Virus record (IMG/VR): IMGVR_UViG_3300032245_000931
Coordinates: 1-37,017 of that record
DNA length: 37,017 bases
Source of the DNA: a virus
Strand: one strand, 5' to 3'
Shown here in pieces: positions 1 through 37,017 of the stretch (position 1 is its first letter; every line of letters starts with the position of its first letter). Under the pieces are notes generated by a model, which searched no databases, had not been told where the DNA came from, and worked only from the letters and a program-made list of their open reading frames with translations. The position numbers and the translations under genes were made by a program.

Positions 1-13
1 ATAAAACAGCCTA

Positions 14-442
14 ATGCAATTCATTGATAAAGTTTTTTTATACATTTTAGACAACAGGTATAAAGGAAAGCGTACCTGTTTTGACATTTTGTATCTAAAA
101 GAATGGCTTCAATGGGCAATTAATAAAAACTACCTTTTTACAGAAACTGATGACAAAAACAACATTACTGGAGTTGTTTTAATTTTTCCGATTGGGAAAT
201 GGTATAAAACTCCAAATGTTGATGAAATTATTGACAACTTAAAAAAAGAATATAAAGATGATACTGATTATTACATAATGGACGCACACACAAAAAATAG
301 TACATCAAGAAAGTCAATTGTTAATAAAATACTTAAACATTTTAAAAATATTGAAAATAACAATAATTCGGAAGTTTACGCTTTTATTAAAGATTCTGTT
401 AAAAAATTCAATAAAAAAACATTATTAACACTTAAAAATTAA
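14..442 (+). CDS. Small protein upstream of internal virion genes (GNAT-like?)
   Basis: Encodes 142 residues. I do not recognise a firm family. Its place directly before the gp14/gp15/gp16-like genes and its size match T7 gene 13, whose product is a small protein with an acetyltransferase-like look. Here too, a strand-like segment near residues 52-60 (TGVVLIFPI), a central YYIMDAH, and a C-terminal EVYAFIKD followed by KKF give the alternating pattern of a GNAT fold, but I cannot point to an acetyl-CoA-binding loop. The start ATG overlaps the TAA at 12-14 (TAATG), which ends the frame entering from the right edge of the window, so it is translationally coupled. The next gene starts 3 bases after its stop. 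It is Lys/Asn-rich like its neighbours. The gene is real; the function is a guess from position. Confidence 0.7.
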   Translation: MQFIDKVFLYILDNRYKGKRTCFDILYLKEWLQWAINKNYLFTETDDKNNITGVVLIFPIGKWYKTPNVDEIIDNLKKEYKDDTDYYIMDAHTKNSTSRKSIVNKILKHFKNIENNNNSEVYAFIKDSVKKFNKKTLLTLKN

Positions 443-445
443 TTT

Positions 446-1273
446 ATGGGAAGCACAAAAGTACAAGCACCCCCTCCAAGGGATTATTATAAAGAAATGA
501 CGGATACAATTACGGCACAAATTGATATGGCTCCTTTGTTGCTTGAAAATGAGCGTAAACTTGTTCCACAATGGCAAAACCTGCAAATGGAGCAGATGCG
601 TAGCCAAGCAGATAATTTAAAAACATTTTACGGAGAAGTTATGGACCCATTTGCAAAACTTGCTGGAGATTATGCAAATAGTATGGGTAAATACGCTATG
701 GAACCATTGGGCGTATCAACAAGAAAAGCCTATGAATCATCTTTGGGCGGAGGTCAAGAACTACAAAACATTATGCGTCAGCAAGCAGTTTCAGATTTAA
801 ATGCTGGAACATCATTAACACAAGAAATGCAAAGAATGGCACAACAAGCGTCTCGCTCTGCTTCTACCGCTAGAGGTTTAACAAATTCAAATTTAGGAAT
901 TGCCGATGAAGTTTTAAATTCTTATAACTTGGGTCTTCAAAGACAGAACCTTGCAAGAACATTTGCAACTACTGTGCTTGGAAATGATATGAGCATTTCT
1001 GGAAATGCTTATAATCAATACGGCTCTCCAATGATGGCAGGTATGATGCAAGGTTTTAGTCCTACAGGAATTGCAACTAGTGCTTTAGGTCTTAATCAAA
1101 CCCTTGGACCACAATATTTAAAACCAGAATCTCAATATGCTAGCAATATTTATCAAAGCAATTATAACGCTGATTTACAAGCAAGAGTTGCTACTGCACA
1201 AAATAATGCAGGTGTTATTGGTGGTGCTATGAGTATGTTTGGGAATATTGCTAAAGGATATGGGGGAAAATAG
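446..1273 (+). CDS. gp14-like internal virion/tail protein, zero-frame product
   Basis: 275-residue protein rich in Gln, Ala, Met and Gly, with a helical N-terminal half (residues 20-120) and a low-complexity C-terminal half rich in Asn, Gly, Tyr and Met. It lies first in a gp14-gp15-gp16-like series, so a role as a small internal core or ejection protein is inferred from order and composition, not from a catalytic motif. Translation ends at TAG 1271-1273. The stop immediately follows a G GGA AAA heptamer, and the -1 frame stays open for 30 more codons to TAA 1360-1362, overlapping the next start by 8 bases. A longer minor form is therefore likely (see the frameshift entry). No Shine-Dalgarno is visible before the ATG; the upstream bases are AT-rich. 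Confidence 0.8.
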   Translation: MGSTKVQAPPPRDYYKEMTDTITAQIDMAPLLLENERKLVPQWQNLQMEQMRSQADNLKTFYGEVMDPFAKLAGDYANSMGKYAMEPLGVSTRKAYESSLGGGQELQNIMRQQAVSDLNAGTSLTQEMQRMAQQASRSASTARGLTNSNLGIADEVLNSYNLGLQRQNLARTFATTVLGNDMSISGNAYNQYGSPMMAGMMQGFSPTGIATSALGLNQTLGPQYLKPESQYASNIYQSNYNADLQARVATAQNNAGVIGGAMSMFGNIAKGYGGK

Positions 1274-1304
1274 GAAGCCCAGCAACAGGGGCTAATGCTG
1301 TTGC
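1264..1304 (+). promoter_or_regulatory. Programmed -1 ribosomal frameshift signal with pseudoknot
   Basis: The heptamer GGGAAAA at 1264-1270 is in the X XXY YYZ register (G GGA AAA) of the gp14-like gene and is followed at once by UAG. After a 5-nt spacer (1271-1275), bases 1276-1280 (AGCCC) pair with 1289-1293 (GGGCT). The loop bases 1282-1288 (GCAACAG) pair with 1298-1304 (CTGTTGC). This is a classic H-type pseudoknot: stem 1 of 5 bp, stem 2 of 7 bp, a 1-nt first loop and a 4-nt last loop, which fit the grooves they must cross. Shifted ribosomes would add 30 residues after the lysine (beginning IGSPATGANA) and stop at 1360-1362, giving 446..1362. The main alternative is a homopolymer error in the G5A4 run. 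Confidence 0.8.
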
Positions 1305-1312
1305 AAACCCAA

Positions 1313-1341
1313 TTGGTTTAGAATCTCAAGTTTTTTATAAT
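1313..1341 (+). promoter_or_regulatory. Possible internal sigma-70-type promoter
   Basis: TTGGTT at 1313-1318 and TATAAT at 1336-1341 are separated by exactly 17 bp, so transcription would start about 7 bases before the ATG at 1355. In such AT-rich DNA the match could be chance, and the same bases encode the frameshift extension of the upstream protein. Confidence 0.3.
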
Positions 1342-1354
1342 AACTATAATAATT

Positions 1355-3229
1355 ATGCCTAATCCTTTTACACAATATCAAGGGGAACAAGTTCCTCAAA
1401 TTAATATTCTTCCTTATACACAAGGAATAGCAGACAGTCTTCAAAGAGGAATGTCCGACCTTGGTAGTTCTATTGGTAGCGTTATTGATAAATATAAACA
1501 AGAACAAAAGATGAAGGAAACTGTTACTCCTTTGCTTATTGATGAAACATCAAAATATATAAAAAGAGATGATAAAGGAAAAGAATCGTTAGATGAAACA
1601 GCACCAATTTACATTAAAAACTTTTATGACAATGCAATAAAAGAAGGTGATAAAGATGGATGGCTTAATGGTGCAATGAGAATACCTGCTTCAGCAACTA
1701 ATACTGCTTATGCAACTCATTTAGAAAGCCAAAAAAATCTTGAACTTCAATATAAATTAAATGAATTAAGAAGAAATGAAGAGTCTGCTCAGTTTTTACA
1801 AGAAGTAGCCAGACAGGATGTTCCAACAAGTGAAATTTCTGAATATCCACAAAAATCTGAAGTTGGATTATTGTATAATCCAGCAACAGGAAAAGGTACT
1901 AATGTTGGAAAAAAAGAAGATTTAATAAAAGAATTAGGAATAGATACTAGTCAAATTTTTACAGAAGAACAATACAATCAATTTAAAGAAAAAAATACAA
2001 TTAAACCAGAAGACATAATTGCTATGTCTGTTACTGGTAATCCAAATTTTTCAACTAATGTAAGATTTCAAGACTTATCAGCAGAAAGAGATAAAAACGG
2101 AAATACAGGTGCTTTTAAATTAGTAAATTCAGTTTATGAAACATTGTTATCAAATGGATACCCACAAGATAAATTAGATTCTGTATTTAAGGTTCCAACA
2201 AAAAAAGGCGGAACTGGTGTTACTTCAGATGTTCAAGTTAATGAACAAACATTTAACAAGGCTGTTCAATTACTAAAAAGTCCAAGTTTACAACAAGCAT
2301 ATAAAAATAAGGGAATAAACGCAGAAGCAGTTTTACCTGCTAATGCTGAAAATAAATGGATTTATTCTCCTGTTGGTGCTGGAGAGGAAATTGTTAAAAA
2401 AGAAAGACAACTTCAAGATTTTGAAATTTCAAATAAAAGATATGATGTAGTTGCATCAAGATGGGCTAAAAACAACCAAAACAAATTTATTCCATCAAGA
2501 AGTCTTATTATGAAGACTCTTGGATTTAATGAATTGCCAACATATATGCTTCCAAATGGTCAAAAAGTTGTTCAAATTGGAAACTCAGTTATGACTCAAG
2601 AAGCATTATCTAGAAATATGGATTTAAATCAAGGTGTTATTGGAACAATCGATGGAAAAGAAGGTAAATCTAGAAAAGAAATTCAAGAAGAAAAAATGTT
2701 TCAATTTGGAGATGTTGATAGTAGGGGAAATTGGACTCCTGATGAACCTTATAAAGGTTCTGGTGTTAAGGTCTGGGGATATATTACTGGAGATAAAGAC
2801 AGAGTTGGAAAGATTAGAGACAGACTTAAAAATGACGCTGAAGCAATTTATATTCTTGAAAATGAAATTATACCTGCTTTTGATAGTTTATCTAATCAAT
2901 TTAGTCCATCAAAAGTTGGTAAATTAGCACCTTCAGTTACAAAATTAACGCAATTGATGAGACCACTAATTCTTGGAACTTCTGTTGGAGGTCAATCTGA
3001 CCTTGAGTTTAAAACACTTATGGACAAAGTACCAAACCCAACAGAATTTAGCATAAATACTAATTTTGGTAGTCATAAAGCAAATGCAATTGAACTTCTT
3101 AACAAGATTAAAAGAAGTGCTGAAGCAAACGCTACTGATGGAGGATACACTATACAAATTGCCACAGGAGGAAAACAACCTTCAAAAAAATCACAAGAAT
3201 TTAACAGTCAATTAAGACAAAATAAATAA
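1355..3229 (+). CDS. gp15-like internal virion protein
   Basis: 624 residues, mostly charged and predicted helical, with no signal peptide or clear membrane segment. Position between the gp14-like gene and the giant gp16-like gene, and length close to T7 gp15 (about 750 residues), suggest a structural partner in the DNA-ejection conduit; I see no enzymatic motif. Residues 516-520 read FSPSK, a pentapeptide that also occurs three times in the giant protein that follows, which suggests a shared processing or interaction signal. The ATG overlaps the stop of the -1 frameshift extension of the upstream gene (ATGCCTAA), indicating coupling. The next gene starts 3 bases after its stop. Arg is almost always AGA. 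Structural role inferred from synteny. Confidence 0.75.
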   Translation: MPNPFTQYQGEQVPQINILPYTQGIADSLQRGMSDLGSSIGSVIDKYKQEQKMKETVTPLLIDETSKYIKRDDKGKESLDETAPIYIKNFYDNAIKEGDKDGWLNGAMRIPASATNTAYATHLESQKNLELQYKLNELRRNEESAQFLQEVARQDVPTSEISEYPQKSEVGLLYNPATGKGTNVGKKEDLIKELGIDTSQIFTEEQYNQFKEKNTIKPEDIIAMSVTGNPNFSTNVRFQDLSAERDKNGNTGAFKLVNSVYETLLSNGYPQDKLDSVFKVPTKKGGTGVTSDVQVNEQTFNKAVQLLKSPSLQQAYKNKGINAEAVLPANAENKWIYSPVGAGEEIVKKERQLQDFEISNKRYDVVASRWAKNNQNKFIPSRSLIMKTLGFNELPTYMLPNGQKVVQIGNSVMTQEALSRNMDLNQGVIGTIDGKEGKSRKEIQEEKMFQFGDVDSRGNWTPDEPYKGSGVKVWGYITGDKDRVGKIRDRLKNDAEAIYILENEIIPAFDSLSNQFSPSKVGKLAPSVTKLTQLMRPLILGTSVGGQSDLEFKTLMDKVPNPTEFSINTNFGSHKANAIELLNKIKRSAEANATDGGYTIQIATGGKQPSKKSQEFNSQLRQNK

Positions 3230-3232
3230 TTT

Positions 3233-6200
3233 ATGGATAATGTTGTAAGATATTCTAGCAAAGAAGAATACGAAAAAGCAATGCAATCAAAAGGATTGCT
3301 TTCTTCAAATTCTGAAAATTTGTCTAATCCAGACATTCCTCTTTCTGAGGCTGAAAACGAACCAGAATTAAGTAATGATGAAAAAGGTCAATTAATTGCA
3401 GAATCAATTAAAGAAGGGTTTGTTCCTTCATTTGAAAATGCAATGTTATATAAACAATGGAAAGACAAACAAGAGATAAATGCGTGGCAAGATGCTGGTA
3501 ATGCTTTTACTCACACTGTTGGTGCATTAACAGAAGGTGCTTATGAGTTAACAAAAGACGCTGTAACATTTAAACCACATAAAGTTTTAGGAAGTTTAAT
3601 TGAAGGTGCTGGATTGGGAACTAAAAATTGGTTATATATGTACGAAGAGGCTAAATACGATGAACACTCTTGGTTACATAAAATGCTTTTTGATACACAC
3701 GCAAACGACCAAGAATATTATTGGAATTTAAAACAAAGTATTGAAACGCAAAAAATGATTAAAAAAGATGCTGAAGAAGGCATCTGGATTCCTCCAAAAA
3801 TTACTATTGGAGGAATGGATTTAGATTTAACAAATCCATCTGTTGTTCAAGCGGTAAGTTTTGTTGCAGACCCTTCTTGGCTTATGCCAAATTTGGGAAT
3901 TGAATCAACAATAGCAAAATCATTAAGAGGTCTTTCAAAATCAATTAGTCTTGGAGAACAACTTACAAAGGCTAGTTTTTATGCAAATGGAAAACTTGCT
4001 AAGATTTTTGGAAGTTTAGAAACAGTAGCATCAAAAACAGTAAACACTATTGAAAAAGCAGAAGGGTCTATAGTTAAAACATTAGCAGATATTACAGGAA
4101 CAGATGCACAATTAACTGCTGGAGGAAGGGTTTTATGGAAAGATACTATGTTTAGAGGTGCTGTTGAACCAGTTGGATTAAATAAACCTATAGCAGTTTT
4201 TTCTCCTGTTTGGGCGTTAACTCAATCTATTTGGGGTGTAACAAAAGGTGCTGAATTTTTAGCAAAAACTTCAAAGGAAGCGTTTCAACTAGCAAGTAAA
4301 GGTTCTGAAATTGCAGGAATGCGTTTATCTGAAAGACTTGCAATGGAATCTGAAAGTAAAACAGTTCAATGGCTTTCAACAAGTTGGAGTAAAACAGCAT
4401 CACCTTTTTTGTCTTATGTTAAAGACACTACAAAAACAGCATTACATTCTGCAATGTATGGTGGTGCATTTGGTCTTGTGTTTGGTGGAGAGGAAGGATT
4501 TTACAATGGACTTGGAACTGGATTTGCTTTGGGTGGAGCATTTCACCATATTGGATTAATTCACGGAGCAGTTGCAGGTTCAAAGGCTATTCCAGATACT
4601 ATTAAAAACTTTCTTTGGTCTACAAGTGGAATGGATTATTACAATCAAGAAGGACTTGCACACTTGTTAGATTCTGTTGAAAAGAGCGATGGAGTTAATG
4701 CAAAATTAAGATTAATGTCAGAAATTTCTGCAATTGAGCGTCTTGGTCGTGGAGACAGAAGAGTTTACTACAGAGAGGAAACTATTAAAAGAATGCTTTC
4801 TGAAAGCCCAGAGGCTTGGGCTGGTTATGAAAAATTGTTAGCAGACCCAGACTGGGGAGGTGTTGCTTTTCACAAAGATTCAACAGGTGAAAACTATACA
4901 ATTATTAATGTAGATAGAGCATCAAAGTCTGCGGTTAAGGCTGAATTTTTCCATACTATGCTTTTAAACAGTAGATATGGAAGTTCTTTTATAAAGGCTG
5001 GAGTAGATGCTTTAATTGGAACACCAGAAAACAAAGGTGCTTTATTTTCAATGCCAAAAGAAGATTCTGTTAGATTGCTAGAATCTTTCAGAGATAGTTA
5101 TCTTAAACTTGATTCTACAACAAAAATTGCATCTGGAGAACAACAAATTAAACTTAAAAAAGAATTTGATGATTCTATTAATAAATTTAAAAGAGGTGAA
5201 TATTCAGAACACTTAAGTTCTTTATTTGAAGAATTTCTTGAATCTTATTGGAACAGATTTATTGAAGAAAAACCTATTGATTATCTTTTAAACGGAGGAG
5301 ATTTGGGAGTTGTTAGAAATACAATTGAACTAGGAAAATCTGTTTACAGAGATATTATGTATAAAGATTTAACTAGTGCTGGTGCTAATTTTAATTGGGG
5401 TCAAAATCCAGACCATTTCTTTATTGAACAAAATACAAAACAAAGAATTAGAATTCCTGCTTTAGAAAAATTAATGAAGCATTATGTAAAAGAAGTTTCC
5501 AAAGAAAGATATAAAGGATGGAAAAGAAATGCAACAATGCATAACGATGTTGGACTTGCATTAACTAGCGGTCTTGGACATAATTTTTCAACTGAATCTG
5601 GAAATGCTGTTTTAGTAGCAGGTACTGAACAATATAATGCTTCTCATTCTAATTCTGTTATTTCTGCTATTGATGAAATTCAAAAAACAATTCCAAAACA
5701 AGAGCGTGGTTTGACATTTACAGTAATTGGTGGAAAAGAAGGCTCTGAAGAGGCTTTTAGATTTTCACCTTCTAAAAAGAAGAAAGAAAAACCTTCTAAA
5801 GAAGAAAAAATATCTTTTACTCAATTAGAAAAACTTAGAAAACTTGCAGAAAAAGCAGGTTCAAAAAAAGCAAATATTAAAAATGAAAATATTTCAGAAT
5901 TAGAATCTCAAACAGGAGAGCCAGTTTTAGAAGGAGATTCAGATGGAATTGGATGGAAAAATGTTGTAGGTAAAGATGGATTTTGGAGAAGCGAATGGGA
6001 TGGAAAAGCAAGAATTAAAATTACAGGAATTGCTGGACAAAAAGAACTTCAAGTTTTAGCAAAATGGCTACCAAGAGATGTTGTAAAAACATTTGCTCAA
6101 TTAAATGGTGTTATTGAATTATCAAAGTTTCAATCTAATTCTAGTGTTTCAAATGTTTTAAGTGCCAGCGTTTTGACAAAAACAAAAGAAGTTGAATATG

Positions 6201-9200
6201 GTGGTAAAAGAAAAGTTGCAAAAGGGAAAAACTTTTTTGTTGGAAACAGAACATTTGTTCCTGTAGAAATTAATCTTACATTTGAAAGAACCAAAGATAG
6301 AGTAGAAGATGGTGAAATTTTTTGGAATGTTGGAGATGCAAAACTTATTGCAACTGTTATTGATATGGATGCTTTATCTACTCGTATTAATTATGCTTGG
6401 AATGATATAAAAGAAAGAGGAGGTATTAATTATAAAAGAGTAAGACAACTTTTTGGTTCAAAACAAAATGTTGAAATTGCCATTAGAAGACTTTTAGAAA
6501 ATTATAGTAAAGGTCAAAAGGCTGAGGCTGGTGCAGAAATATTTAGGGGTGAAGAGGGTTCAATTAGAGAGGCTAGAGATAAAAGAGATATTATTAACGC
6601 AATAATTGGATTTCACCCAACAAAGAAAATGTTAAGTGGTGGTTCTAGGTTGTTTGAATCTTCTGGTGGTCATTTGCCAATGTCATTTCAAAAAAGAACT
6701 GAAACACACGCACTTGGACTTCCTACTGTTATGACAGGTTTTAGGGTTGATAGAGTATCTAGTGTTAAACAAATCCCACTAGAAGGATTTAGGTATAATC
6801 ACGACAATGCATATGTAAGGTCGCAATACAATTTTTCACCTTCTAAATTTGCTCGTGACCACGAAGGAAATAATTTAAATGCAGGTATTGAGCCAATACT
6901 TTCTAGTTCTGTTTATAGAAACAAAGAAGGTGAATTAATGGCTGTTTATGGATTAGAAAAACATAATTCAGTTAGAACTGTTAATCCAATAGAAGGAGTG
7001 CATCAATATGTTGATGATTCACTTGGTGATATGTTTGATAAAATCAATCCTACACTTAGAGGTGGAAGTTATGAATCTGAAAGCGGATGGTTACATTTTA
7101 CTCCAGATGGTGCAGAGGCTGGAATTCACACAGAACAAAGACTTGTTACTGGACACATTGACACACAAAATCATATAGATATTTCTCAATTAGATGCACA
7201 ATCTTCAGTTATTGATGTTGTTGATAAACTTTCTGAACGAATTTCAAGTTTAACTGGTGAACCAGTAGCATCTATTAGGAATGAACTTTTTGATGTTGAA
7301 ACAGATTTTGGAACAATTGGTGATATGTATAGGGGCAGTATAGATAAAACTTGGGACTTACCAAGTGTTATGCTTGAAAGTTGGTTGTTTACAAAAAGCA
7401 CAATTCCTTATTTTAAAAGCAAAGGAATTCATTCTATTGAATATAATTCGTTAAATTTATTAAACGGAAATGAGTTTTCTTCTATTGCAATTTTTAACGG
7501 AGAAAGATTTATTGAAAATCGTGCAAATTCAAACAATGCACAAAACTTTTCGTTTTCTCCATCTAAACCATTACCAAAAATATTAACAGAGAAAATTTCA
7601 AAATCTTCAGATGTTGGTAGTTTATTTCTTGATTATGTTATAAATAAAGACGGAGAATATGTTCCAAATCTTAAAAAAATAACAAGCAACGATATTCAGC
7701 GTATTATTGATAGTCGTTTTAATGAACTTATTTCTGCACAACAAAGAGTAGATAAATCACATCCTTTTTCTGCTGGACAAAGACAAAAGTATATTGAAAT
7801 TTTAACTCCGTATGTTTATCAATCTTTAAGAAAAGAATTTCCTTTTGCACCTAGAAACATTTTAGAAAAGATAACAAAATTATCTTTAGAAGGATATAAA
7901 ATTGATAGAGTAGTTGGAAAAGGTGTTGGTCAAAAATTAATAATTAGAGATTCTTTGTTTATTAATGAGGCTAAAAGATATGGAATTACTGGTGAAAGAA
8001 TTAAAAAGACTGGAATTCCGTCTCTTGGTCATTGGGCTGAAATGACAGAAAAAGAAGTAGAAATGTTTAGAATTCATAAACAAGTTGAAGAAATATCAAA
8101 AAGACAAGGAGAAAAAAATGTTCCAAGTTTAGTTGATTTTCTTTCAAAATTAGAAAACCGTGAGTATCTTGAAGGTGTATTAAGAAACAACGGATGGTCT
8201 GGATTTATTAATGAACTTGGAAATAGGTCTAAGGAACTTGTATTTATTGCAGATTCTGGTATTTCAAGAAGAAGACCAATTGATTCTGGAAGGGAAGTTC
8301 CAATTGTTTTAGATACTAAAAAATTAAAAGAATATTTTGCAATTAAAACAAACGCATTTGTTCAAGATACTTTAAATAAAAATAAATTAAATTTAAAACA
8401 AAGAAGTGCATTACTTGATATTAAAAAAGGATATGAGGACATTATGTCAGTAAAACTTCTTGAATCTATTGGAAATAAAGATTCTCAATTTCAATTAGAA
8501 CAAACTGAACTTCAAAATATTTACGAAAGTTATACAAGGACAATTGAAGATATTGTATCTCAAGAGGCTAAAAATAGAATTGATGATATGTTGACTGCAT
8601 ATCAAATTGAAAATATTGATGAAGAAACTGTTAAAAAAGTAAGAACTGGTTTATACGATTTGGCTAATCGTGGCTTGGTTAAACTAGGTACTCCAGAAGC
8701 AATACAAAAGTCTGTAGAGTTGTATGCAGAATTAAGCCAAGAAAATACCAGAAAAGTAATCGAATTACAAAACTCTATTAACAGAAATTATGTTAACTCA
8801 CTTAAATCTATGGAACAAAAAGGGTTCTTTGGAGTTATGTGGTCAGAGGTTAAACCAGTTAGTGGAAACACAATTACTCACAGATTTCCTAATGGTGCAG
8901 AAATTAGTGGTTATAGAATGTGGAAATGGGATGGTAGTGGATACTATATTGTAGAAAACCACACATCAAGCGAACAGGTTAGTGGCTATGAATCAATTTC
9001 AAAAAGGCTGTTTAATAAACCTTTTGATGGAAAAACTAGAGAAGAAGTTAGATTAAATACAAAACGATTAGAACTATATGACCCAAAAGGTAATTTAGTT
9101 TATACAGGAAGTTATGATTTAAATGTTGTTGAAAACGGAACAAAAAGATTAGCAACTGAATCAGAAATATCTAATCAAATTGATATTTTTAAAAGACTTT

Positions 9201-12200
9201 GTACAAAAGTAATGGATGATAATACTGTTTCTCAAAGTATTTTTAGTGACCATTTTGTTGTCAGTGGAGATTCAAAAGATTTTATTTTAGCAAGTTTAAT
9301 TCAAGACTTAAAAGAATTTGACCCTGCTTTGTTGGCAAGAATTGGGGATTATAAACAAGTTGAATCTAAAGAATTAATAAAACTTAAAAATGAATCTAAA
9401 GAAATTCTTTCTACTCAAGAAGGTTTTTTTGAACTTAGTAGTCCTTTTGATTTTTCTAGTTTTGATTTATATAGCAAAGATGGAATTTATTTATTAATTA
9501 AAAGAAACGACAAAGCAGATACAGAATTTACTGCATTTAACAGAACTTATAAAACAATTGCAACTGGTAAAAATTTTAAAGTTGTAACCAATATTGTTAA
9601 AAAGGCTGGAGGAACTGTTGCAGATAGAATTAAGAAAATAGATGAAATCTTAAAATCTAATGTTATTAAAGAAAACGGAAAACAAAGATGGTTAACACAA
9701 GACGAAAAAATTTTGTTAAGAGAAAAAATGGCTGATTATAAGGCTGTTCAATATTTAGATACTGGAATTGTTTTTCATTTTGATGATAAATTAAATATTG
9801 TTGTTCCAGAAGAAGGAAGAAATCTTGGTACTGTTCAACAAAGAATTGATGCTTTGAAAAAACTTAGAAACAAAGGATGGGAACATTCTATGTTTGCTGA
9901 ATCAATTAAAGATATTTATTCTAAATTTAGAACTCATTTAGAAAAAACAGTTATACCTAAAAATAATAAAAGAATTGAAATGGTAAAATCTCAAACAAAA
10001 GAAGGTAATGTTTCAAAAATTAGAACATTGCTTTCTCAGTTAAACAAAGTTGAAGAAGGATGGAAGGGTCATTTTAAAGAACAAACTGATTTAATTAATG
10101 CTGAAAGGTCAAAGAAAAATGAACCACCATTAAGTGCTATTGAGATATATCAACAAATTAAAGAAAACAGAAAAAATAATAAACAAAGAATTCTTGATTT
10201 AGAAAATAAAAGAACTGTTTTAATGCAAAGACTTATTGAAAAAGGATTGCTTGAAGGATGGGATTCTAGAAGTGCAGAAGAACAAGCAAGCCAATATGAA
10301 AGATACCAAATGCTTGAAGAAAATGGTTATGTAAAAAGGCTTGGTCTTTTGCCTACATTTGAAGCAACAACAATTGAATGGATTCAAAACACTAAAAATG
10401 ATATTTTTCAAACAGAACAAGAAATAGTAAAATCAACTGAAAAAGAAAATAAATTTAAAGAAATTATTGATACTAGAAAAAAAGACACATCACAAATTGA
10501 AACTAAAATTATTTTTCTAGTAGACCAACTTTCTAGGGCTTATGGATATAAATTTAAACAAAAAGATTTAATTAAATTTGTTAATAAAGAAGTTTTAGAA
10601 ACAACTTTAGTAAAAGATAAATCTGGTGAAGAAATTGATGGTTTAAGAAAAACTATAGTTAACTTTGATAAATTAAAAGAAAAATTCTTTGCTAAGAAAA
10701 AATTGTCTTTGCCAGAATATCTTCCAGACACAGAAGGATTAACAACTGGAAAGGTTGCTGGAGAAGTTACCAGTGGAAGACCAGAAATTATTGATTCAGT
10801 AGAAAAATACACAGAAGCATTTAAACAAGGTATTCTTCAAGTTAGAGATAGGTGGATGAACGCAAACAACAAAGAAGATTTAAATTTATCTTTTGTTTTA
10901 TCTGAAGGAAGGGCTTATTTGGATGCAAAACCAGATACTGAAGTTACTTTTTCATTAAAATCTAGAGATATTATAAACGAAAACAATTTTTCTACAAAAG
11001 ACCTTCAATGGATTTCTTCTCCAGAAAATCAAGTTATTGTTAAAGAATTAGAAAATCAATGGAAAGCAAACCAGATTACTGACTCCGAATTTATTGAAAA
11101 GTTAAAAGAAAAAAGAGAACTTTCTGGTTTAGACAAAGATAGTGTTAATTTAATTTTAACAAGCAGAGAGATAACAAGAACTAATAATGAAATTGGTAGC
11201 ATTTATAATGAACTTTCTTTGCCATCTTTAAACATTTCAGAAACAAGAAGAGAAGAATTAAATAAAAGATTAAAAGTTTTAAATTCTAGAAAAGAATCTT
11301 TGGAAGCAAGAAAAGAAACAATTATGAATTTAGCAGAACTTGGTTCTGGTTCTAGAAATGTAAGTGAATCATTTATTAATTTAGTAGAAAAAGAAAAACA
11401 AATTAAAAAGAATGCTGAAGTTATTAAAAGAAATATGGATGAAAGAGGTAAAGAAATTGAAGAATGGAGAAACAGGTGGAAAGAAGATAGCGAAAAATTA
11501 TTCCAAAAGTATGACGAACTTGCTAAAAGATTAGGATTTTCTAGTTCAAGAATACCTGTTAAGGCTTCTGATGTATATGCACACGGATTAATGTTGGCTT
11601 TTCCTACATTAACTCACGACTTTTTTGTAAGTACACCAGAACTATATTGGGGAAGTACATTTTATGGAAATGATGAATTAAACTCTGGTTATACAACTGG
11701 AAGTGGAATTGGAAATAGAGGTGGTTCTGAGTGGAGTTCTACACCTGCTAATTATACATTAATGACAGAAAAAGAAGTTGGTAAATATAGAAAGGTTTAT
11801 ATTGCAGATTATTTACATAGAATTTCTCAATGGAGAGATGATTTCTTTGCACCAGAAAATATAGGCAAACAGTTAACTGCTGAAAAAGCACTTGCACTTG
11901 AATCTGTTTTTCCAGAATTATTAAACAATCCTTTTTATTTAGAAAAGAGAAAGGCTGTATCTAATGAAAAAATTGATAGGGTAATGAAGTTATCTCAAGG
12001 AATTAGAGATATATTTGTATCAAAAAATGAACAAGATAGTTTTATAAAAGCGTTTGTATTAGAAGGTGTTTCTTTAATTTATGGAGAAAAAGAAATGAGG
12101 GAAGGTGCTTATAAGAAATTAAAAGGATTAAGTGATGAACAATTTGAAAAACTTAAAGCAGAAACAGACCCAAAATTGTTTGAAAAAATGCTTACTAGTA

Positions 12201-13750
12201 AGGAAATATTTGAACAGGTTTTATATTTAATTGCACAAAAAACTGAAAATAGAATTTATTTAAAACAGGATTCTCCTCATAACATTAAGTTTAATAAAAA
12301 AACAAATACTCCAACTTCTGGAGGAAAACCGTTTTTAACTTCAAAATACGGTCTTCCAGTAGAAACATTAATTAGAATGGACGGATTTGACAGAATGTGG
12401 GAAGAGCAAACAAGAAGACTGGGTTCATCTTTTTCAGATACACCTTTGTTAAAAAAGGCATATGAACAAGTTCCACTTGTTGACAGGTTTTCATTACCAA
12501 CATCAAGAGTTAATCAAATTATGTTGGAAAATGAGGCTGGTATGATGCAAAGACAAACAGATAATGTTAAAAGAAGGTTAAACGAAAGTAAGCCATATTG
12601 GGGTGAACAATTTGCACCAGAAGTCGAAAACGAACTTCAAAGAATTGAGCGTTATATTAATCAAGTAAATATGGTTGATTCTTCATTTAGAAGATTTAAA
12701 GACAATGTTATTTCGTTTATTAAAAACAGACCAAAGGCTGTAAGAGAAATTCTTTCTGTTAATTTTGATGGTCTTGCTTTTCAAAGTTTAGATTTTTCTG
12801 ACAAAACAATGGGCAACTGGAGAGAATCCAACGATGGAAGATTTATTATTAAAAAAGAAGCAGATGATAAATTTAAAGTATATTTTGTAGGTGAATCTGT
12901 TTTTAACGCATATGATGGAGAGGGTGGAAGAAATAAAATTTTAGATATTCCAACAACTGAAATTGGTATTGTTTCTGATTTAGACCAAGCAAGAATACTT
13001 GCTAGATTCTTTAATGATGATGTAAGCAGAGTTAAACACGCCTGTCTTATGGTTAAAGGAGGAGGTGAATTTAACCCTTGGAATGTTTTGGGTATTCCAT
13101 TACCTGCAACGCAAGAAGGAAGAATTATTCCAGACACTAAATTTATGAGTGATTACGCAAGTGCTATTGTTGATTTATATGAAAAAAATTCTGGTTCTTC
13201 AGATTTTAAAGAAGAAATGTTAAAAAGATTTAAAGAAATTGGTCAATATGGAGAACCGCAATGGGTAAGTTTTTGGACATCTGATGGACAAAATCCAAGA
13301 ATTGAATCAAAAAGAATTATCATAACTCCATCAAAAGAAGTAGAACTTGGAAAGACCCATAAACAAGGATTTAATGACAAAGGAGAGAAGGTTTGGATTC
13401 CAATTGATGAACAACCAAAAGTAGAAACACAGTCTAACAATGAGTCTAATGCTGATGTTAATACTCCAGAAAACCCAGAACCTACAAAAGAAGACAATGA
13501 AATAAAAGATGTTACAACATTTGATATTATTTCAAATTATCCTTCTACAGAAAATCAAGTTTTCAAGGAATGGGGAACATTAAGAAACAAATTAGGTTAT
13601 ACTATTATTAAAATTAAAACAGATAACAAAACAAATGCATATAGACTATTTAATCCTGCTTCTGGTTTTATGGGTGCATTTTGGAGTGAACAAGAGGCTG
13701 TTGATGAAATTCTAAAATCTAAAAATAAAGAAAATGTAAATAAACAATGA
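3233..13750 (+). CDS. Giant gp16-like internal virion megaprotein, modular
   Basis: 3,505 residues in one unbroken frame, over a quarter of the genome. Residues about 400-445 are Gly/Ala/Phe-rich and hydrophobic, suiting membrane insertion during ejection. FSPSK occurs at 844-848, 1201-1205 and 1441-1445, always at apparent domain borders. The module between the second and third looks like a degenerate ADP-ribosyltransferase (HFTPDGAEAG near 1288, GIHSIEY near 1398, then SSIAIFNGERF). Around 570, AEFFHTML in a helical context resembles a peptidase region that has lost its HExxH. Residues about 2100-2450 and 2600-2750 are coiled-coil-like. The far C-terminus has a small beta module ending near FWSEQEAVDEIL. 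Like T7 gp16 it is last of the ejection series, but it lacks the N-terminal transglycosylase. The holin start overlaps its stop (ATGA). It could also carry tail or receptor functions missing elsewhere. Confidence 0.85.
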   Translation: MDNVVRYSSKEEYEKAMQSKGLLSSNSENLSNPDIPLSEAENEPELSNDEKGQLIAESIKEGFVPSFENAMLYKQWKDKQEINAWQDAGNAFTHTVGALTEGAYELTKDAVTFKPHKVLGSLIEGAGLGTKNWLYMYEEAKYDEHSWLHKMLFDTHANDQEYYWNLKQSIETQKMIKKDAEEGIWIPPKITIGGMDLDLTNPSVVQAVSFVADPSWLMPNLGIESTIAKSLRGLSKSISLGEQLTKASFYANGKLAKIFGSLETVASKTVNTIEKAEGSIVKTLADITGTDAQLTAGGRVLWKDTMFRGAVEPVGLNKPIAVFSPVWALTQSIWGVTKGAEFLAKTSKEAFQLASKGSEIAGMRLSERLAMESESKTVQWLSTSWSKTASPFLSYVKDTTKTALHSAMYGGAFGLVFGGEEGFYNGLGTGFALGGAFHHIGLIHGAVAGSKAIPDTIKNFLWSTSGMDYYNQEGLAHLLDSVEKSDGVNAKLRLMSEISAIERLGRGDRRVYYREETIKRMLSESPEAWAGYEKLLADPDWGGVAFHKDSTGENYTIINVDRASKSAVKAEFFHTMLLNSRYGSSFIKAGVDALIGTPENKGALFSMPKEDSVRLLESFRDSYLKLDSTTKIASGEQQIKLKKEFDDSINKFKRGEYSEHLSSLFEEFLESYWNRFIEEKPIDYLLNGGDLGVVRNTIELGKSVYRDIMYKDLTSAGANFNWGQNPDHFFIEQNTKQRIRIPALEKLMKHYVKEVSKERYKGWKRNATMHNDVGLALTSGLGHNFSTESGNAVLVAGTEQYNASHSNSVISAIDEIQKTIPKQERGLTFTVIGGKEGSEEAFRFSPSKKKKEKPSKEEKISFTQLEKLRKLAEKAGSKKANIKNENISELESQTGEPVLEGDSDGIGWKNVVGKDGFWRSEWDGKARIKITGIAGQKELQVLAKWLPRDVVKTFAQLNGVIELSKFQSNSSVSNVLSASVLTKTKEVEYGGKRKVAKGKNFFVGNRTFVPVEINLTFERTKDRVEDGEIFWNVGDAKLIATVIDMDALSTRINYAWNDIKERGGINYKRVRQLFGSKQNVEIAIRRLLENYSKGQKAEAGAEIFRGEEGSIREARDKRDIINAIIGFHPTKKMLSGGSRLFESSGGHLPMSFQKRTETHALGLPTVMTGFRVDRVSSVKQIPLEGFRYNHDNAYVRSQYNFSPSKFARDHEGNNLNAGIEPILSSSVYRNKEGELMAVYGLEKHNSVRTVNPIEGVHQYVDDSLGDMFDKINPTLRGGSYESESGWLHFTPDGAEAGIHTEQRLVTGHIDTQNHIDISQLDAQSSVIDVVDKLSERISSLTGEPVASIRNELFDVETDFGTIGDMYRGSIDKTWDLPSVMLESWLFTKSTIPYFKSKGIHSIEYNSLNLLNGNEFSSIAIFNGERFIENRANSNNAQNFSFSPSKPLPKILTEKISKSSDVGSLFLDYVINKDGEYVPNLKKITSNDIQRIIDSRFNELISAQQRVDKSHPFSAGQRQKYIEILTPYVYQSLRKEFPFAPRNILEKITKLSLEGYKIDRVVGKGVGQKLIIRDSLFINEAKRYGITGERIKKTGIPSLGHWAEMTEKEVEMFRIHKQVEEISKRQGEKNVPSLVDFLSKLENREYLEGVLRNNGWSGFINELGNRSKELVFIADSGISRRRPIDSGREVPIVLDTKKLKEYFAIKTNAFVQDTLNKNKLNLKQRSALLDIKKGYEDIMSVKLLESIGNKDSQFQLEQTELQNIYESYTRTIEDIVSQEAKNRIDDMLTAYQIENIDEETVKKVRTGLYDLANRGLVKLGTPEAIQKSVELYAELSQENTRKVIELQNSINRNYVNSLKSMEQKGFFGVMWSEVKPVSGNTITHRFPNGAEISGYRMWKWDGSGYYIVENHTSSEQVSGYESISKRLFNKPFDGKTREEVRLNTKRLELYDPKGNLVYTGSYDLNVVENGTKRLATESEISNQIDIFKRLCTKVMDDNTVSQSIFSDHFVVSGDSKDFILASLIQDLKEFDPALLARIGDYKQVESKELIKLKNESKEILSTQEGFFELSSPFDFSSFDLYSKDGIYLLIKRNDKADTEFTAFNRTYKTIATGKNFKVVTNIVKKAGGTVADRIKKIDEILKSNVIKENGKQRWLTQDEKILLREKMADYKAVQYLDTGIVFHFDDKLNIVVPEEGRNLGTVQQRIDALKKLRNKGWEHSMFAESIKDIYSKFRTHLEKTVIPKNNKRIEMVKSQTKEGNVSKIRTLLSQLNKVEEGWKGHFKEQTDLINAERSKKNEPPLSAIEIYQQIKENRKNNKQRILDLENKRTVLMQRLIEKGLLEGWDSRSAEEQASQYERYQMLEENGYVKRLGLLPTFEATTIEWIQNTKNDIFQTEQEIVKSTEKENKFKEIIDTRKKDTSQIETKIIFLVDQLSRAYGYKFKQKDLIKFVNKEVLETTLVKDKSGEEIDGLRKTIVNFDKLKEKFFAKKKLSLPEYLPDTEGLTTGKVAGEVTSGRPEIIDSVEKYTEAFKQGILQVRDRWMNANNKEDLNLSFVLSEGRAYLDAKPDTEVTFSLKSRDIINENNFSTKDLQWISSPENQVIVKELENQWKANQITDSEFIEKLKEKRELSGLDKDSVNLILTSREITRTNNEIGSIYNELSLPSLNISETRREELNKRLKVLNSRKESLEARKETIMNLAELGSGSRNVSESFINLVEKEKQIKKNAEVIKRNMDERGKEIEEWRNRWKEDSEKLFQKYDELAKRLGFSSSRIPVKASDVYAHGLMLAFPTLTHDFFVSTPELYWGSTFYGNDELNSGYTTGSGIGNRGGSEWSSTPANYTLMTEKEVGKYRKVYIADYLHRISQWRDDFFAPENIGKQLTAEKALALESVFPELLNNPFYLEKRKAVSNEKIDRVMKLSQGIRDIFVSKNEQDSFIKAFVLEGVSLIYGEKEMREGAYKKLKGLSDEQFEKLKAETDPKLFEKMLTSKEIFEQVLYLIAQKTENRIYLKQDSPHNIKFNKKTNTPTSGGKPFLTSKYGLPVETLIRMDGFDRMWEEQTRRLGSSFSDTPLLKKAYEQVPLVDRFSLPTSRVNQIMLENEAGMMQRQTDNVKRRLNESKPYWGEQFAPEVENELQRIERYINQVNMVDSSFRRFKDNVISFIKNRPKAVREILSVNFDGLAFQSLDFSDKTMGNWRESNDGRFIIKKEADDKFKVYFVGESVFNAYDGEGGRNKILDIPTTEIGIVSDLDQARILARFFNDDVSRVKHACLMVKGGGEFNPWNVLGIPLPATQEGRIIPDTKFMSDYASAIVDLYEKNSGSSDFKEEMLKRFKEIGQYGEPQWVSFWTSDGQNPRIESKRIIITPSKEVELGKTHKQGFNDKGEKVWIPIDEQPKVETQSNNESNADVNTPENPEPTKEDNEIKDVTTFDIISNYPSTENQVFKEWGTLRNKLGYTIIKIKTDNKTNAYRLFNPASGFMGAFWSEQEAVDEILKSKNKENVNKQ

Positions 13751-14052
13751 ACTCTACTGACCCAGATTTAATCGGAGCAATCCAAGACTTTAAGAAAGGA
13801 GGCTGGGTTATTGCTCTGCTTGGGTCTTTAGGTATGTTTGCTAGATTGGTATTAACGGAGGAAAAATATAGTTTCTTTGTATGGCTCAGAAAGATTGTTG
13901 CTGGTGGGATTGTAGGGGTGCTGGCTTACTTTGCACTATACGGAACAGATATAGCCCCTATCTATAAGAGCGTTATTTATAGTATCTCTGGCTCGCTTGC
14001 CCCAGAGATTTGGGAATTCATTAGACGCAAGTTTAAGAAGGAAGCAAAATGA
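13747..14052 (+). CDS. Holin, LydA/phage holin 3 superfamily-like
   Basis: 101 residues with three likely membrane segments (about 19-37, 49-66, 73-93) and a Lys/Arg-rich tail ending RRKFKKEAK. The opening KKGGWVIALLGSLGMFARL matches the Gly-Gly-Trp plus LLGxLGMxARL signature I know from LydA-type holins. It would form the inner-membrane lesion that ends infection and releases the endolysin. The ATG overlaps the TGA of the giant virion gene (ATGA), and its own TGA overlaps the ATG of the next gene in the same way, so the three are translationally coupled at the end of the late operon. Base composition is visibly less AT-rich than the giant gene. The transglycosylase it would serve is on the other strand at 16038..16532. 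Confidence 0.8.
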   Translation: MNSTDPDLIGAIQDFKKGGWVIALLGSLGMFARLVLTEEKYSFFVWLRKIVAGGIVGVLAYFALYGTDIAPIYKSVIYSISGSLAPEIWEFIRRKFKKEAK

Positions 14053-14447
14053 GATTACTAATTTGCTTAACACTATTATTAACTGGGTGCATAAGCAAGC
14101 CAGACAACACAAGGGTTATAGAGTCTTTAAAGTCAGAGGTTACCCAGACTGTTAAGTCTAGTATTGTTCCAAGCGTATCGACAGACCATACTTTAATCTA
14201 CTCCTACGCTGGCGTAGGGCTGTTTGTTCTTGGGGCATTGGTGTCAGCCTTCCTTGACAAACAAAACGGACTGGTGCTAATCCTATGCGGTATTGCTAGT
14301 GGTGCTGTACCTTATGTTGTAACATCTAGTTATTTTGCTTGGATTTCAGCGGGTACGCTTGTATGCGTATCTTGTATTGGTATATGGTATTTACGCTGGA
14401 AGGCTGTACACGAAGCCAATGAAGAAGAAAAAGAAGATAAATCCTAA
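14049..14447 (+). CDS. Lipoprotein with three membrane segments in lysis cassette
   Basis: 132 residues beginning with a lipoprotein signal: charged start, hydrophobic stretch, and lipobox LTGC with Cys14 as the predicted lipidated residue. Residues 18-45 are polar and Thr/Ser-rich. Three hydrophobic segments follow (about 49-68, 74-92, 96-116), then an acidic tail (NEEEKEDKS). Position after the holin suggests a lysis role, for example a spanin-like or holin-regulating protein. However, a lipobox plus three membrane spans fits neither classic two-component spanins nor the single-TM unimolecular type, so the exact role is open. Coupled to the holin by ATGA. The last 29 bases overlap the next gene. 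Confidence 0.6.
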   Translation: MRLLICLTLLLTGCISKPDNTRVIESLKSEVTQTVKSSIVPSVSTDHTLIYSYAGVGLFVLGALVSAFLDKQNGLVLILCGIASGAVPYVVTSSYFAWISAGTLVCVSCIGIWYLRWKAVHEANEEEKEDKS

Positions 14448-14736
14448 ACCAATCAAGGTTAGGATTAGGTTTGAGGAACTAGGAGACAGTCCTCCTAGCG
14501 GAAGGAACTCAACTAACTTTGGGGAGTGCAACCCTCCAAGCAAGGAGATTGTAATAGACCCTAGGCAGACTGAAAATGAAATGATTGATACAATTATACA
14601 CGAAGTTTTACATATTATATATCCAAAAACTAAAGAATGCATTATATCAACAAATGCTACAACAATAGCAGATATTTTATTAAAACTTGGTTACAGGTCT
14701 AAATTAATTAGAAATATTGTTGACCAAAGAAAATAA
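14419..14736 (+). CDS. Small zinc-metallopeptidase-like phage protein (HExxH)
   Basis: 105 residues from the internal ATG at 14419. That start gives a Lys-rich N-terminus and removes an implausible upstream part that lies wholly inside the lipoprotein gene. Residues 61-65 are HEVLH in the context DTIIHEVLHIIYP, preceded by a strand KEIVIDP and followed by Glu73, a possible third ligand. This arrangement, with a C-terminal LLKLGYR, is familiar from a common family of small phage proteins annotated as putative metallopeptidases (SprT/ImmA-like zinc fold). No substrate is known to me. It is the last gene of the rightward late operon, before the convergent junction. Composition shifts back to AT-rich in its second half. 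Confidence 0.7.
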   Translation: MKKKKKINPKPIKVRIRFEELGDSPPSGRNSTNFGECNPPSKEIVIDPRQTENEMIDTIIHEVLHIIYPKTKECIISTNATTIADILLKLGYRSKLIRNIVDQRK

Positions 14737-14820
14737 TAATTATTATTTAACACATCGCTCTAGTTGGTAGTGCAGGGTTTCTGTGTTATTCCTATTGGGT
14801 CTAATTAGAGATTTGGTAAT

Positions 14821-14842
14821 ACACCTTACGCACTTAAGGTGT
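14821..14842. terminator. Hairpin in the convergent intergenic gap
   Basis: ACACCTTA at 14821-14828 and TAAGGTGT at 14835-14842 form a perfect 8-bp stem with a 6-base loop. It lies in the 111-bp gap between the rightward late operon and the leftward operon, where a bidirectional terminator is expected. Neither strand shows a U-tract after the stem, so it may block polymerase weakly or act otherwise. Confidence 0.4.
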
Positions 14843-14847
14843 AAAGC

Positions 14848-15180
14848 CTATTCCCAATTATCATTATCGTCTAAATCAAAATCATCTATATCTTTATTTT
14901 CATCATCTAAACGCATAACAATTGGATGAGGCTTTTTCATTTTTGGAATTGTTTTTTCAAAATTTAATTCAACCATATCTGTTGCATCAACCCAACCTAG
15001 ATTATCTTTATGAACAAAGATATCTACTATTGAAGTTAAATTATATATCAATCCTCCTGTGCTTGCATCAACTCCTACAATGGCGTTATCAAGCCACTCA
15101 CGAGGCTCCAAAAATGTAACATTTGGAAATTTGTTTTCGTTATCTTTTAGTTCTGCTTTTGATAGTTTTTTTATTTTCAT
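14848..15180 (-). CDS. Conserved phage protein with acidic C-terminus
   Basis: 110 residues. The core, with NAIVGVDASTGGLIYNL near residues 32-48 followed by a helix and a PIVMRLDD segment, matches a small protein family seen in many phages (pattern: AIVGV, a tyrosine-containing strand, then an acidic helix and P-I-[IV]). No biochemical role is known to me. The C-terminus is strongly acidic (DDFDLDDNDNWE). The start overlaps the stop of the metallophosphoesterase upstream by 4 bases (ATGA), so it is the coupled last gene of the leftward operon. Confidence 0.7.
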   Translation of the reverse strand: MKIKKLSKAELKDNENKFPNVTFLEPREWLDNAIVGVDASTGGLIYNLTSIVDIFVHKDNLGWVDATDMVELNFEKTIPKMKKPHPIVMRLDDENKDIDDFDLDDNDNWE

Positions 15181-15923
15181 AGGTCAATGTGCGAGTAGAT
15201 AAATTTTTTCCCAACTTTGTGTGCTTGCCAGATTTTCCAATCTTTGCCTTGGACAAACCCATAAATCCAGCCCGTACCCCATTTGCTTGTGTTGAGGCGG
15301 TTTTTGGCGTACGACATAAATTTCTTTTTGCACAAACATCCTCCGCAAAACCCAACGGCTCCACGGAACTTCCTTGCGTTTGTTTGTTGTATTGAGTGTA
15401 TGTGCCCCATAACTGTTGCACCTTTTGGCGGGGCATAATGTATAGCGTGTTCTTCAACGGCTCTGACACCGCACGAGTAGCCGTGTACAAAAGAGATTGG
15501 TCCAAGTTCGTATACGCCTTCTTCTGCGTGATACGGAAGGATTTTTTTGCATCCGTTTTCTTTGAGGTGATTCCTAATTTTATCATTAAGGTCTTCACAA
15601 AAGTCCTTAAAAATGCCATTAGTAGTTGTATGTATGATGTTTTGGATTCTGTCTTCGTGGTTGCCATAAAGGAATATTGTTGGTTTATAATTTGAAATAA
15701 ACCAGTTGCCCCATTCTAGGTCTTCTTGTAAAGATTCTTGTGTTTCTTTTCCTGTAGCACCTTGCCTAAGGCTTCTCATATCATAACAATCACCAAGATG
15801 AATTTTATGATGTGGTTTAAATGATTTGCAAAAATTAAATAATTCATTGGCAGAATCTTTGTCTACCATATCTCCGTGGTTATCTCCAACGGCTACAAAT
15901 TTGTATAATATTGGTTTTGTCAT
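15177..15923 (-). CDS. Calcineurin-like metallophosphoesterase
   Basis: 248 residues with the full metal-site set of the superfamily in order: GDNH (Asp14, His16), GDCYD (Asp45), GNHE (Asn88, His89), His147 in FVHGYS, and GHIH (His174, His176). A two-metal phosphodiesterase or phosphatase acting on nucleic acid or a nucleotide is likely; phage members vary and the substrate cannot be read from sequence. The C-terminal third contains four cysteines within residues 150-205. The last 70 residues are Lys/Trp-rich. Start and stop both overlap neighbours by 4 bases (ATGA), so it belongs to the leftward operon. A 175-residue open frame in another phase of the same strand lies across it and is taken as a shadow. 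Confidence 0.88.
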   Translation of the reverse strand: MTKPILYKFVAVGDNHGDMVDKDSANELFNFCKSFKPHHKIHLGDCYDMRSLRQGATGKETQESLQEDLEWGNWFISNYKPTIFLYGNHEDRIQNIIHTTTNGIFKDFCEDLNDKIRNHLKENGCKKILPYHAEEGVYELGPISFVHGYSCGVRAVEEHAIHYAPPKGATVMGHIHSIQQTNARKFRGAVGFCGGCLCKKKFMSYAKNRLNTSKWGTGWIYGFVQGKDWKIWQAHKVGKKFIYSHIDL

Positions 15924-16114
15924 AATTGTGTTTGGTTTTTATAATGTTTGTTTATCCAATTGTTTATGGAAATAGGTTGATTACAATCTGTGCAAATCTT
16001 TGTTTTTTTATATTGTTCATAAAGTTCTAGCATTTCTTCAAGTTCGTCCACTGTGCATCCCATCATATATGCTATGGCTTTTATTGAGTTTTGTCTCTTG
16101 TCTGTTACTTTCAT
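15920..16114 (-). CDS. Small protein with one CxxC pair
   Basis: 64 residues. The N-terminal half is helical (AYMMGCTVDELEEMLELYE). The C-terminal half holds a single knuckle-like CTDC followed by QPIS, which could bind zinc only with other ligands or as a dimer. Function unknown. The first 77 bases overlap the end of the lytic transglycosylase gene in another frame, which is long. A start further inside, at the Met pair near residues 17-18, would shorten the overlap. Its stop overlaps the metallophosphoesterase start (ATGA), which supports translation of this frame. Confidence 0.55.
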   Translation of the reverse strand: MKVTDKRQNSIKAIAYMMGCTVDELEEMLELYEQYKKTKICTDCNQPISINNWINKHYKNQTQL

Positions 16115-16532
16115 ATGAGTTTAAAATTCTTTCAGCCCTAATTAATGATGGCAAGTTATTTGGTTTTAATTTTAATTTTAAAGCACCTTTTATTCCAAGA
16201 TTGTAGCACATATATAAACGCATAGGGGTAACTTCATATCCATTTGCAATCAATCTTTCAGCAAGCCATTCTAAATGCCATCTTGCTACTATTTTTGAGC
16301 GTGTTTCGTTAAATGCGTTTTTTCTGTTAAACGCCCAAGATACTCCGTTTCGACTGCAAGCATCATCCCAAGCAGATTTGTGCAGTTGAAACATACCAAG
16401 TGCTTTTTTCTTATCTCCAACCGCTTTATGATTATTGTCTGATTCTATTTGTGCCAATTTTTCTAAAAAGGCATCTGGTATTTCATAAGCGTATGCTCTT
16501 GTTATTAAAAGCATTATTATAATGTATTTCAT
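16038..16532 (-). CDS. Secreted lytic transglycosylase (endolysin)
   Basis: 164 residues. It begins with a short signal peptide (MKYIIIMLLITRAYAYEIP; likely cut after AYA) and continues with a goose-lysozyme/Slt-type transglycosylase core. The pattern IESDNNHKAVGD (catalytic Glu30), then LGMFQLH (46-51) and MCYNLG (108-113) matches the ESG, GLMQ and AYNxG motifs of the family. It would cleave the glycan backbone of peptidoglycan in the periplasm. It sits in the leftward operon, head-on to the holin cassette rather than within it, although both ends of the lysis system meet near 14.8-16.5 kb. The signal sequence means export may not need the holin. tRNA-Arg lies 8 bases upstream on the same strand. 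Confidence 0.85.
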   Translation of the reverse strand: MKYIIIMLLITRAYAYEIPDAFLEKLAQIESDNNHKAVGDKKKALGMFQLHKSAWDDACSRNGVSWAFNRKNAFNETRSKIVARWHLEWLAERLIANGYEVTPMRLYMCYNLGIKGALKLKLKPNNLPSLIRAERILNSYESNRQETKLNKSHSIYDGMHSGRT

Positions 16533-16540
16533 TGAAATAA

Positions 16541-16612
16541 TGACCTTGCTTGGAATTGAACCAAGATTCTCTGCTTAGAAGGCAGATGTTCTATCCATTG
16601 AACTACAAGGTC
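16541..16612 (-). tRNA. tRNA-Arg(UCU)
   Basis: On the minus strand a full cloverleaf of 72 nt can be drawn: acceptor GACCTTG/CAAGGTC, TA, D-arm GTTC-AATGGATA-GAAC, A, anticodon arm TCTGC-CTTCTAA-GCAGA with anticodon TCT at 16577-16579, variable GAAT, T-arm CTTGG-TTCAATT-CCAAG and discriminator A. CCA is not encoded. It reads AGA/AGG, and AGA is visibly the main Arg codon in the large virion genes, so it probably supports late translation. It sits between the ERF and transglycosylase genes in the leftward operon and would be cut from that transcript. Confidence 0.95.
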
Positions 16613-16619
16613 AATTAAT

Positions 16620-17357
16620 TTAGAATGGAACTTCGTCTTCTTCTGGTTGATTTACTGATTTAAGTGCATACAACGCTTGTGCTGATTTTTTAAGCAACAA
16701 GTCCTTTGCACCAACCTTGCCAGTTTTTTCCCAAGGCTTTGGTTCCCATTTATTAGCCCAATAATCCAAGTCTTCATTTGGAAGGTCTTTTAATGCAGTT
16801 CCCTTGTTTTTGCCAAATGGAACAGGAAGTTCAAAGTTAGGCTCACTTGTTGAAGCACCAGCACTTGATTTAGATACTTGTGCTGTAGTTGATGGTTGTG
16901 CTGAATTATGTGAAGTTGTTGTTCTGGTCATACGGTCAATTTCAGCATCATCGTCCTCTGTAGCAACTCCTGCAACAGATGCTAATGCATAGCGTCTAAG
17001 ATAGGTTAGCAATGCACCTGCTTGTTGACCTGTTGTTTTTGTATCAACAGGAACAAAAATAGATGATTCAATGCTTGTTCCGTTTGTGTGAGCAATGATA
17101 GTTTTAATACCAACACCACCAATTCTTTCATTTCCCCAAAGTGATTCTGCACTTGAACAGGGCATTTGAATTACCGCCAATCCGTGTTTTGCAAAGATTG
17201 GTTTAAGTGCAGACAAATGTGCAGATAGAGTTGCGTAGTTATTTTTATGAAAAGGATTTTTAGCGTCAGCCAAGATATCCTTTGTTTCGTTCTGCATCTT
17301 TACGATAGCAGAATATAATTCAGACAAGTCCATTTGTTTTGGTTCTTCTGTGTTCAT
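16620..17357 (-). CDS. ERF-family single-strand annealing protein with SSB-like tail
   Basis: 245 residues. Residues 10-140 carry the ERF signature: NPFHKNNYATLSAHLSALKP, a central GIKT/SIFVP segment, and TYLRRYALASVAGVATEDDDAE. Residues 145-175 are a Ser/Thr/Ala linker. Residues 178-235 form a second module (PFGKNKGTALKDLPNEDLDYW) resembling DUF3820. The chain ends EEDEVPF, very like the acidic D-D-[IV]-P-F tip of bacterial SSB. Role: annealing of single strands made by the exonuclease encoded upstream, for recombination-dependent replication and repair. The SSB-like tip suggests recruitment of host SSB partners. In the leftward operon, 5 bases after the small gene upstream and 8 bases before the tRNA. 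Confidence 0.9.
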   Translation of the reverse strand: MNTEEPKQMDLSELYSAIVKMQNETKDILADAKNPFHKNNYATLSAHLSALKPIFAKHGLAVIQMPCSSAESLWGNERIGGVGIKTIIAHTNGTSIESSIFVPVDTKTTGQQAGALLTYLRRYALASVAGVATEDDDAEIDRMTRTTTSHNSAQPSTTAQVSKSSAGASTSEPNFELPVPFGKNKGTALKDLPNEDLDYWANKWEPKPWEKTGKVGAKDLLLKKSAQALYALKSVNQPEEDEVPF

Positions 17358-17362
17358 ATTTT

Positions 17363-17569
17363 TTATTCAGAGAAATATTCGTTAATCTTGCCGATGTTGT
17401 CAATATTGATTCTAACAGATTTACCATTATCATTGATAAAAGTATAATACTGATAGTTTTTGATTTTAACAGGTTTCAGAAGGCGAGCCATTCTTCCATC
17501 TGTTAAGACGATGTATTTTTTTGCATTTTTAACCTCGATGCAAGAGGGTTCTTTTTGTGGTGTTTCCAT
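17363..17569 (-). CDS. Small hypothetical protein, beta-rich
   Basis: 68 residues with alternating strand-like segments (KYIVLTDGRMARLL, YQYYTFINDNG, SVRINIDNIG). It looks like a small beta-barrel or winged-helix nucleic-acid-associated protein, but I cannot assign a family. It sits between the helicase loader (10-base gap) and ERF (5-base gap), so it is co-expressed with replication and recombination proteins. The tight spacing supports it being a real gene. Confidence 0.6.
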   Translation of the reverse strand: METPQKEPSCIEVKNAKKYIVLTDGRMARLLKPVKIKNYQYYTFINDNGKSVRINIDNIGKINEYFSE

Positions 17570-17579
17570 AGGGGGAAAT

Positions 17580-18266
17580 TTATTTTATTGCTCCGTATAT
17601 TTCAAAATAATCTTTTAGTCTACGAACTATAGCAGAGCCAGTTTCTGAATTGTTAAACCTTTCTTCAAGTTTATTTCCATTATAATTTGTGGTAATAATT
17701 GTAGGTCTTTTATTTGATGTTCTTTCATCAATAATTGCAAACAAATCAGTTTCCATTCTTTGAGTCAACCTTTCTTTACCAAGGTCGTCAAGACCAAGAA
17801 CTGCACAATTAATTAATTCATCTAAAACATCTCCGTGGTTATTATTGGCAAAACCATTCTCAATTTTCTGTTCTAATCTACGCATAGAAATAAATTGTGA
17901 ATTTTTTGGATAATAATTAATCCAAGCCTTATTAAACATAAGCCAAGCAACTCTTGTCTTTCCTGTTCCTGTAACTCCGTGAAGTAACATAGATTTTTCT
18001 ACTTCATAATTATCCCAAGCGTTCTGCATCTGCTGGGATAATTTAGATACAACAGTTTCTAAAAACAAAACAGGTGTACTTGGATGAGTCATTTTAAATG
18101 TCCATTTGTTGCTATCAAATACATCTAAATAATTATATGGGTATTCGTGATGTTCTTTCGTTTTAAAACAATCTAAACACACAGCAAGGTGTGGTTTAAA
18201 TTTTTCACTACGAACATCCCATACAGGTACTGCTTGGTTTTTACAATGAATGCACTTAGAAGCCAT
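17580..18266 (-). CDS. DnaC/IstB-like AAA+ helicase loader
   Basis: 228 residues. The N-terminus has a zinc-ribbon-like CIHC (Cys5, Cys8) and CLDC (Cys30, Cys33). The AAA+ core has Walker A GVTGTGKT (97-104), Walker B VLGLDDLG (156-163), a TTNYN sensor-1-like segment (192-196) and an arginine pair in IVRRL near 214-218. This is the layout of DnaC-type loaders that place the replicative helicase on origin-bound initiator. The gene directly follows the initiator, overlapping it by 11 bases, the same order as lambda O-P. No phage helicase or polymerase is found, so the partner is presumably host DnaB. ATP hydrolysis and origin function are inferred from family and context. Confidence 0.9.
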   Translation of the reverse strand: MASKCIHCKNQAVPVWDVRSEKFKPHLAVCLDCFKTKEHHEYPYNYLDVFDSNKWTFKMTHPSTPVLFLETVVSKLSQQMQNAWDNYEVEKSMLLHGVTGTGKTRVAWLMFNKAWINYYPKNSQFISMRRLEQKIENGFANNNHGDVLDELINCAVLGLDDLGKERLTQRMETDLFAIIDERTSNKRPTIITTNYNGNKLEERFNNSETGSAIVRRLKDYFEIYGAIK

Positions 18267-18909
18267 TGGCGTGGTCTTTATTGGTTAATGTTTTTGATTG
18301 CTCTTCTTTAACAGTAAAAAGACCCTGCCATCCAAAAGCAATGCTTTTATTTATTGATGCTATGCTTTTTGATTCACTATTCCAAGATTCAAGCATCCTC
18401 AATTGCTCCATTTGTGTAAATGGTGCTAATGGCTTCTTTATCTGCTTCCTGTATTTAATCCACTTGTCCCAAGAATCTCTGAATTCTTGTGAGTCATATG
18501 GTAATATTATATCTTTATTATCTTCTATATTATCTACTGTTCTATCTGTAGGAAGTTTATTTCCCCCCCTATGGGAAGTAGATTTCCTACCCCTAGGAAG
18601 TTCATTTCCCTTTCCTTGGTAATCTATTACACCCACCAAGGCTTGCTTCTCTACAGTCCGTAGAATGCGTTTGCCATAAATCTCTATGCGTTTGACTAGA
18701 TTGTAATCAATCAATGTCTTAAGCACATTCTTGACCTGCCTATCAGACAATTGAAGCGTACGAGCAATATACCCATTTGATGCATAGCACCCATCTTCAT
18801 TGTCTAGTGCCGAAATAATTCCGTACACAACCTTTTCAGTTATAGAAAGAGTTTCCAATTGGAGTACCTCTGAAGGAATCCAAACACCAGTAAACTTTGC
18901 CTCGCTCAT
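18256..18909 (-). CDS. Lambda-O-like replication initiator (winged helix)
   Basis: 217 residues in three parts. Residues 1-92 look like a winged-helix DNA-binding domain (LSITEKVVYGIISALDNEDG, then NGYIARTLQLSDRQVKNVLK and LVKRIEIYGKRIL). Residues 100-135 are a polar linker with a repeated G-N-x-L-P. Residues 140-200 are a helical, Trp-rich domain (SWDKWIKYRKQ, SINKSIAFGWQGLF) typical of phage initiators that bind a helicase or its loader. The linker-coding DNA carries three iterons and is followed by AT-rich DNA, as the lambda origin sits inside gene O. It would bind these iterons, melt the origin and recruit the loader encoded next. The start overlaps the upstream exonuclease stop by 4 bases. 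Confidence 0.85.
   Translation of the reverse strand: MSEAKFTGVWIPSEVLQLETLSITEKVVYGIISALDNEDGCYASNGYIARTLQLSDRQVKNVLKTLIDYNLVKRIEIYGKRILRTVEKQALVGVIDYQGKGNELPRGRKSTSHRGGNKLPTDRTVDNIEDNKDIILPYDSQEFRDSWDKWIKYRKQIKKPLAPFTQMEQLRMLESWNSESKSIASINKSIAFGWQGLFTVKEEQSKTLTNKDHANGF
18487..18550 (-). other. AT-rich stretch after the iterons (putative unwinding element)
   Basis: In the initiator sense, the third iteron is followed by CAGATAGAACAGT and then a run of A/T with few G/C (GATAATATAGAAGATAATAAA-type sequence) up to the ATTACCATATG near 18490. The position and composition fit a DNA unwinding element. The stretch CTACAGATA-N-AACAGT is shared with the intergenic array at 26 kb. Confidence 0.55.
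18551..18609 (-). repeat. Iteron array inside initiator gene (putative origin)
   Basis: Three copies of GGAAATNNACTTCC, each an imperfect dyad, lie in the initiator sense strand at 18596-18609, 18574-18587 and 18551-18564, with 22- and 23-bp spacing (two helical turns). The first is followed by TAGGGG, the second by CATAGGGG, the third by TACAGATA. They encode linker residues about 101-120. The layout equals the lambda ori in gene O. A second array with the same spacing and flank is at 26241-26299. Confidence 0.8.
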
Positions 18910-19694
18910 CGTTTGTAAGCAGATAAATTAAGTTGTGGCAAGAATCCTGTCTGATATGATGGAAACTTGTTGAGAGTTTTACAAGTATTATACTGATAAA
19001 ACTTATGTTCAACAATATCAATCCATTGTTTCATTTCTCTTTCTTCAACTTCATAAAAAGCAGATGTACTTGGCTCTGTAGTTTCAACTGCAATAAATCC
19101 ACAGTTAAAAGTTTCTTTGTAATGCATCTCAACTAACATTTTATAGAATGCTTGTTGAACCCAATACATTCTATCTTGTACTTCATATCTAAAAGATTCT
19201 GGGCTTGCATCTTGGCAAGTTTTTATATCCCAAATAATTTTTGATTTTAAATCAATAATATCAACCTTTCCCTTGCACTCATTGCCAAATAAATCTGTAA
19301 TAATAATAGTCTCACGATTTATTTTGTTTTCTAGCAACTTGTGCCATTCTGTATTGCTTGTTACTGCAAGAACTGAACGAGAAACTATTTGACTACTATC
19401 GTTTTTAAGAATCAATTTGTCATAATTAGCATCCTCAAAATCTTTTGCGATTTGCTTTCCTTCTTTTGTCCTGCGGTCGCATTCTGGCATAAAAGCAATG
19501 CTCTTCAGATACAACTCTGGTTCAAGCAAAGCCATATGTATGGCAGTACCAATTCTCATTGCTTCAGTTTGTTCAACCTCAACTTGGTTTAAGAAGTGAT
19601 AAGGTGAACGAATAAATGCCTTAAAGCGTGATGCGTTTAAAGCAGGATGAGAGCGATATTCGCTCTCCGTCATTTTACAGGCTAATGTTTTCAT
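18906..19694 (-). CDS. RecE/exonuclease VIII-like PD-(D/E)XK nuclease
   Basis: 262 residues. Motifs in order: the N-terminal LNASRFKAFIRSPYHF typical of RecE C-terminal nucleases, GTAIH (49-53), the active-site core KGKVDIIDL (Asp145) and WDIKT (Asp156, Lys158), then Q180-x3-Y184. This is the PD-(D/E)XK exonuclease fold related to DUF3799/RecB. It would resect double-strand ends 5' to 3' and load the ERF annealing protein encoded downstream, a standard two-component phage recombinase. The start overlaps the RusA gene by 20 bases, and the stop overlaps the initiator start by 4. Confidence 0.88.
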   Translation of the reverse strand: MKTLACKMTESEYRSHPALNASRFKAFIRSPYHFLNQVEVEQTEAMRIGTAIHMALLEPELYLKSIAFMPECDRRTKEGKQIAKDFEDANYDKLILKNDSSQIVSRSVLAVTSNTEWHKLLENKINRETIIITDLFGNECKGKVDIIDLKSKIIWDIKTCQDASPESFRYEVQDRMYWVQQAFYKMLVEMHYKETFNCGFIAVETTEPSTSAFYEVEEREMKQWIDIVEHKFYQYNTCKTLNKFPSYQTGFLPQLNLSAYKR

Positions 19695-20133
19695 TTTGTT
19701 TTATTGTTAAGATAATGCTAGGGCTTAACTCCCAGCACTTCTCAATATAAAGACTCCATATAATACTATCGTCAACTACAAATTTTTGGTTAATTAATTC
19801 GTCTAAAATTACTTTAACAACATTGTCGCAGTCTGGTCTGGTAGTTTTTACAATTGTTTTACAGTTGTTAAATTTAGGCAAAAGATACTTTGGTGGGCTA
19901 TAAGCAAGCCTAATAGACACAATACAAGGCTCTAATATAGCATTATTTGGTCTAAATTTTGATATTTTAAGCCCAAAATCCTTTTGCCAAATGCTAACTT
20001 TGTTGTTTTTCATTTTTCCAACAAACATTTTGCCTGTTTTTGTCTTTAAAACCCTCAAATTTGCTTGATGTGTTGATGTCGGTGGCTCAATATTTAAAAC
20101 AATCCGAATTTGTTGATTTTTATCATTTTCCAT
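19675..20133 (-). CDS. RusA-family Holliday junction resolvase
   Basis: 152 residues. The C-terminal half has the RusA catalytic set: RPDCDNVVKVILDEL (99-113; Asp101 and Asp103) and FVVDDSII (118-125; Asp121/122), followed by a strand and a Lys near 132. The N-terminal segment IEPPTSTHQ, with LRVLKTKTGK, is also typical of the family. It would cut Holliday junctions and branched replication intermediates before packaging. It is the first gene of the leftward operon. Its start codon is only 15 bp from the divergent start at 20149, and the rightward -10 box overlaps its ATG. Confidence 0.87.
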   Translation of the reverse strand: MENDKNQQIRIVLNIEPPTSTHQANLRVLKTKTGKMFVGKMKNNKVSIWQKDFGLKISKFRPNNAILEPCIVSIRLAYSPPKYLLPKFNNCKTIVKTTRPDCDNVVKVILDELINQKFVVDDSIIWSLYIEKCWELSPSIILTIKQNENISL

Positions 20134-20138
20134 ATAAT
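20110..20138 (+). promoter_or_regulatory. Sigma-70-type promoter for the HTH gene
   Basis: TTGTTG at 20110-20115 and TATAAT at 20133-20138 are separated by exactly 17 bp. The predicted start, near 20145, lies about 4 bases before the ATG at 20149, so the transcript would be almost leaderless. The -10 box covers the start codon of the divergent RusA gene. Confidence 0.65.
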
Positions 20139-20148
20139 ATTGTTTATT

Positions 20149-20601
20149 ATGGAATCAGAATCTAAATATACAAGAATAAAAAATGACCAAAAATCCACTA
20201 CTTTACAAAAATTAGACAAAAAAAAGAAGGAAGAAATCGTTTGGATGACAGAAAAAGGTCATACTCAAAAAGAAATTGAAGAAAAAGTAGAAGTTTCTAG
20301 CCATACAGTAGTTGCAGTAAGAAATGAAATGGGTAACGGAACGGTAGACCTAAAAACATATAAGGCTAAAACATCAGATTTATTTAAATCAATCATTATG
20401 AAAGGTGCTATGCGTCTTGATAATGAAATTGATAAACTACCAATCTCACAAATGCCAATCGCATTGGCAGTATTAATTGATAAGGTTCAAACACTAAATG
20501 ACCAACCTGTTGTTGTTACAGAACACAGATTAAAAATTAAACACGAAGACATAAATAAATTAATCTCTGGTGAAATTATTGACTTAGATAATAATTTGTA
20601 A
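20149..20601 (+). CDS. Helix-turn-helix protein, possible small terminase or regulator
   Basis: 150 residues from ATG 20149, chosen because the upstream extension would be a hydrophobic artefact antisense to RusA and lies on the promoter. Residues 20-60 form a helix-turn-helix (KKEEIVWMTEKGHTQKEIEE, then VSSHTVVAVRNEMG). The C-terminal half (LPISQMPIALAVLIDKVQTL, then DQPVVVTEHRLK) resembles a segment I know from HTH proteins often annotated as phage terminase small subunits (P-I-x2-L-x2-A-x-G/V-I-x-x-DK-x-Q). A DNA-recognition packaging subunit is plausible, but it lies about 9 kb from TerL among early genes, so a transcription regulator is equally possible. Confidence 0.65.
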   Translation: MESESKYTRIKNDQKSTTLQKLDKKKKEEIVWMTEKGHTQKEIEEKVEVSSHTVVAVRNEMGNGTVDLKTYKAKTSDLFKSIIMKGAMRLDNEIDKLPISQMPIALAVLIDKVQTLNDQPVVVTEHRLKIKHEDINKLISGEIIDLDNNL

Positions 20602-20610
20602 AATTTTTTT

Positions 20611-20742
20611 CAAAAAGTTCACTGTCGTGGGGCTTTAATAAACTAATGGCGTGGTAATGTTTTGGTTTATTTACATTTGGCTTATTTATTTCTGCCATTG
20701 GATGTTATGGTATAATATAAGTGCAAGGCAATCACGCCTTGC
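20611..20742 (+). promoter_or_regulatory. Promoter-leader module, copy 1
   Basis: A control block nearly duplicated at 25286-25419. It begins CAAAAAGTTC (20611) and has TTTAATAA near 20634, an inverted pair AATGGC/GCCATT (20645/20694), TTTCTGCCA (20689-20697), and 13 bp later TATAAT (20711-20716) with an extended -10 TGG just before it; no good -35 is present. The transcript leader would hold a 7-bp hairpin, GCAAGGC (20723-20729) with GCCTTGC (20736-20742) and loop AATCAC, then an A/C/T-rich unstructured run to the ATG at 20764 without a Shine-Dalgarno. Confidence 0.7.
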
Positions 20743-20763
20743 ATAACATATATACATAACACA

Positions 20764-21255
20764 ATGAATAAAATATCAAGCGATGAAATAATCGCTTTAG
20801 CAAACAGCGTGGCACGATTTCAAGTCGTGCATACCACAGAGTATGGATACATTAAACCACATACTAACATTCAAACCTTTGAGGTAGAAAATGTTTTAGA
20901 TGTGTTTCAATGTTGTCTAATCAATGGAAAGAAAACAGAACAAAACATTTCAGAAATATTTCTTTCTGAAAAAAATTACAACATTCATATCAATATGAGT
21001 GCTGAACGGTTTATGTCTGTTTTTGCTTTTCTGTTTTATGAAAAAATAATTCCGTCTTATGCGGAGTCTTTATATTTTCGTTCTAACTTACGAGACGAAT
21101 GTGAAGAGCATAAAGCAGAGTTTATAAAAGATAAAACAGCATCATTGCTACAATCTTTTAGCGATGGTCTTTATGCATTTAATATGCTTCAAACATTAAA
21201 CAGCGATGAAGACATTAAAACTAGCAAATCCGATTCTGACCTTTATAAACGCTAA
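20764..21255 (+). CDS. Hypothetical early protein, 163 aa
   Basis: 163 residues with no family I recognise. The central part (IHINMSAERFMSVFAFLFYE) looks like a buried helix, not a clear membrane anchor. The C-terminal 30 residues are charged and overlap the next gene. It is first under the duplicated promoter-leader module, so probably early and strongly expressed. Codons are less AT-biased than in the late genes (GCG, CGT and CGA appear). The next gene begins 50 bases before its stop, suggesting translational coupling. Confidence 0.65.
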   Translation: MNKISSDEIIALANSVARFQVVHTTEYGYIKPHTNIQTFEVENVLDVFQCCLINGKKTEQNISEIFLSEKNYNIHINMSAERFMSVFAFLFYEKIIPSYAESLYFRSNLRDECEEHKAEFIKDKTASLLQSFSDGLYAFNMLQTLNSDEDIKTSKSDSDLYKR

Positions 21256-21982
21256 AACATCGAAAGGTGAAGCGTTAGGTTATCGCACAGGTATTATTTA
21301 TTTAGCACCACATACAACATCTGGTGTTACTAATACCTGTTTAAGTTCAACGAAACAATGTCGTGCTACTTGTTTATTTAAATCTGGAAACTCATTAATG
21401 TTTCCAAAAATAAATAAAGCAAGAATTCGCAAAACAAAACTTATGTATCAAAATCCAGATTTGTTTTGGGATGTTGTGCATAATGAAATAGAATGTTTGC
21501 GAAAATATTGTCTGAAGCATTCATTGATTCCTGCAGTAAGACTGAATGGCACTAGTGATGTGTATAATCATTATGTTAAAGATTTGATTGAAACAAACTA
21601 CGACATTCAGTTTTACGATTATACAAAACGATACGAAAGAGCAAAAGATTACATATCAAAAAAGTTACCACAGAATTATCATTTAACATTTTCTTTTTCA
21701 GAAAATAACTTCAATGAAAGTATTTTTCTTTTAAAGAATGGAATGAATGTTGCTGTGGTGTTTGAAACAAAACGAAGTCAATCGCTTCCATCAACTTGGA
21801 ATGGGTATAGAGTTGTTGACGGAGATTTACACGACTTGCGTTTCTTAGATATGTATCAATTAATGGATGAAAATATTCCATTAACAAATAAAGGAATAGT
21901 AATAGGGTTGAGAGCAAAAGGTTATGCAAGAAAGTTAAGACCAAGCATAACAGGATTTGTTCAACCAAACATAGACACATAA
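21206..21982 (+). CDS. GP88-family protein with cysteine cluster
   Basis: 258 residues. Matches the pattern I know from the GP88 family of phage proteins: an N-terminal LKLANP, a YLAP loop, the cysteine set C45-x6-C52-x3-C56 (CLSSTKQCRATC), then VRLNGTSDV (about 110-118) and IQFYDYTKR (about 134-142). The three cysteines followed by strand-helix repeats recall radical-SAM-like or other Fe-S TIM-barrel proteins, and the family is often placed near Gp37/Gp68-type proteins, but no activity is proven to my knowledge. The start lies 50 bases inside the preceding gene; a later start would lose the conserved N-terminus. The stop is in a 15-bp palindrome (21974-21988). Confidence 0.8.
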   Translation: MKTLKLANPILTFINAKTSKGEALGYRTGIIYLAPHTTSGVTNTCLSSTKQCRATCLFKSGNSLMFPKINKARIRKTKLMYQNPDLFWDVVHNEIECLRKYCLKHSLIPAVRLNGTSDVYNHYVKDLIETNYDIQFYDYTKRYERAKDYISKKLPQNYHLTFSFSENNFNESIFLLKNGMNVAVVFETKRSQSLPSTWNGYRVVDGDLHDLRFLDMYQLMDENIPLTNKGIVIGLRAKGYARKLRPSITGFVQPNIDT

Positions 21983-22096
21983 TGTGTCACCAACTCAACG
22001 AAAGCAAATGCAAGTAGTTGAGTTGGTAAAACTTTGTTGGCGTGTTATGTCATCACTACGACATTACTCAAAACCGATGAGCGACATCACGCCAAC
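21974..22096 (+). ncRNA. Tandem hairpins in the gap after the GP88 gene
   Basis: Three inverted repeats follow one another. GACACAT-A-ATGTGTC at 21974-21988 covers the stop codon. ACCAACTCAAC (21989-21999) pairs with GTTGAGTTGGT (22017-22027), 11 of 11. GTTGGCGTG (22036-22044) pairs with CACGCCAAC (22088-22096), continuing after a 2-base bulge with ATGTC/GACAT, around an inner CTCA/TGAG. There is no U-tract, so this reads as a structured RNA region (processing, stability or translation control) rather than a simple terminator. A separate small RNA is possible. The remaining bases to 22155 show no gene. Confidence 0.5.
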
Positions 22097-22154
22097 ACAA
22101 CTTTGCATTAGCACAACGCTGATGTGAAAACACAAAAAATAAATACATACAAAT

Positions 22155-22805
22155 ATGATTAACATCATAGGCTGGTTAAACGGTTTGCTTTCATTAGCAA
22201 ACATCAAAGCGGAACTCGTTTCGCTTCAAAACGAAAATGCAATGCTGAAAAAAGAATACGAAACTACTCAACAGGCTTTATCTAATCTTGTTGATAAGTT
22301 AAACGATTTGGAAAACAGCATTGAAGATAAAGTAAACGATATAACTCAAGACTCATTAAGTAATTTTCAAAATGATTTTGAATATGACATTGATGATAAA
22401 GTTGAGCGTTTCGTTGATGATAAGTTAGATGACGCATTGCCAAGCGATGAGCAGATTGAACACAGAATTAAAAATATAATTGAGAGAGGAAAATTAAACC
22501 TGCATCTCAAAGAAGCAGTTCAATTTGAAGTTGAGTCCGATTGGTTTGAGATTCAAGTAAGTGATATGATTAAATCAGTTTGCAAAGAATTAATTCCAGC
22601 GGAAGCAAACGAAGAGGCTAAAGAAAACGAAAGCGTCATTGACCAAATGGTTTTAGATAAAATTAATTCGCTTGTAATAGAGCGAATGGAAGCAAAGTTT
22701 GGTGAAGGATGGGATTCGTGGTTTGAAGAACACACACGCTATTGCATTAAAAATGTTTTAGGTGAGTTTCTTGCACAAGCATATGAACAAACGAAACAGA
22801 AGTAA
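22155..22805 (+). CDS. Acidic coiled-coil protein
   Basis: 216 residues, strongly acidic. Residues about 15-60 form heptads (LANIKAELVSLQNENAMLKK and onward), and the middle is rich in Asp (DIDDKVERFVDDKLDDALP). A second helical region precedes a C-terminal EGWDSWFEEHTRY. I recognise no enzyme motif. A rod-like or DNA-mimic-like early protein would fit the charge, but that is inference. The next gene starts 1 base after its stop, so the two are co-translated. The preceding gap carries the tandem hairpins. Confidence 0.65.
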   Translation: MINIIGWLNGLLSLANIKAELVSLQNENAMLKKEYETTQQALSNLVDKLNDLENSIEDKVNDITQDSLSNFQNDFEYDIDDKVERFVDDKLDDALPSDEQIEHRIKNIIERGKLNLHLKEAVQFEVESDWFEIQVSDMIKSVCKELIPAEANEEAKENESVIDQMVLDKINSLVIERMEAKFGEGWDSWFEEHTRYCIKNVLGEFLAQAYEQTKQK

Positions 22806-22806
22806 T

Positions 22807-23067
22807 ATGGAATCTCAGCCTCAAGACCGATTAGAGTTTATCGTTAAACAACTCAACATTCCAGAAAACATTACTGCTAAAAATTATCCGTTCTATGAAA
22901 TTAATGGATACGGAAATATTTTTGCCGACATCTCCATTGCTACAAAAGCGTGGAGAAAAGTTGATAAGAAAGTAGCAGGAAATATATTCCCTGTAATCAA
23001 TAAATACTGTAAGTCACCAGAAGAGTGTGAAGCAGTATTAATTGCTATCAGCGGAATTGAATCGTAA
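22807..23067 (+). CDS. Small hypothetical protein, 86 aa
   Basis: 86 residues from ATG 22807. The upstream Met at 22762 is rejected because it would overlap the previous gene by 44 bases and add an unlikely basic leader. The protein is predicted mostly helical, with aromatic residues near 25-40 and KSPEECEAVLIAISGI at the end. No family recognised. It starts 1 base after the stop of the coiled-coil gene. Confidence 0.6.
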   Translation: MESQPQDRLEFIVKQLNIPENITAKNYPFYEINGYGNIFADISIATKAWRKVDKKVAGNIFPVINKYCKSPEECEAVLIAISGIES

Positions 23068-23073
23068 AAAACT

Positions 23074-23116
23074 TTGGTAAAAGTTGAAGCCTCATCGGGT
23101 TTCAACAAGTAACCAA
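23074..23116 (+). promoter_or_regulatory. Two-part hairpin upstream of the DUF932 gene
   Basis: TTGGT (23074-23078) pairs with ACCAA (23112-23116). Inside, separated by an A-rich internal loop, GTTGAAGCCT (23083-23092) pairs with GGGTTTCAAC (23097-23106) through a 10-bp stem with two G-U pairs and a 4-nt loop. No U-run follows, so a leader structure or RNA-processing site is more likely than a terminator. The DUF932 start is 23 bases downstream. Confidence 0.5.
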
Positions 23117-23138
23117 TACAAAAACAAAACACATAGTT

Positions 23139-24086
23139 ATGTCTAACGACACTACGACAGATGCATCTCTGTCTTTAATCAAGATGCAATACGAGCGTGA
23201 GTTGCAAATCTCTCACGCTAACGGTAGCAACATTGCTACTAATCCAAACGAACATCGTTTCTCCGTAAGTAAGTTACCAACTTACTTAAGCGATGGCACT
23301 CCTGCTAACCGCTGGGCAATCAAACGTAATGACACAGGCATTGTGATTGGTTCAGTATCTGGCGATTACGGTGTTATTCAAAACTCTGACTTTGATGATG
23401 AAATCATTGAAGGATTTAAGTTGAATGACATTAATCCTACCAGCATCAAACCAATCGTGTTTAATTATGGTGCAAGAACGCACATCGAATATACATTCGG
23501 TGATTTTAGAAGCGATGTCACAAGAAAAGGCGACATCGTTTCGTTGCGTATCACAGCACATAATTCGTTTGATGGTAAGTCTTCATCAAGCATCAGTTGC
23601 GGTGCAGTTCGTCTCGTTTGCTTAAACGGAATGACTGGATACACGCAAGATGTTAGAATGAATGCACGACATACATCAAAAGCAAATACGAGTTATGTTG
23701 CAGGTGTTGTTCGACAAGCATTGGAACAATGGAAACATAATAATGTGCTTTGGAATAAACTCGCTTCAGTCGAGATTTCACCATTGCACGGTTTCTATAT
23801 TATCGAAAACCTGTCCAATGCTAAAACCATCAGCACTAAAGTTGCAAAACTCGCATCGCAAGTGTGGGAGCAACCTACATATGCTGAAGATAGAAGTAGA
23901 ACATTGTGGAACCTCTACAATGCTGTAACTCAAGTGACTACTCATCAATTAAGTGAGCGTCATTACGAAGCATCGAGTCGTATGTCTTCTTCAATGTTAA
24001 CGACATTCAACAATGCGTTAAACGACAGAAGTCAACTCGAACATCTGATGCGAGTGCCAGAAACTGTAGGAGGTCTTAACAACTAA
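23139..24086 (+). CDS. DUF932-family protein
   Basis: 315 residues. It follows the DUF932 pattern found in many phages and plasmids: an N-terminal RWAIKRNDTGIVIGSVSGDYGVIQNSD, a central HIEYTFGDF, then SLRITAHNSFDGKSSSS and AVRLVCLNGMT (about 140-175), and a helical C-terminal third. The biochemical role of the family is not known to me; it is usually expressed early and sits among accessory genes. Codon use is mixed for Arg (CGT, CGC, AGA) and less AT-rich than the late genes. The gene is preceded by a two-part hairpin and followed by a strong GNRA-capped hairpin, so it may be its own RNA processing unit. Confidence 0.82.
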   Translation: MSNDTTTDASLSLIKMQYERELQISHANGSNIATNPNEHRFSVSKLPTYLSDGTPANRWAIKRNDTGIVIGSVSGDYGVIQNSDFDDEIIEGFKLNDINPTSIKPIVFNYGARTHIEYTFGDFRSDVTRKGDIVSLRITAHNSFDGKSSSSISCGAVRLVCLNGMTGYTQDVRMNARHTSKANTSYVAGVVRQALEQWKHNNVLWNKLASVEISPLHGFYIIENLSNAKTISTKVAKLASQVWEQPTYAEDRSRTLWNLYNAVTQVTTHQLSERHYEASSRMSSSMLTTFNNALNDRSQLEHLMRVPETVGGLNN

Positions 24087-24092
24087 TCGAAT

Positions 24093-24130
24093 AGCACACA
24101 TCACAGCAATGTGGTGTGTGCTTTCCTTTA
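24093..24130 (+). terminator. Strong hairpin with GCAA tetraloop, U-rich tail
   Basis: AGCACACATCACA (24093-24105) pairs with TGTGGTGTGTGCT (24110-24122): a 13-bp stem with one U-G pair and a GNRA loop GCAA. It is followed by TTCCTTTAT. It lies 6 bases after the DUF932 stop and 14 bases before the next ATG. The form fits an intrinsic terminator or attenuator of moderate strength; it would otherwise act as a stability or processing stem. Confidence 0.6.
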
Positions 24131-24135
24131 TCACT

Positions 24136-24537
24136 ATGGGATTAGACCAATACGCAGTCGCAATTAAGCCTAAGGTTGCTGACTTACACTTAAAGGCACA
24201 CGGCGGTGATTTAACAGATGATGAGTCTGACTCACTCGCAAACGGAACAGAGCAATTAATGCAATGGAGAAAACATCCAAACCTAAACGAATGGATGTCT
24301 AATCTGTGGTCACTTGAAAATGGTGACGAGGAGTTTAACTGTAAGCCACTTGAACTAACGCTCGATGACATCGAAGCATTAGAGAAGAGTGTTACTGAAA
24401 ATAAACTTCCACACGGAGAAGGTTTCTTCTGGGGAGCAACTCAACCCGAACATAAGGAAGATGATTTAGAGTTTATAAGACTCGCTCGTAACGCTATTAA
24501 TAAAGGCAAACGAGTTTTCTATTCCTGCTGGTGGTAA
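24136..24537 (+). CDS. Conserved phage protein (MGLDQY family)
   Basis: 133 residues from ATG 24136, at MGLDQY, the normal beginning of this family; an upstream Met at 24109 lies in the hairpin and is rejected. The pattern MGLDQYA, WRKHPNLNEWM, FNCKPLELTLDDIEALE, GFFWG and the C-terminal RVFYSCWW matches a widespread small phage/bacterial protein that databases have sometimes labelled phosphoglycerate kinase, which I think is an annotation error since no kinase motif is present. Function unknown. It follows the GNRA hairpin closely, so translation may depend on that structure. Confidence 0.75.
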   Translation: MGLDQYAVAIKPKVADLHLKAHGGDLTDDESDSLANGTEQLMQWRKHPNLNEWMSNLWSLENGDEEFNCKPLELTLDDIEALEKSVTENKLPHGEGFFWGATQPEHKEDDLEFIRLARNAINKGKRVFYSCWW

Positions 24538-24548
24538 TCATTACGACA

Positions 24549-24755
24549 ATGGGAACCATCAATATTAATGGTGTTGAAATTACACCCGAGCAGTTACAGG
24601 GATTAATAAAATTAATCCATCGTGGTTGGAAGTTGGATTACACTTCCATCGCAAAGTTGCCAGCCGAACAATGTATTATCATTACGGTTGAAGCAAAACA
24701 TACAGGAATGAAAATGACAATGGGGATTGAATCAGATGGCTACACGCACTCCTAA
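24549..24755 (+). CDS. Small hypothetical protein, 68 aa
   Basis: 68 residues from ATG 24549 (MGTININGVEITPEQLQGLI). A GTG at 24531 would overlap the previous gene, so it is less likely. It begins with a strand-turn NINGVEI, has one helix, and ends with strands CIIITVEAKH and MKMTMGIESDGY. This could be a small dimeric regulator, but no family is recognised. The end overlaps a 24-codon frame at 24736. Confidence 0.55.
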   Translation: MGTININGVEITPEQLQGLIKLIHRGWKLDYTSIAKLPAEQCIIITVEAKHTGMKMTMGIESDGYTHS

Positions 24756-24810
24756 AGAACTGAAACAAAAACCTGTTAGACATAAGAAAGGAGTTTACAA
24801 TGTCTCTTGA
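24736..24810 (+). CDS. Possible 24-residue basic leader peptide
   Basis: ATG 24736 to TGA 24808-24810 encodes a very basic peptide (MATRTPKELKQKPVRHKKG...). It overlaps the end of the previous gene by 20 bases and the start of the next by 11. The Shine-Dalgarno of the next gene (AAAGGAG, 24787-24793) lies inside it, so its translation could couple or tune the next gene. There is no evidence beyond arrangement. Confidence 0.3.
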   Translation: MATRTPKELKQKPVRHKKGVYNVS

Positions 24811-25228
24811 TTTTCAATTTGTCCCTACAATCGACCGCAAGTTGATTGAATACACAAAATCAGATGGTTCATTGCATTGGACTCCTCGTGCCCAATCGTT
24901 TGTCTTCTTTCAAATGCAATTACAGCATTCGTTAGAAGGAGAGATGACAGGAAAGAAGTTAGAAGAGATTAATAGAAGAATTAGTCTTATCAACTTACTT
25001 GATAGACGACCATACTACTACGACATAGATGGAAATGCTTATCAGCATCAAATCAATGATGTAGTAACATATTGGGGATTGTCTACCAATGTCAGTCATC
25101 TTACTAAAACGAAATGGAACAAATGGTATCTAAGAGTTTGTGAATATAGTGGCGTAAAAACTCCAATCCACAAATTGATAGAATCACCATACGAAATATA
25201 TATAACAAACAATGCCAACATCAATTGA
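24800..25228 (+). CDS. Hypothetical protein with true Shine-Dalgarno, 142 aa
   Basis: 142 residues, no recognised family. The sequence has an amphipathic middle helix (HSLEGEMTGKKLEEINRRIS) and an aromatic C-terminal half (YYYDIDGNAYQHQI, then TKWNKWYLRVCEY), resembling neither an enzyme nor a membrane protein. The start is set by one of the few clear Shine-Dalgarno sequences in the window, AAAGGAG at 24787-24793, 6 bases before the ATG. Its end overlaps the first 17 bases of a micro-ORF. Confidence 0.6.
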   Translation: MSLDFQFVPTIDRKLIEYTKSDGSLHWTPRAQSFVFFQMQLQHSLEGEMTGKKLEEINRRISLINLLDRRPYYYDIDGNAYQHQINDVVTYWGLSTNVSHLTKTKWNKWYLRVCEYSGVKTPIHKLIESPYEIYITNNANIN

Positions 25229-25283
25229 AACCGCTGTTGCTATTGTTTGGTTGATTATATTGATTAAAACCGCAAAAGATTAA
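25212..25283 (+). CDS. 23-residue membrane microprotein
   Basis: ATG 25212 to TAA 25281-25283. The peptide begins MPTSIETAV and continues with a hydrophobic stretch AIVWLIILI, then KTAKD, the layout of a tiny single-span membrane peptide. It overlaps the end of the previous gene by 17 bases and is followed by a terminator and the second promoter module. Short frames arise by chance, but the hydrophobic run with a charged end is suggestive. Confidence 0.4.
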   Translation: MPTSIETAVAIVWLIILIKTAKD

Positions 25284-25312
25284 TACAAAAAGTTCGTCTG
25301 CCGTGCGGTTTT
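25266..25312 (+). terminator. Inverted repeat ending in U-run
   Basis: AAAACCGC (25266-25273) and GCGGTTTT (25305-25312) form an 8-bp stem around a 31-base loop, with the 3' arm ending in four Ts followed by AATAA. It covers the end of the micro-ORF and the start of the second promoter module. The long loop makes a classic terminator uncertain. Confidence 0.35.
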
Positions 25313-25419
25313 AATAACAAAAAGTGGGTGTGGTGCGTTTAAAATCGTTCCACGCCCACTCCACTTTTCTGCCACTAAACATCGTGCTATAATATAAGTG
25401 TAAGGCAATCACGCCCTAC
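25286..25419 (+). promoter_or_regulatory. Promoter-leader module, copy 2
   Basis: Near-duplicate of 20611-20742: CAAAAAGTTC (25286), TTTTAATAA, TTTCTGCCA (25366-25374), then 13 bp to TATAAT (25388-25393) with extended -10 TGC, and the same downstream ATAAGTGYAAGGCAATCACG. The leader hairpin is GTAAGGC (25400-25406) with GCCCTAC (25413-25419) and the same AATCAC loop; relative to copy 1, one C-G pair has become T-A (covariation) and one pair is lost. A tandem ACAT run (25423-25442) leads to the ATG at 25445. Confidence 0.7.
25320..25368 (+). terminator. Terminator with alternative pairings
   Basis: AGTGGGTGTGG (25323-25333) pairs with CCACGCCCACT (25350-25360), 11 bp with one G-U. CCACTTTTCT follows. 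Alternatively AAAAGTGG (25320-25327) pairs with CCACTTTT (25361-25368). The two foldings share AGTGG and exclude each other, so this may be a switchable terminator placed directly upstream of the promoter at 25388. Confidence 0.5.
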
Positions 25420-25444
25420 ATAACCTACATACATACATACATAT

Positions 25445-25822
25445 ATGAGCAAAAACCAAAAGTCAGTAACACTAAACCGTCAATCGTTTGAAAAGACCGT
25501 TGGCGATTTATCAAAGAAAACACTTAACCTGCTAAATCCAAGTGGCAAGTTAAGCAAAGAGTTAACACCACAGCAAATCGTTGCATTCGCAATCGAAGCC
25601 GACAAAACACTGTCGGCTTTAATGCGAGCAATGAAGGGTGTTAAGAAAACAACAAATAAAGAAACAGGCGGACTGTTTAAAACACAGTTAGGCGTTGTCA
25701 CCACTAAAATGGAAAAAACTAAAATTAATGTGGTGCAAATTAAAAGAATAGTGAAGGCTCAAATGAAGCGGATTAAAAACATTAAAGCAATCACGCCATT
25801 CATCTCACAGTATATAAAGTAA
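25445..25822 (+). CDS. Basic hypothetical protein, 125 aa
   Basis: 125 residues, very rich in Lys (net positive), with helical segments (SFEKTVGDLSKKTLNLL, then PQQIVAFAIEADKTLSALMRAMKG). A C-terminal Lys/Arg/Ile repeat-like run (KRIVKAQMKRIKNIKAI) suggests nucleic-acid binding. No family recognised. It is the only sizeable gene under copy 2 of the promoter module, so likely an abundant early product. Two microproteins follow with overlapping or adjacent starts. Confidence 0.65.
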   Translation: MSKNQKSVTLNRQSFEKTVGDLSKKTLNLLNPSGKLSKELTPQQIVAFAIEADKTLSALMRAMKGVKKTTNKETGGLFKTQLGVVTTKMEKTKINVVQIKRIVKAQMKRIKNIKAITPFISQYIK

Positions 25823-25936
25823 ATGCGTTTACCTTATTTAAAGTGGGCAGTGTGGTTTTCTAAACAGTTACCCAAGAAATATGCCACCCGTTTTCTCTTA
25901 TGGGCGAACGGTTTTAAACCACCGATAAAGAAATGA
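25823..25936 (+). CDS. 37-residue basic microprotein
   Basis: ATG 25823 directly follows the TAA of the preceding gene; TGA is at 25934-25936. The peptide is basic and aromatic (MRLPYLKWAVWFSKQLPKKY, then ATRFLLWANGF...), amphipathic and likely membrane-associated. The next micro-ORF starts within its stop (ATGA). Tight linkage on both sides supports translation. Confidence 0.45.
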   Translation: MRLPYLKWAVWFSKQLPKKYATRFLLWANGFKPPIKK

Positions 25937-25998
25937 TTTTAAACATCATCTTGGTCATCGGTGCTTTAACTTTGTTTAATCATTTAACTGAAAAGTAA
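25933..25998 (+). CDS. 21-residue membrane microprotein
   Basis: ATG 25933 overlaps the previous TGA (ATGA) and ends at TAA 25996-25998. The peptide starts MILNIILVIGALTLF and ends NHLTEK, a single short membrane span with a polar tail. The junction sequence AAGTAAATGCGTT after its stop repeats that at 25818-25830. Confidence 0.45.
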   Translation: MILNIILVIGALTLFNHLTEK

Positions 25999-26029
25999 AT
26001 GCGTTAAGCAATGCACGGCATTCCGTAAA

Positions 26030-26078
26030 AGAGTATTCCCTTTGCCCTACGGGGCGGGGGGAGTATTCTCTTACTTTT
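26030..26078 (+). terminator. Long hairpin with UACG tetraloop
   Basis: Bases 26030-26047 pair with 26052-26069: AGAGTATTCCC with GGGAGTATTCT (two G-U pairs), three U-G wobbles, then GCCC/GGGC closed by the extra-stable loop C(UACG)G. TTACTTTTTG follows at 26071-26080. It ends the rightward block 20.1-26.0 kb and is the best intrinsic-terminator candidate in the window. Confidence 0.7.
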
Positions 26079-26080
26079 TG

Positions 26081-26240
26081 TTGATATACCCTAACGCATT
26101 CTAATACAGACTTTTTATTGACAAAAGACAATCTAGTCTGTAAAGGCAGGGGTTATTAAGGGGGGGAAAGCAAAACCTTGTCAAGTGTCAACTGCAAAAA
26201 GTGACTAATTTTGTTTAATTTTATACAAAAAGGTGGGGGT
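26081..26240. other. Non-coding stretch before the intergenic iterons
   Basis: No gene seen. It has an inverted pair ACAGAC (26106-26111)/GTCTGT (26136-26141) enclosing TTGACA (26118-26123), though no -10 lies 17 bp further. GGGGGGGAAAGCAAAACCTT near 26160-26179 looks like a decayed iteron. Short repeats of GTCA/TGTCAA occur near 26180-26210. Confidence 0.4.
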
Positions 26241-26345
26241 GAAATGTATTTCCTAGGGGGGTGAAGTAAATTTCCTAGGGGGGGTGAAATAGATTTCCTA
26301 CAGATATAACAGTCTATAGAATAATAGATATTAATAATATATTTG
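26241..26345 (+). repeat. Intergenic iteron array plus AT-rich flank (second putative origin)
   Basis: Three units of GAARTNNATTTCCTA begin at 26241, 26263 and 26286, spaced 22 and 23 bp. The first two are followed by GGGGG runs, the third by CAGATATAACAGT and then an AT-only-like stretch to 26345. Spacing, unit order and the right flank (TTCCTACAGATA-N-AACAGT) are the same as in the initiator gene at 18551-18609. It is likely bound by the same initiator and may be an origin or a late-operon control site, since the late genes begin 30 bp downstream. Confidence 0.78.
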
Positions 26346-26377
26346 ACACGGCATTTATTTTAGTTTCTTAATTGGCA

Positions 26378-26893
26378 ATGAACATCTCAGAAAGCGAATT
26401 AATCAAAGTAAATGGGTGGAAAAAGAAAGAACTTAGGAAAATTAGAAAAGAAACTAAAGAATTTGAGGGTCATTTATTATGGTATATTGACAATGAAAAT
26501 AGACCTAAAATTTACCAGAAAATTTACTGGACACCTATTGGCATTATTTTTCTTAGAGAATACTTTTTTGCTAAAATGAAAATTGTTGAAGATGCCATTA
26601 AGTCTATTCCAGATGATATTATTGAAAATGGTGCTATGACAAAGGGTCAATTTAATAAAGTTGTAAATAATTCAAGATGGATTGGAAAGGTTTCAAGAAA
26701 CACATATAGAAACAACAAAATTATTTTAGTTGAACACGAAACTGGATTTAAGGTTTTAACTAAATGCAAAAACAATTTATTATATCCTAAAAATAAATGG
26801 GTTATTGTTGACACATTGGAAAACAATCACTCAATCAAAAAACAATCATTTAAATCTTATGAAAAAGCCAAAGAAGAAAAAACAAAACTTTAA
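26378..26893 (+). CDS. Hypothetical protein at head of late operon, 171 aa
   Basis: 171 residues from ATG 26378 (a TTG at 26372 is in frame two codons earlier). Basic and aromatic. The N-terminal third is helical with a possible DNA-binding start (ESELIKVNGWKKKELRKIR). Residues about 105-155 form a small beta module (WIGKVSRNTYRNNKIILVEH, then GFKVLTKCKNNLLYPKNKWV). A similar beta module occurs in small phage proteins I cannot name. It is the first gene after the intergenic iterons and could be a late regulator or a small packaging protein; neither is shown. The last 35 bases overlap the next gene. Confidence 0.6.
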   Translation: MNISESELIKVNGWKKKELRKIRKETKEFEGHLLWYIDNENRPKIYQKIYWTPIGIIFLREYFFAKMKIVEDAIKSIPDDIIENGAMTKGQFNKVVNNSRWIGKVSRNTYRNNKIILVEHETGFKVLTKCKNNLLYPKNKWVIVDTLENNHSIKKQSFKSYEKAKEEKTKL

Positions 26894-27017
26894 ACAGCCA
26901 GACGAACTTCACCAAGCATTAAATATTCCTCAATACGAAAAAATGCAACAAGATGACGGTGTAGAAAAAGGCAAATGTGAAGTGTGTGGAAAAATGCAAA
27001 AAAAGTGTAAATGTTAA
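26859..27017 (+). CDS. Small cysteine-rich (zinc-binding?) protein
   Basis: 52 residues from ATG 26859 (MKKPKKKKQNFKQPDELHQA); an earlier Met would lie deeper inside the previous gene. A Lys-rich head is followed by a C-terminal cluster CEVCGKMQKKCKC, four cysteines in C-x2-C-x6-C-x-C order, suited to one zinc. Function unknown; a nucleic-acid-binding role is plausible given the charge. Confidence 0.5.
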   Translation: MKKPKKKKQNFKQPDELHQALNIPQYEKMQQDDGVEKGKCEVCGKMQKKCKC

Positions 27018-27044
27018 TATGCCATTGTTTGAATAAAAAATCGA

Positions 27045-27064
27045 TGCGATGCTAACGCATCGCA
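27045..27064 (+). promoter_or_regulatory. Perfect 8-bp leader hairpin
   Basis: TGCGATGC (27045-27052) and GCATCGCA (27057-27064) pair perfectly with loop TAAC. No U-tract follows, and the next ATG is 21 bases on (27085). Probably a leader or processing stem for the beta-rich gene. ATCGAT occurs on both sides (27040 and 27080). Confidence 0.45.
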
Positions 27065-27084
27065 CAATATAACCCCTACAATCG

Positions 27085-27708
27085 ATGGAACAAAAAAACG
27101 AGACACCTAACACAGGCAGTAACACAAAAACGCTTTACAGCAACGATAATGCAGTTGTATTGGCTGGTGACGAGGGTGTTGAGGCAATGTTTAGGTATTT
27201 AGACCCAGAATATAAAGTTTTTAAAGATATAACAGGATATATTAATTTAACAAAAGATAATCCAAATAATACAAATTTATCATTGTCTGGAGGTTTAACA
27301 TATAGCAAACAAATAGGTAATTCTGTTGTTAATTTGGATTATAACACAAAAGATGGGTATAGGGGTTCAGTTGTTTATGGAAATGGTGATTTACAGGTTG
27401 GTGCAGGATATGATGAACTTAATAAAACGCCTTCAATTAATGCAAATTACAGATTGCCTTTAAATTCTTCATTATCGTTTAATTCTTACGGAAACAACAA
27501 CTCAACCTATGTTGACAACAATCTTAAACTAGGAGATGTTGGTTTTAATACAAAACTTGGAGTAAGAAATAATGGATACGGCTCAAAACCATTTGCATCT
27601 ATTATTTTTGACCAAAATGGTGAAAACGGAATTTATGGAAGTATAAACAAACAATCTGGTTCTCCTTTAAACGCAACAGTTGGATACAAATATAGTAAAA
27701 AGTTTTAA
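27085..27708 (+). CDS. Beta-barrel-like protein, 207 aa
   Basis: 207 residues. From about residue 55 to the end the chain is a series of short alternating strands and Gly/Asn turns (LSLSGGLTYSKQIGN, VVNLDYNTKDGYRGSVVYGN, LQVGAGYDE, and so on). The last residues, VGYKYSKKF, end on Phe as outer-membrane beta-barrels do. The first 55 residues are polar, with no signal peptide, so export by the Sec route is unlikely. It may be a virion component that forms a barrel or beta-helix. Not assigned to a family. The next gene starts on its stop (TAATG). Confidence 0.6.
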   Translation: MEQKNETPNTGSNTKTLYSNDNAVVLAGDEGVEAMFRYLDPEYKVFKDITGYINLTKDNPNNTNLSLSGGLTYSKQIGNSVVNLDYNTKDGYRGSVVYGNGDLQVGAGYDELNKTPSINANYRLPLNSSLSFNSYGNNNSTYVDNNLKLGDVGFNTKLGVRNNGYGSKPFASIIFDQNGENGIYGSINKQSGSPLNATVGYKYSKKF

Positions 27709-28088
27709 TGGTTGAAGAATGGAAAGCAGTACCAATTGAACAATTTCATCATTTGTATGAAATAAGTAATATTGGAAGACTTCGTTCTTTTCCAAAAACA
27801 ACATCAGATGGAAGAAAACTTAAAGCAAAAATTATTAAACCAACAACAAATAATAGCGGATATTTGCAGTTTAAGTTGCATAATAACAAATTTAGATTTA
27901 ATATTAATGCTCACAAACTTGTGGCTATTACATTTGGTATTATATTTTGGAATGAGCATTCTTTAACAGAATATCAAATTAATCATATTGATGGAAACAA
28001 ACACAATAATTGTGTAAACAATTTGGAACCCTGCACTCCAAGTGAAAACTTGCAACACGCATACAAAACAGGATTAAGAAATAAATAA
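27708..28088 (+). CDS. HNH homing endonuclease with NUMOD4 domain
   Basis: 126 residues. The N-terminal EEWKAVP, then YEISNIGRLRSF (3-28), is a NUMOD4 DNA-binding motif. The C-terminal INHIDGNKHNNCVNNLEPCT (91-110), followed by SENLQHAYKTG, is the HNH_3 nuclease core (His93, Asn100/101). It would nick or cut a specific DNA site, as free-standing homing endonucleases in phages do. It sits between late genes without an intron or intein and starts on the stop of the beta-rich gene, so it is probably a selfish insertion carried in the operon. A packaging-linked HNH role is less likely because it is distant from TerL/portal proper. Confidence 0.88.
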   Translation: MVEEWKAVPIEQFHHLYEISNIGRLRSFPKTTSDGRKLKAKIIKPTTNNSGYLQFKLHNNKFRFNINAHKLVAITFGIIFWNEHSLTEYQINHIDGNKHNNCVNNLEPCTPSENLQHAYKTGLRNK

Positions 28089-28092
28089 TTTT

Positions 28093-29289
28093 ATGGCAGA
28101 AAAAATAGACTTTTCAGATATAGATAAAATTTTATCTTCACAAGAAGATACTTCAAATTCTTCACAAGAAAGTACTTCAAAGCCCAACAAAGCAATTTCA
28201 AAAAATGATTTAGAAAAACCTATTGGTAATATTCAAAGAGTTCAAGCATTATTTGATGAAGGAAAAGGAAAATATGTAGTTGTACCTGCAGTTGCAGGTA
28301 TTTCTGGGCTTTATTTAAAACAACGATATGATAAAAAAGTTTTAGAAAGTATGAAAGAGTTGGCTAAGTTTCGTGGAGAAGAGAGAAATTTAATTAAATT
28401 GGCAGAATCAAATAGGACTGGTTTGGGAATTGCTTCTGGAAGTTCTGCTGTTAAAGGAGTACCAATTGATAAATTAAAATATCTTAATATGAATGGAAAA
28501 CCATTAAGTGCGATATCAAGTTCTGAAATTGCTAACTACGCAAAAAGTGAAGGTTTAGCAAAAACTGCTATTCCTTTTTTTGGTTCTTCTGTGAAAGGAA
28601 GTAAACCTGCAGTTCTTGCTGAAAATGCTGAATTTCCAGATACATTTACAAAATATGTTCTTAAAGACGGAAAATATGTAGTTGAGGCTGGAAAACCAGT
28701 TTCTGAAGTTCTTGGAGCATTAGGTAAATATGGTAAATACATTGATAGAGGTTTATATGGTCTTGCTGGTTTAGCGAATATTCCAAAAGCATTAAATACT
28801 GGAAACATTTATAATTATTATACAGAAGATTTAAAAAGAGGAATAGACCCAAATGGATATACTAGATATCTTGGAATGGATATTCCAAATAGTGCATTAA
28901 TTAATTATGGTGCACCAATTGGTGGTGGGATGAAAACACTTCAAAATTTAGGAGAGATTTCTCTTGATGTTGCAAGTAAAGGTTCGCTTGGTTTTTTAAA
29001 AGATTGGGTTATTAATCCTGCACTTCAACATAATTTTAAATTAACAGAAGACCAAGAAAAAATTAAAACAAAATTAATTGAAGAATATAAAGCAAAAGGA
29101 TTAAATCCAATTCAGGCGGAACGATTTGCAAAAAATTATTTAATTGAACAAGGAAGTAGTTCACAAATTTCAGATGAAGAATATAAAAAACAAAATTATG
29201 GAGTTTCAAGAAAAGACCAACAAGCAGTATCAGATTCACTTAGCAATTTCGTTTTAAGCACTCTTAATGCAGAAATTCCACCAGAATAA
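28093..29289 (+). CDS. Unknown protein upstream of terminase, 398 aa
   Basis: 398 residues. The N-terminal 60 residues are Ser/Glu/Lys-rich and probably disordered. Residues about 63-78 (YVVVPAVAGISGLYL) are a likely hydrophobic segment. A second Gly/Leu-rich region (ALGKYGKYIDRGLYGLAGLA, near 215-235) follows. The C-terminal 100 residues are charged helices. No enzyme motif. Given its late-operon position and the absence of recognisable tail proteins, it may be a virion or ejection protein. Starts 4 bases after the HNH gene; the terminase starts 8 bases after its stop. Confidence 0.65.
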   Translation: MAEKIDFSDIDKILSSQEDTSNSSQESTSKPNKAISKNDLEKPIGNIQRVQALFDEGKGKYVVVPAVAGISGLYLKQRYDKKVLESMKELAKFRGEERNLIKLAESNRTGLGIASGSSAVKGVPIDKLKYLNMNGKPLSAISSSEIANYAKSEGLAKTAIPFFGSSVKGSKPAVLAENAEFPDTFTKYVLKDGKYVVEAGKPVSEVLGALGKYGKYIDRGLYGLAGLANIPKALNTGNIYNYYTEDLKRGIDPNGYTRYLGMDIPNSALINYGAPIGGGMKTLQNLGEISLDVASKGSLGFLKDWVINPALQHNFKLTEDQEKIKTKLIEEYKAKGLNPIQAERFAKNYLIEQGSSSQISDEEYKKQNYGVSRKDQQAVSDSLSNFVLSTLNAEIPPE

Positions 29290-29297
29290 TTAATAAA

Positions 29298-30911
29298 TTG
29301 AGTAACAATGTTTCAAGTTTTAAACCAACTCAGCATCCTGTCATTAAAATGCCAGATATTAAAATGCTTGTTGAAAAACTTGGAACAGAAAAAACAGCAG
29401 AAATATTAGAAATAAGAGAAGACAAAATTTTAGCAGAACAATTAGACCCATACAGGCACGGATATGAGCCAAATCATTGGAAAGATGCAGACCAAATTAT
29501 AAAAGATAAACAAGAACTTTTGGTTTTAGGAGGAAATCGTGCTGGTAAAACTGAATGGATGGCAAAAAGGGTTATTCAAACTCTTATAAATAAAGATAAA
29601 GCAATGGTTTGGTGTCTTCACACGACACAAAAATCATCTATTCAAATGCAACAAAATGTAGTATGGAAGTATATGCCTCCAGAATTAAAAAATTGCAAAA
29701 AAACCAAAGTAACAAACATTGCATACAGTCAAAAAAATGGATTTTCAGAAGAATCATTTGTTTTACCAAATGGCTCTCAATGTGTTTTTATGAATTACGC
29801 TCAAAAGCGTGATGTTATTGAAGGAGGAGAGTGTGATTTGGTTTGGTGTGATGAGTTGGTTCCTATGGATTGGGTTGAAACACTTAGATATCGTCTTGTT
29901 ACTCGCAGAGGAAAACTTGTTATTACTTTTACACCTGTTGCTGGATATTCGCAGGTTGTTAAGGAATTTGTGTCTGGGTGTAAATTTACAAAAACGCTTC
30001 CTGCACCAATTTTGGATGGAAATTTAATACATATTCAAGGATGTCCAAAAGGAGAAATGCCATATACTGCAAATAGCCATAGAGGAAACGCTGGAGTTAT
30101 ATGGTTTCATTCTCAACTCAATCCATACAACCCATTTGACGAATTAGTTAAAACACTACATGGAAAAAATCTGTATGAAAAGAAAATTAGAGCCTATGGA
30201 TGGGCTGATAATACTGTAGGAAATCAATTTCCACGATTTGGAGAACATAACATTATTTCAGAAAATTTTATTCCAAAAGATGGAACAAATTATATGGTTT
30301 GCGACCCTGCTGGTGCTAGAAATTGGTTTATGTTGTGGATGAGGGTTGATTCACAGGGAAATATGTATGTTTATCGTGAATTCCCAGACATTACATACGG
30401 AGAATGGTCTTTGCCTAGTGAAAAACCAGACGGAAAAGAAGGAATGGCACAAAGAAACGGTGCTGGTATGGGAATTGATGACATTAAGAAACTAATCAAA
30501 AATTTAGAGGGCAACGAGGAGATAATTGAGCGATATATCGACCCTCGTGCTGGTGCAACTCAAGCAGTAGGTCGTGATGGCGGAACATCCATCATAGAAC
30601 TCCTAGATTCTGGAGAAGACCCTATGTATTTTGCACCATCGGCTGGTGTAGCAATAGAGCAAGGTGTTGCTATTATAAACGATTTATTGTCTTATGATAT
30701 AACACAATCTATATCTCCACTCAACCAGCCAAAACTTTTTATATCAGATAAATGTCAGAATTTAATTTATTCTTTAAAGGAATGGACTGGTGCTGATGGA
30801 GATAAAGGTGCAAGCAAAGACCCAATAGACTGTTTAAGATATCTTGTTGTTATGTCACCCATATTTATTGACAATAAAAGAAATTTTAATAATCAAACAT
30901 TTACATACTAA
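29298..30911 (+). CDS. Terminase large subunit
   Basis: 537 residues from TTG 29298, or 520 from ATG 29349. The packaging ATPase has Walker A GGNRAGKT (78-85) and Walker B CDLVWCDE (179-186). The C-terminal RNase H-like nuclease has its acidic residues in MVCDPAGARN, YIDPRAGA and KDPIDCLRY. It pumps DNA into proheads through the portal and cuts concatemers. Close to the usual length with both domains intact. The next gene, portal, starts on its stop (TAATG), the standard order. The small subunit is not next to it; the HTH protein at 20149 is the only candidate. Confidence 0.95.
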   Translation: MSNNVSSFKPTQHPVIKMPDIKMLVEKLGTEKTAEILEIREDKILAEQLDPYRHGYEPNHWKDADQIIKDKQELLVLGGNRAGKTEWMAKRVIQTLINKDKAMVWCLHTTQKSSIQMQQNVVWKYMPPELKNCKKTKVTNIAYSQKNGFSEESFVLPNGSQCVFMNYAQKRDVIEGGECDLVWCDELVPMDWVETLRYRLVTRRGKLVITFTPVAGYSQVVKEFVSGCKFTKTLPAPILDGNLIHIQGCPKGEMPYTANSHRGNAGVIWFHSQLNPYNPFDELVKTLHGKNLYEKKIRAYGWADNTVGNQFPRFGEHNIISENFIPKDGTNYMVCDPAGARNWFMLWMRVDSQGNMYVYREFPDITYGEWSLPSEKPDGKEGMAQRNGAGMGIDDIKKLIKNLEGNEEIIERYIDPRAGATQAVGRDGGTSIIELLDSGEDPMYFAPSAGVAIEQGVAIINDLLSYDITQSISPLNQPKLFISDKCQNLIYSLKEWTGADGDKGASKDPIDCLRYLVVMSPIFIDNKRNFNNQTFTY

Positions 30912-33070
30912 TGAATACTTATAATGACGATAATACGGCAGATGAGTTGCTGTATTCCGAAAATGGACCAAATATTAACGCTTTAAATGCAGAATTAAGC
31001 CGTTCTTATCTTTTTGGAGCAAATGTTACGGAGTTAAATTTAAATGACGATTTGCGTTATTGTCGTTGGAGTGGTCAAACTTCTGACGGAAAAAAATTTA
31101 GCAAAAACAGAGAAGAAGATGACCCAGCATTGCCATTTGAGGGTGCGTCAGATGTAAGGGTTAGATTGATTGATAGAGTTATCAATGAACAAGTTGCTTT
31201 ATGGATGAATGCATTAAAGGCTTCTAAACTTGGTGTTAGTGGAAGAACTTCTGAAGATTCTGCAAATGCTACATCTATGGCAACATTGCTTGAATATGTT
31301 GCATCTGGAAGATTAAAACAAGAAATGCGTAGAGAGGCTGAACTTTGGGGACAGTATACACATCAATATGGATGGTCTGTTATGCATATTGGGTGGGAAC
31401 AGGAAATGGGAACAACTGAAAATGTTTTTACTGTTTCTGATTTAATTAATTTAGTTTCTGAATCTGTAAGTTTAAATCCAGATTCTCCAATTTCATCATT
31501 GCCTCAATTAATAATGGATAAGAACACAGAAAAAATGGCTGTTTCTATTATTTTAAATAATTTAACTGGATACACGGAAGACCAAATTGTAGAAATGGTA
31601 ACAGATTTAAGAGAAAAAGGTTATACAAAATTACACAAAGAAACATTAATTAAAAATCTTCCTGTTGTTACTGCTTTAAAGCCATACGATGAAATTACAT
31701 TTCCTCCAGAAACTATAGACCTTCAAAAAGCACGAATTATCTTTAGAAGAGTATATATGACGGAATTAGAAGTTCGTGCTATGAAAAATACCGAAGAATG
31801 GAGTGAAGACGCAATTGAAGAGGCTGTTTTAACAAAGGGTCAGTTTTTTTGGTATCGTGACCCTAATATTGTTCCTATTAATAGATTAAATCAAGATTAT
31901 AGGCTTAGAACAAACAATTTAATTGAGGTTATTTATGCGTATTATAAGCAATTAAACGAACAGGGAAATCCTTGCATTTATCAAACAATTTTTAGCCCAA
32001 ATTCAAGAAGCAGTTTATATTTAAAACACGAAAAACTTGGATATGCACACGGTAAATATCCATTTGTTGTATTAAGACGAGAACATATTCGTAAAGCAAT
32101 TTATGAAAGCCGTGGTGTAACAGATATTCTTTCAACAGACCAATCTGAATTAAAAGCACAACAAGATTCGTTAAGAGATAGAACTGCATTAGAAACGGTT
32201 CCTCCAATTATGGTTAAGCGTAGGGGTATTGGTGGTATCGGAAGAATTGGTCCAGCAATGCAAGTTCCTGTTACAAGCCCAGATGATTATAGATTTATGG
32301 ACCCGCCAAGGGGAACTCCATCAATTGCAGAGTTTGTTATTTCTCAAGTAAATTTAAACACAGCAACATATTTTGGATTAAATCACGCAGAAACTCCTGC
32401 TCCGTTAGCACAAATGTTGCAACAAATGTCTGTAGACAATTGGCTTACTGCTTGGTCTGAAGTTTATACTCAAATGTTGCAATTAAGTTTACAATATTTA
32501 GATGTTACAGAGTTAGAAAGAATTTGTGCAACACCTATTCCGAAAAGCATTCACGATATAACAAATATGTATGATTTTGAAGTTAAATTTGATATAAGAA
32601 ATTTATATACAGATTTAGTATTAGAAAAACTTCAAGCAATTCAACAGTTTGTTATTCCATTAGATGCTGGTGGTGTTATTGATAGAAATAAACTTGTTCA
32701 AAAGTCAGTAGAGGCAATTGCACCAGATGCATCAAAAGATTTAATTATAAATCAACAATCTGCATCACAAAAATTGTATAAAGATGTTCAAAATGATATT
32801 GGTATGATGATGCTTGGAAATGAACCAACTTATGTTGAAAATGACCCAACTGCATCAACTAAAATGCAATATTTACAACAAATTATGCAAAACAACATAA
32901 AGGCTCAAAATGCTTCAAAATCAGACCAAATGTTCCAGATGTTATTGCAAAATTATATGAAAAATTTGCAAATGTCTGTTATGCAGGAACAAAATAAACA
33001 AATTGGAAGAATTGGAGTTACGCCAGTAATGGACAAATTAAAGCAACAGCAAGGAGGTCAAAATGCGTGA
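30911..33070 (+). CDS. Portal protein
   Basis: 719 residues. Identified by position directly after TerL, by length, and by composition: an N-terminal DDPALPFEGASDVRVRLIDR typical of large podo/sipho-type portals in uncultured phages, a long charged central body, a Pro-rich crown region (TSPDDYRFMDPPRGTPSI), and a Gln/Met-rich helical C-terminus (LLQNYMKNLQMSVMQEQN). It forms the dodecameric vertex for packaging and tail attachment. Its start overlaps the TerL stop (TAATG). The next gene begins 7 bases before its stop with a real Shine-Dalgarno (AGGAGG near 33053). Confidence 0.88.
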   Translation: MNTYNDDNTADELLYSENGPNINALNAELSRSYLFGANVTELNLNDDLRYCRWSGQTSDGKKFSKNREEDDPALPFEGASDVRVRLIDRVINEQVALWMNALKASKLGVSGRTSEDSANATSMATLLEYVASGRLKQEMRREAELWGQYTHQYGWSVMHIGWEQEMGTTENVFTVSDLINLVSESVSLNPDSPISSLPQLIMDKNTEKMAVSIILNNLTGYTEDQIVEMVTDLREKGYTKLHKETLIKNLPVVTALKPYDEITFPPETIDLQKARIIFRRVYMTELEVRAMKNTEEWSEDAIEEAVLTKGQFFWYRDPNIVPINRLNQDYRLRTNNLIEVIYAYYKQLNEQGNPCIYQTIFSPNSRSSLYLKHEKLGYAHGKYPFVVLRREHIRKAIYESRGVTDILSTDQSELKAQQDSLRDRTALETVPPIMVKRRGIGGIGRIGPAMQVPVTSPDDYRFMDPPRGTPSIAEFVISQVNLNTATYFGLNHAETPAPLAQMLQQMSVDNWLTAWSEVYTQMLQLSLQYLDVTELERICATPIPKSIHDITNMYDFEVKFDIRNLYTDLVLEKLQAIQQFVIPLDAGGVIDRNKLVQKSVEAIAPDASKDLIINQQSASQKLYKDVQNDIGMMMLGNEPTYVENDPTASTKMQYLQQIMQNNIKAQNASKSDQMFQMLLQNYMKNLQMSVMQEQNKQIGRIGVTPVMDKLKQQQGGQNA

Positions 33071-33311
33071 TTCCGATTATAATATTTCAGTTTTTGCTTT
33101 TAGTCAAAAAAACGAATTATGGGAACATATTAATTATTTAATTGATATTAATATTGAGGCTGAAACGAACTTAGCAATTGGTACTGACTTATCTGGAGAA
33201 CAAAGGATTCACGCTTGCGGAAGGGCTGAATCTCTTAAACAGTTTAAGAATTTGTTAAACGAAGAAAGAAAAAAAGCGTTAAATAATATCAATCTTCCAT
33301 TTGACAATTAA
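33063..33311 (+). CDS. Small late protein between portal and scaffold
   Basis: 82 residues, mostly helical and charged; pattern WEHINYLIDINIEAETNLAI, then SGEQRIHACGRAESLKQFKN. Small helical proteins of this type are common between portal and scaffold genes, but I know no function. A clear AGGAGG Shine-Dalgarno precedes the ATG by 5 bases within the portal gene. An 82-base gap with a 10-codon mini-ORF follows. Confidence 0.7.
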   Translation: MRDSDYNISVFAFSQKNELWEHINYLIDINIEAETNLAIGTDLSGEQRIHACGRAESLKQFKNLLNEERKKALNNINLPFDN

Positions 33312-33361
33312 TTTACCTTTTATACCTGTAAATTTAACAGTTTCTTAGTTCTGCAAAAACT

Positions 33362-33394
33362 ATGACCAAAAAAGGCACTTTAGACCTTATCTAA
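33362..33394 (+). CDS. Possible 10-residue leader peptide of the scaffold gene
   Basis: ATG 33362 encodes MTKKGTLDLI and stops at TAA 33392-33394, which overlaps the scaffold ATG (TAATG). This is the same overlap used between many real genes here, so it may couple scaffold translation. Too short to prove by sequence. Confidence 0.35.
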   Translation: MTKKGTLDLI

Positions 33395-34389
33395 TGGATA
33401 CTACAAATAATAATAATGGAGCAGGGAGCGAGCCATCATCGGAAGGTGATAACAGTTCTCAACAGCATAATGGTGCTTTAAGCAGTGTCGAAATTCAATC
33501 TCGACTTGCAGAAATTCTTGGAGATGACCCATTAGTCTCCCAAGCGGAACCAGATGAAGCCGATAGTAATCAGTCTGAAGACCAACAGTCGGATAGTGAG
33601 TCAGAAATGGACACTACAACCGAAAATGATGGCAAAGAAGAAGTTCATTCACAGTCCGAGGAAGAAGATTCCAATGAAGATGTCTCTCGTGGTGTTCAAA
33701 AGAGAATCGACAAACTTACAGCAAAGCGTAAAGAGGCTGAAGAGCAACTTGAAACATTGCGTAAAGAAGTCGAAGATTTAAAAGCATCACAAAATAATCG
33801 TAAAGTTGAAGTAGAAACTCCAGATATTCCACATACCAATCTTGAAAGCGTTGCAGAAATCGAGGCAGAGATTGCCCAAGCAAGAGCAGTCAGAAATTGG
33901 GCTGAACAGAATGCTGATGGATTTACTCAAACAGACGAAAATGGTAATGAAACATATTACGACCCTGCACAAATTAGGCAAATTAAAGTAAATGCTATGA
34001 AGGCAATTGAAGAAACCCTTCCAAAGCGTTATCAATATGTTCAGCATCGAGACAATCTTGAACCAATTGTAGTCAAAGAATATCCGTGGTGGAAAGACAA
34101 AACAAGCCAAGAGCGAATTATCGCTGATAAGTTTTTAGAGTCTTTTCCAGCAATTAAAAAATTCCCAGATTATAAAATGGTTATTGGCGACTATATTCGT
34201 GGCGTAAGAGCAAGAGAAGCAAACTTAAAAGGTCAAAAGAATGTTCCAAAGGCTCCATCAATTCCTCGTACAACAAGTTCAGCACCTACCGTAAAGAAAC
34301 AGGAACTCCAAAGTAGAGATGCATACAACAGATTTAAACAATCTGGAAAATCGGATGACCTTAGCAAAATTATAGAAGACTTCCTGTAA
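33394..34389 (+). CDS. Capsid scaffolding protein
   Basis: 331 residues, highly acidic in the first 95 (many Asp, Glu, Ser, Gln). A coiled coil at about 99-140 (KRIDKLTAKRKEAEEQLETL and on) is followed by a helical middle and a Lys/Arg-rich tail (RTTSSAPTVKKQELQSRDAY) near the C-terminus. This charge layout and the position between portal and major capsid gene are typical of scaffolds that template prohead assembly and then leave. It uses some G/C-richer codons than the virion giant. No protease motif is seen here, and no separate prohead protease is evident. Confidence 0.8.
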   Translation: MDTTNNNNGAGSEPSSEGDNSSQQHNGALSSVEIQSRLAEILGDDPLVSQAEPDEADSNQSEDQQSDSESEMDTTTENDGKEEVHSQSEEEDSNEDVSRGVQKRIDKLTAKRKEAEEQLETLRKEVEDLKASQNNRKVEVETPDIPHTNLESVAEIEAEIAQARAVRNWAEQNADGFTQTDENGNETYYDPAQIRQIKVNAMKAIEETLPKRYQYVQHRDNLEPIVVKEYPWWKDKTSQERIIADKFLESFPAIKKFPDYKMVIGDYIRGVRAREANLKGQKNVPKAPSIPRTTSSAPTVKKQELQSRDAYNRFKQSGKSDDLSKIIEDFL

Positions 34390-34407
34390 ACCCAATATTA
34401 TTATATT

Positions 34408-35436
34408 ATGGCATCATTAACTGAAAGAAATATCGTGTCTGGTAAAAGAGAGGCACTTGCTGACATTATCTCAATGGTTGACGCAAAGGCTACTCCTTTT
34501 ACATCAATGGCTCCCAAGGTTGCAAAACCTTCTAATACATTATTCCGCTGGCAAGTTGACTCACTACCAACCGTTTCTGCTGAACAAGCAGGAGTTGTAG
34601 ATGGTACTGATGTTAATCCTGCTACTCAAACATCTAACTATGTTAAAGACGGTTCTACCCAGTATCGTTATGAACTTAGTAACCACATCCAAATTTTCCG
34701 TGAATCAGTTCGTGTTTCACCTCTTACTACTGACATTGCAGTTGTTGCTGGCGTTAAGTCGGAACTTGCAAACAATGTGTCTAAGGGTATCGAAGTTGTA
34801 AAGCGTAAGATTGAAAAAACTCTTTGCTCTGCAAATCTTCCTAAAGCGGATGATGGTGCATCTCAAGGTTATGCAACTCGTGGTCTTGATTCTTGGATTA
34901 AGAATGATTTTACAGGAGATACTTATCTTACTGTACCAAGTTCTTTCCGTACTCCTACATCCAGTATTTCTACTGTTGGAACAACGGCTCTTGATGAAGC
35001 AGAAGTTCAAAATGTTTTGGCTTCCGTATTCAATCAAACTGGTCGTATGCAAGAGTTTGATGGTATCGTAGGATATAAACTAAAGCAAGCATTTACTGCA
35101 CTTACTTATACTGCTCGTCAAGGAACTGGTACTGCTCCTATGCAAGCAATTAGAACCCTTAATCGTGAATCTGACGCAAAGAACTATGTAAGTTCTATTG
35201 ATGTGTTTGAAGGCGATTTTGGTTCTATCCGTCTTCACACTTCTTTGTTTCTTAAGAATAACTTTTGTGGTTATCTCTTGAATATGGACTTGGTTGGTGT
35301 TGGTTATGGTGGAAATATTGCTCAAGTTAAGGAACTTCAAGACAATGGTGGTGGTCCTGCTCGTTTAATCGAAGCAGTTGCTACTTGCATTGTTAAGAAT
35401 CCTCTTGGCTTGGCTAAGTTTGATTTCTCTGCGTAA
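34408..35436 (+). CDS. Major capsid protein, DUF5309/SU10-like
   Basis: 342 residues. The opening LADIISMVDAKATPFTSMAP, then NTLFRWQVDSLPTV, and the mid-part EVVKRKIEKTLCSANLP, ATRGLDSWIKND, match the HK97-fold DUF5309 / SU10 major capsid family pattern. The C-terminus (VATCIVKNPLGLAKFDF) also fits. It would form the icosahedral shell. Codons include CGT and GGT, as expected of a highly expressed gene, unlike the AGA-dominated giant protein. It follows the scaffold by 18 bases. The next gene begins 6 bases after its stop. Confidence 0.88.
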   Translation: MASLTERNIVSGKREALADIISMVDAKATPFTSMAPKVAKPSNTLFRWQVDSLPTVSAEQAGVVDGTDVNPATQTSNYVKDGSTQYRYELSNHIQIFRESVRVSPLTTDIAVVAGVKSELANNVSKGIEVVKRKIEKTLCSANLPKADDGASQGYATRGLDSWIKNDFTGDTYLTVPSSFRTPTSSISTVGTTALDEAEVQNVLASVFNQTGRMQEFDGIVGYKLKQAFTALTYTARQGTGTAPMQAIRTLNRESDAKNYVSSIDVFEGDFGSIRLHTSLFLKNNFCGYLLNMDLVGVGYGGNIAQVKELQDNGGGPARLIEAVATCIVKNPLGLAKFDFSA

Positions 35437-35442
35437 GTAGAG

Positions 35443-35808
35443 ATGGCTGACGACATCATCCAGTCATTGGTTGAAGTAATCCCTCCTCATATCCAAAAAG
35501 AGATGGAGAGGGAACTCGTCAATGGCTGGAGGATGCGTGAGTCTGTTGCTATGGCTAAATCCATTCAACACGGACATTTTGATAGATTTAATGAGGCTAA
35601 TGAAATTAAGGGTTTTGGAAGAAAAATTGCTGACATTCCAGCAGACTCTTTTCATTATTGGGGACATAGACTTGGGTACGACTGTTGGAAAGATAAACAA
35701 TTTATGAAAGAATTTTTAAGAGATAATCCTCAATGTGCAGTTAGAAATTATGTCAAAAAAACAGTAGTTAATGGAACTATTTTTGACGCAAACGGATTTA
35801 AAGTATGA
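35443..35808 (+). CDS. Hypothetical virion-region protein, 121 aa
   Basis: 121 residues; a helical N-terminus (HIQKEMERELVNGWRMRESV) and a middle with several aromatic residues (FHYWGHRLGYDCW). Proteins of this kind are common between capsid and neck genes, but I know no role; head completion or neck assembly fits its place. The stop TGA overlaps the next ATG (ATGAGA at 35805). Confidence 0.7.
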   Translation: MADDIIQSLVEVIPPHIQKEMERELVNGWRMRESVAMAKSIQHGHFDRFNEANEIKGFGRKIADIPADSFHYWGHRLGYDCWKDKQFMKEFLRDNPQCAVRNYVKKTVVNGTIFDANGFKV

Positions 35809-36575
35809 GAATTACACCATTTTCACAAATATTATTTGACGCTCTTCAATATAGCGGAAACGACAGAAACAACATAACTGAAGAAACATTTAGTCAGTTT
35901 AGGGACTTTATAAACTCAAGGCTAAGAGAGGCTTGGGATTCACAAGAATGGCAAGATTTATGCAGAGTTTCTCAATTTACAACAACCGTTGATGAAAATA
36001 ATGTTTGTTATTTTATTCCAAATTCTGACGCTGGAGACATTTTGGGTGTTTTTAATTTAAATCCATTAACTTCAAGCAGGGCAGTTGATTATACTTATAC
36101 ACTTTATGATGATGGAATTAACCAAAAAATAATCTTAGATAGTTCAACAATTTCAACAGGTTGGTATTATTATAGAACAAAAGTTCCTACACTTAATGGA
36201 AAACTTTGGAATCAAATAATTTCATACAAACAAGATTCTCAAGTTTATTTTGATTCTGGCTCAAATACTCCATCTTATTTTCCAGTTGAAGGATTTCAAC
36301 ATACAGGCAATTTTTATAATTGCATATCTATTACAAATGCAGGAGAGTCTCCATATACACATCCATCAAAATGGTCTTTGGTAAAAATTCCATATATATT
36401 TTCACAATACCTTGCTTGGGGTGCTGGTGCAAATTGGTTTGCATCTGAAAGTATGATGCAAGAGGCTGGAGTATTAGAATCAAAAGCAATGCATCTATTA
36501 GATAACGAAGTAGATAGAATTTCTAGACAACAAAAACAAATTCCAAAAATTAAATTTACAAATCCATACAGATAA
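35805..36575 (+). CDS. Head-tail adaptor/neck protein
   Basis: 256 residues. The N-terminal helices (FINSRLREAWDSQEWQDLCR) resemble the neck/adaptor proteins that dock on the portal in related phages. Residues about 110-200 insert a beta module with KVPTLNGKLWN, then a Y-D-S-x-V-Y-F segment and GESPYTHPSKWSLVKIP, a pattern like small carbohydrate-binding (chitin-binding-like) modules often built into phage neck and tail proteins. The C-terminal helix (SMMQEAGVLESKAMHLLDNE) returns to the adaptor fold. It overlaps the previous gene by 4 bases. The role is inferred from position and these patterns. Confidence 0.75.
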   Translation: MRITPFSQILFDALQYSGNDRNNITEETFSQFRDFINSRLREAWDSQEWQDLCRVSQFTTTVDENNVCYFIPNSDAGDILGVFNLNPLTSSRAVDYTYTLYDDGINQKIILDSSTISTGWYYYRTKVPTLNGKLWNQIISYKQDSQVYFDSGSNTPSYFPVEGFQHTGNFYNCISITNAGESPYTHPSKWSLVKIPYIFSQYLAWGAGANWFASESMMQEAGVLESKAMHLLDNEVDRISRQQKQIPKIKFTNPYR

Positions 36576-36576
36576 T

Positions 36577-36882
36577 ATGTCATCCTCATACAATCAGTTT
36601 AGTACTCCTGCAATCAGAAAAATGTCACACAGCGACATTGTTGTTGGAACATCAAAATCGCTTATTTTAACCGCACCTACTCCACCAGAAAGAAGGGTGG
36701 TTGTTGTTGTTCAAAACAAGTCTTCTACGGCAACAATTCAAGTAATTGGAAATGCTAATGACACAGTAGGACTTTTAGTTGCTCCACTTAGTTCTATTAC
36801 TTTAGATAATTATAATGGTTCATTATACGCTTTTTCTTCTTCTGCTGGAACTTCTGTACATATTGCTATTTCTGCCGTCTAA
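36577..36882 (+). CDS. Small beta-sandwich virion protein
   Basis: 101 residues. From residue 25 on it is a run of short strands (SLILTAP, RVVVVVQNKSSTATIQVIGN, VGLLVAPLSSITLDN, LYAFSSSAGTSVHIAISAV), the look of a small jelly-roll or Ig-like domain used in capsid decoration or tail proteins. No family is assigned. It starts 1 base after the adaptor stop; its TAA overlaps the next ATG (TAATG). Confidence 0.7.
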   Translation: MSSSYNQFSTPAIRKMSHSDIVVGTSKSLILTAPTPPERRVVVVVQNKSSTATIQVIGNANDTVGLLVAPLSSITLDNYNGSLYAFSSSAGTSVHIAISAV

Positions 36883-37017
36883 TGACGATTCATTTAGACA
36901 ATGCACTCCCTCCTAATGTAGTAGAGATAGGGAATGAGATAACACAGGGTGTTGTCGATGGGCTTATGTCTGCAAGTCCGTCTGCGTCTAGTTCTAATCC
37001 ATATGCTACTGTAAATG
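36882..37017 (+). CDS. 49-residue protein cut by the window edge (continues at 1-14)
   Basis: ATG 36882 opens a frame of 45 codons plus one base to the right edge. If the last base is joined to base 1, it continues GAT AAA ACA GCC TAA (bases 1-14) and gives a 49-residue protein ending NPYATVNDKTA. The stop then overlaps the first gene's ATG as TAATG. Short phage proteins with a Ser/Ala-rich tail and an N-P-[FY]-A-T-[IV]-N-D ending are familiar from tail regions. The role is unknown. The join is the main evidence that the molecule is circular. Confidence 0.7.
   Translation, partial: MTIHLDNALPPNVVEIGNEITQGVVDGLMSASPSASSSNPYATVN

Follow-up and report, generated by a model that had tools for sequence, protein, structure and literature searches.

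A candidate programmed −1 ribosomal frameshift site in the first gene of an ejection-like operon of an uncultured phage

The 37,017 bases of the window analyzed here make up a single viral record. It derives from an uncultured short-tailed phage whose genes include those for a large terminase and for a major capsid protein of the SU10 type. In this window, the gene at positions 446–1273 stops well short of the next gene, and an open −1 frame runs across the space between them. The question raised by this locus is whether some ribosomes enter the −1 frame by programmed frameshifting or whether the break between the two frames has another origin. The whole case is built on this single uncultured viral contig.

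The gene at 446–1273 and its 3′ junction

The features of the junction are as follows.

446–1273, plus strand: 0-frame gene in the gp14 position; 275 aa, mostly helical by prediction (low-confidence model)
1264–1270, plus strand: slippery heptamer G_GGA_AAA in the correct 0-frame register
1271–1273, plus strand: 0-frame stop codon TAG, directly 3′ of the heptamer
1271–1275, plus strand: 5-nt spacer between the heptamer and the pseudoknot pattern, read from the sequence
1276–1280, plus strand: 5′ arm of stem 1, AGCCC; pairs with 1289–1293
1282–1288, plus strand: 5′ arm of stem 2, GCAACAG; pairs with 1298–1304
1289–1293, plus strand: 3′ arm of stem 1, GGGCT; pairs with 1276–1280
1298–1304, plus strand: 3′ arm of stem 2, CTGTTGC; pairs with 1282–1288
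1270–1362, plus strand: −1 frame extension, IGSPATGANAVANPIGLESQVFYNNYNNYA; 30 codons plus TAA (1360–1362), predicted product of 305 aa
1355–3229, plus strand: next gene, gp15-like by position; 624 aa, shares 8 bases with the −1 extension

The last codons of the 446–1273 gene are GGG (1262–1264), GGA (1265–1267), AAA (1268–1270), and TAG (1271–1273), which places the heptamer in the X_XXY_YYZ register. The two stems downstream of it form an H-type pattern of 5 plus 7 bp at the level of sequence, in which all 12 pairs are Watson-Crick and 8 are G-C. Loop L1 is A1281, L3 consists of 1294–1297 (AATG), and no nucleotide lies between the stems. The 5-nt spacing falls within the range of 5 to 8 nt downstream of the heptamer at which stimulatory structures generally begin (PMC4066793). 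Between 1255 and 1362 the −1 frame stays open; it runs over the ATG of the next gene at 1355 with an overlap of 8 bases, and 81 nt separate this gene from the end of the 0 frame. In the predicted long form, Lys275 would be joined to Ile276, and the extension includes IGSPATGANAVANPIGLESQ. A first-pass annotation had described the register, the TAG, the spacer, the pseudoknot coordinates, the complete Watson-Crick pairing of the stems, and the −1 frame of 30 codons with its overlap and gap, and all of these were exact on a direct reading of the sequence.

The codon log-odds score of the extension was +24.9 bits in the −1 frame, compared with −15.5 and −21.1 bits in the other two frames. For 28-codon reference segments, the mean score was 18.5 bits in known genes and −9.6 and −12.5 bits off frame, and none of the 640 off-frame segments scored at least 24.9 bits. 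From this score and the abnormal 81-nt gap that the frame fills, it follows that the −1 frame of the extension region encodes protein or did so until very recently. The earlier proposal that the extension turns the gap into coding sequence is thus backed by codon usage. The extension is rich in Gly, Ala, Asn, and Tyr and follows just after the core, whose end is Gly-rich. Readthrough of the TAG was rejected: although the next gene lies in the same frame and the 0 frame reaches it by way of two TAG codons, this frame scores negatively for codon usage beyond the TAG, and with regard to TAG recoding, ARAGORN found one tRNA only, Arg-TCT.

The 446–1273 gene is the first of three consecutive genes of rising size, whose products have 275, 624, and 3505 aa. 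This row matches the gene order gp14, gp15, and gp16, and the same junction is found in relatives, some of which have an inserted gene. The ejection operon gp14/gp15/gp16 of podoviruses has the order small, medium, large (PMC8954989), which is common to both; however, the podovirus ejection proteins have no detectable sequence or fold match to the window genes, and the third protein of the window is far larger than T7 gp16 (1318 aa). Pfam and PHROG searches with the 275-aa protein gave no family match, and its comparison with PDB sequences gave weak matches only. The fold model of this protein was poor (mean pLDDT 51), with two structure predictions of too low quality, and a fold search with the model retrieved no solved relative, the matches being uncharacterised phage proteins only. 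The earlier designation "gp14-like" goes back to the gene order (small, medium, giant) and to predicted helices; the searches of Pfam, PHROG, and PDB gave no convincing relative, by family, sequence, or fold. We describe the product as being in the gp14 position.

For the giant ORF of the 3505-aa protein (3233–13750), third in this ejection-like operon, matches to PHROG families were marginal and those to Pfam absent, and a scan with the protein found nothing. It is followed by a weakly holin-like gene (13747–14052). In two relatives (L004 and L021), the capsid gene lies about 5.7 kb from the gp14-position gene; measured across the two ends of the window (1 and 37017), this distance is about 2 kb, and approximately 3.7 kb, probably of tail genes, seems to be absent there. 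Another contig (L003), 93% identical to the window over 10 kb, ends at nearly the same place, ahead of the gp14-position gene. In addition, an 82-nt gap (33312–33393) lies ahead of the gene at 33394, and the alignment of the L004 homologue begins at 33328; the true start of this gene may be upstream of the annotated one.

Rarity of the pseudoknot pattern

Watson-Crick pseudoknots of at least 12 bp at the right distance occurred 6, 9, and 6 times per 20,000 dinucleotide shuffles in three local regions. When the extension was recoded synonymously, such a 12-bp pseudoknot appeared in 33 of 20,000 cases and an equally GC-rich one in 4 of 20,000. Across 1.92 million positions of related phage DNA, 75 such pseudoknots were found, 4 of them equally GC-rich, and none of the 75 had a heptamer just upstream.

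The window holds 110 in-frame heptamers, among which the context of 1264–1270 ranked first for a pseudoknot. This was also the only one that lies within 20 codons of the end of a gene and has a −1 frame passing the stop. Two other heptamers have A/T-rich 12-bp patterns behind them, presumably by chance, and their −1 frames shut within 7 codons. Because such patterns occur there too, the number of pairs does not by itself settle the matter. Nested folds of the region showed no unusual stability (z = +0.1 to −0.8), and the case therefore rests on the pseudoknot itself. The summed stacking of both stems and their junction was about −28 kcal/mol before loop costs, as an estimate only, and the best nested fold of 1276–1304 had −9.7 kcal/mol.

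The signal also draws on rare codons. The GGG at 1262 (4.5% of Gly codons) gives the first base of the heptamer, and the AGC at 1276 (9.5% of Ser codons) together with the GGG at 1288 gives bases of stem 1; one more GGG, at 1241, has no role in the signal. The heptamer is formed in 2.2% of the synonymous versions of Gly-Gly-Lys. The shuffles, the recodings, and the heptamer ranking indicate that the signal as earlier described is statistically unusual.

Relatives of the gene and the origin of the frame break

The junction could be read in 43 relatives. In each of them one uninterrupted frame encodes the gene and ends at a distance of −1 to +19 nt from the gene that follows, and neither a heptamer at the gene 3′ end nor a gap for an extension was found in any of them. 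The best relative of the gp14-position gene has 75% identity, and the C-terminal tails in the family are hypervariable in length and sequence beyond residue ~270. Given this distance and these tails, the absence of the heptamer elsewhere is compatible with a young signal and does not exclude it. The first-pass annotation had proposed to compare homologues for a conserved heptamer and covarying stems and regarded a lack of both as refuting the site. They are absent from the 43 relatives, which formally speaks against the site, with a force that is blunted by the fast-changing tail. Nothing of the signal is conserved in these relatives. Closer relatives were also sought with the gp14-position query and alignment and among bacterial genomes and named phages, and none of the sequences retrieved carried the extension, although near-identical records may be missing from what was searched. 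A query consisting of the extension and the start of the next gene likewise retrieved no relative with the extension, and a degenerate DNA pattern search gave two matches, both unrelated. Since natural 0-frame counterparts of 273–275 aa exist (L034, L015, and L010), the predicted 275-aa short form is plausibly functional.

A gene with a PAPS-reductase domain lies within the presumed ejection operon, between the gp14- and gp15-position genes, in L012 (17703–18503), L019, L060, L099, L100, and L116; that of L012 codes for 266 aa (PF01507, E = 5e-12). The gp14-position protein is longer (346–359 aa) in L007, L061, L062, and L112, which have in common an in-frame C-terminal module of the type FAxYIxxKPxxKxxxxxxMD; no Pfam match to this module was obtained in the three that were scanned (L007, L062, and L112). 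One 88-kb contig, IMGVR_UViG_3300010970_000150 (L007 and L087), carries two gp14-position genes that are 39% and 63% identical to that of the window, suggesting a chimera or two joined phages.

The site is probably a lineage-specific programmed −1 ribosomal frameshift, with a predicted main form of 275 aa and a minor form of 305 aa. An assembly or sequencing error could also have separated the frames, if a base was dropped at or close to the G5A4 run of a gene that is really one plain frame of ~305 aa. The single-frame gene of all 43 relatives, ending at the next gene, and the position of the junction on a G/A run agree with such an error. Several relatives also have similar N/Y-rich tails in frame (ending in NNFYNS in L087, NNFYNA in L095, and NNYSNFA in L043), a likeness that is weak evidence because N/Y-rich ends are cheap in A/T-rich DNA. 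Nevertheless, we consider the error unlikely: a missing base explains the frame break but leaves the pseudoknot, its right distance, and its rare codons unexplained. Moreover, the other comparable genes of the window have no frame breaks against the relatives, and no relative protein matches in two frames, despite many longer homopolymers, with runs of as many as 8 A or 7 G. A real one-base deletion in the phage genome might instead have truncated the gene and left the −1 tail as a young relic that is not usefully translated. The natural 0-frame products of 273–275 aa and the variable tails, which make the tail dispensable in the family, are in line with this origin, but the pseudoknot and the rare codons become a coincidence, and the coding signature of the extension is undamaged up to its stop; a deletion thus appears quite improbable.

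It is very improbable that the stems are hairpins with another job, such as next-gene initiation or RNA processing, and that the heptamer is incidental. The stems lie 51–79 nt upstream of the next start codon, as such a role would allow, but an Rfam search gave no family match above chance, relatives with the same next gene have almost no intergenic room for such a structure, and the coding extension is left unexplained. The stem-1 hairpin was also rejected as a terminator; it is a terminator-like match on the minus strand, whereas the genes here are on the plus strand. Transcriptional slippage on G5A4, by which a base is added to some mRNAs and the frames are joined, has hardly any probability. 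The G-then-A run does span the junction, but slippage gives the pseudoknot no role, and in bacteria it mostly requires longer runs of a single base (~9).

Proposed mechanism and known frameshift systems

In the programmed frameshift proposed here, the majority of ribosomes would end at the TAG and release the short protein. The pseudoknot would pause some ribosomes with tRNA-Gly on GGA and tRNA-Lys on AAA, and these tRNAs could re-pair one base back, on GGG and AAA. The shifted ribosomes would then read 30 more codons to the TAA at 1360–1362 and produce the minor 305-aa form. We infer the folding of the pseudoknot, the shift itself, its yield, and the role of the long form from the sequence. 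The motif G_GG.A_AA.A was reported to be inefficient in E. coli (Sharma et al., PMC4066793), and the frameshift yield is therefore probably low. The same motif occurs in bacterial insertion sequences, and a pseudoknot strongly raises the yield (PMC4066793). The word "textbook", as the site had been called, suits eukaryotic viral sites better than bacterial ones in view of the inefficiency reported for E. coli (PMC4066793), although insertion sequences do use the motif. Some IS1/IS3-family sites share the heptamer, and an IS3 pseudoknot is a proven stimulator (PMC4066793); the long product of insertion sequences is a transposase, unlike that of the window phage gene.

The earlier statement that frameshifting is established for tail-assembly chaperones proved too narrow, since phage coat and tail proteins also use it, with frameshifted C-terminal extensions known for T7/T3 gene 10, for phage A2 of Lactobacillus, and for the Listeria phages A118 and PSA (PMC5009743). 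As proposed here, T7/T3 gene 10 (10A/10B), a virion gene of podoviruses, undergoes a −1 shift close to its end and yields a minor C-terminally extended form (PMC5009743). On the other hand, gene 10 encodes the major capsid protein, whereas the gene studied here is a small one of the virion module; T7 slips on a heptamer of the G_GU type, not on G_GGA_AAA; and stimulation in T7/T3 involves sequence >200 nt downstream, whereas here it would come from an adjacent H-type pseudoknot. Frameshifts of tail-assembly chaperones are conserved across long-tailed phages and their products are absent from virions, whereas the window phage has a podovirus-type gene order and its site is not conserved. The slippery site of lambda gpG/gpGT is G_GGA_AAG. 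Lambda gpG/gpGT and other tail-assembly chaperones resemble the present case in having a −1 heptamer near the gene end, and their long product is a small fraction (PMC5009743). In a limited literature search we came across no ejection protein for which frameshifting had been described, and a review of these proteins does not mention it (PMC8954989).

Most simply, long subunits would be mixed with short ones in a ring or stack, as in T7 10A/10B. More tentatively, a signal that arose de novo in this lineage may provide two forms of a small ejection protein, a few subunits with the 30-residue tail being placed among the short ones, where they might dock the next protein or set the stoichiometry.

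The site would be a well-known trick in an unexpected gene and a further member of its kind from a new gene class. If it is real, an ejection-type protein joins the phage virion proteins that use frameshifting, and the signal arose in one lineage while relatives encode a tail in frame. It would then be possible to test what a two-form ejection protein does and in what proportions its forms occur, and the family would offer a natural comparison, in which the same gene has short, long, and frameshifted tails.
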